A stretch of DNA of 57,809 nucleotides from Gemmatimonadaceae bacterium (GTDB lineage: Bacteria > Gemmatimonadota > Gemmatimonadetes > Gemmatimonadales > Gemmatimonadaceae): the NCBI GenBank assembly GCA_013817305.1, contig JACDCY010000006.1, forward strand, positions 1 through 57,809, given 5' to 3'. Position 1 is the stretch's first letter. Each line of letters opens with the position of its first letter. Position numbers and translations under genes: made by a program. Shown here in pieces: positions 1 through 57,809 of this stretch. The notes below the pieces were generated by a model. That model saw only the letters and a program-made list of their open reading frames with translations, was not told the origin of the DNA and searched no databases.

Positions 1-42
1 AGGAGCCCGAGGCAGGCGCGTCCTGGGCAAGCTCACGCCCGC

Positions 43-1503
43 GTGAGCGATGTACGGCAGCTATTGCTCCCCGCCATCCGATGGGATGCAACCGCGGGTT
101 ACGAGAAAGAGCGGCCGCTCATAGAGCAGGCGCTCGAGCTTGGGGTAGGAGGGTTCGCCCTCTTCGGCGGGGACGCCCAGGACGTAGCCACGCTGACCAG
201 CGAGCTGCGCGACCGTTCCACGGTTCCGCTGCTGATCGGATCTGATCTCGAGCGTGGCGCCGGCCAGCAGTTTCTCGGAGCGACGGGCCTGCCGCCGCTG
301 GCTGCGATCGGATACCTCGACGACCTGGAGGCCGTCCGCCGCGCCGCGGCCATCAGCGCGCGAGAAGCGCGTGCGCTGGGAGTGAATTGGATTTACGCGC
401 CCGTGGCGGACGTCGACCTCGAGCCGGATAACCCCATCATCGGTACGCGCGCCTTCGGCGCGGACGTCGCTAAAGTCGCGCGGGACGTTGCCGCGTGGAT
501 CGAAGCCTGCCAGCGCGAAGGAGTTCTCGCATGCGCCAAGCATTTCCCGGGGCACGGAAGGACCACTTCGGACTCCCATGCGACGCTGCCGACGGTGACG
601 CTCGACGCGGACCAGCTTCGCGCGACGGACCTGGAGCCGTTCCGGTCCGCGATCGCGGCCAACGTCGCGAGCGTGATGTCCGCGCACATCTCGTATCCGG
701 CGCTGGATCCTTCCGGCGACCCCGCCACGCTGTCGCAGGCGATTCTGGGCGGGATACTTCGGGACGAGCTGGGCTTCGACGGGCTGGTCGTGACGGACGC
801 GATGATCATGGAAGGCGTTCTGGGCGAAGGTGAAGCGCGAGCTGCCGTCCGCGCGCTGCGCGCGGGGTGCGATCTGCTCCTGTATCCGACCGACCTGGGA
901 GCGGTTGCGGCGGCGGTGGAGGAAGCGGTCGAGACGGGTGTGCTCGACAGCGCGCGGATTGGCGAGTCGGTGAGGAGACGGACCGCGAGCGCGAAATCCG
1001 CGTGGCAGGGCAAGCCGGACGTCTCGAAGCTCGGCGAAGACTGCGCGTGGGCCGAGGAGCTGGCGGAGCGAGTCATTCATGAAGTGCGTGGACGAATGCC
1101 CGGTCCACTTGCCGCAGTCGCACTGACCGTAATCGACGACGACGTCGGCGGTCCCTATCCGCCGCCCTCACGTGAGCCGTTCGCGGCCGAGCTGCGCGCG
1201 CGTGGCGCCGCGGTGCGCGAAGCTGGCGCCGCGGCCAAAGCCGGAGACACGGCGGTGATTGCGCTGTTCGGCGACATCCGGTCATGGAAGGGAAGGCCAG
1301 GTTACTCCGCTGCGTCGCTGGAGGCGGTGCGCGCGGCCGTAACCCACGCGCGAGAGACGAGACAGGAGACGGTAATCGTGCAGTTCAGTCATCCGAGACT
1401 TGCGGCATCCATCGTAGCTGATGCGTCGGTCGTGTGCGCCTGGGGCGGCGAGTCCGCCATGCAGCGCGCGGCCGCGCGATGGCTCACCAGAGATCCAAAA
1501 TGA
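43..1503 (+). CDS. nagZ: Glycoside hydrolase family 3 beta-N-acetylglucosaminidase (NagZ-like)
   Basis: A 486-residue GH3 enzyme predicted to remove N-acetylglucosamine from anhydro-muropeptides during cell-wall recycling. The TIM barrel covers about residues 5-320. It holds the NagZ loop KHFPGHGRTTSDSH (166-179), whose Asp177-His179 pair acts as the acid/base in this subfamily, and the nucleophile Asp252 in VVTDAMIMEG. NagZ proteins of E. coli type are about 340 residues; the extra 150 C-terminal residues resemble the alpha/beta C-terminal domain of longer GH3 enzymes. No signal peptide is seen, so it should be cytoplasmic. The start is GTG. Its stop overlaps the next start (ATGA), which couples it to an AmpG-like permease and supports the recycling role. 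Substrate is inferred. Confidence 0.88.
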   Translation: MSDVRQLLLPAIRWDATAGYEKERPLIEQALELGVGGFALFGGDAQDVATLTSELRDRSTVPLLIGSDLERGAGQQFLGATGLPPLAAIGYLDDLEAVRRAAAISAREARALGVNWIYAPVADVDLEPDNPIIGTRAFGADVAKVARDVAAWIEACQREGVLACAKHFPGHGRTTSDSHATLPTVTLDADQLRATDLEPFRSAIAANVASVMSAHISYPALDPSGDPATLSQAILGGILRDELGFDGLVVTDAMIMEGVLGEGEARAAVRALRAGCDLLLYPTDLGAVAAAVEEAVETGVLDSARIGESVRRRTASAKSAWQGKPDVSKLGEDCAWAEELAERVIHEVRGRMPGPLAAVALTVIDDDVGGPYPPPSREPFAAELRARGAAVREAGAAAKAGDTAVIALFGDIRSWKGRPGYSAASLEAVRAAVTHARETRQETVIVQFSHPRLAASIVADASVVCAWGGESAMQRAAARWLTRDPK

Positions 1504-2798
1504 CGAATCCCCCACCTGCGCCAGCGAAAGGGTACTCGATACTCGGCCTGTTCGGGCAGCGAAAAATGGCAGCGCTTGCCTTGTTGGGATTCGCTTCAGG
1601 ACTGCCGCTTTTCCTGACGGAGCGGACGCTGCAGGCATGGATGACCAAGTCCAACGTCGACCTCACGACGATCGGACTGTTCGCGCTGGTGACGCTGCCG
1701 TACACGCTCAAGTTCCTCTGGGCGCCGTTCATGGACAGGTACGTCCCCCCGATTTTAGGGCGACGGCGCGGCTGGCTGCTGATCACGCAGGTGCTGCTGC
1801 TGATCTCGATCTTCGCGATGTCGCTGCACGATCCGACGAAGGGGCTGCAGCTGCTCGCGTTCAACGCAGTGATGATCGCTTTCTTCAGCGCCTCGCAGGA
1901 CATAGTCGGCGATGCGTACCGCACCGATGTATTGCGGGAGCGCGAGATGGGCGCGGGCGCAGCGATGTGGGTGGTGGGTTACCGCGTGGCGCTGATCGTT
2001 ACCGGCTCGTTCGCGTTCATATTTGCCGACCGGATCGGCTGGCCCGCCGTATACATGGCGCTGTCGGGATTGATGCTGATCGGAATCGCCGCGGATTTCT
2101 ATGCGCCGGAGCCGGTTCTGCGGGACGCTCCGCCGCAGTCGCTGACGGACGCGGTCGTGTTGCCGTTCAGGGAGTTTTTCCAGCGGTCCGGCCTGGCCAC
2201 CGGACTGTTCATGCTTCTGTTCATCGTGCTGTACCGGTACGCGGACTGGCTGGCGCAGACGATGGCGACGCCCTTTTTCCTCAAGACGGGATTCTCGCAG
2301 ACGGAAGTGGGCGTCGTGGTCGGCGGGATCGGACTCGCCGCGACGATCGTGGGCGTCCTCGTCGGTGGCGTGATCATCGCCAAAATCGGGCTCAACAAGT
2401 CCCTGTGGGCGGCGCTCGGCGTGCAGGCTATCACCAACCTCATGTATTACCTGCTCGCCATTCAGGGAAAGAGCACTGCCCTTCTCACGTCGGCCATCGT
2501 AATTGAGAATCTCGCCTATGGCTTCGTCACCGCGTCGCTGCTCGGCTATCTCATGAGCGTGTGCAATAAGCGGTTCTCGGCGACGCAGTTCGCGCTGCTG
2601 TCGAGCCTCGCTGCCGCGAGCCGCAGCATCATCGTGGCGCCCGCCGGGAAATGGGCGGAAATGATGGGCTGGCCGATGTTCTTTCTCTTCACGATCTCCA
2701 TGGCGATCCCGGCCTTCGTCATGCTGCCGTGGATCGCTCCCTGGAATGGCGAGGCTCCGCGTGGCGCTGCCGAGCACTCAGGCGAGACAACGGACTAG
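1500..2798 (+). CDS. ampG: AmpG-like muropeptide permease (MFS)
   Basis: A 432-residue inner-membrane protein of the major facilitator superfamily with about 12 hydrophobic segments. AmpG-type hallmarks are the N-terminal GFASGLPLFLTERTLQAWM and the LPYTLKFLWAPFMDRY loop that follows. AmpG carries GlcNAc-anhydroMurNAc peptides into the cytoplasm, where NagZ acts on them. The ATG at 1500 is chosen because it overlaps the nagZ stop by four bases (ATGA) and puts the first membrane segment near the N-terminus; an in-frame start at 1434 would add 22 residues that read as a shadow of nagZ. Family assignment is firm; the exact substrate is inferred from family and neighbour. Confidence 0.87.
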   Translation: MTNPPPAPAKGYSILGLFGQRKMAALALLGFASGLPLFLTERTLQAWMTKSNVDLTTIGLFALVTLPYTLKFLWAPFMDRYVPPILGRRRGWLLITQVLLLISIFAMSLHDPTKGLQLLAFNAVMIAFFSASQDIVGDAYRTDVLREREMGAGAAMWVVGYRVALIVTGSFAFIFADRIGWPAVYMALSGLMLIGIAADFYAPEPVLRDAPPQSLTDAVVLPFREFFQRSGLATGLFMLLFIVLYRYADWLAQTMATPFFLKTGFSQTEVGVVVGGIGLAATIVGVLVGGVIIAKIGLNKSLWAALGVQAITNLMYYLLAIQGKSTALLTSAIVIENLAYGFVTASLLGYLMSVCNKRFSATQFALLSSLAAASRSIIVAPAGKWAEMMGWPMFFLFTISMAIPAFVMLPWIAPWNGEAPRGAAEHSGETTD

Positions 2799-2834
2799 CA
2801 CTGGGGGGGCGCACCGCGCACCGCGCAGCAGTCT

Positions 2835-3164
2835 TTACAGCGTGTCCGGCGGGTACGGGATCGACGGTCGCGTATCACGTGGCGGCGGCGGCTCTCTGAG
2901 CACGGGCGCCGTGTTACGGCCGGGTTGGGTCGTGGCGGGGCGAGCGGGTGGCGTCGTGGTTGAGCGTGATGGCTCAGCGCGCGTCGTGCTGACTGACTCT
3001 GCCTGAACGGGGAGCGCGGCGGGGGCTGGTTCCGCTGGCGCCTCGAGCGCGGCCGAGTCCGGTAACCGGGCCGCGTCGCCCTCACCGCTCGTGCACCCTC
3101 CTAGCATTGAGATGCCGGCGACGATGCAAAGGCCCTTCGTTCGAACGAACATGACGCGCTCCAC
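2835..3164 (-). CDS. Small proline-rich lipoprotein, unknown function
   Basis: A 109-residue protein with a lipoprotein signal: basic n-region, hydrophobic core, and lipobox MLGGC with the lipidated Cys at residue 24. The mature part is a low-complexity Pro/Ala/Thr/Arg-rich tail without a recognisable domain. The GTG start is supported by GGAGG at 3170-3174, five bases upstream. It is convergent to the permease gene and divergent from the amidase gene. No homologous family is recognised; it could be a short periplasmic tether. The region could also be read on the plus strand, but only the minus frame has both a signal peptide and a ribosome site. Confidence 0.6.
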   Translation of the reverse strand: MERVMFVRTKGLCIVAGISMLGGCTSGEGDAARLPDSAALEAPAEPAPAALPVQAESVSTTRAEPSRSTTTPPARPATTQPGRNTAPVLREPPPPRDTRPSIPYPPDTL

Positions 3165-3242
3165 GTGAACCTCCAGAGGCCGGATATTTGCTCACCCTTT
3201 GAAAGCTAAACCACTCCGCTCATTCCGTTCCAAAGGCAAGCA

Positions 3243-4844
3243 ATGCTCAATCTACGACTCCTTTCGCTGCTCGCTCTCGTGACCGCCTGCGCGCCTGCTT
3301 CGCGCGTCACAGCGCCGACCCCGACCGGTCCTATGCCCGGCCGGCCAGCGCCACCCACCAATACCGCACTCCCGGCGATTCCCCTGGCGACCGGTCCCGT
3401 GGCAATCGATGTCGTCTATCCGACGGCGAACTCGGAGATCGCGTCACGCGACTCGAATTTCATATTCGGCTCCATAGGCAACGGGAACGCGGCGCTGTAC
3501 ATCAACGGGATGGCGGCGCCTGTATGGCCCAACGGCTCGTTCATGGCGTACCTCCCGGTCCCGTCGCGCGACCTCTCCCGCTACGATCTCGTGGCGGTCC
3601 TCGGCCGAGACAGCACGACGCTCTCGCATCCGGTGCGACTCGAGGAGATGCTGCCTCCGGTGACTCCGGCGGTCACGCCGCCCGTCACGCCGGCGGCCAC
3701 GGCAGACAGGTACGGGATTCTGATCGGTCCTTCAACCGTGTCGAATGACACGGACCGCGTGATCACCGGCCAGCCTTCGCCGGATCCGAACATCGTTCGC
3801 TACTTCCTGTTCCCCGGGACGGTGGTGCGAACGGCGGGGCTGGCAGGCGGAGAGACGGTGGTCGAACTCGAGCCCGCAGTACGATTTCGCGTCGCCAACA
3901 ATCAGATACAGGCCCAGCCCGCCGGATTTACGCCGCCACTGCTGAACATCGGGCGCGATACGATCGTAGCGAACTCCGAATCGGTCGATCTCATCGTCCC
4001 GGCTACCGGCCCACCGGCGTACTACGTGAGCGTCGCCGGCTCGCGCCTGACGGTCACGTTATTCGGCGTCACGGCTGCGCCGCGCAGGGAGGGTAGTCGC
4101 TCTGTCGCAGACCCGCTCCTGAAGAGCGTAAGCGTCGCGCACAGTCCTGCGCGAACCGAGTACATCCTGGATCTCGCGCGACCGGTGTTCGCGTACCAGC
4201 CGCTGTTCGAGAACGGCAATTTTGTTCTCAAGGTGCGACGCCCGCCGACGATCGACCCTGCCATGCCTCTGCGTGGCTTGACGATCGGGCTGGACCCGGG
4301 TCATCCCGGCATCCAGGGACAGGCGCCGGGCGCGACAGGTCCAACGGCGTTGAAGGAGCGCGCAGCAGTCATCCCCGTCGCCTTACGCGCCCGGGAGCTG
4401 CTGATCGAGCGCGGCGCCACTGTCTTCATGACCAAGACCGAGGCAGAGGAAGCCGTCGACCTCAACCTGCGTCCGACGATGGCGCGCCGCGCGAACGTTC
4501 ATGCGCTCGTTTCCATCCATTACAACGCGTTGCCTGACGGAGTGAATCCATTCCTGAACAACGGCACGAGCACCTACTCCTTTCACATCCATTCCGGCCG
4601 GCTCAGCGAGCTCACCCAGGCGGCGATGATCCGCAACATGCATCTGCGCGATCTCGGCGCCCGCCGGGCGAACTTCGCGGTGGTGAGGCCATCGTGGTTC
4701 CCGGCCATACTCACTGAAGGCGCGTTCATCATGATGCCGGACCAGGAGCATGCGCTGAAAACCGCTGAATATCAGGACGCGTATGCGCGCAGTATTGTAG
4801 AGGGGCTGGAGCAGTTCTTTCGGGAAGTAGGGGGGAGCCAGTAG
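3243..4844 (+). CDS. N-acetylmuramoyl-L-alanine amidase (Amidase_3), lipoprotein
   Basis: A 533-residue zinc amidase predicted to cut the MurNAc-L-Ala bond of peptidoglycan. The N-terminus is a lipoprotein signal with lipobox LVTAC (Cys16). Residues 50-135 look like a beta-rich Ig-like module, 138-153 is a Pro/Thr/Val linker, and 250-330 is a further beta-rich region resembling AMIN. The Amidase_3 domain starts near 345, with zinc/catalytic residues visible: DPGH (His354), Glu372 in ALKER, His426 in SIHYN, and Glu492 in TEGAF. Being membrane-anchored and periplasmic, it would work upstream of the AmpG/NagZ pair. The ribosome site is weak. Confidence 0.88.
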   Translation: MLNLRLLSLLALVTACAPASRVTAPTPTGPMPGRPAPPTNTALPAIPLATGPVAIDVVYPTANSEIASRDSNFIFGSIGNGNAALYINGMAAPVWPNGSFMAYLPVPSRDLSRYDLVAVLGRDSTTLSHPVRLEEMLPPVTPAVTPPVTPAATADRYGILIGPSTVSNDTDRVITGQPSPDPNIVRYFLFPGTVVRTAGLAGGETVVELEPAVRFRVANNQIQAQPAGFTPPLLNIGRDTIVANSESVDLIVPATGPPAYYVSVAGSRLTVTLFGVTAAPRREGSRSVADPLLKSVSVAHSPARTEYILDLARPVFAYQPLFENGNFVLKVRRPPTIDPAMPLRGLTIGLDPGHPGIQGQAPGATGPTALKERAAVIPVALRARELLIERGATVFMTKTEAEEAVDLNLRPTMARRANVHALVSIHYNALPDGVNPFLNNGTSTYSFHIHSGRLSELTQAAMIRNMHLRDLGARRANFAVVRPSWFPAILTEGAFIMMPDQEHALKTAEYQDAYARSIVEGLEQFFREVGGSQ

Positions 4845-5256
4845 ACCCGCGTGATTCCAAGCAAGGAGGCCGGGAGGGTTAGCTCGGGGCGCCGGGCCAG
4901 AGGCGTGGTGGCTGACGTTCACTGATGCAAATGTCAACACTGTAAGTCGTTAAAAAAGGAACACTTACGGCGCGCGCGGGGCGCGGGACAACGGTTTTTA
5001 CGGGGAGGATGTGGAGAGATGGCCAAGCGCCGTTGAAAACCGGACCCCGTGCGGACATTCGTGATGCGCAGCAGCTAACTGTTTGCCACGTAATGCTTTA
5101 AATTCAACTGGCGCGGATACACGTACTCCGATACGTTCACCCCCCGCGCAAAAAGTGGTCGATTTCCGGCGCGAAAAGATTGCAGTCCGACGACTTTAGT
5201 CCTTTTCGTGCCGAGCGAGCCAGCAAGGCGCAAAAGCTTACCGAGAGCGGAGACTA
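4845..5256. other. Intergenic leader of the ribonucleotide reductase gene
   Basis: No gene is supported here. There is a 6-bp inverted repeat, GTAAGT (4942-4947) and ACTTAC (4963-4968), in an unusually A-rich patch for this genome. It could be an operator or part of the promoter for the downstream reductase. No cobalamin riboswitch core and no convincing NrdR box pair is visible. Confidence 0.4.
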
Positions 5257-7755
5257 GTGAAGATGGCCATCGTACCAACCCCTCCTTCGGCGTCCGCCGA
5301 GCTGAATCAGAACGCGAGAACCGTCATCGAAAAGCGGTATCTGGTTAAGGACGCTTCAGGGAAGCCAACTGAGCGACCCGAGGACATGTTCTGGCGCGTT
5401 TCGACCGTCGTCGCCGAGGCTGACAGGCGATACGGGGCGAGCGAGGGAGCGGTGACGGCGTTGGCGGAGGAGTTTTACGGTCTGATGACCCGCAGGCGGT
5501 TCGTGCCGAATTCGCCGACGCTCATGAACGCGGGCCGTCCCTTGGGGCAGCTGTCCGCCTGCTTCGTGCTCCCGGTGGAGGATGCGCTTTCAAACGGCCA
5601 CAACGGGATCTACGACACGCTGCGCTCGATGGCGCTGATCCATCAGTCCGGGGGAGGCACCGGCTTCTCGTTCTCGAAGCTGCGTGGGAGCGGATCGATG
5701 GTGCGGTCGACGACGGGCGTTGCATCCGGTCCCGTGTCCTTCATGAAGCTGTACGACGCGTCCACCGACGCGGTGAAGCAGGGAGGCACGCGCCGCGGTG
5801 CGAACATGGGCATTCTGCGCGTCGACCATCCCGACATCCTGCACTTCATCGACTGCAAGGAAGATCTGTCGCAGATCACGAATTTCAATATTTCCGTGGC
5901 CGTGACGGACCGGTTCATGGACGCGGTCAGGAGCGGGGCCGAGTATGATCTGGTGGATCCGGGCAGCGGCGACATCGTGGGCCAGCTCGACGCGCGGACC
6001 GTGTGGGACAAGATGATCGCCGGCGCGTGGAGAACAGGCGAGCCCGGGTGCTTCTTCATCGACGAGGCGAACCGGTACAACCCGGTGCCTCACGTGGGCC
6101 CGTACGAGGCGACGAATCCGTGCGGCGAGCAGCCGCTGCTCCCTTACGATGTCTGCAACCTGGGCTCGATCAACGCGGGCTTCTACGTTCGCGACGGCAA
6201 GATGGACTGGGATTCGCTGCGTCGCGACATCCATCTGTCGGTGCATTTCCTCGATAACATCATCGACGTCAACAAGTACCCGCTCCCCGAGATAGACGCG
6301 CTGTCAAAGCGCATCAGGCGCATCGGCTTCGGAGTTATGGGCTTCGCGGACGCGCTCGTCCGCATGGGTGTGGCGTACAACACTGAAGAGGGGATCCACT
6401 TCGGGCGCAAGCTGCAGGCTTTCGTCGATGTCGAGTCGAAGCGCGAGAGCGAGCGGCTAGCCAACGATCGCGGTCCGTTTCCCGAATGGGCTCGCTCGAT
6501 CTGGGGACCGGACGAGACTTGCGCCCGGGACGAGCGCGGTGCGCGGATCCGTCCGATGCAGATGCTGCGCAACTGCAACGTCAACACGATCGCTCCCACC
6601 GGGACGATCTCGATCATCGCAGGTTGCTCCTCGGGCATCGAGCCCCTGTTCGCCGTTGCGTTCATGCGCAACCAGGCCGGCGCGATGATGCCGGACGTGA
6701 ACGAGGATTTCCTCGCGATCGCGAAGAAAGAGGGGTGGCACTCGGACGCGCTTATGGAAAAGATCGCGAAAGAGGGACACATCCATTTCGACGAGGTGCC
6801 GGAGAAATGGCAGGGCGTGTTCGTCACCGCGCACGACATCACGCCCGAGTGGCATGTGAGGATGCAGGCGGCCTTCCAGGAGAATTGCGACTCCGCCATC
6901 TCCAAGACCACGAACTTCCCGCACATTGCGACCGCTTCGGACGTCCGCGCGATCTACGAGCTGGCGTACGAGCTCAAGTGCAAGGGCGTCACTGTCTACC
7001 GCGACGGCTCGCGCGACAACCAGGTGCTGTCGACGGGCGCGACGGAGAAGGCCAAGGCCGAGCGTGACGCGGACAAGTCGAGTCGCGCGGCTACCGGGGA
7101 TCTGCACGGAACGATCGCAGAGCTGACGGCTGAGCTCGAGCGGGTGAAGGGCGCGCTGTTCGAGTCCGAAGCGGAGAATCTCCAGCGCCGTACGAAGCGC
7201 GCGCGCCCCGACAAGCTCCGCGGCACTTCGATCAGAAAGGAAACGCCGCTTGGAACCATGTTCGTCCACATCACGGAAGACGACCGCGGCCAGCCGTTTG
7301 AGGTGTTCATAAATCTGGGCAAGGCCGGCGGCGCAGCGATGGCGGATGTCGAGGCCATGGGAAGACTGATCTCGCTCGCTCTCCGGTCGGGCATTCCGCT
7401 TCGCGAAGTCCACAGGCAGTTGCGCGGCATCAGCTCGGACCGCGCCGTCGGCATTGGCGCGAACAAGGTGCTGTCCGTGCCCGACGCGATAGGCATCGCG
7501 CTCGAAGAGTGGCTGCGGGAGAAGCAGGGTGTGCAGCAGGATCTTCTGAGCTCGGGCATGACGCCGCCGCTCGGCACCCCCATAACCGTGGCCGCTCCGC
7601 TCGCGTCGTCGGAGGGAGAGCAGGCGCAGTACGCTTTCGACGCTCTGGCGCACGATCAGGCTTCGTTTGGGACGTGTCCCGACTGCGGCTCGTCGCTAGA
7701 GTACGCCGAAGGGTGCGCGAAGTGCCACGTCTGCGGCTTCAGCGAGTGCGGGTGA
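5257..7755 (+). CDS. nrdJ: Coenzyme B12-dependent (class II) ribonucleoside-diphosphate reductase
   Basis: An 832-residue class II reductase that makes deoxyribonucleotides with adenosylcobalamin as radical source, independent of oxygen. Diagnostic motifs: NSPTLMNAG (85-93), LSACFVLPVED with Cys102, the active-site NPCGEQ with Asn287, Cys289 and Glu291, and Cys300 in YDVCNLGSIN. About residues 615-650 form a short coiled-coil-like insert, followed by the C-terminal domain of this family. The last 30 residues are a Cys-rich zinc-ribbon (CPDC, CAKCHVC) that probably carries the redox-active tail cysteines. The GTG start has a purine-rich site GAGCGGAG upstream; an ATG two codons later is an alternative. 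It stands alone, with no class I genes nearby. Confidence 0.95.
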   Translation: MKMAIVPTPPSASAELNQNARTVIEKRYLVKDASGKPTERPEDMFWRVSTVVAEADRRYGASEGAVTALAEEFYGLMTRRRFVPNSPTLMNAGRPLGQLSACFVLPVEDALSNGHNGIYDTLRSMALIHQSGGGTGFSFSKLRGSGSMVRSTTGVASGPVSFMKLYDASTDAVKQGGTRRGANMGILRVDHPDILHFIDCKEDLSQITNFNISVAVTDRFMDAVRSGAEYDLVDPGSGDIVGQLDARTVWDKMIAGAWRTGEPGCFFIDEANRYNPVPHVGPYEATNPCGEQPLLPYDVCNLGSINAGFYVRDGKMDWDSLRRDIHLSVHFLDNIIDVNKYPLPEIDALSKRIRRIGFGVMGFADALVRMGVAYNTEEGIHFGRKLQAFVDVESKRESERLANDRGPFPEWARSIWGPDETCARDERGARIRPMQMLRNCNVNTIAPTGTISIIAGCSSGIEPLFAVAFMRNQAGAMMPDVNEDFLAIAKKEGWHSDALMEKIAKEGHIHFDEVPEKWQGVFVTAHDITPEWHVRMQAAFQENCDSAISKTTNFPHIATASDVRAIYELAYELKCKGVTVYRDGSRDNQVLSTGATEKAKAERDADKSSRAATGDLHGTIAELTAELERVKGALFESEAENLQRRTKRARPDKLRGTSIRKETPLGTMFVHITEDDRGQPFEVFINLGKAGGAAMADVEAMGRLISLALRSGIPLREVHRQLRGISSDRAVGIGANKVLSVPDAIGIALEEWLREKQGVQQDLLSSGMTPPLGTPITVAAPLASSEGEQAQYAFDALAHDQASFGTCPDCGSSLEYAEGCAKCHVCGFSECG

Positions 7756-8099
7756 GCTGAAGCCACACATTTTCCTGCCGGCGGGGTAGGACGAAGAGCC
7801 AGTAAAAGACCCGGCATTCGGACCAGGCCTGCGAAGATCGCGCGATTGCCCTCCGGGGTGACCGCGCGTATTTTTTCGTATTCAGGGGGAGTGCGATCTC
7901 CACGTCGCTGGCGATTTATTCGCCCATCCGTCAGGAGCTCATTACGTCGCACTTAGTCACCATTCATGCTCGCCGTTGCCTGCTCACGCCCTTGTTGGCG
8001 TTAATCGCGGCGCTCGTGGCCACTGCAGTGAGCAGCGCGGACGGACGGTCGCGGTCTCCGCTGGCCCGGCCATTGATCTACCTGCACGACTGAGAGCCA
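7756..8099. other. Intergenic region, no gene supported
   Basis: About 340 bases between the reductase and the receiver gene. I see no ORF with a ribosome site and credible protein, no tRNA, and no clear terminator. It probably holds the promoter of the downstream receiver-HEAT-glycosyltransferase unit. Confidence 0.4.
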
Positions 8100-8570
8100 G
8101 TGGCCAGGAAGCCGATCGAGAGACGCTCGAATACGGCGGTGGAGCGCCGTGCTGTCCGCACGACTTCGTCGAAGGAAGCGTGGTTCCGGGACGAGGTGAT
8201 CGTGGTCGAGGACGACCGGGCTCTCGCGGACATGATCGCGTACGCGCTCGAGTCCACGGGCCGGCTTGTCACGGTTTACTACGATGGCGTCGAAGCGCTG
8301 CGGCAGCTCGTGGAACTTCCCGACATCGGCGCGCGCAGAGTGGTGCTGCTGTCCATCGATCTCTCTGGCATAGACGGGCACACGCTGCATGAACGCTTGC
8401 AGACGCTCCGCCCGAATTTCTTTCTGGTTGCCTTCATGAGCACGAGGGCGAGCGAGGCCGACCAGGTCAGGGCTCTGCGCGCCGGAGCAGTGGATTACCT
8501 GGTGAAGCCCGTCAGCATCCACGTTCTGGTGGAGAAGATCAGTGCCTGGCTGTCACTAAGTCATGACTGA
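8100..8570 (+). CDS. Atypical single-domain response regulator lacking the phospho-acceptor Asp
   Basis: A 156-residue protein: a basic 30-residue N-terminal tail, then one CheY-like receiver domain and no output domain. The acidic pocket is present (Glu37-Asp38-Asp39 in VVEDDRALADM), as are Ser114/Thr115 and the conserved Lys136 in YLVKP. The phospho-acceptor position is different: the usual LLD is LLS (Ser85), with an Asp two residues later (Asp87). It is therefore probably a pseudo-receiver acting as a protein-binding switch, or one activated by another route. The GTG start gives the full domain. The next gene begins three bases after its stop, so it likely regulates the HEAT/glycosyltransferase pair. 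Confidence 0.85.
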   Translation: MARKPIERRSNTAVERRAVRTTSSKEAWFRDEVIVVEDDRALADMIAYALESTGRLVTVYYDGVEALRQLVELPDIGARRVVLLSIDLSGIDGHTLHERLQTLRPNFFLVAFMSTRASEADQVRALRAGAVDYLVKPVSIHVLVEKISAWLSLSHD

Positions 8571-8573
8571 GGG

Positions 8574-9644
8574 ATGACCCGCTTCGCAGTGCTGGTCTTG
8601 ATCGCGGCGTTGCAACTGGCATTCATCATAATGACGTTGGTGCTGCTGTTTGTGACCAGGTTGCGCGGGAGTCGATGGAGAGCGCGCGAGGACGACGCGC
8701 AGATCGCTCTCGCCGAGCCGTTGCAACGGATAATGCTGGGAGATGATCGCGGAGAGGCACTCGCCGCCGCGCTCGGCCGGCTTCGCCGGGACGCTGCCAC
8801 CCGGGAGATGATCTCCATCGGGGGGACCCGCCTGTCCCCCGAGCAGCGTGCTGGGCTCGCGCTGCTGGTTCGGCACGCCCCATGGGTCGAACAGACGTTG
8901 GGCCAGGCACCATCGAGAAAGTGGTGGAAGCGGATGGAAGCGGCGCGCTTGCTGGTCATGGTCTGCGAAGAGCGTGACGTAGACCTCGTGGAGCGTCTGG
9001 TGACGGACGGCCATGCTGCCGTCGCGAGCGCCGCGACGGGTGCCATCGGGGGCTGCGCCAACCCGTCGCTCGTCTCAGCGATTGTCGGGGGACTTCCATT
9101 TCGCCCGGGTTCCGTCCGGCTGCAGCAGTGCAACGCGCTTCGAAGCCATTCGGCTCTGGCGAATGATGCCGTCGTAGTCGCGCTTTCACGGCCGGCGTCG
9201 GTCGCCCAGCTACGCGCGTGGATACAGCTTGCGGAGGTGCTCGCGACACCGGACGCCCTCGCGGCCGTAGTCCCGCTGGCTTCGCACGCCGACCGTGACG
9301 TGCGCACGAGCGCAGCCAGGGCGCTTCGCTCCTGTTTCTCCGCGGAGGGCGCGGAAGCCGTGAGCGGACTGTTGAAAGACGAGGACTGGCGAGTTCGCGC
9401 CGCGGCCGCCAGGGCGGTGGGGGCGCTCAACGTGCGCGGCGCAATCCCCATGCTCAGCGAGTCGATGCATGACGAATCGTGGTGGGTGCGCTTCCGCGCC
9501 GGGCTGGCGCTGGCAGACCTGTCGATGGCAGGTCGCGCAGCGCTCGAGGAGGCGCAGGGGTCTCCCGACCCGTTCGCGCGCGACATGGCCACGCTGGTCA
9601 AGGGTCTATCCGATGGAAGCCGTCTCGATCTGACGTCGGCTTGA
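8574..9644 (+). CDS. Membrane-anchored HEAT-repeat protein
   Basis: A 356-residue protein with one N-terminal transmembrane helix (about residues 4-28) followed by a cytoplasmic-looking helical domain. From about residue 140 onwards there are several HEAT/PBS-lyase-type repeats, for example DVRTSAARALRS, WRVRAAAARAVGAL and WWVRFRAGLALADL. Such repeats serve as protein-protein scaffolds. Its stop overlaps the glycosyltransferase start by one base (TGATG), so the two proteins are probably made together. I infer a scaffold or regulatory partner between the receiver protein and the synthase; no enzymatic motif is seen. Confidence 0.82.
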   Translation: MTRFAVLVLIAALQLAFIIMTLVLLFVTRLRGSRWRAREDDAQIALAEPLQRIMLGDDRGEALAAALGRLRRDAATREMISIGGTRLSPEQRAGLALLVRHAPWVEQTLGQAPSRKWWKRMEAARLLVMVCEERDVDLVERLVTDGHAAVASAATGAIGGCANPSLVSAIVGGLPFRPGSVRLQQCNALRSHSALANDAVVVALSRPASVAQLRAWIQLAEVLATPDALAAVVPLASHADRDVRTSAARALRSCFSAEGAEAVSGLLKDEDWRVRAAAARAVGALNVRGAIPMLSESMHDESWWVRFRAGLALADLSMAGRAALEEAQGSPDPFARDMATLVKGLSDGSRLDLTSA

Positions 9645-11071
9645 TGGAGGCCGAGCAGCTGCGCGCGGCATTCCTCGCGGCGCTGTTCTGGATAGATAAC
9701 GGAATCGTCGCGTATTTCCTGCTGCTCAATTCCTTCTACGCGCTGCTTCTACTGCTCGCGATTCCCGAGCTGATGGAGCACTGGCGCATCGCGGATGACG
9801 AGAACCTCCGTTTGCTGCGAGGATCGGAGGTGGTTCCCCCCATCTCGGTGCTCGTGCCAGCGTTCAACGAGCAGGCCACGATCGTCGCCAGCGTGCTTTC
9901 GTTTCTCACGCTCGAATATCCGAGCCACGAAGTGGTGGTGGTGAACGACGGCTCTACCGACGGAACGATGGAAGCACTGATCTCGTTTTACGAGCTGTAT
10001 GAAGCGCCGGCCGCGTATCCGGATGTCGTGCCCACTGCGCGCGTCCGGGCGTACTATCGATCCAAGGTCTACTCCAAGCTCACCTGCATCGACAAGGAAA
10101 ACGGGGGGAAGGGTGACTCGCTCAACGCGGCGGTGAATGCCGCGCGGTTCAGCTACGTCCTCGCCGTCGACGCGGACACGCTCGTCGAGCGGGATGCACT
10201 ACTGAGGCTCGCCCGGCCATTCCTGCTTGGCGAGCCGGTCGCCGCCGTCGGAGCGACGGTGAGGGTAGTCAACGGGTCGACGGTCGTGCACGGGATAGTT
10301 ACTCACCCGCGTGTCGACGGACGATGGCTGCCCGGGATTCAGACAGTTGAATACCTCCGCGCGTTTCTGTTCGGCAGGCTGGGATGGAACCGCCTTGGTG
10401 GGAGCCTGATCATCTCGGGAGCGTTCGGGCTGTTCAAGCAGGAGCACCTGCAGGCGATCGGGGGCTACAATGCCGGAAGCGTGACCGAAGACATGGACAT
10501 CGTGATCCGCCTGCACAAGCACCTGCGGACGGAGGGCTCCCGCGACACGATTCAGTTCATTCCCGATCCTGTCGCCTGGACCGAGGTGCCGGTCACGCTC
10601 CGCAGCCTCTACCGCCAGCGCGAGCGGTGGCATCGCGGGCTTATCTCCACCTTAGTTAGCCATCGGAGCGTGTGCTTCAATCCGCGGTACGGACGACTTG
10701 GCTTCATAGCCTATCCCTTTTTCCTGTTTGGCGAGATGCTGGCCCCGTTGATAGAGGTCGTTGGATACCTCGCCTTCGGCGTCAGTCTCTATCTTGGCGT
10801 GGCGGACCTGGAATTTGCCCTCCTGTTCCTGCTCGTCTCGGTCGGCTTCGGCTTTTTGTTGTCGCTCTGGGCGACCGTGCTCGAGGAGGTCAGCTTCAGG
10901 CGGTATCCATCGATCCGTGACTTCTTCCTGCTTATCTGGTTCTCCGTGATCGAGGCGTTCGGATACCGTCAGGTCACCCTCTGGTTTCGGCTCCAGTCGT
11001 ACTGGAAGTACGTTCGCGGGGACGTGCGCTGGGGCGTGATGGAGAGGGAGGGCTTCAACCGAGTGTCATGA
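9644..11071 (+). CDS. Processive family 2 glycosyltransferase, PgaC/hyaluronan-synthase-like
   Basis: A 475-residue inner-membrane polysaccharide synthase. One or two N-terminal membrane helices (about 12-42) precede the GT-A domain, and about three C-terminal helices (365-450) follow. Catalytic motifs are complete: VVNDGSTDGT with Asp102, the DAD metal/nucleotide motif (Asp176, Asp178), TEDMD with the base Asp283, and QRERW (325-329) of processive synthases. Such enzymes polymerise one UDP-sugar and export the chain; which sugar is unknown. The ATG at 9644 is chosen for its overlap with the upstream stop; 55 extra in-frame codons upstream only mirror the HEAT gene. Confidence 0.92.
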   Translation: MEAEQLRAAFLAALFWIDNGIVAYFLLLNSFYALLLLLAIPELMEHWRIADDENLRLLRGSEVVPPISVLVPAFNEQATIVASVLSFLTLEYPSHEVVVVNDGSTDGTMEALISFYELYEAPAAYPDVVPTARVRAYYRSKVYSKLTCIDKENGGKGDSLNAAVNAARFSYVLAVDADTLVERDALLRLARPFLLGEPVAAVGATVRVVNGSTVVHGIVTHPRVDGRWLPGIQTVEYLRAFLFGRLGWNRLGGSLIISGAFGLFKQEHLQAIGGYNAGSVTEDMDIVIRLHKHLRTEGSRDTIQFIPDPVAWTEVPVTLRSLYRQRERWHRGLISTLVSHRSVCFNPRYGRLGFIAYPFFLFGEMLAPLIEVVGYLAFGVSLYLGVADLEFALLFLLVSVGFGFLLSLWATVLEEVSFRRYPSIRDFFLLIWFSVIEAFGYRQVTLWFRLQSYWKYVRGDVRWGVMEREGFNRVS

Positions 11072-11129
11072 GCCAGTTGACACGAACCTCGGTGTATGGG
11101 CTCATCTCGCTCCCGGTTTAACTTCTTGC

Positions 11130-12563
11130 ATGCATCTCGACGTAGGCAAGCTCGACTCATGCCACGCTCGCTACCTAATGGTCATTGCCGCGAGCGCCGT
11201 GTTTGCTGTCGGCTGCGGCGGGGACCGAAGCCCCGAACCTTCTACCGTTCTCCTCTCGCGAGCGCCGGTCCCGCCTCCGCTTCCGCTCTCGCGATTCGAT
11301 GTCCCACTCGACTACGACTTGACGCCCGTCCTCCGCACGGTTGAGCGAGCAGTCCCGAGGACGTTCGGTTCGCTGGATAGCGTCAAGCGGGAGGATGGAC
11401 GCCGGTCGTACGCCTACGTCGTCACGCGAGGGCGATTCACGGGGTTCGTGCGGGGAGGCGAAGTTCACCTGCGGTCGACTTTCACGTACGCCGCGCGGGG
11501 CTTCTACAAGCCCCCGCTGAGCCCCACGCTGAGTGCCGGTTGCGGCGGAGAGACGAGCGGACCGCGGCTCGCCGTGGAGCTTGCGACGCCGCTGACGCTC
11601 ACCGACGAATGGAGGCTGTCGCCGCGCGCACGGATAGTACGCGTTGCGCCCTTCAGCGATACGGACCGCGACAAGTGTACGGTGAGTCTCATCAATTACG
11701 ATATTACCCAGCGCGTCGTGTCAGCGGCGCGCTCTGCGATTCAAGAAAAACTCCCTGAAATCAACCGCCGTGTTTCGCAGGTGAAACTCGAAGATCGCTT
11801 CTCGCGGTGGTGGGAGCTCCTCAACCGCCCGATCCGGCTGACGGACGGTGTCTGGTTGCTGCTCGAGCCCGAACAGCTGCGGTTAGGCGGAGTCTCCGGG
11901 TCAGGATCGATTCTTACTGTACAGGCGGGACTTGATGCGCGTCCGCGCGTGATCGCCAGCGTTCGGCAGCCGACGGTGGGCGCGACAGTGCTGCCGCCCC
12001 TGGCGCGCGGCTCGTCTGCAGAGGGGTTTCAAATATATGTCGAGGGGCGAATCGGCTACGCAGCGGCGTCGCAACAGCTGACCGAGAGGTTGACTGGAAT
12101 GAACATTACGCGCGCCGGGCGGAGCGTAACAATCCAAACTGTCGTGGCCACACCGTCGCCCGGCGGCCGGCTTCGATTGGCGGTCGGCTTTACGGGGGAC
12201 GCATCGGGCATGCTCCAATTTACCGGAATTCCGCGGTACGACGCCGCGAAGCGCGAGATTTCGGTTCCCGATCTGGACTATGAGATCGAGACGGACAGCC
12301 GGCTCGTCAGCGCATACGTTTGGCTTCGCACTGACGAGCTCAGGGACGTATTCAGATCGCGGGCGCAGCTCTCGGCAGATCCTGCGTTGGAGCGCGGACG
12401 AAGCCTGCTTCTCGCCGGCCTGAACCGCAAGCTTGGTGACGTCCTGACGCTCTCCGCGACCGTAGACTCGGTAGCGGTGCGAGGCGTGTATATCACGCCG
12501 GAGGGAGTGCTCGTCCGGGCGTTGGCGATGGGGGACGCATCGGTCCAGGTGCGGCAGGAATAG
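11130..12563 (+). CDS. DUF4403 family lipoprotein
   Basis: A protein of up to 477 residues matching the look of DUF4403: a long beta-rich periplasmic protein with the region WWELLNRPIRLTDGVWLLL near residue 230 followed by a glycine-rich strand series. An export signal ends in the lipobox-like VGCGG. The ATG at 11130 gives an n-region with few positive charges; the in-frame ATG at 11178 gives a shorter signal MVIAASAVFAVGC and may be the true start. It follows the glycosyltransferase by 58 bases, so it may join the envelope polysaccharide module, but it may also have its own promoter. Molecular function is unknown. Confidence 0.75.
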   Translation: MHLDVGKLDSCHARYLMVIAASAVFAVGCGGDRSPEPSTVLLSRAPVPPPLPLSRFDVPLDYDLTPVLRTVERAVPRTFGSLDSVKREDGRRSYAYVVTRGRFTGFVRGGEVHLRSTFTYAARGFYKPPLSPTLSAGCGGETSGPRLAVELATPLTLTDEWRLSPRARIVRVAPFSDTDRDKCTVSLINYDITQRVVSAARSAIQEKLPEINRRVSQVKLEDRFSRWWELLNRPIRLTDGVWLLLEPEQLRLGGVSGSGSILTVQAGLDARPRVIASVRQPTVGATVLPPLARGSSAEGFQIYVEGRIGYAAASQQLTERLTGMNITRAGRSVTIQTVVATPSPGGRLRLAVGFTGDASGMLQFTGIPRYDAAKREISVPDLDYEIETDSRLVSAYVWLRTDELRDVFRSRAQLSADPALERGRSLLLAGLNRKLGDVLTLSATVDSVAVRGVYITPEGVLVRALAMGDASVQVRQE

Positions 12564-12619
12564 ACCCTGGTGTGACCACCAAGCCTTGACCATTCGCCTC
12601 CAACATATGGTATTGCAGC

Positions 12620-12808
12620 ATGGATAAGAAAGCGATCGAAGCGCTCGCACGGAAAAACGCCGCCAAGGCGGCGAATTCATCCGGCCGGAAAGGGTTCGGC
12701 AAGAAGTACGACGCCAACCTCAAGGATGAGCCCACGGATCAGGCGACGCTCAAGGAGCGGCAGGACCATGAGCGCTTTTTCAAGGAAATGCGCAAGCGGG
12801 AGTTCTAA
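12620..12808 (+). CDS. Small basic hypothetical protein
   Basis: A 62-residue, strongly charged, Lys/Ala-rich protein beginning MDKKAIEALARKNAAKAANS and ending in a charged helix (ERFFKEMRKREF). There is no signal peptide or membrane segment, so it should be cytoplasmic. The composition suggests helices and possible nucleic-acid or ribosome contact, but no family is recognised. No strong ribosome site is visible before the ATG. It sits alone between two exported-protein genes. It is kept because the frame is compact, its composition is protein-like, and no other gene explains the stretch. Confidence 0.6.
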   Translation: MDKKAIEALARKNAAKAANSSGRKGFGKKYDANLKDEPTDQATLKERQDHERFFKEMRKREF

Positions 12809-12885
12809 CCGCCGGCGGAGCAACTCCGGCGCCCCGGTGTAATGAGCTGGTCAGATAACATCAAACCCATGACCGGATCTCCCGG

Positions 12886-13440
12886 ATGAAACTCCCGCAT
12901 CGTTCCACGATCCTGTACGTCCTCACCGCGGCGGTCGCTGCTCCCGTGGTATCGGCGCAGGAAACGCAGCCGGCGCCGGTGCGTCTCAGCTTCGAGCAGC
13001 CTGCAGTCGTCACCGGGCATCGCGGCATTGCTACGATCAATCCCTTTGCTATCATCTTCGGCGGATTCAACGGCGATGTCGAGATGAACATTGGAGTCGG
13101 AACCACCGGCGCCATAAGCGCGACGTGGTTCCCTGATGACCTGAACTACACGGCCGTCGATTTCACCTTTCGCTACTACCCCGGCGAGATCAACCCGAAA
13201 GGATTTTCCGTCGGCGCGAGCATCGGCTATCTCAGCACTGAGAACGACGACGGGTCAGACAAGGGGAAGGGGCCCGCCATCGGCTTCATCGGCGGGTACA
13301 ACTGGCTGCTCGGCAGGAGTCAGCGGTTGGCCATCGCGACGGGGCTGGGCGCCAAGCGGCTGATCGCAGATTCGGACAAGTATCCGGACGCACCCGAAGC
13401 CACCTTTACCGGCAGGCTGGGGATCGGATTGTCGTTTTGA
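12886..13440 (+). CDS. Small outer-membrane beta-barrel-like protein
   Basis: A 184-residue exported protein: signal peptide to about residue 24 (cut near VSA-QE), then alternating hydrophobic strands rich in Gly and aromatic residues (TAVDFTFRYYPG, GFSVGASIGYL, AIGFIGGYNWLLG, FTGRLGIGLSF). The last residue is Phe, the usual BAM signal of outer-membrane barrels. Eight strands would fit the length. No named subfamily is certain; it resembles small porin-like or DUF3575-like barrels. A strong terminator follows directly, so this ends its transcription unit. Confidence 0.7.
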   Translation: MKLPHRSTILYVLTAAVAAPVVSAQETQPAPVRLSFEQPAVVTGHRGIATINPFAIIFGGFNGDVEMNIGVGTTGAISATWFPDDLNYTAVDFTFRYYPGEINPKGFSVGASIGYLSTENDDGSDKGKGPAIGFIGGYNWLLGRSQRLAIATGLGAKRLIADSDKYPDAPEATFTGRLGIGLSF

Positions 13441-13462
13441 TTTCGTTGAAACGGTTCACAAG

Positions 13463-13488
13463 AGGGCGCCGCAGGGCGCCCTTTTTTT
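13463..13488 (+). terminator. Rho-independent terminator
   Basis: Perfect 8-bp stem AGGGCGCC/GGCGCCCT with GCAG loop followed by seven T. It lies just after the barrel gene and just before the end of the convergent DUF2911 gene. Confidence 0.93.
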
Positions 13489-14674
13489 ATCGCACCAGTA
13501 TACCGATCTCGGCTGCCGTGCGGTCCCACGCCATTCGGAGCACGCCGCCGGTACCGCTCCGATCGACCGCGATGGTAAAAGTCTCCACCGGCTCATCAAG
13601 TTGAACGACCCGCATCGGAAGCCGCGCGACAATGCGGGCCTCGTCAATCGCGGCCGAGCCCCATTGACCGGTCTCTGTGCTGATCAGCAGCGTCCAGCTC
13701 TCCGGCGCCGGAATCGCGTAAAGCGTATAGCGCCCGGCGGGCAAGACAAAGCCTTCCAGCTCGAGAGCGCGATTTGTCGTCATGTGCGTCGCCAGGTTCG
13801 CACCCGTCCGCCATACCCGATTCCACGGCACGACGTTTCCGAAGATGGTGCGTCCGCGTTGAGTAGGTCTGCCGTAATCGATGGCGATCTGAGCGCCGTC
13901 CACGCTCGCTCTCGCCGTATCTCGAACGGATAGCACACCGACGGCACCGGCCATCCGCTCGCGCTCGGCGAACGCGCGCGAAACGGAATCGATGTCTATC
14001 CAGTCTCGCCGCGTGCCGACGTACCCGAGCGACGACGACGTGCCGTCGAGGCGGGCGCCGCGACCGTCCGGAGCCACGATGACTCGCATCGCGCCGGCCA
14101 CCTGGCTCCATATCGCTACGGTGTCGCGGGTTCGCCGGGCAACGAGAGGGAAGGAGCCGAGCCTGCTCGCGAAGACTCCCCGGAGTGTGTCGCCCGCGGG
14201 AGGCGTACGCGCGGCGAGCAACAGGTACTGCGGAAAAGAGTAGTTGCCTGCGAACGAGATGACGACGTCGCCACGGCCCTGCAATCTGAGAAATTGCTTC
14301 GCTGCACCGAGACCAAATTCATAAAACGTGCTGTCTGCGGAGAACGTGATGATGGTGCTGTCGCGCGCCGCGCTCGAGCGCGGCGCAGCGGCATCGAACG
14401 CGGCGACGCGCACAGTTGCGAAAGAGCCATCCGGGTACAGCGGCGCGTCTATCGTGCGAAACATGGCGCGGGGCGCGCGCACGACCGATTCGACGTACAA
14501 CCGCTCCGGAGACAGCTCGAACCTCTCGACTAACAGCGTATCGGGTCCGAGAGAAAGAAAGAGGACCCCGCGGTCGGACAGCGGAACGGGCGCGGTTCGC
14601 GCGGCGCATCCGCCCACTCCCAGGCACGTCGCGAGCACGATGGCGGCCCGCTGGCAGCGACTCATCCGTTTCAT
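13487..14674 (-). CDS. DUF2911 domain lipoprotein
   Basis: A 395-residue exported protein. The chosen ATG has GGGAGA upstream and gives a clean lipoprotein signal (MKRMSRCQRAAIVLATCLGV, then GGC with Cys23). The N-terminal 230 residues are beta-rich and of unknown family. The C-terminal part (about 250-390) is a DUF2911 domain with its typical strings RGRTIFGNVVPWNRVWRTGA, LPAGRYTLYAIP and WTLLISTETGQWG. DUF2911 function is not known. An upstream in-frame start at 14749 would add 25 residues and bury the signal peptide, so it is less likely. Confidence 0.85.
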   Translation of the reverse strand: MKRMSRCQRAAIVLATCLGVGGCAARTAPVPLSDRGVLFLSLGPDTLLVERFELSPERLYVESVVRAPRAMFRTIDAPLYPDGSFATVRVAAFDAAAPRSSAARDSTIITFSADSTFYEFGLGAAKQFLRLQGRGDVVISFAGNYSFPQYLLLAARTPPAGDTLRGVFASRLGSFPLVARRTRDTVAIWSQVAGAMRVIVAPDGRGARLDGTSSSLGYVGTRRDWIDIDSVSRAFAERERMAGAVGVLSVRDTARASVDGAQIAIDYGRPTQRGRTIFGNVVPWNRVWRTGANLATHMTTNRALELEGFVLPAGRYTLYAIPAPESWTLLISTETGQWGSAAIDEARIVARLPMRVVQLDEPVETFTIAVDRSGTGGVLRMAWDRTAAEIGILVR

Positions 14675-14767
14675 GGCGTCTCCCTTGCTACAATCGAATG
14701 TCGCTCCCGCGCCGGTTTCGGCAAGGAGCTCGCGATCGTTTCCAGTCATCTACCGAGGCATGTGATC

Positions 14768-16093
14768 ATGCGCCACTCCGCCGTCAAGTTCGTCTCCTGC
14801 GTTTCCGCCGCCATCCTCAGCCTAACCGGCTGCGCGACTCAGGCCGTGCCTTCGGCGGACCAGGGCGTCGCCGGTACGACCAATGCCACGCAGTCATGCG
14901 GTACCGCCGGACTGACACTGCCACCTGGTTTTTGCGCGACGGTCTTTGCCGATTCGATCGGCGCCGCGCGACATCTCGTCATCGCGGCAAACGGCGACGT
15001 GTTCGTCGCGCTGCAGAACGCGCGGCGCAGCTCGCGGGTGGCCGGCATCCCCGCCGGCGCGGTCGGATTGCGCGACACGAACGGCGACGGCGTCGCGGAT
15101 CTTCAGCAACGATTCGGCTCGGCCGGCGGAACCGGCATCGCGCTCCACGGTGATTTCCTGTACGCAGATGTCGGCACCGCCATCGTGCGTTACCCGAAGC
15201 CTGCGGAGGCGCTAATCCCGATCGGCGCGCCGGACACCGTGATAAAGGGGATACCGGGCATGCCCGGCCACGCGTCAAGGAACTTCGCGATCGCGCGCGA
15301 CGGCAATCTGTACGTCAACGTTGGCTCGCAGACGAACGCGTGCCAGGAGCGCGACCGGCAGGCAGGATCGACCGGCATCGATGCGTGCGCCGAGCTCGAG
15401 CGAAGGGCGGGAATCTGGCGGTTCGACGCGAACAGACTCGGACAGGAGTTCACGCCTGCTGCCCGGTTCGCGACGGGAATCCGCAATGCGACGGGCCTCG
15501 CGATCAACCCGGCGGACGGATCGCTGTATGCCGCCAGCCACGGCCGCGACAACCTCTCGAGCAACTGGCCGGCGCTATTCACCGAGCAGCAGAACGCCGA
15601 GCTCCCCGCCGAGGAGCTGCTGCGCGTGACGAGCGGCGATGATTTCGGCTGGCCGTACTGTTACTGGGATGGCCAGCGCAGGATGCGGGTGCTGGCCCCC
15701 GAATACGGTGGAAACGGAACCACGGTCGGACGATGCTCGACGAAGAAGGCGAACGTGTCGGCGATGCCCGCACACTGGGCGCCGAACGCGCTGATGTTCT
15801 ACACGGGCTCGATGTTCCCGGCCAAGTATCGCGGCGGCGCGTTCATCGCATTTCACGGCTCCTGGAATCGTGCGCCGCTCCCGCAGGGCGGATACAACGT
15901 TGTTTTTCTGCCTTTCCCCGGTGGCGCGAGCAGCGGCGCCTGGGAAGTTTTCGCGAATGGGTTCGTTCCTGCAGACGTACAGCCGGCGACTGCTCCGCAC
16001 CGGCCGGCTGGCGTCGCGCAGGGGCCGGACGGCGCGCTGTACGTCACGGACGATGTGGGTGGGCGGGTGTGGAGGATTACGTACCGGCGCTAA
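14768..16093 (+). CDS. PQQ-dependent sugar (sorbosone-type) dehydrogenase, lipoprotein
   Basis: A 441-residue six-bladed beta-propeller of the glucose/sorbosone dehydrogenase family, which oxidises aldoses or related compounds in the periplasm with PQQ or another acceptor. The N-terminus is a lipoprotein signal with SLTGC (Cys22). Family features include LPPGFCATVFAD, RNFAIARDGNLYVNVGS, the Asn-rich RFATGIRNATGLAINP blade, and DDFGWPYCYWDG. Four-plus cysteines may form disulfides. A GTG two codons earlier is a possible alternative start. Its end overlaps the convergent yjbQ end by four bases. The acceptor cofactor is inferred from the family; no PQQ synthesis genes are in view. Confidence 0.85.
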   Translation: MRHSAVKFVSCVSAAILSLTGCATQAVPSADQGVAGTTNATQSCGTAGLTLPPGFCATVFADSIGAARHLVIAANGDVFVALQNARRSSRVAGIPAGAVGLRDTNGDGVADLQQRFGSAGGTGIALHGDFLYADVGTAIVRYPKPAEALIPIGAPDTVIKGIPGMPGHASRNFAIARDGNLYVNVGSQTNACQERDRQAGSTGIDACAELERRAGIWRFDANRLGQEFTPAARFATGIRNATGLAINPADGSLYAASHGRDNLSSNWPALFTEQQNAELPAEELLRVTSGDDFGWPYCYWDGQRRMRVLAPEYGGNGTTVGRCSTKKANVSAMPAHWAPNALMFYTGSMFPAKYRGGAFIAFHGSWNRAPLPQGGYNVVFLPFPGGASSGAWEVFANGFVPADVQPATAPHRPAGVAQGPDGALYVTDDVGGRVWRITYRR

Positions 16094-16512
16094 TCGCCCA
16101 TCGCCTTTATGACGACACGCTTCGGCCGCTGCCCGTCCCACTCTCCATAAAAGACCCGCTGCCAGGGTCCGAAATCGAGCACGCCTTTGGTCACCGGCAC
16201 GATGACCTCGTGCCCGATCGTAAGCGAGCGAAGGTGCGCGGCCGCGTTGTCTTCGCCCGTTCCGGTGTTGTGTTTGTAGGCGTCGGGCTCCCAGGGAGCG
16301 ACGCGGTCCTCCAGCCATTTGAGGATATCGTGCCACAGCCCCGGCTCGTGATCGTTCACGAAGACCGATGCGGAGATGTGCATCGCGGACACTAGCACCA
16401 TGCCCTCCGTGATTGCTGCTTTGGCGCGGCACTCTTCCACGAGATCCGTGATGTCGATGATCTCTTGCCGCTTCTTGGTGTTGAACGTGTGGTACGTCGT
16501 GTGGGTCTTCAT
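16090..16512 (-). CDS. yjbQ: YjbQ/UPF0047 family protein (secondary thiamine-phosphate synthase-like)
   Basis: A 140-residue, single-domain cytoplasmic protein of full family length. Typical blocks are MHISASVFVNDHEPGLWHDI, the metal-binding-like HNTGTGEDNAAAHLRS, IVPVTKGVLDFGPWQRVFYG and the final EWDGQRPKRV. Members show weak thiamine-phosphate synthase activity when overproduced, but their physiological role is unsettled. It is convergent with the sugar dehydrogenase and 25 bases downstream of the P1 peptidase gene on the same strand, so co-transcription with the peptidase is possible. Confidence 0.9.
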   Translation of the reverse strand: MKTHTTYHTFNTKKRQEIIDITDLVEECRAKAAITEGMVLVSAMHISASVFVNDHEPGLWHDILKWLEDRVAPWEPDAYKHNTGTGEDNAAAHLRSLTIGHEVIVPVTKGVLDFGPWQRVFYGEWDGQRPKRVVIKAMGD

Positions 16513-16537
16513 GCCTGTTCCGGCCGTTGGGTTTAGC

Positions 16538-17719
16538 TCACTGACGCGGGCCCAATACGTTGTACTTTCGTAGAACTTCCAGAGTGCGGTCGATCGGCAT
16601 GGGTTCCACGGTCGTTCCGCGGTAGCGGACAGCTGTCGCCCGCAGGAGCGAGTTGTAGATCGCCTCTTCCGTCGCCTCCACCACCGCTTCGTACAACGGC
16701 GACATCCGGTCCTGACGCACCTGCGTCGTGGTAACGAGCGGGGAAGGCTCGCGGCCGTCGGTGGGCACGACGTTGCTACGGCGAACGGATTCCGCGGTCG
16801 AGAAGGCCAGAATGAAATCGCCGGAGCCGAAGGACGAGAAGGACCCCGTGCGCGCCAGACCCATCGTGGCGCGGCGGGCCAATGTCTCGAGAGCGAACGC
16901 GTCCAGCGGCGCGTCGGTCGCGATCACGATGATGATCGACCCGCGGCCGTCCGCGTCGCCAGCTCCCGACGCGAGCCGATCGGCGAAGGAATATTTGCCG
17001 AGCTCCCGGCCTACCGGCGCACCGTTGATCGTCAGGATGCCGCCGAAATTCGATTGCACCAGAACGCCGACGCTATAGTCGCCAACGCCGAGGACCCCGG
17101 GAATGCGTCGGGAGCTGGTGCCGATTCCTCCTTTCCAGCCGAATGCCACGGTGCCGGTGCCCGCGCCGACGCTGCCTTCCTCGACCGGGCCGGTTCGGGC
17201 GCTCTGCAACACTGCGCGCACATGATCGGCGCGGATCGGTCGCGAACGGATGTCGTTCAGCCGTCCGTCGTTCGTCTCTGCCACGACGGGATTGATGGAG
17301 CGGACCGGTTCCATTCCCGGCTGCTCGAGGAGGTACTCGACGAGTCCGTCGGCCGCGCGCCAGACGCACAGCGTGCACGTCAGCAGGATCGGCGTCTCCA
17401 GCTCGCCCAGCTCCTCCACCTGGGCGATGCCGAGCATTTTGCCGAATCCATTCAGCACGTGCACGGCGGCTGGGACGCGGCTCCGGTAGAGGCTCCCCGC
17501 GTGTGGCAGGATCGCGGTGAGCCCGGTGGCGACGCTGTCGCCTTCACGGAGCGTGAGGCTTCCGACGAGCACCCCCGGAACGTCAGTGATCGCGTTGTGC
17601 GCGCCCGGAGGAAAGAGTCCCACGCGAATTCCAACGTCCCTGGCCCGGGGACGGTCCTGGGCGGCGGACGAATCGCTGGCCGCGACGATCGCTACGCAAA
17701 CATACAGGAGAGCTCGCAT
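16538..17719 (-). CDS. Secreted P1-family (DmpA-type) aminopeptidase
   Basis: A 393-residue enzyme of the DmpA/BapA family (peptidase S58 fold), which self-cleaves and removes N-terminal residues from peptides or beta-peptides. Residues 1-20 form a Sec signal ending SSAAQD, so it is periplasmic or secreted. The family core is present: HNAITDVPGVLVG (41-53), NPVVAETNDG, GSVGAGTGTVAFGWKGGIGT, and VQSNFGG with Asn224. The self-cleavage site is Gly260-Ser261 in GRGSIIIVIATDAPL, where Ser261 becomes the new N-terminal nucleophile. A paralogue lies at 41330-42550. It is divergent from the transaldolase operon. Confidence 0.9.
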   Translation of the reverse strand: MRALLYVCVAIVAASDSSAAQDRPRARDVGIRVGLFPPGAHNAITDVPGVLVGSLTLREGDSVATGLTAILPHAGSLYRSRVPAAVHVLNGFGKMLGIAQVEELGELETPILLTCTLCVWRAADGLVEYLLEQPGMEPVRSINPVVAETNDGRLNDIRSRPIRADHVRAVLQSARTGPVEEGSVGAGTGTVAFGWKGGIGTSSRRIPGVLGVGDYSVGVLVQSNFGGILTINGAPVGRELGKYSFADRLASGAGDADGRGSIIIVIATDAPLDAFALETLARRATMGLARTGSFSSFGSGDFILAFSTAESVRRSNVVPTDGREPSPLVTTTQVRQDRMSPLYEAVVEATEEAIYNSLLRATAVRYRGTTVEPMPIDRTLEVLRKYNVLGPRQ

Positions 17720-17804
17720 CCGTCAGTTCCGTTGGGGGAAGCCGCCACCCTGCCGGCAAGTTAAGTTTGAGGGTCAACGCACGACGACGCAAAGAGGCAA
17801 TCTC

Positions 17805-18938
17805 ATGTCCACAAACCGCCTGCAGCAACTCCACGACGCCGGCGTGTCGATCTGGCTCGACTTCATCGATCGAGATCTCCTTTCCAGCGGTCGCCTGCGC
17901 CGGATGATAGAGGAGGACTTCGTAACCGGCGAGACCACCAACCCGACGATTTTCGAGAAGGCGCTAGCCGAGGGAAGCGCCTACGACGACCAGCTCAGCG
18001 GCGCCGGGCGCGAGCTTTCGCCGGCGGAGCTGTTTGAGCTGGTGGAGACGGAGGATGTTCGCGCAGCATGCGATATTTTCGCCGGGGTATACGACCGCAC
18101 AGGTGGCGGCGACGGTTACGTCTCGATCGAGGTCTCGCCTGCCGCCGCGAACGACGCCGATGCTACGGTGCGCGAGGCGCAGCGGCTGTGGCACACAGTG
18201 GACCGGCCGAATCTCATGGTGAAGGTGCCCGGCACCGCGGAGGGCGCGATCGCGGTGCGGCAGTTGATCGGCCAGGGAATCAACGTCAACATCACGCTGC
18301 TCTTCGCGATCAACGCCCACGCGCGCGTCATCGACGCGTACATCGCCGGGCTCGAGGACAGGCTCCGCGGCGGCAACCCGATCGACCGGGTCGCCTCCGT
18401 GGCGAGCTTCTTCGTGAGCCGCGTAGACAGCGAGGTGGACAAGCGTCTCGACGAGATTGCTGCCACGAAGCCTGAGGCGGAGCGCGGCCAGATTCTGCGA
18501 TTGCGCGGAAGGGCGGCGATCTCGAACGCAAAGCTCGCGTACCGCCTCTTCGAGGCGAAGTTCTCGGGGGAGCGCTGGGAGCGGCTCGCGGCGAAGGGCG
18601 CGCGTCTCCAGCGGCCGCTATGGGCAAGCACCGGCACCAAGAATCCGGAGTACGGCGACACGATATACGTCGAAGAGCTGATCGGCCCCAACAGCGTGAA
18701 CACCCTCCCTCCCGCGACGCTCGACGCCTTCCGCGATCACGGCGAAGTCCGTCAGTCCATCACGGAGGGCCTCGATCAGGCACAGCTATGCCTGGCTGAG
18801 CTCGAGGCCGCCGGCATCTCGATGGAGGAGGTCACCGACAAGCTCCTCGCAGACGGGCTCGCCAGCTTCCAGAAATCCTTCGACCAGCTGACGGCCGGAC
18901 TCGAAAAGAAGATGAGTCTGCTCGTACCCTCTACTTGA
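17805..18938 (+). CDS. tal: Transaldolase
   Basis: A 377-residue transaldolase of the longer, actinobacterial-like type, moving dihydroxyacetone units between sedoheptulose 7-phosphate and glyceraldehyde 3-phosphate in the pentose phosphate pathway. The Schiff-base Lys140 lies in PNLMVKVPGTAEG, and TGETTNPTIF (41-50) is the family N-terminal signature. The ATG has AGAGG about seven bases upstream and is preferred over a longer in-frame start at 17517, which would lie inside the divergent peptidase gene. It opens a tightly packed carbon-metabolism operon, four bases before pyruvate kinase. Confidence 0.93.
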   Translation: MSTNRLQQLHDAGVSIWLDFIDRDLLSSGRLRRMIEEDFVTGETTNPTIFEKALAEGSAYDDQLSGAGRELSPAELFELVETEDVRAACDIFAGVYDRTGGGDGYVSIEVSPAAANDADATVREAQRLWHTVDRPNLMVKVPGTAEGAIAVRQLIGQGINVNITLLFAINAHARVIDAYIAGLEDRLRGGNPIDRVASVASFFVSRVDSEVDKRLDEIAATKPEAERGQILRLRGRAAISNAKLAYRLFEAKFSGERWERLAAKGARLQRPLWASTGTKNPEYGDTIYVEELIGPNSVNTLPPATLDAFRDHGEVRQSITEGLDQAQLCLAELEAAGISMEEVTDKLLADGLASFQKSFDQLTAGLEKKMSLLVPST

Positions 18939-18942
18939 CTAC

Positions 18943-20358
18943 GTGATAACGCAACACACCCTCCGTACAAAAATCGTCTGTACGCTGGGCCCCGCGACCT
19001 CAACCCTCGACTCCATTCGAGGATTGGTCCAGGCGGGGATGAACGTCGCGCGCATCAACTTCTCGCACGGCACCGTGGCGGAGCACGAGGAAACGATCAG
19101 GCTCGTGCGGGCTGCGGCCGAAAGCTTCAGCCTGCCGGTCGCGATCCTTGGCGATCTGCAGGGCCCTCGCATCCGCATCGGTGATCTCAGGCAGACCGTC
19201 GTGCTCAATCAGGGTGACGACATCGTCCTCGTCCACGAGGGCGAAGAGGCGCCGGACGAGTTCCCGGTCACGTACGAGAATCTCTCGACGGACGTGCATG
19301 TGGGTGATCGAATTCTCGTCGACGACGGGCTGATCGAGCTTGTCGTGCTCGACATCGATGGAATTCGCGTGCGCGCGCGCGTGATTCACGGCGGAGAGCT
19401 GCGCAGCCACAAGGGCCTGAATCTCCCCGGAATCCACGTGTCCGCGCCGTCGATCACTGCGAAGGACGCGATGGACATCGACTTCGCGATCGCGCACGAT
19501 CTCGACTATCTCGCGCTCAGCTTCGTCCGCCGCGCGGAGGACATCGAGTCGCTGCGGGTGAGGATGCCGGGTCACGTGCTGATCGTAGCGAAGATCGAGA
19601 AGGACGTCGCGCTCAGCAACATCGAGAGCATCATCCGCGCGGCCGACGCGGTCATGGTCGCGCGCGGCGACCTCGGGGTCGAGCTTCCATATGAAGAGGT
19701 CCCGATGGCGCAGAAGCGGATCATCGCGCTCGCCAACCGCATCGGCAAGCCCGTGATAACGGCGACCCAGATGCTGGAATCCATGATAGAGCATCCAAGG
19801 CCCACGCGCGCCGAGGCCAGCGATGTCGCGAACGCGATTCTCGACGGGACGGATGCAGTAATGCTGTCAGCCGAGACGGCGGCCGGCTCTTACCCGCGGC
19901 TTGCCGCGGAAGCGATGCGCCGGATCATCACCGAGACGGAAAAGCATCCTCAGCCGGGCCGTGGCAGGGATGGCCCGCTGGCGTTCGAGGGCGTGGTGCC
20001 GACCGAGCTGGCGATCGCGGCGGCGACCGTCGTCGCGGTGCAGCTGCTCGCTACTCCGCTCGTGGTCGTCTTCACCAAGGGCGGGTTCTCCGCGCGGGTC
20101 GTGGCGTCTTACCGACCCGGAGTTCCCATCCTCGCTCTCACTGACCAGCCGCGCACGTACCGGCAGCTCGCACTTGTGTGGGGCGTGGTCCCCGAGCTCG
20201 TGCCGCACTGCGATACGTACGACCAGATGATGAAGGTTGCACGCGAGGTGGTGATCCGGCGGCACCTCGCGTCGGAGGGAGACCGCCTGGTCGTCACCGC
20301 CGGCGTTCCATTCGACGTTCCCGGCACGACCAACCTGCTCAAGGTGGAGCGCGTGTGA
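18943..20358 (+). CDS. pyk: Pyruvate kinase
   Basis: A 471-residue pyruvate kinase (phosphoenolpyruvate + ADP to pyruvate + ATP). Active-site features: RINFSH with Arg38, GDLQGPRIRIG, the catalytic Lys217 in LIVAKIEK, VARGDLGVELP for metal and phosphoenolpyruvate, and TATQMLESMIEHPRPTRAE. The C-terminal regulatory domain is present. The start is GTG only four bases after the transaldolase stop, with no strong ribosome site, which suggests coupling. Its own stop overlaps the next GTG by four bases. Confidence 0.95.
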   Translation: MITQHTLRTKIVCTLGPATSTLDSIRGLVQAGMNVARINFSHGTVAEHEETIRLVRAAAESFSLPVAILGDLQGPRIRIGDLRQTVVLNQGDDIVLVHEGEEAPDEFPVTYENLSTDVHVGDRILVDDGLIELVVLDIDGIRVRARVIHGGELRSHKGLNLPGIHVSAPSITAKDAMDIDFAIAHDLDYLALSFVRRAEDIESLRVRMPGHVLIVAKIEKDVALSNIESIIRAADAVMVARGDLGVELPYEEVPMAQKRIIALANRIGKPVITATQMLESMIEHPRPTRAEASDVANAILDGTDAVMLSAETAAGSYPRLAAEAMRRIITETEKHPQPGRGRDGPLAFEGVVPTELAIAAATVVAVQLLATPLVVVFTKGGFSARVVASYRPGVPILALTDQPRTYRQLALVWGVVPELVPHCDTYDQMMKVAREVVIRRHLASEGDRLVVTAGVPFDVPGTTNLLKVERV

Positions 20359-21134
20359 AGCTCACCTTCCTGGGGACGGGCACGAGCTTCGGCGTTCCAC
20401 AGGTAGGATGTCATTGCGCGGTATGTCGCTCGAGCGACCCCCGCGACAAGAGGACCAGAGTCGGCGCGGTGATCGAGACGGAGCGTGGCACGAGGCTGCT
20501 CGTCGATACGCCCCCGGAGCTCCGCATGCAGCTCATCACCGCCGGAATCGATCGCGTGGACGCCGTGCTGTTCACGCATGATCACGCCGATCACACCCAC
20601 GGTCTGGATGACATACGCGCCATGACCGTCAAGCGGGACGGACCGCTGACTATGTACGGGCCGGCAGACTCGCTCGACAGGCTGGCCCGTAGGTTCGCGT
20701 ACATATTCGATCCCGGAGTACGACCGATTCCGGGAACGTCCAAGCCCGAAGGCATCGCGCGCGCGCTCACACCGGGCGAAACCGTGGCGATCGGTGACGT
20801 GGACGTGACTCCGGTCGCGCTGCCGCACGGCCCTAGCACCGTGTTCGGGTACCGGGTAGGAGATCTCGGCTATATCACCGACGCTCAGCGGGTGCCCGAT
20901 GCAGCGATTGAAGTGTTTCGCGGTGTTCGAGTGCTCGTCCTCAACGCCCTGTTCCGCACCGAGCATCCCACGCAGATGAGCCTGCCCGAGGCGGTGCGGG
21001 CGGCTCAGACCATTGGCGCAGAGCGCACTTACCTGACGCACCTCACCCACGACAATCTGCACGCCGATCTGGAAGCGGAGCTTCCGCGCGGCATCGCTCC
21101 CGCCTTCGACGGGCTCACTGTTAGAGTTGACTGA
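20355..21134 (+). CDS. PhnP-like metallo-beta-lactamase-fold hydrolase
   Basis: A 259-residue MBL-fold protein close to PhnP-type phosphodiesterases. It has GTGTSFGVPQVGCHCAVC with Cys19, Cys21 and Cys24 (a structural zinc site in PhnP), and the catalytic THDHADH motif (His75, His77, Asp79, His80). PhnP hydrolyses cyclic ribose phosphodiesters; here the substrate is unknown. The GTG start overlaps the pyk stop (GTGA) and has AGGTGGAG five bases upstream. Its stop overlaps the pgi start (TGATG). Its place inside a sugar-phosphate operon suggests a role on sugar phosphates or damaged metabolites, but this is inference. Confidence 0.85.
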   Translation: MKLTFLGTGTSFGVPQVGCHCAVCRSSDPRDKRTRVGAVIETERGTRLLVDTPPELRMQLITAGIDRVDAVLFTHDHADHTHGLDDIRAMTVKRDGPLTMYGPADSLDRLARRFAYIFDPGVRPIPGTSKPEGIARALTPGETVAIGDVDVTPVALPHGPSTVFGYRVGDLGYITDAQRVPDAAIEVFRGVRVLVLNALFRTEHPTQMSLPEAVRAAQTIGAERTYLTHLTHDNLHADLEAELPRGIAPAFDGLTVRVD

Positions 21135-22516
21135 TGACGATCTCGATCGACTACACCAACATGATGTCCACGGCGGTGGCAGGCGGCATCTCCGACACCG
21201 AATGGGCGGGGTCGGTCGCGACCTTCGAAGCCGCGCACGCGCGTTTTCGCGAGCTGGCAGCGAGCGAAGTCGTTGGATTCGTCGGTGCGGCGACCGACGA
21301 GAAGCTGCTGAGTCAGTCGGTGGAGTTCGCCGAGTCCGCGCGCGGCAACTTCGATGACGTCGTGGTTCTCGGCATCGGCGGATCCGCGCTCGGTACGATC
21401 GCTCTCCGTACGGCGCTGCTGGCCTACGGCTGGAACGCACTGGATGCGGCCGCGAGGCGAGGCTTCCCGCGGCTCCATGTTCTCGACAACGTCGACCCGG
21501 TGACGATCGCGGGCCTTTTGGGGAGGGTCGACCTCGCTCGCACACTATGGATCGTGATCTCGAAATCGGGCGGCACTGCGGAGACGATGTCGCAGTTTTT
21601 GATCGTCCACTCGCGGTACATCGAGGCGGGCCTCGAGCCCGCACGCAATTTCGTTTTCGTCACCGACCCTACCCAGGGGGCGCTACGTCCGCTCGCGCAG
21701 AGCCTCGGCGTGCGCGCTCTTGATATCCCGTCCAACATCGGCGGCAGATTCAGCGTGTTGACGCCGGTTGGCGTTCTCCCCACGGCGCTCTCGGGCATCG
21801 ACGTTCGCGCTTTGCTGGAGGGCGCGGCCGACATGGCGCGTCGCTGCGAGACAGCGGAGCTGGGCAGGAATCCCGCTGGAGTGTACGCCGTGTCCCAATG
21901 GCTGAGCGACACCGGGCACGGCAGGACCATGAACGTCTTCATGCCTTACTCCGATCAGCTGCGCGACCTGGCCGACTGGTTCGTCCAGCTCTGGGCGGAG
22001 AGCCTGGGCAAGGTGCGGCGCGACGGCGAGTTCGTGGGACAGACTCCGCTTCCCGCGCTCGGCGCTACGGATCAGCACAGCCAGGTTCAGCTTTTCATGG
22101 AAGGCCCGGAGAACAAGACCCTCACGTTCGTGAGCGTGAAGGAGCGCGGCGTGGACCTCGAGATCTCCGGGCAGTTCCCCGATGTCACTGGCGTGGCTTA
22201 TCTGGCCGGCCACTCGCTGGCGGAGCTGATCGACGTCGAACTGCGTGCGACGGCGGGTGCGCTTGCCAAGCGAGGCCGGCCGAACCTCACGATAGCCATC
22301 GACCGTGTGGATCCGTGGCACCTCGGCGGGCTCATTATGCTGTTGGAGCTGGCCACCGCGTATGCCGGTCAGCTGTACGGTGTGGACGCCTTCGACCAGC
22401 CCGGCGTCGAGTTGGGCAAGCAGTTTGCTTACGCAATGCTTGGCCGTCCGGGCTCCGAGGCGGCGGTCAAGGAGTGGGAGACGCTCCCGCGACCGGACGC
22501 GCGGTGGCAGGTATAG
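21134..22516 (+). CDS. pgi: Glucose-6-phosphate isomerase
   Basis: A 460-residue isomerase interconverting glucose 6-phosphate and fructose 6-phosphate. Sugar-phosphate binding motifs are GIGGSALG (80-87) and SKSGGTAET (143-151); the IGGRFSVLTPVG and LWAESLGK signatures and ALGATDQHSQVQL with the conserved His are also present. It is shorter than the 550-residue E. coli enzyme and like compact bacterial forms. The ATG overlaps the preceding stop by one base. A long alternative frame crosses its 3' half but only mirrors it. Confidence 0.94.
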   Translation: MTISIDYTNMMSTAVAGGISDTEWAGSVATFEAAHARFRELAASEVVGFVGAATDEKLLSQSVEFAESARGNFDDVVVLGIGGSALGTIALRTALLAYGWNALDAAARRGFPRLHVLDNVDPVTIAGLLGRVDLARTLWIVISKSGGTAETMSQFLIVHSRYIEAGLEPARNFVFVTDPTQGALRPLAQSLGVRALDIPSNIGGRFSVLTPVGVLPTALSGIDVRALLEGAADMARRCETAELGRNPAGVYAVSQWLSDTGHGRTMNVFMPYSDQLRDLADWFVQLWAESLGKVRRDGEFVGQTPLPALGATDQHSQVQLFMEGPENKTLTFVSVKERGVDLEISGQFPDVTGVAYLAGHSLAELIDVELRATAGALAKRGRPNLTIAIDRVDPWHLGGLIMLLELATAYAGQLYGVDAFDQPGVELGKQFAYAMLGRPGSEAAVKEWETLPRPDARWQV

Positions 22517-22533
22517 CCAACACTTTTTTCCCT

Positions 22534-23952
22534 ATGACATCAAGCACGAAGCAGCGAGCCTCGCTGGGCGGGGCCATAGAGATTGCAGACGGCCGAGTCG
22601 TGATACGTGACGACAGCGTGATCGCGTCCGAACGATTCGACGAGATCGCCCGCACGGCCGTTTTTGGGAATGGCGCGGCCAGGGACGACGCTCGCTGGCT
22701 GATCTGGGAGATCGGACAGCAGCTGGGAGTACGGTGCGCGTCGATACACGAGCTGTACCTGGCGCGCGGGCGAGGCGAAGTATCGGGTTTCACCGTCCCC
22801 GCGATGAACGTTCGCGGTATGGTGTACGACACCGCGCGGTCGATCTTCCGCACCGCCATCAGGCTCGATGCCGGCGCGTTCATCTGCGAAATCGCGCGGT
22901 CGGAGATCGCTTACACGGAGCAGCGGCCGGCCGAGTACGTGGCCGTCATCCTGGCGGCTGCGCTGCGCGAGGGATTTCGCGGACCGGTTTTCATCCAGGG
23001 CGATCATTTTCAGGTGAACGCCAAGAAGTTTGCCGTCGATCCCGTCACGGAGGTGGCTGCGGTCAAGCAGCTGATCACGGAGGCCGTGGACGCCGGCTTC
23101 TACAATATCGACGTCGATACGTCGACGCTCGTGGACCTCTCGAAGCCGGGTCTCGACGAGCAGCAGCGGGTCAACTACGAGCAGGCAGTCGAGCTCACGC
23201 GCTACGTCCGCGAAATGGAGCCGGATGGCGTGACGATCTCGGTAGGCGGGGAGATCGGGGAGGTCGGAACCGAGAACAGCACGGAGCCCGAGCTGCGCGC
23301 GTTCATGGACGGCTTCAATCGCATGCTCCGCGAGCGCGTGCCGGGGGCGGAAGGACTGTCGAAGATCAGCGTGCAATCGGGCACGACTCACGGCGGCGTC
23401 GTTATGGCGGACGGGTCGATCGCGGACGTGAAGATCGACCTGGATACGCTCGCCCGCCTGTCGCGGGTCGCGCGCGAGGAATACGGTCTGTCGGGCGCCG
23501 TGCAGCACGGCGCCTCGACTCTCCCCGACGGGGCATTCAACAACTTCCCCAAGACGGAGACAGCAGAGATCCATCTCGCGACGAACTTTCAGAACATGCT
23601 GTACGACCACATGCCGCCGGAGCTGCGACAGGAGATCTACGCCTGGCTGTCTACCAGCGCGAAGGACGAGCGCAAAGCGTCGGACTCGGACGAGCAGTTC
23701 TTCTACAAGACGCGGAAGAAGGCCATTGGTCCGTTTAAGCGGCGGCTATGGGACCTGGCTGCCGATACGAAGCAGACGCTGGCGAGCGCGTACGACAAAA
23801 AATTCGAGTTTCTCTTCCGCCAGCTCGGCGTCGCCGGCACCGCGGGCATCGTACGGACGCACGTCACCCCGGTCGAGCGTCACCGGCCGGCCCCGCACGA
23901 GGGGATGGCGGTGATAGAGGCAGCCCCCGACGACGCTGACCTCAGTGACTAG
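22534..23952 (+). CDS. fba: Class II fructose-bisphosphate aldolase
   Basis: A 472-residue zinc aldolase that splits fructose 1,6-bisphosphate. Zinc and phosphate motifs are recognisable: FIQGDHFQ (153-160), VGGEIGEVGTE, SGTTHGGVVM and GAVQHGAST. The protein is about 110 residues longer than E. coli FbaA; the extra C-terminal part (from about 370) is charged and helical, as in the long class II subgroup. The first plausible ATG lies 17 bases after the pgi stop with no clear ribosome site; a GTG at 22504 inside pgi is in frame and could be used instead. The following gene overlaps its end by eight bases. Confidence 0.88.
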   Translation: MTSSTKQRASLGGAIEIADGRVVIRDDSVIASERFDEIARTAVFGNGAARDDARWLIWEIGQQLGVRCASIHELYLARGRGEVSGFTVPAMNVRGMVYDTARSIFRTAIRLDAGAFICEIARSEIAYTEQRPAEYVAVILAAALREGFRGPVFIQGDHFQVNAKKFAVDPVTEVAAVKQLITEAVDAGFYNIDVDTSTLVDLSKPGLDEQQRVNYEQAVELTRYVREMEPDGVTISVGGEIGEVGTENSTEPELRAFMDGFNRMLRERVPGAEGLSKISVQSGTTHGGVVMADGSIADVKIDLDTLARLSRVAREEYGLSGAVQHGASTLPDGAFNNFPKTETAEIHLATNFQNMLYDHMPPELRQEIYAWLSTSAKDERKASDSDEQFFYKTRKKAIGPFKRRLWDLAADTKQTLASAYDKKFEFLFRQLGVAGTAGIVRTHVTPVERHRPAPHEGMAVIEAAPDDADLSD

Positions 23953-24376
23953 CCCTCCCGGGACGAGTGGCTGCGTTTCGCTGCTGCGCGATGTGAGTCG
24001 CAGGCTGACGCACGAGGTCAACAACGCCGCCAATGGTGTTGCGGTCAACCTCGAAGTGGTGCGGAGCCGCCTGGGCCCCGAGACGACCAATTCGATCGCC
24101 CCCTTCGCGGAGCGTGCGGCAGCGCAGCTGGATGCGTTGACGGAGCTCCAGGACATGCTCCGATCGTTGATCCAGCTGACCATCGATTCGATCGACGATG
24201 ACAGGTTGAGCTGCGGGCTCTCGTCCTCGGGTGATGCGTTCGAGATCACTTTTCCAGGCGCCGTGATAGCGCGTCCGCTGCCTGCAGGGCGCGCGGAAAG
24301 GGCGCCCATACGGCTGAGGAACAGCCCTCACGGCGTTATATTAAGCGTCCCGCGTAACTCCCCCAGCAGCGAATAA
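23945..24376 (+). CDS. Orphan DHp-like (histidine-kinase dimerisation) protein without ATPase domain
   Basis: A 143-residue cytoplasmic protein. Residues 10-75 are two amphipathic helices resembling a histidine-kinase dimerisation/phosphotransfer domain, with an H-box-like LTHEVNNAANG: His23, Glu24 and Asn26-Asn27 match the usual HExxN pattern. The remaining 65 residues are too short for a HATPase domain and show no N-, G1- or G2-box. The GTG start overlaps the aldolase stop by eight bases, and the stop is one base before the NtrC-type gene. It may be a phosphotransfer or inhibitory partner of that regulator. The family is not certain. Confidence 0.65.
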   Translation: MTSPPGTSGCVSLLRDVSRRLTHEVNNAANGVAVNLEVVRSRLGPETTNSIAPFAERAAAQLDALTELQDMLRSLIQLTIDSIDDDRLSCGLSSSGDAFEITFPGAVIARPLPAGRAERAPIRLRNSPHGVILSVPRNSPSSE

Positions 24377-24377
24377 A

Positions 24378-25871
24378 TTGGCCACGAAGAAGCCGCGAAT
24401 TCTGATCGCTGACGACGAGCGATCCATCACCGAGGGTTTGAGCGCCATCCTGACCGACGAAGGCTACGACGTAGCCGTCGCCGCGGACGGCCAGCAGGCA
24501 TTCCAGAAGCTTCAAGCGGACGGATTCGGCGTCGTCCTGGCTGATCTGAAAATGCCCAAGATGGACGGGCTCGCGCTGATGAAGCAGCTCCAGACCGAGG
24601 GCATCCCCACCGAGTGCATCATCATCACCGGCCAGGCGTCCGTCGACTCCGCTGTGCAGGCCATGCGTGAGGGTGCGTACGACTACATCGAGAAGCCGCT
24701 GACCGCCGAGAAGCTCAACCGGTTGAAGGCGCTCATTCCCAAGGCACTCGAGAAGCATTCGGTGCAGCAGCAGAACCGGGAGCTGACGTCGCAGTTGCAG
24801 GGGTTGACGCACTACGGTGAGCTCACGGGCAAGTCGGAGGAAATGCGCTCCGTGTATCAGGTGATCCACGCGGTAGCGCCCTCTACTGCGAACGTTCTGA
24901 TTCTCGGAGAGTCGGGGACGGGGAAGGAGCTGGTGGCCAGGGCTCTGCATACGAAGAGCGAGCGCGACAAGGGACCTTTCCTGGCGTTGAACTGCGCCGC
25001 GCTTCCAAAGGACATCCTCGAGAACGAGCTGTTCGGGCACGAGAAGGGGGCCTTCACGGGATCGACCAACGAGAAGGCCGGAGCTTTCGAGATGGCCGAC
25101 GGCGGCACGCTCTTCCTGGACGAAGTGGCGGAAATGCCCACGGACATCCAGGTCAAAATCCTGCGCGCGCTGGAGACGCGCACGATTCGTCGTCTCGGCG
25201 GAAAGAAGGAGATCGCCGTCGATATCCGGATTCTTGCCGCGACCAACAGGGATCTGCAGAAGGCGCTGGACGGGGGAGAGTTACGCGAGGATCTCTATTA
25301 CCGCCTCGCGGTCGTCGAGCTGTTTTTGCCCCCGCTCCGCGAGCGCGTCGGAGACATCAAGCTTCTCGCCAACGAGTTTCTGGGGCGCTTCTCCCAGCAG
25401 AACGGAAAGAAGATCAAGGGGTTCGCCGACGACGCGTGGGACTGGATCGTATCGTACAGCTGGCCCGGGAACGTGCGCGAGCTGAAGAACGCCGTCGAGC
25501 GCGCTGTGATAATGGCGCGTGCCGACATTGTTTCGGCCGTGGACATCATGCCCCGGCACCTCAGAGTCTCGTCCGACTCCAGCTCGATGGTCTCACTGCC
25601 GGCTGGAGCGACCGTTGCCGACGCGCGACGCCAGCTGGTTTTGCGAACGTTTGCGTCAACGGGCGGGGATCATCTTCGCACCGCGAAGATCGTCGGGCTT
25701 TCCCCCGAAGACGTGCGGGCGGAGCTTGGTGCGATGCTGGCAGGCAGAAATGGCGCGGAGTCTGCCCGAAAAAACACGAACGGGAGCCGCGAAGAAGCTG
25801 GCGCCCGCCCGAAGGGCGCCAAGAAACAGGAAAAGCCGAAGGCAAAGGCGAAGTCCACGAAGCGACGCTAG
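24378..25871 (+). CDS. NtrC-family sigma-54-dependent response regulator
   Basis: A 497-residue transcription activator. Receiver domain 1-120 with phospho-acceptor Asp56 and Lys107; AAA+ domain about 145-380 with Walker A GESGTGKE (177-184), the sigma-54 contact loop GAFTGS (224-229) and Walker B FLDE (246-249); the arginine-finger region follows. The loop ends in Ser rather than the common Ala. The C-terminal Fis-like helix-turn-helix (about 410-455) is weak, and the protein ends in a Lys/Ala-rich tail. The start is TTG, one base after the preceding stop. It probably activates sigma-54 promoters in response to an unknown signal. Confidence 0.9.
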   Translation: MATKKPRILIADDERSITEGLSAILTDEGYDVAVAADGQQAFQKLQADGFGVVLADLKMPKMDGLALMKQLQTEGIPTECIIITGQASVDSAVQAMREGAYDYIEKPLTAEKLNRLKALIPKALEKHSVQQQNRELTSQLQGLTHYGELTGKSEEMRSVYQVIHAVAPSTANVLILGESGTGKELVARALHTKSERDKGPFLALNCAALPKDILENELFGHEKGAFTGSTNEKAGAFEMADGGTLFLDEVAEMPTDIQVKILRALETRTIRRLGGKKEIAVDIRILAATNRDLQKALDGGELREDLYYRLAVVELFLPPLRERVGDIKLLANEFLGRFSQQNGKKIKGFADDAWDWIVSYSWPGNVRELKNAVERAVIMARADIVSAVDIMPRHLRVSSDSSSMVSLPAGATVADARRQLVLRTFASTGGDHLRTAKIVGLSPEDVRAELGAMLAGRNGAESARKNTNGSREEAGARPKGAKKQEKPKAKAKSTKRR

Positions 25872-25880
25872 GAGTCCGTT

Positions 25881-26309
25881 ATGTCATACTACGAATTCGA
25901 AGACGACGAGCCGTACGTGGTGATCGAGAAGCACGAGGGTGGGGCTGGCTCGTTCCTTCTGGGCGTCCTCGCAGGAGCGGCGATAGCGCTTCTGTTCGCG
26001 CCCAGATCCGGAGCCGAGACCCGGGCCGAGCTGGCCAGGGCGGCTCGCCGCACGCAGGAGAGCGCCCGCGACATGGTAGACGATGTCGCGGAGTCGCTCG
26101 GTGAATCGATCGAGACTGCGCGCACCGCGGTCGAGCGCAAGGTCGAGTCCGCGCGTGGCGCCGTGGAAGTCAAGCGGTCGCAGGTTTCGCAGGCGATCGA
26201 CGCCGGCAGGGAAGCGGCGCGTCAGGCGCGCGTGGATCTAGAGGAGCGCATCGCCGAAAACAAGGCGCAGACCGCGCGGGCGAGGAGCGGATCGATCAAC
26301 CAGGCGTAG
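25881..26309 (+). CDS. YtxH domain protein
   Basis: A 142-residue protein of the YtxH family. After an acidic N-terminus there is one glycine-rich membrane helix (about 22-41, FLLGVLAGAAIALLFAPRSG), the family hallmark, and then a long charged amphipathic helix or coiled coil rich in Ala, Glu and Arg. Family members are linked to envelope stress, with no defined biochemistry. AGGAG lies six bases before the ATG. It follows the NtrC-type regulator by nine bases and precedes a YihY membrane protein, so the three may be co-transcribed. Confidence 0.85.
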   Translation: MSYYEFEDDEPYVVIEKHEGGAGSFLLGVLAGAAIALLFAPRSGAETRAELARAARRTQESARDMVDDVAESLGESIETARTAVERKVESARGAVEVKRSQVSQAIDAGREAARQARVDLEERIAENKAQTARARSGSINQA

Positions 26310-26368
26310 TCGCGGAGCGGGTCCCCGCGCCCCGGAGGAAGCGTGCCCTTTATCTCCGCGTCGGGTGG

Positions 26369-27241
26369 ATGCTCCGCGATTACTCCAGGCGCGTGTGGGA
26401 CAACAGCGCCGAGGACAACATCTTCTTTCTCGCAGGCGGCATCGCTTTCAACCTGCTCCTCGCGATCGTTCCCTTCTTTCTCCTTCTAGCCGGCGGACTC
26501 GGCTACTTCCTCGACCATTCGCCCGAGCTGCGGGCTCGCGAGATCGCCGCGCTGGTGGGGACAATGCTCCCGGCGGAATCCACCGACGCCGGCGAGCCCA
26601 TCGTCCGGCTCCTCATGCAGATTCTCGAAAGCAGGGCAAAGGTGCAGCTCGTGAGCGCGATCGGATTCGTGTGGTTCTCTACCCGCCTGTTCGGGTCGGT
26701 GCGGAGCGTACTCGCTTCCATTTTCGACATCGAGGCTGATCGCGGCATCATCGCGGGGAAGATCTTCGACGTCAAGGTCACGATAGTCGCGACGATCCTT
26801 CTCTTAGTGTACACAGTCCTCAGCGCTTATCTGGCGCTGGCTACATCGCAGGGCTCCACCCTGCTGGTAGAGCTGGGGCTGCGCAGCGACGTGATGGGCA
26901 ACGTCGAGTACACGATCGGCCGCCTCATCGCATTTACCTCGATCACCATCCTGTTCTTCTCGCTCTACAAGTTCCTCCCCAAGCGTCGTATCCGGTGGCA
27001 GATGGCGCTGGTGGCGGCTCTGTTCGCGAGCGTGATGTTCGAAGTGGCGAAGAACGTCTTCGGTTTTGTGATCATTTCGTTCTCGCCCGGGAGCATGTAT
27101 AGCGGGACAGTGGCGGCCGCTGTGATCGTCGTGATCTGGGTGTACTACGGCGCTCTGATATTCGTTCTGGGCGGGGAGGTTGGGCAGGTCTTCGAGCTCA
27201 GGCGCGTTCGAAAGCTCCAGAGAGAGGTTTTCGAGGACTGA
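26369..27241 (+). CDS. YihY/BrkB family inner-membrane protein
   Basis: A 290-residue integral membrane protein with about six hydrophobic segments and the family signature FFLAGGIAFNLLLAIVPFF near the N-terminus, the mid-region FVWFSTRLFGSVRSVLASIF, and YGALIFVLGGEVGQVFELRR at the end. The family was once misnamed ribonuclease BN; it is now regarded as a membrane protein of uncertain function. The ATG lies close to GGGTGG. It follows the YtxH gene by about 60 bases. Confidence 0.88.
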   Translation: MLRDYSRRVWDNSAEDNIFFLAGGIAFNLLLAIVPFFLLLAGGLGYFLDHSPELRAREIAALVGTMLPAESTDAGEPIVRLLMQILESRAKVQLVSAIGFVWFSTRLFGSVRSVLASIFDIEADRGIIAGKIFDVKVTIVATILLLVYTVLSAYLALATSQGSTLLVELGLRSDVMGNVEYTIGRLIAFTSITILFFSLYKFLPKRRIRWQMALVAALFASVMFEVAKNVFGFVIISFSPGSMYSGTVAAAVIVVIWVYYGALIFVLGGEVGQVFELRRVRKLQREVFED

Positions 27242-27374
27242 CGGAGCAGCCTTATCCCGCCCTCGGCGCGGGTTACCGCGCGGGGCGCAAAAGTTTCTTG
27301 CGGCGGGGTTTGTGTGGAACGAAGCTTGCCACTAACTTCAGAGAGAGCATACATCACACTCTGGGAGGATTTCC

Positions 27375-27602
27375 GTGCGCAAGGTGGTATTAGCTGCGGC
27401 CCTATTGGTCGCGTCGGTTGCTGGATGCAAGAAGACGGGCGAAGGTGAGTTTGAGGTCGAGCGGCCGGTCGTCGGCACGGTGACTGACACGCTCAACACC
27501 CCGTCCATCGGAATGGATACCGCTACGGTACTCGTCCCCACGGTCGGGATGGACACGCAGCAGGTCAAGGTTCCGACCGTAAAATCGCCTGGCAACGAGT
27601 AG
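27375..27602 (+). CDS. Small repetitive lipoprotein
   Basis: A 75-residue lipoprotein: short basic n-region, hydrophobic core, lipobox VAGC (Cys18), then KK. The mature 57 residues carry degenerate repeats of P(S/T)(I/V)GMDT and VPTV, suggesting an extended beta or tether structure rather than an enzyme. The GTG start has GGGAGGA five bases upstream. A strong terminator follows within 25 bases, so it is a single-gene unit. The family is not recognised. Confidence 0.7.
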   Translation: MRKVVLAAALLVASVAGCKKTGEGEFEVERPVVGTVTDTLNTPSIGMDTATVLVPTVGMDTQQVKVPTVKSPGNE

Positions 27603-27624
27603 GTTTAGGTTGACGGAAAAGAAG

Positions 27625-27652
27625 CGCCGCCCAACCGGGTGGCGTTTTTTTT
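27625..27652 (+). terminator. Rho-independent terminator
   Basis: Stem CGCCGCCC/GGGTGGCG (8 bp, one G-U pair) with AACC loop, followed by eight T. It ends the small lipoprotein gene and separates it from the SRP RNA. Confidence 0.92.
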
Positions 27653-27686
27653 GCGCGGCGCCGAGGTTTTTCGAGAGCGGAAAAAC

Positions 27687-27695
27687 TGGTATATT
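27687..27695 (+). promoter_or_regulatory. Probable extended -10 promoter of the SRP RNA
   Basis: TGGTATATT reads as TG-N plus a -10 hexamer TATATT. It lies two to seven bases before the predicted 5' end of the SRP RNA. No good -35 box is seen. Confidence 0.5.
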
Positions 27696-27697
27696 TG

Positions 27698-27811
27698 GGG
27701 TGGTGCTCCAGGTCCCGGAGGGCGTAGGCCCACTAACTCCGTCAGGACCCCGAAGGTAGCAGCGGCATGCGGTGTTCAACGTTGCTCCGTAAGGCCTGGA
27801 GTACCACTACC
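27698..27811 (+). ncRNA. ffs: Signal recognition particle RNA (small bacterial 4.5S type)
   Basis: An RNA of about 110 bases. The SRP54/Ffh-binding apical domain is recognisable at 27741-27763: GTCAGG-ACC, a short loop, then GG-TAGCAGC, against the common GTCAGG-TCC-GGAA-GG-AAGCAGC. The ends pair: GTGGTGCTCCAGG (27700-27712) with CCTGGAGTACCAC (27795-27807), 13 bp with one G-U pair, as expected for the single long hairpin. The apical loop seems one base longer than the usual GGAA tetraloop. Position directly before dnaX-ybaB-recR is common in bacteria. The RNA joins Ffh to target membrane proteins to the translocon. Exact ends are estimated. Confidence 0.88.
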
Positions 27812-27914
27812 GGGGGGCATGGTGAAGGTGGACGGTTGGGTCGCGTGCTAGCGTAGCGCAGATCCGGTTCACCGCCGGGCTCCCCTGATTTTTTTCCGCC
27901 GCCCGGACACCCCG

Positions 27915-29360
27915 ATGGCTCTCGCACTCGCCCGGAAGTACCGTCCGCGAAACTTCGCCGAAGTCGCCGTCCAGTCGCACGTGTCCAACACGCTGCGGGG
28001 AGCGATCGCGAGAGGGCGGGTCGCCCACGGCTATCTACTCTGCGGGCCCCGCGGCGTAGGCAAGACTACGCTCGCGCGTGTGCTCGCGATGGCGCTCAAC
28101 TGCGAAGCGCGTTCGCCGGAGGGCGAGCCGTGCGGGAAGTGCCTTTCCTGCACGCGGATCTGGGCAGGCTCCTCAAGTCTCGACGTAGTAGAGATCGACG
28201 CGGCCTCGAATCGTGGTGTCGACGACGCCCGCGAGCTGCGCGAGCGAGCGATGTACGCGCCCAGCGGCGACGAGAGCTACAAGGTGTACATCGTCGACGA
28301 AGCGCACATGCTGACGCGTGAGGCCTGGAACGCGCTCCTCAAGATTCTCGAGGAGCCGCCGCCGCGCGTGGTGTTCGTGTTCGCGACAACGGAGCCGCAG
28401 AAAATCGCTCAGGCGGCGGCCCCGGTGCTGAGCAGGCTCCAGAGGTTCGACCTCAAGCGCATCGGCCAGAGCGAGATCTCCGAGCGGCTGCGCCACGTTC
28501 TATCGAGCGAAGGAATCGAAGGGAGCGCGGAGGCGGTCGCGATGATCGCGCGCGCGGCCGACGGCTCGATGCGGGATGCGCTCAGCTTTGCGGATCAGGT
28601 CGTGGCCGTCAGCGATTCCGGCATCACAGCCGATTCCGTGCGTGAAGCGCTGGGCCTCGTCGCGGAAGACGAATTCATCGCCGTGCTGCAGATGATCGCG
28701 GAGAAGCGCGCGGCTGACGTGTTCCCCGTGGTGCAGCGTCTGGCCGACGCCGGAATCGACTTCGGCGTATTCCTCTCAGGCCTCGCGGACGTGCTTCGCG
28801 CCCAGCTGGCGGTGTCCCTTGGCGGTGAGGCCCCGGGCGTCGCGGCGCGGACCAGGGAAGCGCTCGCAGCGCACGCGCAAACGTTTGCGCCCGGCGAGCT
28901 GCTTCGCATGCTCGGCGCGCTCAGCGAGATGGAGCCGCGCTTCCGGAAGAGCGGGCAGCAGCAGCTGCTTGTGGAGATGCTGCTCGTGAGATTCGCGCTC
29001 ATCGACCGGTCCGTCAGGATCGAGGAGCTCCTGGACGAGCTGCGGGGCGGGGGATCGTCGCAGTCACCGGCCCAGTCACCGTCGCGTGTTCCGGCCCCCG
29101 CTTCGGGGTCGGCCAAGGGCGCGCCGAAGGCATCGGCTCCTGTCCACGCCCGCGGCGCGTCAGCGCCGAATGGGCCAACCGCGCCATCCGTGGAGCGAAG
29201 CGCTGCCATCAACCCGGCGGTGGAAGCCGGTTTTCTCGACGCGTCGAAGGGGCGCATGACAAATGAATCCGTAACACAGCAACGCCTCGCTTCGCTGCGC
29301 CAGAAGGACCCCGTTCTCGGTGCCACGATCGACGCTCTCGATCTCGAGCTCATCGATTGA
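27915..29360 (+). CDS. dnaX: DNA polymerase III subunits gamma and tau
   Basis: A 481-residue clamp-loader ATPase. Motifs: Walker A GPRGVGKT (44-51), the zinc-binding group CGKCLSC, Walker B/DEAH in VYIVDEAHML, and the sensor region PVLSRLQRF. Domains I-III fill the first 365 residues. The following Pro/Ser/Ala-rich linker and short C-terminal segment are much shorter than the E. coli tau tail, so this may make mainly a gamma-like form or a short tau. It is the first protein gene of a replication-repair string with ybaB and recR. No strong ribosome site precedes the ATG. Confidence 0.94.
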   Translation: MALALARKYRPRNFAEVAVQSHVSNTLRGAIARGRVAHGYLLCGPRGVGKTTLARVLAMALNCEARSPEGEPCGKCLSCTRIWAGSSSLDVVEIDAASNRGVDDARELRERAMYAPSGDESYKVYIVDEAHMLTREAWNALLKILEEPPPRVVFVFATTEPQKIAQAAAPVLSRLQRFDLKRIGQSEISERLRHVLSSEGIEGSAEAVAMIARAADGSMRDALSFADQVVAVSDSGITADSVREALGLVAEDEFIAVLQMIAEKRAADVFPVVQRLADAGIDFGVFLSGLADVLRAQLAVSLGGEAPGVAARTREALAAHAQTFAPGELLRMLGALSEMEPRFRKSGQQQLLVEMLLVRFALIDRSVRIEELLDELRGGGSSQSPAQSPSRVPAPASGSAKGAPKASAPVHARGASAPNGPTAPSVERSAAINPAVEAGFLDASKGRMTNESVTQQRLASLRQKDPVLGATIDALDLELID

Positions 29361-29432
29361 TTTTGTGCGGCGCGCGGCGTGCGGTTGCGGCGTGTCGCCG
29401 GTAGATTAACCCGCAATCCTCAAGGGTCGGAA

Positions 29433-29750
29433 ATGGCGGATTTCATAAAGCTCATGCAGCAGGCCCAGCAGATGCAGGGCAAGCTTCAGCAAATCCAGGA
29501 AGAGCTGTCCTCACGGACCGTGTCTGCCAGCTCAGGCGGAGGCATGGTCACCGTCGACGCCGACGGCAAGGGGCAGGTGACGCGCATCAAGATCGATCCC
29601 TCGATCATCGATCCGGGCGAAGTCGAGATGCTGGAGGACCTGATCACCGTCGCCGTGACGGAAGCGCAGAAGAAAGCCGCGGACCTGGCCAAGGAAGAAA
29701 TGAGCAAGCTCGCCGGCGGGATGAACCTTCCGTTCAGCTTCCCCGGCTGA
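29433..29750 (+). CDS. ybaB: YbaB/EbfC nucleoid-associated protein
   Basis: A 105-residue dimeric DNA-binding protein of full family length. Signature MADFIKLMQQAQQMQGKLQQ opens the protein, and the core VSASSGGGMVTVDADGKGQV follows. The ATG is chosen because the protein then begins like other family members and has AAGGG six bases upstream; a longer frame from 29379 adds 18 atypical residues. Its stop overlaps the recR start (TGATG). The dnaX-ybaB-recR order is widely conserved and links it to DNA maintenance. Confidence 0.93.
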   Translation: MADFIKLMQQAQQMQGKLQQIQEELSSRTVSASSGGGMVTVDADGKGQVTRIKIDPSIIDPGEVEMLEDLITVAVTEAQKKAADLAKEEMSKLAGGMNLPFSFPG

Positions 29751-30337
29751 TGTCCGTAATCGACGACCTCACGTCGGAGCTTGCCAGGCTTCCGGGGATC
29801 GGTCGCAAGACAGCGCAACGTCTCACCTACCACCTGCTCAAGCAGTCGCCCGACCAGAGCCGCAAGCTGGCGCACGCACTCACTACACTCGCCGACAAGG
29901 TCCGCCGCTGCGATCGCTGCTTCAACCTCACCGAAGACGCGATCTGCACGATCTGCGCTGACGCGCGCCGCGACGCGGCGATCATCTGCGCGGTGGAAGA
30001 GGCGTCGGATATCGGCGCGATAGAGCGTGCGGGCGAATTCCGCGGCACCTATCACGTGCTCGGAGGCAGGCTGTCGCCTCTGGACGGGATCGGCCCCGAC
30101 GATCTCACGATCCCGCAGCTCGAGCAGCGCGTCTCAGGCGGAGTCGTTCGCGAGGTGATCATCGCCACGAACCCGAGCATGGAAGGCGAAGCCACCGCGC
30201 TGTATGTACAGCGGCGGCTGGCCGGCTACGAGCTGACGGTGTCGCGAATAGCCCGCGGGCTTCCCGTAGGCGGCGACCTCGAGTATGCGGATGGTGTGAC
30301 CATCGCGCAGGCGCTGACGGCGCGCAGGGCGATGTAA
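29750..30337 (+). CDS. recR: Recombination mediator RecR
   Basis: A 195-residue protein of typical length. It has the N-terminal helix-hairpin-helix LPGIGRKTAQRLTYHLL, a four-cysteine zinc finger (CDRC...CTIC), and a Toprim domain starting at AAIICAVEEASD with GTYHVLGGRLSPLDGIGP. With RecO and RecF it loads RecA at gaps. The ATG overlaps the ybaB stop by one base, and its own stop overlaps the next ATG by one base (TAATG), so three genes are translationally coupled. Confidence 0.96.
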   Translation: MSVIDDLTSELARLPGIGRKTAQRLTYHLLKQSPDQSRKLAHALTTLADKVRRCDRCFNLTEDAICTICADARRDAAIICAVEEASDIGAIERAGEFRGTYHVLGGRLSPLDGIGPDDLTIPQLEQRVSGGVVREVIIATNPSMEGEATALYVQRRLAGYELTVSRIARGLPVGGDLEYADGVTIAQALTARRAM

Positions 30338-30606
30338 TGGCAAAGCGCGCGAAGATGACCATCGCCGGGTTTCTGGGAGGAGCCGCGCTAGGTACGCTGC
30401 TCTCCAGCATGATCCAGCACAACTCCCGCCGCGAGCTGTTCAGCGGGCGTCCTTTCCGCCGGTACATGGCGCTCACGTATATGCGCACGCGCAGCGACGT
30501 CGAGACGGCGCGCCTGCTTCATGAGTACGTGCGGTGGGAATCCAATGTGACGCTGAAGAAGCGCGCGCAGCGGATTCTCCGCGGCGTCGAGGCTCGTGTC
30601 GCGTGA
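30337..30606 (+). CDS. Small membrane protein, unknown function
   Basis: An 89-residue basic protein. Residues 7-25 form a glycine-rich hydrophobic helix (MTIAGFLGGAALGTLLSSMI) similar to YtxH-type anchors, followed by an Arg-rich helical domain. No enzymatic motif is seen. The ATG overlaps the recR stop by one base, and an MglA-type GTPase gene follows 24 bases later. The coupling suggests a membrane-linked helper of one of these neighbours; the family is not recognised. Confidence 0.65.
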   Translation: MAKRAKMTIAGFLGGAALGTLLSSMIQHNSRRELFSGRPFRRYMALTYMRTRSDVETARLLHEYVRWESNVTLKKRAQRILRGVEARVA

Positions 30607-30630
30607 CTGCCCGGGCGGAGGGCTAACGCG

Positions 30631-31308
30631 ATGTCGATGATCAACTACGCGTCGCGCGAGATCAACTGCAAGATCGTGTACTACGGTCCCGGGTTGGGCG
30701 GCAAGACCACGAACCTCGAGCACGTTTACGGCAAGGTAAAGCCGGAGACGCGCGGCAAGCTCATCTCCCTCGCGACCGAGACCGAGCGCACGCTGTTTTT
30801 CGATTTTCTCCCGGTCGACCTCGGCACCATCCGCGGGTTCAAGACGCGCTTTCACTTGTACACGGTGCCTGGCCAGGTCTATTACAACGCGAGCCGTAAG
30901 CTGATTCTCAAGAATGTCGACGGCATCGTGTTCGTCGGCGACTCGCAGCGCGAGAGGCTCGAAGCCAACCAGGAGTCGATGCAGAACCTGTACGACAACA
31001 TGGCCGAATACGGATACGACATAACCAAGATGCCGTTCGTGGTGCAGTACAACAAACGCGACCTGCCGAACATCGCGAGCGTCGACGAAATGCAGGCGGC
31101 CCTCAATCCCGGCTGGGAAGTAACCGAGAGCGTGCGGCAGCGCGTTGCGCCGGACCCGTACCATGCCGGCCAGAACCTGGTGGACCAGCAGGGGGACGGG
31201 CAGTGGATCGAGCGGGCTCCGCACTTCGAGGCGATCGCCATCAAAGGGGGCGGCGTGTTCGAGACGCTGAAGGCAGTCAGCAAGCTGGTACTCAAGTCTC
31301 TGGCATGA
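30631..31308 (+). CDS. MglA-type small GTPase
   Basis: A 225-residue Ras-like GTPase of the bacterial MglA family, which sets cell polarity or motility direction in Myxococcus and has other roles elsewhere. P-loop GPGLGGKTT (19-27), switch region with [15 protein letters not shown], the PGQ form of switch II in [11 protein letters not shown], and the NKRD base-specificity motif are all present. It ends in a predicted helix. GGAGGG lies about eight bases before the ATG. No MglB-type roadblock partner is in this window. Its place between recR and pgsA is unusual for a polarity gene, so its role is unclear. Confidence 0.9.
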
Positions 31309-31318
31309 GAGCGCCGCG

Positions 31319-32008
31319 ATGAACCTGCCGAACTCACTGACCGCGGCGCGGATCGCTACCGCTCCGTTTCTTCTGATTTTGCCGTTCGTTCCATCCGTTG
31401 CGATGCGGCTGCTCGGGTTCCTGCTCTACATCGCGGCCGCCGTCACCGATTACTGGGACGGGAGGCTCGCCCGCACGCGCAAGCTGGAGACGAATCTGGG
31501 ACGCATGCTGGATCCTCTGGCGGACAAGATCCTCCTGGTCGCGACGCTGGTCCCCGTGTATCTGCTCATGCAGCACCGCTATCATTGGCTCGCGCGCTTT
31601 CTCGGGGTCGAGGCCGATCCCCGCGCCTATCCTTTCGAGACGTTCTTTGGCTCGATCGGACTTCCGTGGTGGATCCTCGCGGCGGTGCTCGGACGCGAGC
31701 TGTTCATGACCCTGTTCCGATCCGCGGCTGCGAGGCGAGGGGTGATCATCGCCGCGATCGGTCCGGCGAAGTGGAAGACCGGCTTCCAGGCGACATGGAT
31801 CGGCGCCGCGTACTTCTGGTTGTTCGCGTCGACGCTCGCGACGGAAGCCCAGTGGGGCGGCGCGGGCTGGCACGCGTTCGCGCTCTTCAACGGGATGGTC
31901 GGGCTTGTGTCCATGACTGGCGCGGTCGTGCTCACGATGTATTCACTCGCGCTGTACATCCGTCGATACTCCTACGTGTTCGCCCGGCAGCCTACGACGA
32001 CGCGGTGA
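31319..32008 (+). CDS. pgsA: CDP-diacylglycerol-glycerol-3-phosphate 3-phosphatidyltransferase
   Basis: A 229-residue membrane enzyme making phosphatidylglycerol phosphate. The CDP-alcohol phosphotransferase motif is complete at about residues 44-70: TDYWDGRLAR, then G and two spaced Asp in GRMLDPLADK. About five to six membrane helices are seen. It has a longer loop in the middle than E. coli PgsA (182 residues). The ATG lies 10 bases after the MglA stop; its stop is one base before cinA. A related CDP-alcohol enzyme cannot be excluded from sequence alone. Confidence 0.85.
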   Translation: MNLPNSLTAARIATAPFLLILPFVPSVAMRLLGFLLYIAAAVTDYWDGRLARTRKLETNLGRMLDPLADKILLVATLVPVYLLMQHRYHWLARFLGVEADPRAYPFETFFGSIGLPWWILAAVLGRELFMTLFRSAAARRGVIIAAIGPAKWKTGFQATWIGAAYFWLFASTLATEAQWGGAGWHAFALFNGMVGLVSMTGAVVLTMYSLALYIRRYSYVFARQPTTTR

Positions 32009-32009
32009 G

Positions 32010-33257
32010 ATGCTGGTAGAGCTGATCACCATCGGTGACGAGCTCCTGCTTGGCTTTACCATAGACACGAACTCCGTATTCCTCGGCCGCGAGCTGGCCG
32101 CGCTCGGCGTCGAGATCCACCGCCGCACCACGGTAGGGGACGACCACGCAGCGATTGCTGGTGCGGTCCGTGAGTCGCTGAACCGCGCCGATGGCGTAAT
32201 CACGACGGGTGGTCTTGGGCCGACGAGCGATGATGTCACCATGCCCGCCGTGGCCGGAGCCCTCGAGTTGGAGCTGGAGCGGAACGACGGAGTCGTCGCC
32301 CGCCTGGAGGAGATATGGCGGTCGCGCGGCAGGGCGGAGCCGCTGCCCCCGGCCAACCTTTCGCAGGCAATGCTCCCGCGCGGCGCCAGGATTCTGGCCA
32401 ACAACCACGGAACCGCGCCGGGAATTTTCGCGGAGCGCGAGGATAGGCGCTGGGTCGCGGTGCTCCCTGGAGTGCCTCGTGAAATGAAGGAGATGTTCAA
32501 CGAGAGTGTCCGCGATCTGATCCGCGCCCGTGCGCCACAGGGGAGCGTGGTCGCTTCGTGGGCTGTTCGAACGACGGGCGTGCCCGAGTCGCGCCTTCCC
32601 GCCATGCTCGGTGAGCTCGCCGATGGAGTAGACGGACTTTCGCTCGCTTATCTCCCGGGCCTCGACGGGGTCGATCTGAGACTCACGGCCACGGGATTGC
32701 AGGTTGGAGAGGCTGGCGAGAAACTGCGCGTGGCCGCGCGGAAACTTTCGTCTCGCCTGGAGCCGTACGCATATGCAGAAGGAACGACGGATCTGGCTGA
32801 TGTTGTACTCACCCTGCTGCGACGCGCAGGCCAAAGAGTCGCGATCGCCGAGAGCTGCACCGGCGGGATGCTGGGCGAACGCCTCACCGCGGTGGCAGGG
32901 TCGAGCGATGTGTTTGCGGGCGGGGTCATCGCATACGACGACGAGGTAAAGATCGAGTTGCTGGGAGTGGACAGGGAAGATCTGCAGCGGCACGGCGCGG
33001 TGAGCGAGCAGGTCGTCACGGCGATGGCGACGGCGGCGAGGCGCCGCTTTGGCGTGGACGTGGGTATCGGGATAACCGGAATCGCCGGCCCCGGTGGAGG
33101 GTCGGCGGAGAAGCCGGTAGGCACTGTCTGGATAGCCGTTGCGACGCCCGACGAACTGGTGCCGCGACAGCTGAGGTTGTTCGGGAATCGAGAGGAAGTT
33201 CGCCGCCGCGCCACGCAGGCAGCGCTCGACTTGGTACGACGTTCTCTAGCCGGTTAA
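32010..33257 (+). CDS. cinA: CinA-family nicotinamide-nucleotide amidohydrolase
   Basis: A 415-residue full-length CinA. The N-terminal MoCF-like domain starts with ITIGDELLLGFTIDTNS and carries TTGGLGPTSDD; the C-terminal amidase domain (about 265-415) has ESCTGGMLGERLT, GGVIAYDDEVK and GITGIAGPGGGSAEKPVGT. CinA deamidates nicotinamide mononucleotide and hydrolyses ADP-ribose in other bacteria, recycling pyridine nucleotides. It follows pgsA by one base and precedes grpE, so it belongs to the same transcription unit. Confidence 0.93.
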   Translation: MLVELITIGDELLLGFTIDTNSVFLGRELAALGVEIHRRTTVGDDHAAIAGAVRESLNRADGVITTGGLGPTSDDVTMPAVAGALELELERNDGVVARLEEIWRSRGRAEPLPPANLSQAMLPRGARILANNHGTAPGIFAEREDRRWVAVLPGVPREMKEMFNESVRDLIRARAPQGSVVASWAVRTTGVPESRLPAMLGELADGVDGLSLAYLPGLDGVDLRLTATGLQVGEAGEKLRVAARKLSSRLEPYAYAEGTTDLADVVLTLLRRAGQRVAIAESCTGGMLGERLTAVAGSSDVFAGGVIAYDDEVKIELLGVDREDLQRHGAVSEQVVTAMATAARRRFGVDVGIGITGIAGPGGGSAEKPVGTVWIAVATPDELVPRQLRLFGNREEVRRRATQAALDLVRRSLAG

Positions 33258-33315
33258 CTTGAATTTCATGACACGTAAAAACTCGCGAAGGAAGCAGGAA
33301 GAAGGGGAGGCCGCG

Positions 33316-33918
33316 ATGGTCGAGAGCGAAACGTTCGGCGAAACGCCGCCCCCTCAGCCCGCTCACGAGCAGTCGGACAATGACGCCGGACAACCGCCCA
33401 ACGAGTGGCGCTCCGGAGGGAGCGCGGCGGACGTCGAGCCGCCGCTCGCGGTGGAATCGGCGGCATCAGCGAGTCCTTCGGGCGCGCTGGAGGAGCAGCG
33501 CGAGAAGTACCTGCGGCTCGCCGCCGAGTACGACAACTACAGGAAGCGCAGCCTCAAGGAGCGCGAGGAGGCGGAGGCGCGTGGACAGCGCGAGCTGGTG
33601 AAGCAGATGATAGAGGCGCTGGATGATCTCGCTCGCTTCGCCCACGTCGATCCGGCGGCCACCGACTCCGCCACGATTGTCGAGGGGGTGCAGATGGTCG
33701 AGCGGAAGGCGCTCAAGACTCTGACGAGCGCCGGCCTTGAGATCGTGAATCCGGTCGACGAACAGTTCGATCCCGCGCGGCACGAGGCAGTCTCGACTGA
33801 GCCCGCTGTCGCGCAGGAAGACGACCACACGGTCGCGCGTGTGTACCAACCGGGATACGTCTTCAACGGCCAGCTGCTGCGTCCCGCGCGAGTGGCCGTG
33901 CGCCAGTGGAACGGCTGA
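33316..33918 (+). CDS. grpE: Nucleotide exchange factor GrpE
   Basis: A 200-residue GrpE that releases ADP from DnaK. The N-terminal 55 residues are disordered and acidic; then comes the long coiled-coil helix (REKYLRLAAEYDNYRKRSLK) and the C-terminal beta domain ending in EDDHTVARVYQPGYVFNGQ and LLRPARVAV. The ATG at 33316 is chosen because AAGGGGAGG lies five bases upstream; in-frame starts at 33259 (TTG) and 33268 (ATG) would add up to 19 basic residues. dnaJ follows 18 bases later; dnaK is not in the window. Confidence 0.9.
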   Translation: MVESETFGETPPPQPAHEQSDNDAGQPPNEWRSGGSAADVEPPLAVESAASASPSGALEEQREKYLRLAAEYDNYRKRSLKEREEAEARGQRELVKQMIEALDDLARFAHVDPAATDSATIVEGVQMVERKALKTLTSAGLEIVNPVDEQFDPARHEAVSTEPAVAQEDDHTVARVYQPGYVFNGQLLRPARVAVRQWNG

Positions 33919-33936
33919 CCCGGCTGTCACGGTAAA

Positions 33937-35040
33937 ATGGCGCAGAAGGATTTTTACGCTGTCCTTGGCCTGACCTCGAAAGCGACCGCCGACGAGATCA
34001 AGAAGGCATACCGCAAGCTCGCCAAGCAGTACCATCCCGACGCCAACAGCAGCGACCCGAAGAGCACCGAGCGCTTCAAGGAGATCTCCGAGGCGCACAA
34101 CGTCCTTGGCGACGCCGAGAAGAGAAAGAAGTACGACGAGATGCGCAGCCTGGGCGCGTTCGATGGATTCACGCGCGGCGGGCGGGGCGGATCGCAGCAG
34201 CGCGGCGGCTCGACGGTCAACCTCGAGGACTTTGACATCGGCGGGCTCGGCGGGCTCGGCGACCTATTCGGATCGATGTTCGGCGGCGGCGCGGCCAGGC
34301 AGAAATCGCGCGGGCCGGAGCAGGGGCAGTCGGTGGAAACGACCCTCGACGTCCCCTTTCGTACCGCTGTGCTCGGCGGGAAGGTGCCTGTCGAGATGGA
34401 GGTAAGCGAGCAGTGCGCTACGTGCAGTGGCTCCGGCGGCACTCCCGGCAGCTCGGCAAAAGTCTGTGCCGAATGCAACGGTCGCGGCGTCCTGTCTTTC
34501 GCGCAGGGCGGGTTCGCGGTGAACCGCCCGTGCCCGGTGTGTCTCGGAAAGGGCCAGGTTCCGTCGGAGCCATGCAAGACGTGCGCGGGCCGCGGCGAGA
34601 TCAGCAGCAGGAAGAAAGTTCTGATCAACGTTCCCCCCGGGACCGACTCGGCCGGGAAGATCAGAATGAAAGGTCAGGGCGGGCGTGGAAGAAACGGCGG
34701 GCCCGCCGGGGATCTCGTGATCGTCTTCAACGTGAAGCCCGACAGATTCTACACGCGCGAGGGCCTCGATCTCATTGCGAAGGTTCCGATCAACATCGCG
34801 CAGGCGACGCTCGGCTCGAAGATCAACGTGAAGTCGATCGATGGGAAAAAGGTGAGCCTGCGGATCCCGGCGGGGACGCCGACGGGGAAGAGGTTTCGGG
34901 TGAGGGGGTTGGGGGTGCAGAAGGCCGAGGCTCGCGGGGATTTAATAGTGGAGGTAAGTGTTGCGGTACCGGATGAGCTGTCGGATGAGCAGAAGAAGGC
35001 GATGGAGGAGTTCGCGGCCGCGGGGGGGATGAAGTACTAG
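33937..35040 (+). CDS. dnaJ: Chaperone protein DnaJ
   Basis: A 367-residue type I J-protein. J-domain 1-70 with the HPD motif in KQYHPDANSS, a Gly-rich region, four CxxCxGxG zinc repeats (from about residue 157: CATCSGSG, CAECNGRG, CPVCLGKG, CKTCAGRG), and the C-terminal substrate-binding beta domains. It activates DnaK ATPase together with GrpE. It is the last gene of the operon; a GC-rich palindrome but no T-run follows, and the next gene is convergent. Confidence 0.95.
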   Translation: MAQKDFYAVLGLTSKATADEIKKAYRKLAKQYHPDANSSDPKSTERFKEISEAHNVLGDAEKRKKYDEMRSLGAFDGFTRGGRGGSQQRGGSTVNLEDFDIGGLGGLGDLFGSMFGGGAARQKSRGPEQGQSVETTLDVPFRTAVLGGKVPVEMEVSEQCATCSGSGGTPGSSAKVCAECNGRGVLSFAQGGFAVNRPCPVCLGKGQVPSEPCKTCAGRGEISSRKKVLINVPPGTDSAGKIRMKGQGGRGRNGGPAGDLVIVFNVKPDRFYTREGLDLIAKVPINIAQATLGSKINVKSIDGKKVSLRIPAGTPTGKRFRVRGLGVQKAEARGDLIVEVSVAVPDELSDEQKKAMEEFAAAGGMKY

Positions 35041-35062
35041 CGGTTCGCCGCCGCGCGCGGCG

Positions 35063-36157
35063 CTACGGCTCAACTATTACGGTTGCTTGCATCTGCGGGT
35101 GTGGCTCGCAGTGATACGGGAACGACCCTACGGCGGTGAAGCGGCGGACGTACCCGCCGCCCTGGTTGAGGAAGGCGCTCCCCCAGCTCTTGTCGTCCGC
35201 CGTCACGGTGTGCGCGAGCGGATCGCCGTTCACCCACTCGACCGTTTGACCGACTTTGATCCGCAGCGTTGCCGGTGAGAAAGCGAGGTCCTTGATGTTC
35301 ACCCGCACTCTCCCGCTGTCTGCCTCGACTGCGACAGCTGCCGGCTCGGCGCCCGCGCGGCGGAATATGCGCGACCACTGCGATGCCGTGCCAAGCGGCG
35401 CAACGAACGCGAACCCGTATCTGACCGACTCGGGTCCGTAAGCCTTCTTGCGCGATGTGCCCTGGAGCGTGGTCGCTCCTCCGTTCGTCGCCTGGAAGGA
35501 GAAGTGGTGGCGGGTACCAGGGAACGCGAATGCGATCGCGACGGTCCACGCGGTTCCCATCGTATCCGGAGTGAAGGCCCGCCCCACGTCGCCCGCGAGC
35601 GCCAGATACTCGGTCAGATGGAAAACCGCGCCGGCGGCGCCGGCGAAGCCGCCGTCGCCCGTCCCGAACGCATCGGAAAACGCCCGCGCCTCGCTGATGA
35701 GAGAGACAAAGCCCGCGCGTGCCCGTGCGGTGATCGCGCCGTCGACGCTACCGGCCGCCGTGTTGTATGCGAACAGTCCACTCAGCCCGGCGCGCTCGCC
35801 GCCCGGCCCCCGGAAAGCCGCCCACCACTGCGTCTCGTTTCCACCGAGGCTTTCCACGCTGACTTCACTGTTGGATGTGAAGTCAAGGCCGAGCGCGATC
35901 CGCTTTCCGATGGCGGTGCCGAACGTCATCGTAGGGATGCAGATGAGCTCGTCGCCGCCCTCGACGAGCTCGAATCGATGCGCGAGGATCATGGCGGGCT
36001 GCCATTTGTCCATCGTCCACGCCGCGCGAGTGTTCGGCGTGTACTCGATGAGCCGTTGTGCCGCGAGCGCATGCGGAGCGCTCACGGCGAGCGCGATCAT
36101 GGCCGCGAGCTGGACGCCGCGTTTCACGCAGCGCCCGGCGAATCGAATGGCGATCAT
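35063..36157 (-). CDS. Barrel-like exported protein fused to a C-terminal cupredoxin domain
   Basis: A 364-residue exported protein. A signal peptide ends near residue 33 (ALAAQ). Residues 35-260 are alternating beta strands resembling an outer-membrane barrel or the DUF5777 type. Residues 283-364 form a plastocyanin-like domain with a complete type-1 copper set: His316, Cys350, His353 and Met356 (YHCEPHPQM). Electron transfer or copper handling at the cell surface is inferred. The ATG overlaps the stop of the upstream cupredoxin lipoprotein by four bases (ATGA), so they are coupled. The open frame extends further upstream but that part mirrors the neighbour. Confidence 0.82.
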   Translation of the reverse strand: MIAIRFAGRCVKRGVQLAAMIALAVSAPHALAAQRLIEYTPNTRAAWTMDKWQPAMILAHRFELVEGGDELICIPTMTFGTAIGKRIALGLDFTSNSEVSVESLGGNETQWWAAFRGPGGERAGLSGLFAYNTAAGSVDGAITARARAGFVSLISEARAFSDAFGTGDGGFAGAAGAVFHLTEYLALAGDVGRAFTPDTMGTAWTVAIAFAFPGTRHHFSFQATNGGATTLQGTSRKKAYGPESVRYGFAFVAPLGTASQWSRIFRRAGAEPAAVAVEADSGRVRVNIKDLAFSPATLRIKVGQTVEWVNGDPLAHTVTADDKSWGSAFLNQGGGYVRRFTAVGSFPYHCEPHPQMQATVIVEP

Positions 36158-36537
36158 TGGACCGCGACTGATCCGGCCATTCCCAAGTGCAGGGTGCAGT
36201 TGTAGCTGAACGTTCCGGACGTGTTGAACGTGCGCGCATTGCTGCCGCTGGTGTGATCGCCGATGTTGGCCGGCGCTCCGGTGGTCGCGGCGAACGTGAC
36301 GTTGTGCGTGACACCGCTGGTGTTGTTCCACGTCACCGTGCCACTGCGCGTAATCGAGACGCTGGAAGGCAGGAATGAGGTGGCCCCCATTGTTACAGTA
36401 CCGGTTGCTGACGGCGTTCCCGGCCCCGGCAGCGGGTTGGTGATTCCGCCGCCTCCTCCTCCGTCTCCACCCCCGCACGCGAGCATGCCGGCAAAAAGAA
36501 CCGCATTGACTGACCGTAGACGAAGCGCTGGTGGCAA
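36154..36537 (-). CDS. Cupredoxin (plastocyanin-like) lipoprotein
   Basis: A 127-residue blue-copper-like lipoprotein. The TTG start is chosen because AGAGGA lies just upstream and it gives a proper signal MPPALRLRSVNAVLFAGMLA with lipidated Cys21. A Gly-rich spacer (GGGDGGGGGG) tethers the copper domain, which has ligands His78, Cys114, His117 and Met120 (NCTLHLGM). It probably shuttles electrons or copper in the periplasm. Its stop overlaps the start of the barrel-cupredoxin fusion, and it is divergent from an AraC-type regulator. A paralogue lies at 37574-37978. Confidence 0.82.
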   Translation of the reverse strand: MPPALRLRSVNAVLFAGMLACGGGDGGGGGGITNPLPGPGTPSATGTVTMGATSFLPSSVSITRSGTVTWNNTSGVTHNVTFAATTGAPANIGDHTSGSNARTFNTSGTFSYNCTLHLGMAGSVAVQ

Positions 36538-36684
36538 GATGTCCTCTGTGGTTGGATTGACCGGAGGAGGATGCCAAGCGGCCGCGCGATCGTCTTGTAG
36601 GTGGGCGCAGCCCTTGGACGAGCGTGACATTGCGTGTTTTGTGGTTGCGCGGGCATGAGAGGTGCTGCAAAGTTGGGAGTGCCT

Positions 36685-37509
36685 ATGAACAGCTCAGAGC
36701 TGGATCGCGCGTTGCGCTACCGCTCGCGGATGATGAGTGTGCCCGGCTTCTCGCTGTACCGGGGCATGCATCCGCAGGGGACCGAGCTGCCCAAGCACAT
36801 GCACCAGGATCCCACGTTGTGCTATGTGCTGCGCGGACGGTTCACGGAGTACGTCGGCGGCGGGGCGGTGGATTGTTTGTCCGACTCGCTAAAGGTCACG
36901 CCCGCCGGCGAAACGCACTGGAACCGGTTCGACGCCAGCGAGACTCACGGACTTCGCATCGACGTGGATCGCGAGCGGTTCGCCGACTCCCGGGAGATTC
37001 ACCGCCTGCTCAACGAGCGGATCCACGTTTCCGGCGCACATGCCGGCGGCATCGTCAACCGCCTGCTGTCCGAGTTTGATTCGGGAGACGACACGGCCGC
37101 GATCGCGGTCGAGGGATTGCTGCTCGAGCTGCTGGCGACGCTCGCGCGTGAGGTGGCGCCGGCAAGCTCCGCCGTCGTTTCGCGCTGGCTGCGCGAGGCC
37201 GACGAGATGATTCGCGAGTTGTACCCGTCGTCGATCGCCCTCAGCGCGGTGGCCCGCGCTGTCGGAGTCGCGCCCGCGACTCTCGCGAGGAGCTACCGCT
37301 CGGCGTTCAGGATCACGGTTGGCGAGAGGATCCGGAAGCTGCGTCTCGAGCGTGCGGTGCGCGACCTGCTCGAGAGCGACGATTCGCTGTCACTGATCGC
37401 CCTGCGTGCGGGGTTCTACGATCAGAGCCATTTTACGAATCTCTTTCGACGACGATTCGGCGTGACGCCGGCGCAGTATCGTCTCGCAGCCCATCGTCGC
37501 GTGAGCTGA
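36685..37509 (+). CDS. AraC-family transcriptional regulator
   Basis: A 274-residue regulator: N-terminal cupin-like sensing region with MHPQGTELPKHMHQDPTLCY and VTPAGETHWNRF, and a C-terminal double helix-turn-helix (about 175-270) with the family signature SHFTNLFRRRFGVTPAQYR. The ATG at 36685 has GGGAG five bases upstream; an earlier in-frame start would add up to 17 residues. It is divergent from the cupredoxin operon and followed by a strong hairpin, so it may control the flanking copper-protein genes. The His-rich cupin could bind a metal; that is inference. Confidence 0.87.
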   Translation: MNSSELDRALRYRSRMMSVPGFSLYRGMHPQGTELPKHMHQDPTLCYVLRGRFTEYVGGGAVDCLSDSLKVTPAGETHWNRFDASETHGLRIDVDRERFADSREIHRLLNERIHVSGAHAGGIVNRLLSEFDSGDDTAAIAVEGLLLELLATLAREVAPASSAVVSRWLREADEMIRELYPSSIALSAVARAVGVAPATLARSYRSAFRITVGERIRKLRLERAVRDLLESDDSLSLIALRAGFYDQSHFTNLFRRRFGVTPAQYRLAAHRRVS

Positions 37510-37535
37510 GAGGGAATCGACGCGGGGGTAAATCG

Positions 37536-37568
37536 AAGGCCGGCAAGACAGGGAGTCTTGCCGGCCTT
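37536..37568. terminator. Bidirectional transcription terminator hairpin
   Basis: A perfect 13-bp stem AAGGCCGGCAAGA/TCTTGCCGGCCTT with a seven-base loop between the convergent ends of the AraC-type gene and a cupredoxin gene. The T-run is short on the plus strand. Confidence 0.8.
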
Positions 37569-37573
37569 TGCTG

Positions 37574-37978
37574 CTACTGAACCGTTACGGAGCCCGTCAT
37601 GCTGCTGTGATTGGTGCACTGGAAGCCGAACGTTCCAGCGGTGGCGAAGGTGCGCGCGTTTGTACCGGAGCCGTGGTCCGCGATATTAGCCGGAGCGCCG
37701 GCGGTCGAGAACGTGACGTTATGCATCCGGCCCGTCGGATTGCTCCACGTTACGGTGCCGTTTCGAGCGATAATGACAGTTGACGGGGCAAAGGCATTCA
37801 CCTCGTACCCGTACGAGTCGAGACCGCCGCCCATCGCGACCGACGCGCTGGTGGAAGGTGAGCCTGGGCCCGGGGGAGTTGGGGCGGTCGGGCTGCCGCC
37901 TCCGCCACCGCCTCCGCCGCAGGCCAGAGACGCCACGACCGCTACAGCGAGCCGCCACGAACGAAATGCTGGGACCAT
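37574..37978 (-). CDS. Cupredoxin lipoprotein (paralogue)
   Basis: A 134-residue blue-copper-like lipoprotein. The ATG has GGAGG about five bases upstream and gives the signal MVPAFRSWRLAVAVVASLAC with lipidated Cys20, followed by a run of eight glycines and a Pro/Ser/Thr spacer. Copper ligands: His86, Cys121, His124 and Met127 (QCTNHSSM). It shares GAPANI, DH-SG-NARTF and the GTF strand with the lipoprotein at 36154-36537, so the two are duplicates separated by the AraC regulator. Confidence 0.82.
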   Translation of the reverse strand: MVPAFRSWRLAVAVVASLACGGGGGGGGSPTAPTPPGPGSPSTSASVAMGGGLDSYGYEVNAFAPSTVIIARNGTVTWSNPTGRMHNVTFSTAGAPANIADHGSGTNARTFATAGTFGFQCTNHSSMTGSVTVQ

Positions 37979-38105
37979 ACTTCCTCCTCGATGTGGTTTC
38001 GAGGAGCATACGGCGCAGCGCGCGGATGATCTTGGAAGCAAGCGCGCCGGTTGGACGCGCGTGACGCCAGTCAGCTTGATCGCTTGCCAGAGCTTGTGCC
38101 GAGAG

Positions 38106-40004
38106 TCACCCTCCGGGCGCGAGCACGATCTTGTCGATCGTCCCCGTAGCGACCGAGTGGTACGTCGGACGCGCGCGCCGATAGATGTCGCGCGCCATGG
38201 TGGTCCCCCACGGCGTCTTCATCATCTCCGTATACAGCGGAGTCAGGAACTTCCGCCGCCCCTGCGACGTCAGGAACCGGGCGAGCGCCGGGAACGCGGG
38301 CTCGTATTTGTTCCTGATCGCGATGAGCAGCCACTGACCCAGGATCTCGGCGTTCCCGCTCGACGACAGTCGGAACTGCGAATCGAGCTCAGCCAGTCTT
38401 GCGTTCGGCACCGTGTCGGGCAGCGCGCGGAGAAAGTGCAGCCATTCCTGCGTCGACCATTTCGCCGCTTGCAGTGCGGAAGCTGCCGTGCCCCCGTTCC
38501 AGCGGGCGACCTGGCTGTCCACGGCGGCCAATGCGTTCGATCGCACGACTGGCGCGTTCGTCGGAATTCCCGCGCCGTTTATCCACGCATCGGGTTTCAC
38601 CCGCTCGATTTCGGCAGGAGTCAGCAAGCTGGCCTTGATGTCCTCCAGCAGCCACTCGGTGGTCATGGGCTTGAACGCATTCCGATCGAAGTAGCCGCGC
38701 AGGTACTGGTCGAGCCGCGTGCGGCCAACCACGGATTCGATCGTCTGGAGGAACGCCGAGCCTTTCTCGTAGGCGATGTCGGTCAGTCCATCGTCCGGGT
38801 CGCGTCCTGCAAGATTGAGCTTGAGGTGGGTGTCCGCGCTGTCCAGCTCGGTTACGGCGTCCTGCATGTCCTGCTGCCCCAGCTGCCGTAGCATGTCCGC
38901 GTACGGCTTGCCGCGGAGCTCTTCCATGATCCGCGCTTCGATGTAGGTGGTGAACCCTTCATTGATCCAGAAATCGTCCCACGTCGCGTTGGTCACGAGG
39001 TTCCCGGACCAGGAGTGCGCGAGCTCGTGCGCGACGAGGCTCACGAGCGAGCGATCGCCGGCGAGGATCGTTGGCGTCGCGAAGGTCAGCATCGGATTCT
39101 CCATCCCGCCGAAGGGGAAGGAGGGCGGAAGCACGAGTATGTCGTAGCGCTTCCACCGGTACGGTCCGTACAGCTTCTCGGCGGCGGCCATCATCGCGTC
39201 CACTTCGGAGAATTCCGCCGCCGCGCGTTCGACCACCGACGGCTCGGCGTACACTCCCGTGTTGCTGCCGATCGAGCGGAAGGCGATGTCGCCCACGGCA
39301 AGCGCGAACAGATACGGCGGGATCGGGTTCGCCATCCTGAAGCGGAACACCGACAGTCCCGCCGAGTCCTTCTCGTCGGCTTTGCTGAGATTCTCGGCGC
39401 TCATCACCGCGCGCATCCCTGCGGGAGCGTGGATCGTGGCGTCGTACGTCTGGCGGATGCCGGGGCTGTCCTGCGTGGGCACCCAGGTGCGCGTCAGAAC
39501 GGCCTGACCCTGCGTGAACAGGAAGGGCAGCTTCTTGCCGGCCGTCTGCTGGGGCGCGAGCCATTGCACGGCTGCGGCGGTCGGCGCGGTCTCGTACGCG
39601 ATCACGATCGTGTCAGATTGCGCCTGCGTGGAGTCGCGTGCGGGCAGCGCTATGGCGAGCCGGGAGCCGAGGAACTCCCTGGCCGCTCCGATTTTGAAGC
39701 CGAGCGTATCGCCGCGGGAACTAGTGATGCTCGTGATTGTGAGATCGCGAACATCGAGAACGACGCTGTCGGCGCTCGCTGCTCGCGCGATCGTGAGGCG
39801 GGCCGTGCCCCGCAGGCGTTTTGCCGCGAAGTCCGGGGTAAGATCCAGCGAGACGTGCGTGACGCGAGCGCTATCGGGCTGCGCGTACGAGTGCACGTCC
39901 CGCGGAAGCGTCCGCTGATTGCCGGTGTCGGTCACGGTGTCATCAGTCGGAGAGCAGGCGAGGGCGGCGAATGCGACAAGGGCGACTCGGTTCATGACAG
40001 GCAT
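38106..40004 (-). CDS. M1-family metallo-aminopeptidase, lipoprotein
   Basis: A 632-residue zinc aminopeptidase of the leukotriene-A4-hydrolase type. Lipoprotein signal ends in ALAC (Cys17). Substrate motif GGMEN (299-303) and zinc site HELAHSWSGN with His326, Glu327, His330 and the distal Glu349 in WINEGFTTY are intact. The C-terminal helical domain of LTA4H-like enzymes is present. It should trim peptides from their N-terminus in the periplasm. An ATG three codons inside (39995) gives an equally good signal peptide. It lies 30 bases downstream of mnmA on the same strand. Confidence 0.93.
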   Translation of the reverse strand: MPVMNRVALVAFAALACSPTDDTVTDTGNQRTLPRDVHSYAQPDSARVTHVSLDLTPDFAAKRLRGTARLTIARAASADSVVLDVRDLTITSITSSRGDTLGFKIGAAREFLGSRLAIALPARDSTQAQSDTIVIAYETAPTAAAVQWLAPQQTAGKKLPFLFTQGQAVLTRTWVPTQDSPGIRQTYDATIHAPAGMRAVMSAENLSKADEKDSAGLSVFRFRMANPIPPYLFALAVGDIAFRSIGSNTGVYAEPSVVERAAAEFSEVDAMMAAAEKLYGPYRWKRYDILVLPPSFPFGGMENPMLTFATPTILAGDRSLVSLVAHELAHSWSGNLVTNATWDDFWINEGFTTYIEARIMEELRGKPYADMLRQLGQQDMQDAVTELDSADTHLKLNLAGRDPDDGLTDIAYEKGSAFLQTIESVVGRTRLDQYLRGYFDRNAFKPMTTEWLLEDIKASLLTPAEIERVKPDAWINGAGIPTNAPVVRSNALAAVDSQVARWNGGTAASALQAAKWSTQEWLHFLRALPDTVPNARLAELDSQFRLSSSGNAEILGQWLLIAIRNKYEPAFPALARFLTSQGRRKFLTPLYTEMMKTPWGTTMARDIYRRARPTYHSVATGTIDKIVLAPGG

Positions 40005-40034
40005 TGGGTTCGGGCCGTGATGGGTCGACGTGAT

Positions 40035-41159
40035 TTACGCAGCGATGGTTCGTAGCACTCGGGTAGACTGCCGAGCGCAATCAATGAACGCGCCACCAAG
40101 CAGCCTGCCTGATTCATTGTACACAGCCAGACTCTGGCCTGGTGTGATCGCGGCAACTGGGGCGTCGAGCGCTATCTCGATTTCTCCGTCTTCGACCCGC
40201 AGCAGCTCTCCGGTCACGAGCGGCGCGCGGTGGCGCACCCGCACCTGAACGCTGGCGCCGGGAGCAGGGGGATCGGAGATCCAATTCGTCTCGCGGGCGA
40301 TGACGCCGTTGCCGAGCAGCTCTTCGCGCGACCCGACGACGACAGCGCGCTCTTCCGGCCTGATCGCAACGACGTACACAGGCTCCGCGAAGCCGCCCGG
40401 TAAGCCGCGCCGCTGGCCGATCGTGTATCGCGCGTACCCATCGTGCTCACCGATCACCGCGCCGTCCGTCATGACTATCGGGCCTCTCGACAGCGCGGGC
40501 GCATCGGCCGGCAGCCGCTCGCGCAGAATCTTCATGTAATCGCCGTCGGGCACGAAGCAGATCTCCTGGCTCTCCGCCTTGTCCGCGATCACCTCGAGCC
40601 CGAGCTCGTGCGCCATCGCGCGAGTCTCGGCCTTGGTCATCTCGCCGATCGGAAGCAGCATCCGCGACAGCACCGCGCGATCGATGCCCCACATGAAGTA
40701 CGTCTGGTCCTTGTTCTCGTCCACGCCGCGGTGCAGCTCGCCGTCGATCATGCGCGCGTAATGGCCGGTCGCGATGAACTTCGCGTCGATCCCGTCGGCC
40801 CTGCGGACCAGGTCGCGGAATTTGGTGAACGTGTTGCACCGCACACACGGAATGGGCGTGCGCCCCCGCGAGTACTCGTCCACGAAGTTGTCGATCACAT
40901 CCGTGCCGAACCGGTCCTCGAGATTGATCACGTAGTGCGGAATCCCGAGCTGCTCGCACACCCGCCGCGCGTCGTTAACCGAATCCAGCGAGCAGCAAGG
41001 ACGGTCGGGGACGTCGCTTCCGTGGCAGAACAGCTTCATCGTCGCGCCGACCACGTCGTAGCCCTGCTCGACGAGCATGGCGGCCGCAACCGAGGAGTCG
41101 ACGCCGCCGGACATGGCGACGAGGACACGCGTAGTGGATTCGGCAGGCGCGGCGGACAT
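40035..41159 (-). CDS. mnmA: tRNA 2-thiouridine(34) synthase MnmA
   Basis: A 374-residue ATP-pyrophosphatase that thiolates U34 of Lys, Glu and Gln tRNAs. P-loop SGGVDSS (17-23), catalytic cysteines Cys108 (CVRCNTFTKF) and Cys201 (SQEICFVPDG), and the tRNA-binding GHYAR loop are visible; the C-terminal beta domain follows. Sulfur normally comes from a cysteine desulfurase, and one is encoded at 43530-44708. It is probably first in a unit with the M1 peptidase and is divergent from the second P1 peptidase. Confidence 0.95.
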   Translation of the reverse strand: MSAAPAESTTRVLVAMSGGVDSSVAAAMLVEQGYDVVGATMKLFCHGSDVPDRPCCSLDSVNDARRVCEQLGIPHYVINLEDRFGTDVIDNFVDEYSRGRTPIPCVRCNTFTKFRDLVRRADGIDAKFIATGHYARMIDGELHRGVDENKDQTYFMWGIDRAVLSRMLLPIGEMTKAETRAMAHELGLEVIADKAESQEICFVPDGDYMKILRERLPADAPALSRGPIVMTDGAVIGEHDGYARYTIGQRRGLPGGFAEPVYVVAIRPEERAVVVGSREELLGNGVIARETNWISDPPAPGASVQVRVRHRAPLVTGELLRVEDGEIEIALDAPVAAITPGQSLAVYNESGRLLGGAFIDCARQSTRVLRTIAA

Positions 41160-41329
41160 CTTCCAAATCTACCGGATTCCGCCGAACCGAACGAGGCTCG
41201 CGACCGGCCAACGGCGTTCCGCTGGATGTACGGCCCGATCGCGTTCCGCGCCATGCCGCTGCATCGCCCGTGTCGTAGATTCGCGGGCCATCCGCTGCGG
41301 TACTTCGATCCTCCCACCGGGTCCTCGAT

Positions 41330-42550
41330 ATGCGTTTTTGCCACGTTGCCATGGGACTGCTTCTGGCCGCCACCGCGTCCGCGCAGGCCAGACCGAGAGC
41401 GCACGACCTTGGCGTTCCCATCGCCGGCACCCGCGCCCCGTTGAACGGGATCACTGACGTTGCAGGCGTCGAAGTCGGCCACACGACTCTGATTTCAGGT
41501 ACTGGCCAACTGATCGTTGGGACGGGGCCTGTGCGGACCGGCGTCACCGTGATTCATCCACGCGGCAGGGCGAATGGCGATCCCGTCCTGGGCGCGTGGT
41601 TTACGCTCAACGGGAACGGTGAAATGACAGGAACGACGTGGGTGGAAGAATCGGGCGTCGTCGAAGGACCGATCGCGATCACCAACACGCACAGCGTCGG
41701 GGTCGTGCGCGACGCAATCATCGCCTGGCAGATGCGCCGGCCCGGCTCGCAGCCGTGGGCGCTGCCGATCGTCGCCGAGACGTACGACGGATTCGTGAGC
41801 GACATCAACGGCTTTCACGTGAAGCCCGAGCACGTCTTTACGGCACTCGACGGGGCGCGCTCCGGCGCCGTCCAGGAAGGAAACGTCGGCGGCGGGACCG
41901 GCATGGTGTGTCTCCAGTTCAAGGGCGGAATCGGCACCGCCTCCCGCACTGTCGACATTGGCGGTCGCAGCTACACCGTAGGAGTACTCGTCCAATGCAA
42001 CTTTGGCGGGCGCCCGACGTTCCAGGTCGCCGGGGTGCCTGTAGGGCAGGAGATCACCGATTTCATGCCGTGCTTCGCCTTGAGCGACGTCGCGATTCCC
42101 CCGCAGGCGCGCGCCCGTTCCTGCGCTGATGCCCGTCCATCGCCATCGGCCGGGGCAGGGGAAGATGGGGCGGGGTCTATAATCGTCGTTGTCGCCACCG
42201 ACGCCCCGCTGCTCCCGCATCAGCTCAAGCGCATCGCCACGCGCGCTTCACTAGGCGTCGCCAGGGCTGGCGGCGTCGGCGAGAACGGCTCCGGGGACAT
42301 CTTCATCGCGTTCTCCACGGCGAATGCGCGTGCGGCCGAATCCGACGGTGTGCGCACGGTGCAGATGCTCCCGAACGATCTCATGAATCCGTTGTTTCAC
42401 GCCACCGTCGCGGCCACCGAAGAAGCCATATTGAACGCCATGCTTGCGGCCGAGACGATGGAGGGAGCCAATGGGCTTCGCATTCACGCGCTGCCGCTGG
42501 ACAGGCTTCGGACAGCCATGGCTAAATACGGCCGGCCGTTGCGCAAATAG
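41330..42550 (+). CDS. Secreted P1-family (DmpA-type) aminopeptidase (second copy)
   Basis: A 406-residue DmpA-family peptidase with a short Sec signal (ATASAQA). Core motifs: LNGITDVAGVEVGHTTL, GNVGGGTGMVCLQFKGGIGT, VQCNFGG with Asn224, and the self-cleavage site Gly282-Ser283 in GAGSIIVVVATDAPL. It has an insert of about 20 residues (around 256-278) before the cleavage site compared with the copy at 16538-17719. Hydrolysis of N-terminal residues of amides or peptides outside the cytoplasm is inferred from the family. The copies are diverged, so they may have different substrates. Confidence 0.91.
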   Translation: MRFCHVAMGLLLAATASAQARPRAHDLGVPIAGTRAPLNGITDVAGVEVGHTTLISGTGQLIVGTGPVRTGVTVIHPRGRANGDPVLGAWFTLNGNGEMTGTTWVEESGVVEGPIAITNTHSVGVVRDAIIAWQMRRPGSQPWALPIVAETYDGFVSDINGFHVKPEHVFTALDGARSGAVQEGNVGGGTGMVCLQFKGGIGTASRTVDIGGRSYTVGVLVQCNFGGRPTFQVAGVPVGQEITDFMPCFALSDVAIPPQARARSCADARPSPSAGAGEDGAGSIIVVVATDAPLLPHQLKRIATRASLGVARAGGVGENGSGDIFIAFSTANARAAESDGVRTVQMLPNDLMNPLFHATVAATEEAILNAMLAAETMEGANGLRIHALPLDRLRTAMAKYGRPLRK

Positions 42551-42638
42551 CGGGAGGGCCGAGGGGAACCTTGCGGTGGCGGCTGGCCTACCGCATAGTG
42601 TGGGACCACCGGACGAAACGTCCGCAAATGAGGAAGAG

Positions 42639-43079
42639 ATGAAAATATTTTCCCGCACGTCGCTGCTCCTGGTCCTGGCGCTGGCCGGCGTCCAAGCCAC
42701 GGCCGGGGCACAGGAAAAGCCGAAAACGCTGCAGGATCGAAATCGGATCGCGACCGAGGAAGTGCGCGCGCAACCCCCGGGCTCCGTGTACCAGTTGATA
42801 CGCGCGCGGCGGGGGCATTGGCTTACGACTCGCGGCCTGTCCACGCTGCAGACGCGTTCGACGTTGGATCCAGTGCTGGAAACCACGACCGCAAGCCTTA
42901 CCCCCGAGATAATCGTGTACGTGGACAACACGAGAGTCGGATCGCAGGAGTCGCTGCGCTCGATTAACACGGACGAGGTGGATTCCCTGGAGTATCTCAA
43001 CGCCCAGGCCGCGACTCAGAGGTTCGGCACCGGGCACGGTCACGGCGCCATCCTGATTCGTCGCCGGGTCTCCAACTAG
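42639..43079 (+). CDS. Exported stand-alone plug-like domain protein
   Basis: A 146-residue exported protein with signal peptide (cut near TAGAQ, residue 23). Its C-terminus, VDSLEYLNAQAATQRFGTGH and AILIRRR, resembles the end of TonB-dependent receptor plug domains (IEVLKGPSATALYGS...GVILITTK), but there is no barrel and no TonB box. The ATG has GAGG five bases upstream. The next gene is a tandem paralogue. A periplasmic role, perhaps binding an outer-membrane or TonB partner, is inferred only. Confidence 0.7.
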   Translation: MKIFSRTSLLLVLALAGVQATAGAQEKPKTLQDRNRIATEEVRAQPPGSVYQLIRARRGHWLTTRGLSTLQTRSTLDPVLETTTASLTPEIIVYVDNTRVGSQESLRSINTDEVDSLEYLNAQAATQRFGTGHGHGAILIRRRVSN

Positions 43080-43095
43080 GCAACGGGGCACCAGG

Positions 43096-43533
43096 GTGAG
43101 CGCACTAACTCGCACCGCGATCGCGACGTTTGTGGCGCTTGCCGGACTCCAAGCGACAGCAGATGCCCAGGGCGCGACCAGGCGCCCACGGGATCGGAAC
43201 GTGCTGACAGCGCAGGAGATAAGCGCCGCACCAGCCGCCACGGTTTACGAGTTGCTGCGCTCCAAACGGCCCCGCTGGCTGTCGGTACGCGGTTCATCCA
43301 CGCTGCGGACGGTAGCCGGCAAGGACATAATGGGGCAGCCCACGGTCTTCCAGACGGAGGCGGAAATTGCCGTGTATTTCGATGAGGTAAAGGCCGGCTC
43401 ACAGGAAATACTTCGGACGATGTCGACGAGCGCCGTCGAGTCGATCGAGTATCTCGATGCGGCCTCAGCCACGCAGCGGTTCGGCACGAACCACGAGTAC
43501 GGCGCCATTCTGATACGGCGGCGCGCGCACTAG
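43096..43533 (+). CDS. Exported stand-alone plug-like domain protein (tandem paralogue)
   Basis: A 145-residue exported protein with signal peptide (cut near TADAQ). It aligns along its length with the upstream gene: R-RDRN, A-VYELLR-KR--WL, the RG-STL-T strand, GSQE-LR-M-T, and ES-EYLDAASATQRFGTNH followed by GAILIRRR. The plug-like C-terminal motif is the same, and again there is no barrel. The start is GTG 16 bases after the first copy's stop. Its last four bases overlap the convergent cysteine desulfurase stop. Confidence 0.7.
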   Translation: MSALTRTAIATFVALAGLQATADAQGATRRPRDRNVLTAQEISAAPAATVYELLRSKRPRWLSVRGSSTLRTVAGKDIMGQPTVFQTEAEIAVYFDEVKAGSQEILRTMSTSAVESIEYLDAASATQRFGTNHEYGAILIRRRAH

Positions 43534-44708
43534 CTCGCCGCGGAGCCCGCCATCGATCGCGCCTTGGCCACGAGCGCGGGAAATACCTCGGTGACTCTTC
43601 GCACGCAATCGTCGGTCGTCAGGCAGCCGAGGCTCATTCGCACTACCGCGCCTGCGAGATCGGGGCGCACGCGCATCGCCTTGAGCACGTGCGAGCCGGA
43701 GACGCTGCCGCTCTGACACGCCGAGCCGCCTGACGCGGCGACTCCCTTGAGGTCGAGCGCCATGAGCAGCGACTCGCTGTCGGTGCCGGGAACCGAGATG
43801 CTGAGAATGTGCGGGGCGCGCGCGCTGTTGCGGCCGTGCACTACCGCGTCCGGCACGCGCTCCAGAATCGCCCGCTCAAGTTCATCGCGTAGCCGGCGCA
43901 ACCGCTCGTTTTCGTGCCCGCGCTCGGCCACGATCAGTTCCGCTGCCCGCGCGAGGCCGACGGCGGCCGCGACGTTTTCAGTGCCCGGCCGGCGGCCCCG
44001 GTCCTGGGATCCCCCATGCATCAACGGATCGATCGGCGTTCCGCGGCGAATGAACAGCGCCCCGATCCCCTTCGGCGCGCAGATCTTGTGGCCGGATAGC
44101 GACAGCACATCGAACTGCTGCCTGGACGCATCTATCTCCACCTTTCCGAACGCCTGCACGGCGTCGGTGTGAAAGATCGCGCCGGCTTCCTTGGCAAGCC
44201 GGGAGACTTCCGCGACCGGCTGGATGACGCCAGTCTCGTTGTTCACCCACATCATCGAGCACACGGCTACGTCGTCGCGCAGCACTCCGCGCGCCGACGC
44301 GACGTCGACGGATCCGTCGCCGGAAACGCTCAGCATGCGCACTTCGCCGCCTTCGGCCTCCACCTGGTGCACGGCGCCCAGCACCGCCTTGTGCTCGATC
44401 GGTGTGCTCACGCAGGCGGGGCGCCCCTTCTTCTGCATCGCCCGCCAGATGCCGAGCACCGCCATGTTGTCGGCTTCGGTCCCACCCGATGTGAAACAGA
44501 TCTCGTCGGTCTTTGCCCCGATCGTCCGTGCGAGGCGCTCCCGCGCTCCATCGAGGGCGGCGCGGGCCTCGCGCCCCCACCGGTGCGTGCTCGATGGATT
44601 GCCGAATCGCCGACCCAGGAACGGAGTCATTGCCTCGAGCACTTCTTCCCTGATGGGAGTCGTGGCGGCGTGGTCCAGATAAATGGGGTCGTGGGCGCTC
44701 GCGGGCAT
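43530..44708 (-). CDS. iscS: Cysteine desulfurase (NifS/IscS type)
   Basis: A 392-residue PLP enzyme turning cysteine into alanine plus enzyme-bound sulfur. Signatures: LDHAATTPI (11-19), His106 in IEHKAV, the PLP Lys208 in LSLSGHKICAPKG, RPGTEN, and the catalytic Cys331 in GSACQSGSVSGSH. The loop length around Cys331 is that of group I (IscS/NifS). With mnmA 2.4 kb away on the same strand, supply of sulfur for tRNA thiolation is likely; iron-sulfur cluster synthesis is also possible. No iscU or iscA is in view. It is divergent from the kinase gene. Confidence 0.93.
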   Translation of the reverse strand: MPASAHDPIYLDHAATTPIREEVLEAMTPFLGRRFGNPSSTHRWGREARAALDGARERLARTIGAKTDEICFTSGGTEADNMAVLGIWRAMQKKGRPACVSTPIEHKAVLGAVHQVEAEGGEVRMLSVSGDGSVDVASARGVLRDDVAVCSMMWVNNETGVIQPVAEVSRLAKEAGAIFHTDAVQAFGKVEIDASRQQFDVLSLSGHKICAPKGIGALFIRRGTPIDPLMHGGSQDRGRRPGTENVAAAVGLARAAELIVAERGHENERLRRLRDELERAILERVPDAVVHGRNSARAPHILSISVPGTDSESLLMALDLKGVAASGGSACQSGSVSGSHVLKAMRVRPDLAGAVVRMSLGCLTTDDCVRRVTEVFPALVAKARSMAGSAAS

Positions 44709-44795
44709 CGATGAAACTTACCACGGGAATCTTTGGCCATGCCGGGGCCACGCCATAAGTTTGGGCAACATGTTTACCTTTGGCGTGCGGGGCGG

Positions 44796-47792
44796 GTGAG
44801 CGACCTTCGGACGCTGGTCGGCGAGCTCTTCGTCGACGAGTATGAGATTGGGGAAGAGCTCGGCGGCGGCGGCATGAGCCGGCTGTTCCTCGCCCGGGAC
44901 ATCGTGCTCAAGCGGCAAGTCGTCATAAAGATCCTGCCGCCCGACCTTACGAGCGAGATGACCGCCGCGCGGTTCAAGCGCGAAGTAGAGGTCACCGCCC
45001 ACCTGCAGCACCCGCACATTCTGCCGATCATCGGCGGCGGCCAGCGCGGCCAGCTCCTGTACTACGTGATGCCGTACGTGCGCGGGGAATCGCTCCGCAT
45101 GCGGATGAAGCGCGAGGGGTCCCTCTCCGTCAGAGACTCGCTTCGGGTCATCCATGAGATTGCCGACGCGCTCGCGTACGCGCACTCGCACGAGGTCATC
45201 CACCGCGACATCAAGCCGGAGAACATTCTCCTGCAGGGCGAGCACGCCGTGCTCGCCGATTTCGGCATCGCGGCGGCGCTCGGGGGTGGCGGACCCGGCA
45301 GCGGCGAGAGGATCACGCGCACCGGCATGTCGATCGGCACGGTTGGGTACATGGCCCCGGAGCAGTCGTTCGAGTCCAACATCGACGCGCGCGCGGACAT
45401 TTACTCGCTGGGAGTCGTCGCCTTCGAGCTGCTCGCCGGTGCGTCGCCGTTCGGCGGGTCAACCACGCAGGCGATCCTTACCGCGCAGCTCACCGGCGAG
45501 CCGCCCAAGCTCGGCAAGCTGCGCCCCGAGGTTCCGCGCGGACTCGCGCAGGCCGTGGAGAAGGCGCTCTGCATCAAGCCGGAGGAGCGATTCCAGACGG
45601 CCGCCGAGTTTCGCGACGCCCTGGAGGGACCGGGCACACGAGTAAGACACCTTACGCTGCCCGCTGCTCCGCGCGTGCCGCGAAAGGTCGGGCGCATCGC
45701 CGTCGGCGGACTCCTTCTCGCTGCTGCCGCGTGGGGCGTGGTTTTGTACAAGAACGCGGCGCGCGAGCGGGCGCTCGCGCCGGAAGTCGTGCTGATCGCC
45801 ATCGCCCCGTTCGCAATCCGCGACCAGGATCTCGAGCTCTGGCGCGAAGGTATGGTTGACGTCATGTACCGCAACCTCGATGGCGCTGGACCATTGCAAG
45901 GCGTGCCGCCGACGGTCGCGATCCGGTCGTGGGGTAACGGCCGCCCGGACAGCATGTCCGCGCGCGAGTTCGGCGAGCGCACGCGGGCGGAGTACGTGAT
46001 CTTCGGCATGCTGGACGGCGCGCCGGGATCTTCGACGCTGAGCGGATCCTTGCTGCATCTCGCGTCCGGCGAGCTCACCGAGTACGAGTGGCGTGGGCCC
46101 CAGGTGGACCAGCTCGCCGAATCGCTCACCGTCGCGGTGCTCACGAAGCTCGGTACCAGGCATCACATCGGGGCGGTGCGTGACAGTCCCATGGCCCGCG
46201 CGTCGCCGCTGGCGCTCAAGGCCTTTCTCCAGGGTGAGCGGCATTACAGGCGCACGGCGTGGGACTCGGCGCTCGTCGCCTACTCGCGCGCGGCATCTCT
46301 GGACTCGACCTTCGCCCTTCCGTTCCGACGGCTGAGCTGGGTACTCGGTTGGACGACGAACGGCGCGGACTCCCTGACACGGGCGCACAGGTTCCGCGCA
46401 GGCGCGCTCAACCACGGGCTCGCCCCGCGCGACAGCTTGCTGATAACTGCGGATTCGATCATGGCTGCCAACTCGCAGTCGGCGGACATCAACTACTCGC
46501 TGGCGAAGCGGCTATTCGCGACGATCGATCAGGCGCTGCTGCGATACCCAAACGATCCCGAAGTGTGGTACGAGGCCGGCGAAGCTCGCGAGCATCATGG
46601 CTACGGCTCGGTGGCGAACGTCGGCGAGGCGGACATTTTCGCGACGTTCGATCGCGCCATCGCGCTCGACTCGTCGTTCAGTCCCGCTTATCTGCACGCC
46701 ATCGAATACGCTTTCCAGCTGTATGGTCGTGAGACAGGACTGCGGTACGCGCGCACTTATCTGGCGCGGCGCCCGACCGAGGCCGAGGCCGACGCGGTGC
46801 TTTTGCTCGAGGCGGTCACCGATCCGCGGCGATCGGCCAGCGACATCGAGCGGCTGTTAGCCGAGGCAACGCCCGTGGCCCTGTTCGACGCCTGGTCGAA
46901 GATTAGGCGCTGGGCCGGCGCGAGCGACTCGCCGCTGCGAATAATCACCGCGCTCTCCTCGAAGTTCGGCGACCATCCGGCGATTGAAGTCGCGCGCAGC
47001 ACCTATCTGCCCGCGCAGCTCGCCTACCTCGGCAGGTTTCGCGACGCTTACGACGCACTGGGCGATCGCCCGACGCCGCTGTACGCGGAGCTGGTTTGGC
47101 TGAACGCCGTTCCCGTTGACGCCGCGCGGACCGCCTACGCCCGGCTGCTGCGGGAGAATCCTGCCGGCGCGTCCTCCGCGCTGCCGTTCTGGGCCCGTAT
47201 GGGCGACACGACCTCCATCCGCACGTTCTCTCGAGCCGTCGCCGGGGCCGTTCCCGGGGTGAGTGCGCGCGCGTCGTCGTACGCGCGCTCCGCTGCCGAT
47301 GCGTACCTGTCGCTGGCGAGACGCGACACCGCCCGCGCGCTCGAGCAGTTCCGCGCGCTGGGTGACTCGCTCTGTGCCAGCTGCAAGATCGATCGGGCGG
47401 TGACGGCACAGCTCCTGGAGGCGCGCGGCTTTGCTGAGGAAGCGGGGAAGCTGCTGAACGTCCGGCTGTACTCTTGGCTGTCCCCCATGGAAGTCTGGGT
47501 CGCGGCGGAGCGGGGAAGATTGCTCGAGCGTTCGAGCGACGCGGCGGCGAAGGAGAGAGCTGCGGCCGGGTACAGGGTCGTGGCTGGCGCGTGGGCGCGC
47601 GGGGATCCGGCTGCGCGGGCGCTTGCCGCGGCCGGCCAGGCCGGACTTCGCCGCATGGGCGAGGCCTTAACTCTCGATTCACCGCCCCGGAAACTTTCCG
47701 CGCGGCAGTCACGTAACCCAATTAGGGGGGTTGTCGTCCTCGATCCTGAGTTGCGAGCCTTTCCCAAGCCACGTATGTTTGTTCGTCGGTAA
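44796..47792 (+). CDS. Membrane Ser/Thr protein kinase with TolB-like and TPR-like extracytoplasmic region
   Basis: A 998-residue kinase. Kinase domain about 16-275 with glycine loop LGGGGMSRLFLARD, Lys45 (VIKIL), Glu63, HRDIKPEN (Asp138) and ADFGIA (Asp155). One membrane helix at about 298-318, then a FlgO/TolB-N-like segment (IAPFAIRDQDLELWREGMVD), then a long helical repeat region suggestive of TPRs. This architecture is common in Gemmatimonadota and Acidobacteriota. The GTG at 44796 gives the usual short lead MSDLRTLVGELF; a TTG at 44733 would add 21 residues. The signal it senses is unknown. Confidence 0.88.
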   Translation: MSDLRTLVGELFVDEYEIGEELGGGGMSRLFLARDIVLKRQVVIKILPPDLTSEMTAARFKREVEVTAHLQHPHILPIIGGGQRGQLLYYVMPYVRGESLRMRMKREGSLSVRDSLRVIHEIADALAYAHSHEVIHRDIKPENILLQGEHAVLADFGIAAALGGGGPGSGERITRTGMSIGTVGYMAPEQSFESNIDARADIYSLGVVAFELLAGASPFGGSTTQAILTAQLTGEPPKLGKLRPEVPRGLAQAVEKALCIKPEERFQTAAEFRDALEGPGTRVRHLTLPAAPRVPRKVGRIAVGGLLLAAAAWGVVLYKNAARERALAPEVVLIAIAPFAIRDQDLELWREGMVDVMYRNLDGAGPLQGVPPTVAIRSWGNGRPDSMSAREFGERTRAEYVIFGMLDGAPGSSTLSGSLLHLASGELTEYEWRGPQVDQLAESLTVAVLTKLGTRHHIGAVRDSPMARASPLALKAFLQGERHYRRTAWDSALVAYSRAASLDSTFALPFRRLSWVLGWTTNGADSLTRAHRFRAGALNHGLAPRDSLLITADSIMAANSQSADINYSLAKRLFATIDQALLRYPNDPEVWYEAGEAREHHGYGSVANVGEADIFATFDRAIALDSSFSPAYLHAIEYAFQLYGRETGLRYARTYLARRPTEAEADAVLLLEAVTDPRRSASDIERLLAEATPVALFDAWSKIRRWAGASDSPLRIITALSSKFGDHPAIEVARSTYLPAQLAYLGRFRDAYDALGDRPTPLYAELVWLNAVPVDAARTAYARLLRENPAGASSALPFWARMGDTTSIRTFSRAVAGAVPGVSARASSYARSAADAYLSLARRDTARALEQFRALGDSLCASCKIDRAVTAQLLEARGFAEEAGKLLNVRLYSWLSPMEVWVAAERGRLLERSSDAAAKERAAAGYRVVAGAWARGDPAARALAAAGQAGLRRMGEALTLDSPPRKLSARQSRNPIRGVVVLDPELRAFPKPRMFVRR

Positions 47793-47851
47793 CTCTGGTG
47801 GCTCGTCTACCGGGTTCCCGCCTCTAACCTCGTACCCTTATGGAGAGCCTG

Positions 47852-48346
47852 ATGCGACGCTCGTTGATCACCCTGCTGGCCGCTGTTTTCGCGATGGCTT
47901 GTGCAGACATGCCGACTACGCCGTTGCTCACCGCAGCGGACGCGAGCTTCGATCGGGCTCCCGCTCCTGATTATCCGCCGCCGCCGTTCGCGGTTGTTGA
48001 TGGCTCCGCGTCCACGGAGCACGGCACTTTTTCGTTCACCGGGCATTTCTTTGCGAACAAGCCCGGTAACGTCGCGTGGCTCCAGTTCCAGAGCACCACG
48101 ACCGAGGGCGTGACTTTCAGCTCCAACGCACGAATCCAGAGCGTGAACGGCAAGGTGTCGGGTACCGGAACCATCGCGATCGGAGGCAACACGATCTACC
48201 TCCGCGACATCGAGACGTTCACGTACCAGACGTATCGCACGCCATCGAGATCGATCTCGTTCTCGGGCGGATCCATCCGCCAGGGTGGCGCTGTAGGGCC
48301 CAATGGCGGGGGTATAGATTGCTCCGAGGTCTGCTTCGACCAGTAG
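47852..48346 (+). CDS. Exported lipoprotein, unknown function
   Basis: A 164-residue protein with lipoprotein signal MRRSLITLLAAVFAMAC (Cys17). The mature part has a Pro/Tyr-rich start (YPPPP) and then beta strands (HGTFSFTGHFFANKPGN, SSNARIQSVNGKVSGTGTI); the end contains two cysteines (DCSEVC) that could form a disulfide. GGAGAG lies just upstream of the chosen ATG; an ATG at 47840 is less likely. It is followed by a strong terminator. The family is not recognised. Confidence 0.7.
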   Translation: MRRSLITLLAAVFAMACADMPTTPLLTAADASFDRAPAPDYPPPPFAVVDGSASTEHGTFSFTGHFFANKPGNVAWLQFQSTTTEGVTFSSNARIQSVNGKVSGTGTIAIGGNTIYLRDIETFTYQTYRTPSRSISFSGGSIRQGGAVGPNGGGIDCSEVCFDQ

Positions 48347-48386
48347 GGTAGTACGGGTCGGTAACCGGCTTACCAGCGATTGAAGA

Positions 48387-48416
48387 AGGCGCCCGCTTCG
48401 GCGGGCGCCTTTTTTT
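48387..48416 (+). terminator. Rho-independent terminator with UUCG loop
   Basis: Perfect 10-bp stem AGGCGCCCGC/GCGGGCGCCT closed by a TTCG tetraloop and followed by seven T. It ends the lipoprotein gene. Confidence 0.95.
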
Positions 48417-48463
48417 GTCTGTTGGACGCTAAAACTCGTCGATTCAGACGCGCTCGCGGCCGC

Positions 48464-49216
48464 TCAGCCGCTGACGAACATCTCTCCGCGCGCTTCCCAC
48501 AGCTTCGGGAAAAATCTCTGGCTCACCGTCTTGGCGAGGTAGCGCGCCCCGAGAGTTCCGCCGGTGCCGCCCGTGCCCAGCCCGATGACACGCTCCACAA
48601 GCTGCACGTGCTTGAACCGCCACTCGGCGAAGCCCTGCTCGTACTCGAGAAACGCTTCCGCCAGAAAGAAAAGCGTGGTCGGACCTGGCCCGACGTATAG
48701 CTGCTTCACGCTGGTCCCTTCATGCTCGATCAAGCCGAGCAGGTGATCCTGCAACGTTGGCTGATCGAGATATTTCTTCACCTGCTCGGGAACCGGGCCG
48801 TGCGCCTCGAGCGCCGCGATGAAGTGCGGCTCGCGCAGCCCTGATGCGGCTTCGATCGCGCGGAACTGCACGCTCTGCGATCCGCTGGAAGTGCCGAGGA
48901 AGCTGCGGAACTGGAGAAAGTGCTGCGGGGGCAACAATTCGAGCGACGAGAGCTGGCTCGAGACGATCCGCATCATCGCGTTGAGCCTGCCCACGTGCCA
49001 GAGCGCGCGCTGAGCATCAAACTTCGCCAGCGAGGCCACCACCGCGTCCAGCTCGTGCAGGATCACCTTGAACCAGAGCTCGCTGGCCTGGTGCACGATG
49101 ATGAACAGCAGCTCGTCCGGATGGACCGGCTGCGAGCGCGGGCGCTGGAGCGAGAGCAGCTCGTCGAGCGCGAGATACGACGGGTAACTCACACCGTCGG
49201 GCGTGGCTTCGCTCAA
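48464..49216 (-). CDS. kynA: Tryptophan 2,3-dioxygenase
   Basis: A 250-residue heme dioxygenase converting L-tryptophan to N-formylkynurenine. Family features: LLFIIVHQASELWFKVILHEL with His42, QFRSFLGTSSGSQS, the heme-ligand His203 in EWRFKHVQLVERVIG, and GTGGTGGTLGARYL. It is somewhat shorter than many homologues at the N-terminus. The start is TTG and overlaps the bshB1 stop (TTGA); GAGG lies upstream. No other kynurenine-pathway gene is in the window, so the pathway is inferred from this enzyme only. Confidence 0.93.
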   Translation of the reverse strand: MSEATPDGVSYPSYLALDELLSLQRPRSQPVHPDELLFIIVHQASELWFKVILHELDAVVASLAKFDAQRALWHVGRLNAMMRIVSSQLSSLELLPPQHFLQFRSFLGTSSGSQSVQFRAIEAASGLREPHFIAALEAHGPVPEQVKKYLDQPTLQDHLLGLIEHEGTSVKQLYVGPGPTTLFFLAEAFLEYEQGFAEWRFKHVQLVERVIGLGTGGTGGTLGARYLAKTVSQRFFPKLWEARGEMFVSG

Positions 49217-49932
49217 AACGTTGGGACCTCGAGCGCGCCGATGTCGTCCGCCCGCATCGTCTCCGTCGTATAGTACGCCTCACCGTACCGACAGCGGATC
49301 ATCGAGCCGTAGTGCGCCGCGTGGTGCCGCACGATGTCGTACAGCGAGTCGCCATTGGGGTACACCTCGCCCGCCTGCGTCACGCCCTCGAACTGCGACG
49401 CGTAGCAGCGGATCGCATCCAGCTTCCGCTCGAACACGTCTGTGATATCGACCACGAACGTCGGCTTGGCGAAATCCTCGCGGTGCGTCACGGCGTGTAT
49501 AATTTTCCGCGGTCGGTGTGCCGGGGTTCCCGGCTCGACCTTGGCAAGGCCGGCCACGAAGCAGGCATCGCGTATGAGCTGAGCGCTCACGTGGTGATCG
49601 GGATGGCGCCCTCCCAGCGCTGGCGCGATCACGATGGACGGCTTGAACTTTCTGATCGCCACCGCCAATCGCGCGCGTGTCTCGGGAGTGTTCACTATTC
49701 CCGCGTCAGGCAAACCAAGATTCTCGCGAGCGGCGAGGCCCATCACCATCGCTGCCTGCTCGGCTTCCGCCGCGCGCGTTTCGGCCGAGCCTCGGGTGCC
49801 GAGCTCGCCGGCCGTGAGGTCGATCACCGCGATGGTACGGCCCATCGATTTCGCCTTCATGAGCGCACCGGCGCATGAGAGCTCCACGTCGTCGCGGTGG
49901 GCGGCAATGGCAAGGATGTCTATTTCAGGCAC
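49213..49932 (-). CDS. bshB1: Bacillithiol biosynthesis deacetylase BshB1
   Basis: A 239-residue zinc deacetylase that removes acetyl from GlcNAc-malate in bacillithiol synthesis. Motifs: AHRDDVELSCAG with His12, Asp14 and Asp15, IDLTAGELGTRGSAETR (typical BshB1), and HPDHH with His113/His114. The GTG start is chosen because the protein then begins with PEIDILAIAAHRDD as in homologues; the open frame upstream has no similarity. bshA and bshC are not in the window. Its coupling to tryptophan dioxygenase is by four-base overlap. Confidence 0.92.
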   Translation of the reverse strand: MPEIDILAIAAHRDDVELSCAGALMKAKSMGRTIAVIDLTAGELGTRGSAETRAAEAEQAAMVMGLAARENLGLPDAGIVNTPETRARLAVAIRKFKPSIVIAPALGGRHPDHHVSAQLIRDACFVAGLAKVEPGTPAHRPRKIIHAVTHREDFAKPTFVVDITDVFERKLDAIRCYASQFEGVTQAGEVYPNGDSLYDIVRHHAAHYGSMIRCRYGEAYYTTETMRADDIGALEVPTF

Positions 49933-49990
49933 GCGGGGAATGTAGATGATGCGATGAGGTTCGCGGCAGGAGCGGTCCGAATCTGGGCAT

Positions 49991-50371
49991 TTACCCCTGG
50001 GCGTCCAGTTGAGCCAGCAGCCGCTTCGGAGCAGTACGGCGGTAAGCATCGCGCAGCAGCTCGTTAACCTCGGTCCAGGCCGGCCGCTTATCGAGCCACA
50101 TGCCAACCCAGCCGCTCACCCCGACATACGGAGGAACGAAAAAGCGATCCGCGTCATGCTGCACCATCAGCGCTTGGCTGCTGCGCGCGGCCTTTATCCA
50201 GACGGCGGCGCGGCCTGCCCCGTGGTGATTTCCCGCGCTCGCGTACATGGCGAACAGCTTGTTTCGGACGCGGAACGTCGGCTCCCCCCACGCGACGGCC
50301 TCGTGTGCTTCGGGAAGTGCGAGGCAAAGCGCGCGTACGCGCGCCAGCGGATCGCCGCGCCTCGCCGTCAT
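49991..50371 (-). CDS. MmcQ/YjbR family protein
   Basis: A 126-residue single-domain protein of the CyaY-like YjbR fold. Typical blocks: LCLALPEAHEAVAWGEPTFRV near the N-terminus, AVWIKAARSSQALMVQHDADRFFVPPYVG in the middle, and VNELLRDAYRRTAPKRL at the end. Members were proposed to bind DNA, but the role is unsettled. Its start overlaps the stop of the upstream permease gene by four bases, so it is the last gene of the export operon. Confidence 0.88.
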   Translation of the reverse strand: MTARRGDPLARVRALCLALPEAHEAVAWGEPTFRVRNKLFAMYASAGNHHGAGRAAVWIKAARSSQALMVQHDADRFFVPPYVGVSGWVGMWLDKRPAWTEVNELLRDAYRRTAPKRLLAQLDAQG

Positions 50372-51645
50372 TCGTATCGCAGCGCTTCGATGGGATCCAG
50401 CCTCGCTGCCCGTCTCGCGGGGAGCAATCCGAACACGATCCCAATCCCGACGGACACCGCGACCGCGATCATCGTGATTCCGAACGGCACCGGCGAATCC
50501 ACCTTGAGGATGGCGGTCACGAGCTTGGCGAGCCCCAATCCCATGAGTATGCCGAGTACTCCGCCGATTCCGGTGAGGGTGGCCGCCTCGATAAGAAACT
50601 GGAGCAGGATCTCGCGCCTCGTTGCGCCGATGGCTTTGCGCACCCCGATCTCGCGCGTGCGGTTGGTCACCGACACCATCATGATCGCCATGACGCCGAT
50701 GCCGCCGACCAGAAGCGCGACGCTGGACAGCACGATCATGACGAGGAAGAACGCGCCGGTCAGCTTGTTGAACACGTCGAGCACCTGATCCTGCGTGATC
50801 ACGTCGAAGGAGTTCTGCGCGCCGGGCCTGAGGCCGCGCATCTCACGCATGGCAACGATCACTTCTTCCTGAATCGCGGCGACGCTCGCGCCTTCCTTCG
50901 GCTTCACAGGGATAAAGAGCGCGTTGGTCTTGTCGTACGTGAACTGGTGGTCGAGCATCCGAAAGGGAATGATCGCGACGTTGGCCGACCCGGGGGGCGC
51001 GAAGATATTGCCGGGCGGGTGGTAGATCCCGATCACCTCAGCCGGCCTGCCGCTCAGCCTGACCGTACGCCCGATGGGATCGATCTGCCCGAACACCTTC
51101 CCGGCATAATCCTCGTGCAGCACCACCACAGCCGATCCGCGCGTAAGCTCGCTGCGCGCGAACCAGCGCCCCGCGGTCAGCTCGCCGCCCTGGATCTCCG
51201 TGAATCCATCGTCGGCGCCGGTGATAACTCCGTTCTGCGTGCGCACCCCCTGAAACTCGATGCGTCCGAATGCCTGCCCCCAGATCGCCGCGTAATGCAC
51301 GCCCGGGATCTGCCTGATGCGCTGCGCCTCGCGCTCGCTCAGGTCGGGGCGGATCCGGATCCACGCCGGGAGCCTGTCGGGATTGACCGGGGTCTGCGAG
51401 AAAACCTTCACGACATAGAAAGTCGACGGCCCCGCGATCTCCACCGTGCGCACTATCTGATCGCCGATCCCTTTGACGATCGTGGCCATCGCCATCACGG
51501 TGCCCACGCCGATCACAACGCCCAGAATCGTCAGGCCGGAGCGCAGCTTGTTGGCGCGAAGCGTGTCGAAGGCGAGAGCGAAGTTGTCTACGACGAGGTC
51601 CGCGAACCAGCCCTGCGTGGCGGTATCTCTCTTCTTTCTCGTCAT
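50368..51645 (-). CDS. MacB/FtsX-type ABC transporter permease (A type, copy 2)
   Basis: A 425-residue permease: N-terminal membrane helix (RSGLTILGVVIGVGTVMAM), a periplasmic MacB_PCD domain (about 55-290), and three C-terminal helices with the FtsX signature VTNRTREIGVRKAIGA. It should dimerise with the neighbouring permease and use the ATPase at 56666-57478, as no other ATPase is near. Overlaps of four bases link it to yjbR and to the next permease. It pairs best by look with the permease at 54157-55425. Confidence 0.9.
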   Translation of the reverse strand: MTRKKRDTATQGWFADLVVDNFALAFDTLRANKLRSGLTILGVVIGVGTVMAMATIVKGIGDQIVRTVEIAGPSTFYVVKVFSQTPVNPDRLPAWIRIRPDLSEREAQRIRQIPGVHYAAIWGQAFGRIEFQGVRTQNGVITGADDGFTEIQGGELTAGRWFARSELTRGSAVVVLHEDYAGKVFGQIDPIGRTVRLSGRPAEVIGIYHPPGNIFAPPGSANVAIIPFRMLDHQFTYDKTNALFIPVKPKEGASVAAIQEEVIVAMREMRGLRPGAQNSFDVITQDQVLDVFNKLTGAFFLVMIVLSSVALLVGGIGVMAIMMVSVTNRTREIGVRKAIGATRREILLQFLIEAATLTGIGGVLGILMGLGLAKLVTAILKVDSPVPFGITMIAVAVSVGIGIVFGLLPARRAARLDPIEALRYE

Positions 51646-52883
51646 TCGGCGCGCAGCGCGGTGATTGGATCGAGCTTCGCCGCGCGCGCGGCGGGATACA
51701 CGCCGAAGATGATCCCAACTCCAGCTCCGAGCGACAACGATGCGATTACCGACCAGAGCGTGACGCGGGCTGGCAGGGGAGACAGCGCGCTGATCGTCGC
51801 GGCCAGCATCCAGCCCACGAAGATTCCCCCCGCGCCCCCCAGGGTGGAGAGCATGATCGCCTCGGCGAGGAACTGCCGCCGGATGTCACGCGCCCTGGCG
51901 CCAGACGATTTTCGGATCCCGATCTCGCGCGTGCGCTCGTTCACCGCGACGAGCATGATGTTCATGATCACGATCCCGCCCACCACGACTCCGATGGTCA
52001 CCAGCGCCGGCACCACGGCGAACAGAACCCTGGTGAGGTTCTGCCAGAAGGACACGAGCGCGTCGCTCGTCTCCACGTTGAAGTCGTTTTCGTCACCGGG
52101 GCGGAGGCGATGTGCAATCCGCATCGCGGCCTCAGCGCGCTGCATTCCAGGCCTCACGAGATCGGCGGTCGGCATTTTCACGGAGACAGTGGTAGTCAAC
52201 CGCCGCCCGTAGATCATCTCGAACACGGGTAGCGGAAGCAGCACGAATCCGTCGAACGATTGCCCGAGCACGCGACCTTTTTTGGCAATTACCCCGACAA
52301 CCTCGAAGCGATGGTTCTGAACGCGTATCTGCTGGCCTACCGCGTCCACGCTCTCGAACAGCTTCTCGGCTACGTCGGCGCCGATCACGGCCACGCGGCG
52401 CTTGTCGCGGATGTCCAGATCGCTCAGCGGGCGGCCGCTCGTGAAGGCGTAGTCCTGCACTAACTGGTATGGCGCGGTCACCCCGAAGATCGTCACGTCC
52501 CCGATCTTCCGGTTGCGCCATGCGACATCGTTGATGGGGGTCGGCCAGCCGGATTGGCGGCTGACAGCGGACGCACCGGGGAGTGCCGCAGCCACCGCCG
52601 CCGCGTCACTCTCGTTGATGCGCGGGCGTCGCTGGAGCCTCCGCATCTCCTCGTCGTCGAAGAGCCCGAGGTTTATCGGCGTGCGCCTTACCTGGAAGGT
52701 GTTCTGACCGATCAGAGCGTTGGAGATGTTCTCCGTCACGTACGCGTTCATCCCCTGGATGATCGCGATCACGGCGACCAGGAACGTGACCGAGACGATG
52801 ATCCCGAGCGTGGTGAAGAACGAGCGCAGCTTATTGGCGCGGATCTGCGCGAGCGCCGTGGCCAGTACGTCGGCGAAGCTCAT
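51642..52883 (-). CDS. MacB/FtsX-type ABC transporter permease (B type, copy 2)
   Basis: A 413-residue permease with N-terminal helix (FFTTLGIIVSVTFLVAVIAI), periplasmic domain beginning with LIGQNTFQVRRTPI, and C-terminal helices with VNERTREIGIRKSSGAR. It shares the LIG-NTFQ-RR-P string with the permease at 55426-56661, which marks it as the B-type partner. Upstream of its ATG is a structured, repeat-rich spacer rather than another gene, so it may be expressed from its own promoter. Confidence 0.9.
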   Translation of the reverse strand: MSFADVLATALAQIRANKLRSFFTTLGIIVSVTFLVAVIAIIQGMNAYVTENISNALIGQNTFQVRRTPINLGLFDDEEMRRLQRRPRINESDAAAVAAALPGASAVSRQSGWPTPINDVAWRNRKIGDVTIFGVTAPYQLVQDYAFTSGRPLSDLDIRDKRRVAVIGADVAEKLFESVDAVGQQIRVQNHRFEVVGVIAKKGRVLGQSFDGFVLLPLPVFEMIYGRRLTTTVSVKMPTADLVRPGMQRAEAAMRIAHRLRPGDENDFNVETSDALVSFWQNLTRVLFAVVPALVTIGVVVGGIVIMNIMLVAVNERTREIGIRKSSGARARDIRRQFLAEAIMLSTLGGAGGIFVGWMLAATISALSPLPARVTLWSVIASLSLGAGVGIIFGVYPAARAAKLDPITALRAE

Positions 52884-52907
52884 GCCGCAAATATGCTGGT
52901 CGGGGCC

Positions 52908-52994
52908 GGGGCTCGGCGGTGGGGCCCGCCTTGGGCGCTACGCTCGCTGCGCTCGCTAAGACGCGCCCGCCGGCGGGCCCCGCCGCCGAGCCCC
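52908..52994. repeat. Long GC-rich inverted repeat (23-bp arms)
   Basis: Arms 52908-52930 and 52972-52994 are complementary over 23 bases with one G-U-type mismatch. The 41-base loop contains a further 6-bp pair (GGGCGC 52933-52938 with GCGCCC 52963-52968) and the direct repeat CGCTCGCTGCGCTCGCT. It lies 25 bases before the start of the minus-strand permease gene and would form a very stable hairpin in its leader. Confidence 0.88.
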
Positions 52995-53047
52995 GACCGG
53001 GAACGGCACCCTTTGCGGCAAGCCCCCGGCCTCCTTCGCGCTCTAAA

Positions 53048-53111
53048 AACCATCAACCATCAACCATCAACCATCAACCATCAACCATCAACCATCAACC
53101 ATCAACCCATC
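53048..53111. repeat. Heptanucleotide tandem repeat (AACCATC)8
   Basis: Eight perfect consecutive copies of AACCATC (53048-53103), followed by a ninth copy with one extra C. It is a simple-sequence tract likely to vary in copy number by slippage. Confidence 0.95.
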
Positions 53112-53274
53112 AGTTAACCATGACCTACGACCAAAAACTGTTAACCCATACCCATTCCAAATAAAGGCACTCAACGCAGTTGGCAGTTAACCGGTAACCA
53201 GTAACCGGTAACCAACTCGCGGTTTGCCGACGGTGTTCTATTTCTTCGTCGCGTTCTCCGTTGGAAGAAAGTGG

Positions 53275-54099
53275 CTATCGCACACATATCCTCCGATACC
53301 GTGCGTTGAGCAGCTCGTACGCGCCGTACGCGATGAGCCCCGCGGCAATCGCGAGCAACGGCCAGCGGCCGAGCCGGGCGAGCGATTCCAGAGCGTCATT
53401 CGAACCTCCGGCCGTAGCGGCCGACTGGCGCGACGCGGAGCCAGCGAAGAGGACGGCGATCGTCCCGAATACGATGCCGCGCGCAGCGATTCCGACCCGG
53501 CTGACAACGATGATCCAGCGCCCGACTTCCTGCGAGATGCGGCCGAACTGGAGCTGCTTGCTGAGCTTGGCCGCAAACGCGCGGTAGATCTGGTACGCGC
53601 CGTATGCTCCGATCGAGAGAGCTATTGCCCACAGTACCCATCTGCCGCCCGCGATCCCCAGCGCGCGCGCAGCCCAGCGCTCGGCGTCGTTTCCGTCGCT
53701 CTCAGCGGGGTTGCCGATCGCCAGCTGCAGCGCGGTGATCGCGAACCCGGCATGCAGGAGCCCGCGAAACGCGAAGCTCGATCGCAAGGCCAGGCCCTTC
53801 ATGCCCGTGCCGCGCCGCTCCGGGTCGATGATGGCTTCGACAACTCGCCATATCGCGTAACCGATCAAGCCGACCGCGACCAACCCTATCAGCAAGCGAC
53901 CAAACGGCGCTTCCTGGACCGCGTGCATCGCACCGTTGGTGTTCGTCGTGCTCCCGGGGTCGGCGAACGGAATTCGCGCCGCCAGCACTCCGATGGTGCC
54001 GTACAGGAGCGCCTTCGCGGCGAAGCCCACGCGGGCAAGTCTCTCGATCCAGGGCGCCGCGTACTCTACGGCTTCTTCGGCGGTGTCGGCTGCGGTCAT
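53275..54099 (-). CDS. DUF1206 family membrane protein
   Basis: A 274-residue integral membrane protein made of three internal repeats of the DUF1206 unit, each with a pair of hydrophobic helices: LARVGFAAKALLYGTIGVLA, SFAFRGLLHAGFAITALQLA, and VVSRVGIAARGIVFGTIAVL. Family function is unknown. The ATG at 54099 is used; a TTG at 54123 would add eight residues. It sits between the two permease pairs on the same strand, so it could be a passenger or an accessory of the export system. Confidence 0.87.
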   Translation of the reverse strand: MTAADTAEEAVEYAAPWIERLARVGFAAKALLYGTIGVLAARIPFADPGSTTNTNGAMHAVQEAPFGRLLIGLVAVGLIGYAIWRVVEAIIDPERRGTGMKGLALRSSFAFRGLLHAGFAITALQLAIGNPAESDGNDAERWAARALGIAGGRWVLWAIALSIGAYGAYQIYRAFAAKLSKQLQFGRISQEVGRWIIVVSRVGIAARGIVFGTIAVLFAGSASRQSAATAGGSNDALESLARLGRWPLLAIAAGLIAYGAYELLNARYRRICVR

Positions 54100-54156
54100 G
54101 CAAACGGTCTCGGCATTCGCCAAACCAATCCCGCGACGCCGTGCGCCACAAGGGAG

Positions 54157-55425
54157 CTACTCGAAGCGGAGGGCCTCGACAGGGTCGAGTCGTGAGGCCT
54201 TCATCGCAGGCCACAATCCGAAGACCATGCCGGTGAGCGCGCTCACGCCCAACGCGGCGATGATGGCGCCCGGCGGCGTCTCTGCCGGGATCGGCGTCAT
54301 CTCGCTCACCAGCATCGCGGCGAAAGTGCCCGCGAACAATCCGATACCGGCTCCAATGCTCGTCAGCGTCGCGGCCTCGACCAGGAACTGCCAGAGGATG
54401 GTGAGCCGCGTGGCGCCGAGCGCTTTGCGAACGCCGATTTCCCGCGTTCGCTCGGTGACGCTGATCATCATGATCGCGATGACGCCGACTCCCCCGACGA
54501 GCAGTCCGACGGCCGACAGCGCGAGCATGATCACGAAGAAGACGCCGAAGAATCCGTTGTATATCTCCATCAGCTGATCGGACGTGACGATGGCGAAATT
54601 GCTCGGCTCGCTCGGGCGGAGCCCGCGCGTGCCGCGCAGGTATGCCGTCACTTCGTCGATCGCCTCCGCCTGCGACACGGCAGAGCGGGGCTTGATCGTG
54701 AGGTCCAGGCGCCGCGGTGAGGTATCGAGATGCCGTCGCGCCGCTTCGAGAGGAACGATGCCCCGCGGGTCGCCGCCGTCAGCCGAGGAGCTCGGTTTGC
54801 CGAGGAAGCTGCCCACGTTGTGGTGCACCCCGATGACCATGAACGGGACGCCTGCGACGAGGACCTCCTTCCCGATGGGGTCCGAGTCTCCGAACAGGCG
54901 ATCCGCGAGGGAAGAGTTGACTACGAGGACCCGCGCCCCGGTGAGCGCTTCGGCATACGTGAAGTCGCGGCCCGCGACGATGTCCCCGCCGTCGACCTCG
55001 AGCCAGCGGTGCGAGAAGGCGTCCCGGCCCGCGTTGAGCGTCTTGTCCTTGTACCTGAAACTGCCGCCGTCGCCGATGTGGGACGTGACGCCCGCGATGG
55101 AGGGAAGCGCTTCAATTCCGTGCGCCTCCGCGGCAGTGAGCGGGGGATTACGCCGCCACGGGCACGTGTCGTCGGTACCGTCGCACATCTCGTTGAGGCT
55201 GACCGGCCGGCGGAAGACCATGAAGCTCGTCGGTCCGGCCGACGCCAGGTCCTTGGCCACGCTCTGGTTGATCCCATGTACGGCGGCCGACAGCGCCACG
55301 ACCACGAACACGCCGACCGCTACTCCCATCATCGTGAGCGCGGCGCGCACCTTGTTGGAGCGAATTGCGTCGAAGGCGATTCCGACGCCCTCGACGATGT
55401 TGAACCATGCGGAGGAGAGTCTCAT
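54157..55425 (-). CDS. MacB/FtsX-type ABC transporter permease (A type, copy 1)
   Basis: A 422-residue permease: N-terminal helix (ALTMMGVAVGVFVVVAL), periplasmic MacB_PCD domain (about 50-290) with cysteines in CDGTDDTCPW, and three C-terminal helices with VTERTREIGVRKALGA. It directly abuts the next permease gene and shares the ATPase and adaptor genes upstream. The substrate is unknown; MacB relatives export peptides, lipoproteins or macrolides. Confidence 0.9.
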   Translation of the reverse strand: MRLSSAWFNIVEGVGIAFDAIRSNKVRAALTMMGVAVGVFVVVALSAAVHGINQSVAKDLASAGPTSFMVFRRPVSLNEMCDGTDDTCPWRRNPPLTAAEAHGIEALPSIAGVTSHIGDGGSFRYKDKTLNAGRDAFSHRWLEVDGGDIVAGRDFTYAEALTGARVLVVNSSLADRLFGDSDPIGKEVLVAGVPFMVIGVHHNVGSFLGKPSSSADGGDPRGIVPLEAARRHLDTSPRRLDLTIKPRSAVSQAEAIDEVTAYLRGTRGLRPSEPSNFAIVTSDQLMEIYNGFFGVFFVIMLALSAVGLLVGGVGVIAIMMISVTERTREIGVRKALGATRLTILWQFLVEAATLTSIGAGIGLFAGTFAAMLVSEMTPIPAETPPGAIIAALGVSALTGMVFGLWPAMKASRLDPVEALRFE

Positions 55426-56661
55426 TTACTCGGCCCTCAGCGCGACGATCGGGTCGAGGCGCGCGGCCCGGCTCGCCGGATAGACGCCGGCGATCACGCC
55501 GACACCCGCGCCCACGAGAATCCCGGCGACGATCGACCACGGCGCAACGGCCGCCGGCAGTGGCGACAACGCGGCGATGGTCTGCGAGAGGATGATGCCG
55601 AGCGCGACGCCGATTGCGGCACCCATGATGCTGAGCGTGGTCGCTTCGACGAGGAACTGCGCCAGGATGTCGCGGTACTTGGCTCCGATCGCCTTGCGAA
55701 TCCCGATCTCGCGTGTGCGCTCGCTGACGGCGACCAGCATGATGTTCATGATCACCATCGCGCCCACTATGAGCGCGATGGCGGGCAGGATCACGCCGGC
55801 GATCACCAGGTTCCCTTCGATCTTCCTCCAGAACTCCAGCGCCGACTCCGACGTCTCCATCACGAAGTTGTCCTTTTGCGAAGGACGGAGCTTGTGCCGG
55901 CCACGCATCACCTGACGAACCGTCTCCCGGGCTTCGAACATCCCGTCCGTCGTCGGCATCTTGATCTTCATGCCGTCGATCAGGTTGTGCGGATTGACCA
56001 GCCGCTGCAGCGGAGCGTTGGCCGACGTGATCACGAAGCGGTCCATCGACATTCCAAAGATCGATCCCTGTTTGGCGGCCACGCCGATGACCTCGTAGCT
56101 GGTCCCGCCGACTTTGAGAGTGCGGCCGATCGGGTTGAGCCGCGGGAAGAATCGCGTCGCGATCTCCTCTCCGATCACTGCCACCCGCGTGCCGAGCGTG
56201 AGCTCCTGCGGGCTGATGAGGCGGCCCAGCGAGATCTCCATGTTCCTGATGCGGAAGTAATCGCCGTCGATGGCTGTCGCCTCGAGCGCGCGCGGACGCG
56301 AGAAGCGTGACTCGATGGGGATGTTGTCCGAGCTCTCGACGGACCAGAGCGCTTCCTCCGGGAGAGCCGCCGCGACTTCCCTGGCGTCGTCGAAGGTTAT
56401 GCGCGGCCTGCGAACCCACTCGCGCCACTCGGACTCGCTCGCGTCGCTGATCATCGGGAAGCGTCGCAGCTGGAACGTGTTCACTCCGATCAGCTTCGCG
56501 ACGAAGTCGTTCTCCATGTAGCTGCTCATCCCCTCGACGATCGAGACGACGGCGATCAGGAACATGACTCCAATGGTGACACCGGCGAGCGTGAAGAAGC
56601 TCTTCAACTTCTGGACGCGCAGGGTCTGGAACGCCAGACGCACGGCGTCGAGCAGATGCAT
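55426..56661 (-). CDS. MacB/FtsX-type ABC transporter permease (B type, copy 1)
   Basis: A 411-residue permease with N-terminal helix (FFTLAGVTIGVMFLIAVVSI), periplasmic domain starting LIGVNTFQLRRFPM, and C-terminal helices with VSERTREIGIRKAIGA. It lies four bases after the ATPase gene and its stop abuts the start of the A-type partner. Together they probably form a heterodimeric permease driven by the adjacent ATPase. Confidence 0.91.
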   Translation of the reverse strand: MHLLDAVRLAFQTLRVQKLKSFFTLAGVTIGVMFLIAVVSIVEGMSSYMENDFVAKLIGVNTFQLRRFPMISDASESEWREWVRRPRITFDDAREVAAALPEEALWSVESSDNIPIESRFSRPRALEATAIDGDYFRIRNMEISLGRLISPQELTLGTRVAVIGEEIATRFFPRLNPIGRTLKVGGTSYEVIGVAAKQGSIFGMSMDRFVITSANAPLQRLVNPHNLIDGMKIKMPTTDGMFEARETVRQVMRGRHKLRPSQKDNFVMETSESALEFWRKIEGNLVIAGVILPAIALIVGAMVIMNIMLVAVSERTREIGIRKAIGAKYRDILAQFLVEATTLSIMGAAIGVALGIILSQTIAALSPLPAAVAPWSIVAGILVGAGVGVIAGVYPASRAARLDPIVALRAE

Positions 56662-56665
56662 CAGC

Positions 56666-57478
56666 TTACCCGTTCATTCGCGTCGCGAACTTCTCGCGTC
56701 GATCGTCGCTCTCCACCATCCCGTCGCGCAGCACCACTACCCGCTTGGCGTGCGCGGCGATGTCGGCCTCGTGCGTGACCATGATCACGGTCTGTCCCGA
56801 CGCGGCGAGCTGCTCGAACACGTTCATGATCTCGGCCGAAGTGGTCGAGTCGAGATTTCCGGTGGGCTCGTCCGCCAGGAGGATGGACGGGCGATTGACG
56901 AGCGCCCGCGCGATGGCGACGCGCTGGCGCTGTCCGCCCGAGAGCTCGTTGGGCCGGTGATTCTTCCTGTCGGCAAGTCCGACGCTGTCCAGCGCCTCGG
57001 CCGCGCGCTTGCGCCGCTCGGTCGCGGGAACGCCGCCATACACCAGCGGTAGCTCGACATTGTGCAGTGCGCTTGCGCGGGGCAGAAGGTTGAAGGTCTG
57101 GAACACGAAGCCGATCTCGCGGTTCCTGATCCGCGCGAGCTCGTCATCGTTCATCTCCGAGACAAGCATCCCGTTGAGCCAGTACTCGCCAGCGGTCGGC
57201 GTGTCGAGGCAGCCGACCAGGTTCATGAGCGTGGACTTGCCCGAGCCCGACGGGCCCATGATGGCGACGTACTCGTTGCGGCGGATCGCGATGTCCACGC
57301 CCCGGAGCGCGCGCACGATCTCGCCGCCCATGTCATACTCGCGCGTGAGCCCGCGTGCGACGATGACCCATTCCTTGTCGGGCGCGCCGCCGGCGTCGCC
57401 GATGACGATCCTCCGCTCAGCGGTCGTGCTGAGGCCTGGATCGCCCGGGCCGGAAATTTCAGTGGCTCCGGGCGTCAC
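56666..57478 (-). CDS. MacB-type ABC transporter ATP-binding protein
   Basis: A 270-residue ATPase of the LolD/MacB class. Walker [10 protein letters not shown] (75-83), Q-loop in [12 protein letters not shown], signature [15 protein letters not shown], Walker [14 protein letters not shown] and the switch His in VMVTHE are all intact. The N-terminal 35 residues are an atypical leader. The GTG start overlaps the stop of the adaptor gene (GTGA). It energises the FtsX-type permeases downstream in a mechanotransmission-type export complex. Confidence 0.93.
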
Positions 57479-57809
57479 GATTTCTTGGGCTCGTCCTTCT
57501 TCTCTTCTTCGCGCACCGAGCCGCCGTCCTTCAGATCACGAATGGCCTGGTAGGTTCCGCCGACGATCCGCTCGTTCGCGCGGAGACCCGACAACACCTC
57601 GAAGTACTTCTCGCCGGCGATGCCGACCCGCACGGGGCGGAATGTGACCTTGTTGTCCGTCCCCACCACGAACACGCCCTCGATGTCCCGCTTGCCGACT
57701 TGCACCTTGGGCTGCGGACGGCCGAGGGTCATGACCGTGTCGGCTGTGCGATCGGTCGTGTCTTCGCGCACGGTGAGTGCGATGATCGGGATGGACACGA
57801 CCTTCGCCC
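57475..57809 (-). CDS. Periplasmic adaptor (HlyD/MacA family), C-terminal part only
   Basis: Only the last 110 or so residues are in the window; the 5' part runs off the right end. The visible piece has the end of the beta-barrel domain ([12 protein letters not shown]) and the membrane-proximal domain ([39 protein letters not shown]), then a charged Lys/Glu tail. Such adaptors link MacB-type permeases to an outer-membrane channel. Overlap with the ATPase start shows one operon. Confidence 0.85.

Follow-up and report, generated by a model that had tools for sequence, protein, structure and literature searches.

A single-domain receiver with Ser at the phospho-acceptor position, encoded upstream of a HEAT-repeat protein and a PgaC-like GT2 synthase in Gemmatimonadota: a possible phosphorelay remnant

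The window, i.e., the whole stretch of 57,809 nucleotides that was analyzed, belongs to a Gemmatimonadota MAG of 2.55 Mb that is 89% complete. On its forward strand, positions 8100–8570 form an ORF with a GTG start that encodes a single-domain receiver of 156 amino acids, in which Ser85 replaces the phospho-acceptor Asp. This replacement is confirmed. The explanation that we favor, with a probability of roughly 0.6, is that the Asp-less receiver is the remnant of a phosphorelay in cis, which lost its phosphate input and would have kept its docking on the HEAT/GT2 pair encoded downstream.

The protein consists of a basic N-terminus of 30 residues followed by the receiver domain (residues 32–151). 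Its sole Pfam match is PF00072 (E 8e-17, residues 33–147), scoring 61.9 bits where the curated cut-off is 30.2. Ser85, encoded by TCC (8352–8354, + strand), falls in the Asp column in HMMER alignments to solved receivers, to 36 relatives, most of which have Asp, and to 37 receivers of the same genome, as the sequence-only reading had proposed. Those 37 other scoreable receivers all carry Asp at the acceptor position, leaving the window receiver as the only one of 38 without it (a further one, L190, was not scoreable and was left out). The remainder of the active site is largely retained. The acidic pocket is present as was first read, although the metal-binding pair is Glu37-Asp38 (8208–8213, + strand) rather than Glu37-Asp39. 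Ser114 occupies the conserved Ser/Thr position, while Thr115, initially listed beside it, corresponds to T+1 and is no second catalytic residue. Lys136 is kept, as was first read, and so is Tyr133 (K-3). A phosphorylatable receiver has the acceptor Asp at the end of β3; as a PF00072 member with Ser there, the window protein falls under the definition of a pseudo-receiver (Maule et al., 2015, PMC4395418; Bourret et al., 2025, PMC12632262). The domain presumably cannot be switched via Asp phosphorylation at the usual site. Two further positions vary as well. The D+4 Pro, otherwise invariant across the 36 relatives aligned, has become Ser, Val or Ala in the genus of the window. T+1, which is usually small, reads Val in many Asp-bearing relatives; in BldM, this feature may hinder phosphorylation (PMC12632262). 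About 4% of all receivers lack Asp (PMC12632262), Ser being one of the usual substitutes (PMC4395418); taken singly, the Ser85 observation is of an already known kind.

The receiver gene heads a unit with the two genes that follow it, in agreement with the sequence-only reading. Next in order is the gene for a HEAT-repeat protein of 356 amino acids (8574–9644, + strand; PF13646, E 8e-17), which adjoins the GT2 gene in relatives too and whose hydrophobic N-terminal segment is likely a membrane anchor. The ATG of the GT2 synthase (9644–11071, + strand) overlaps the HEAT stop codon. Downstream of the synthase lies a gene for a DUF4403 protein (11130–12563, + strand; PF14356, E 6e-70). No sigma-70-like promoter was found between positions 7700 and 8200 of the window, and searches of plasmids gave no match to the HEAT protein. 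The synthase is of the processive type, with the motifs NDGS, DAD, TED and QRERW intact and VDADT, TEDMD and QRERW agreeing with the processive-GT2 pattern of DxD, TED and QxxRW. The nearest named model is the poly-N-acetylglucosamine synthase PgaC/IcaA, but the score of 132.4 bits is far below the equivalog cut-off of 422.3, and the enzyme is best described as PgaC-like, without assignment to the PgaC/IcaA family. If the operon functions as a unit, it would additionally differ from PgaC/IcaA in its regulation by the receiver and the HEAT protein.

An assembly error at the acceptor codon was considered and rejected, as Ser is found at other loci as well, encoded by other Ser codons. A second MAG of the same genus (G039) has two paralogous receiver-HEAT-GT2 operons (L031 and L032), in both of which the Ser is encoded by TCG. 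Among these three Ser receivers dN/dS is 0.13–0.15, compared to 0.05–0.12 for Asp-bearing pairs, which are closer pairs. The different codons and the dN/dS values together indicate neither an assembly error nor decay. The proposal that this is a pseudo-receiver holds, and its sequence is under purifying selection.

To place the replacement in a wider context, receivers were gathered within Gemmatimonadota, from fetched regions and from searches that used the HEAT, receiver and GT2 proteins as queries. This yielded 78 receivers upstream of HEAT-GT2 pairs, from at least four families of the phylum. The acceptor residue is Asp in 62, Glu in seven, Gly in four, Ser in three and Ala in two. Fixation of Ser85 therefore applies to the three operons of the window's genus, and the suggestion that it extends to the family was rejected, since 62 of the 78 receivers in the same context carry Asp. 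Relatives with a normal Asp, the finding named beforehand as evidence against a non-phosphorylation switch, are thus the rule in the family, although the clade of the window itself has mostly lost Asp. On the synthase tree, Asp was lost in at least five lineages: to Ser in the window's genus, to Ala in genus g5, to Gly in another g5 lineage, and to Glu in a clade of six members and in G397. In the Gly lineage of g5, Asp and Gly alternate between close relatives, which indicates that some Asp residues may have been regained. Separately, the receiver of G024 (L018:836–1489) keeps the acceptor Asp and has its acidic pair replaced by Thr-Ala, possibly another route to a pseudo-receiver beside HEAT-GT2.

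The architecture of the relatives points to the origin of the window protein. Complete relatives are organized as Hpt-REC-...-REC (638–644 amino acids) or as Hpt-REC, and in a second operon type the regulator includes a GGDEF domain with a good Pfam match. The window's clade retains the last receiver only; six such receiver-only forms constitute one clade with support 100/100. Asp is lost in five of the six, with Ala at the acceptor in a sister genus of the same receiver-only architecture; the sixth, G042, carries Asp, and phosphorylation may have been either kept or regained there. A tree that unites the two Ala members passes the AU test (p-AU 0.09), which leaves two histories for the clade: two to three losses, or a single loss followed by a regain of Asp in G042. 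Moreover, no match to an Hpt domain was found anywhere in the window's genome (89% complete), and with a full-length relative as query the Hpt part stayed unmatched in that genome.

The same association is seen across the family. Where an Hpt domain with its histidine is visible, the acceptor is Asp in 45 cases and Glu in five, whereas in all eight scoreable Ser, Ala or Gly cases (three Ser, two Ala and three of the four Gly, the fourth locus being cut by a contig end) the Hpt is absent or its histidine substituted. This comparison leaves out about a dozen Asp-bearing loci that are too short to show the N-terminus. Fisher's test of Ser/Ala/Gly against Hpt state over the scoreable rows gives a p of about 1e-6, to be read as a description of the pattern and not as a corrected probability, since it counts related rows instead of independent events and gives no order of loss. 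Of the seven Glu members, five have an intact Hpt histidine, so Hpt loss does not explain every loss of Asp.

Several features of the second operon type deserve mention in their own right. In L064, L071, L072 and L130–L150, a long REC/Hpt/GGDEF/REC regulator precedes HEAT-GT2. The copy in G039 reads GGEEF and may be an active diguanylate cyclase. In the g5 representatives (L071, L147 and L148) the Hpt histidine is changed to Gln or Arg and the acceptor of the last receiver is Gly. Downstream in L071 and L072 is a frame that looks, by eye, like a citrate synthase.

The α4-β5-α5 surface is the usual output face of receivers. Set against the genome's 37 generic receivers, the excess conservation of the family is largest in α4, followed by the α3-β4 link and β5. 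For the element boundaries in this count, only the order of strands and helices was taken from an AlphaFold model of the receiver built with three sequences, as its mean pLDDT is 48. Each of the six receiver-only members, with or without Asp, retains the family-specific residues Q122, R124, K146 and W150 of the output face, together with P105 and F112. This suggests that the output contact is still selected though the phosphate input is gone. The loss of the acceptor with conservation of the output face fits control by binding, the switch that the sequence-only reading had imagined.

Altogether, the following scheme is proposed. The ancestor would have been an Hpt-REC-(GGDEF-like)-REC regulator whose last receiver was encoded directly upstream of the HEAT protein and the PgaC-like GT2. 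The clade of the window would have kept the last receiver alone after loss of the Hpt and the inner domains, and Asp has given way to Ser here and to Ala in the sister genus. The present protein would act as a constitutive docking or assembly subunit that places its α4-β5-α5 face on the membrane-anchored HEAT protein, or on the synthase, and its output would be set through expression level or partners. The absence of phosphorylation, the docking itself, the choice of partner and the effect on polysaccharide synthesis are what we infer from the comparison of sequences. For Asp-bearing members, a kinase or Hpt in trans may supply the phosphate. A broader version is possible, and we put it forward tentatively: throughout Gemmatimonadota, REC, HEAT and GT2 would form a module, and a membrane polysaccharide synthase would be controlled by the docking of an Hpt phosphorelay's last receiver onto the HEAT solenoid. 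Pseudo-receivers would then arise by donor loss, the phosphate input being lost repeatedly and the docking kept.

Other explanations were weighed against the docking remnant. An unlikely one is that the signal is a ligand instead of phosphate, either a small molecule or a second messenger, bound in the degenerate pocket or on a different face. Pseudo-receivers do bind ligands, with c-di-GMP known for ShkA and quinones for CikA and KaiA (PMC12632262), and the GGDEF domains in relatives of the module make c-di-GMP a reasonable candidate; however, no ligand site was identified in the window receiver, and the receiver-only clade is without GGDEF in cis. It is slightly more doubtful that Ser85 itself is the switch, being phosphorylated by a Hanks-type Ser/Thr kinase with Ser114, Lys136 and the acidic pair reading the phosphate. 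Receivers that lack Asp commonly have Ser, for which phosphorylation has been suggested (PMC4395418), and all three same-genus receivers keep Ser, with TCC/TCG codon changes. Against this, the residue is Ala in the sister genus, within the same architecture, other lineages have Gly or Glu, and a review from 2015 knew of no modification besides Asp phosphorylation at the acceptor position (PMC4395418).

There is little chance that the receiver simply drifts, i.e., that it became dispensable after Hpt loss and that Ser is one step of decay. Such drift would agree with the joint absence of Asp and the D+4 Pro in the window's genus, with two further genomes of that genus (G006 and G061) in which no match to the synthase was found, and with the alternation of Asp and Gly among close relatives elsewhere. 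Nevertheless, the dN/dS of the Ser receivers is near that of the Asp-bearing pairs, the fold and output face are kept, and the genome with two operons retained both receivers. Lastly, takeover of the acceptor role by Asp87 (GAT, 8358–8360, + strand) was rejected and is very improbable: although it sits two residues from the old site, at D+2, an Asp there is ancestral, being present in 33 of the 36 relatives and mostly alongside Asp85, and one of the two Ala85 relatives, G079, has Asn instead.

The docking remnant can be compared with several known systems. With the aspartate-less receivers described before (Maule et al., 2015, PMC4395418; Bourret et al., 2025, PMC12632262) it shares the PF00072 fold, the replaced Asp and the partly kept active site; it differs in being a stand-alone domain in an operon with HEAT and GT2, and in that its loss of Asp maps onto a tree next to the loss of a donor in cis. 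A precedent for docking of a pseudo-receiver on the HEAT/GT2 pair is FrzS of Myxococcus xanthus, whose pseudo-receiver lacks the critical phosphorylation residues and binds SgmX, an α-solenoid of 14 TPRs (PMC11580455, PMC12632262). FrzS has a long coiled coil and functions in type IV pilus control, whereas the window domain stands alone and the solenoid would be the HEAT protein. In addition, the FrzS contact is made by the α3-β4-α4 face, while α4 and the α4-β5-α5 face are most conserved here. PleD-type REC-REC-GGDEF proteins resemble the relatives of the module in joining receivers to GGDEF, and PleD has a pseudo-receiver as well (PMC12632262); by comparison, the relatives carry an Hpt and a C-terminal receiver after GGDEF, and the window protein is without an output domain. 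In the literature, we found no description of a receiver-HEAT-GT2 system, nor of repeated Asp loss beside one conserved partner pair alongside loss of the phosphodonor in cis. The mode of action of bacterial pseudo-receivers is considered an open problem (PMC12632262). Next to one and the same partner pair, the family has receivers with Asp, Glu, Gly, Ala or Ser, and phosphodonor loss is visible on the tree; this offers a natural series for testing whether docking can outlive phosphorylation and whether donor loss comes first.

The state of the synthase was compared as well, for synthases long enough to score. None of the receiver-bearing operons scored has lost NDGS (SDGS in four), DAD, ED or QxxRW, whatever the acceptor residue. 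Among the operons sampled, the integrity of the synthase follows the presence of a receiver more closely than the acceptor residue, with exceptions: no receiver is visible at G311, G402 and G420 (the G420 locus is cut by a contig end), which keep the motifs except for one change. DxD, TED and QxxRW are lost in six receiver-less HEAT-GT2 pairs (L014, L016, L017, L020, L021 and L026), which are apparent pseudo-glycosyltransferases. Upstream of the pair, L014 has a gene for a ThiF-rhodanese protein, with a similar frame in L016, L017 and L021, and in G311 (family f7; L129:1858–2670) the frame before HEAT-GT2 resembles, by eye, an outer-membrane β-barrel protein.
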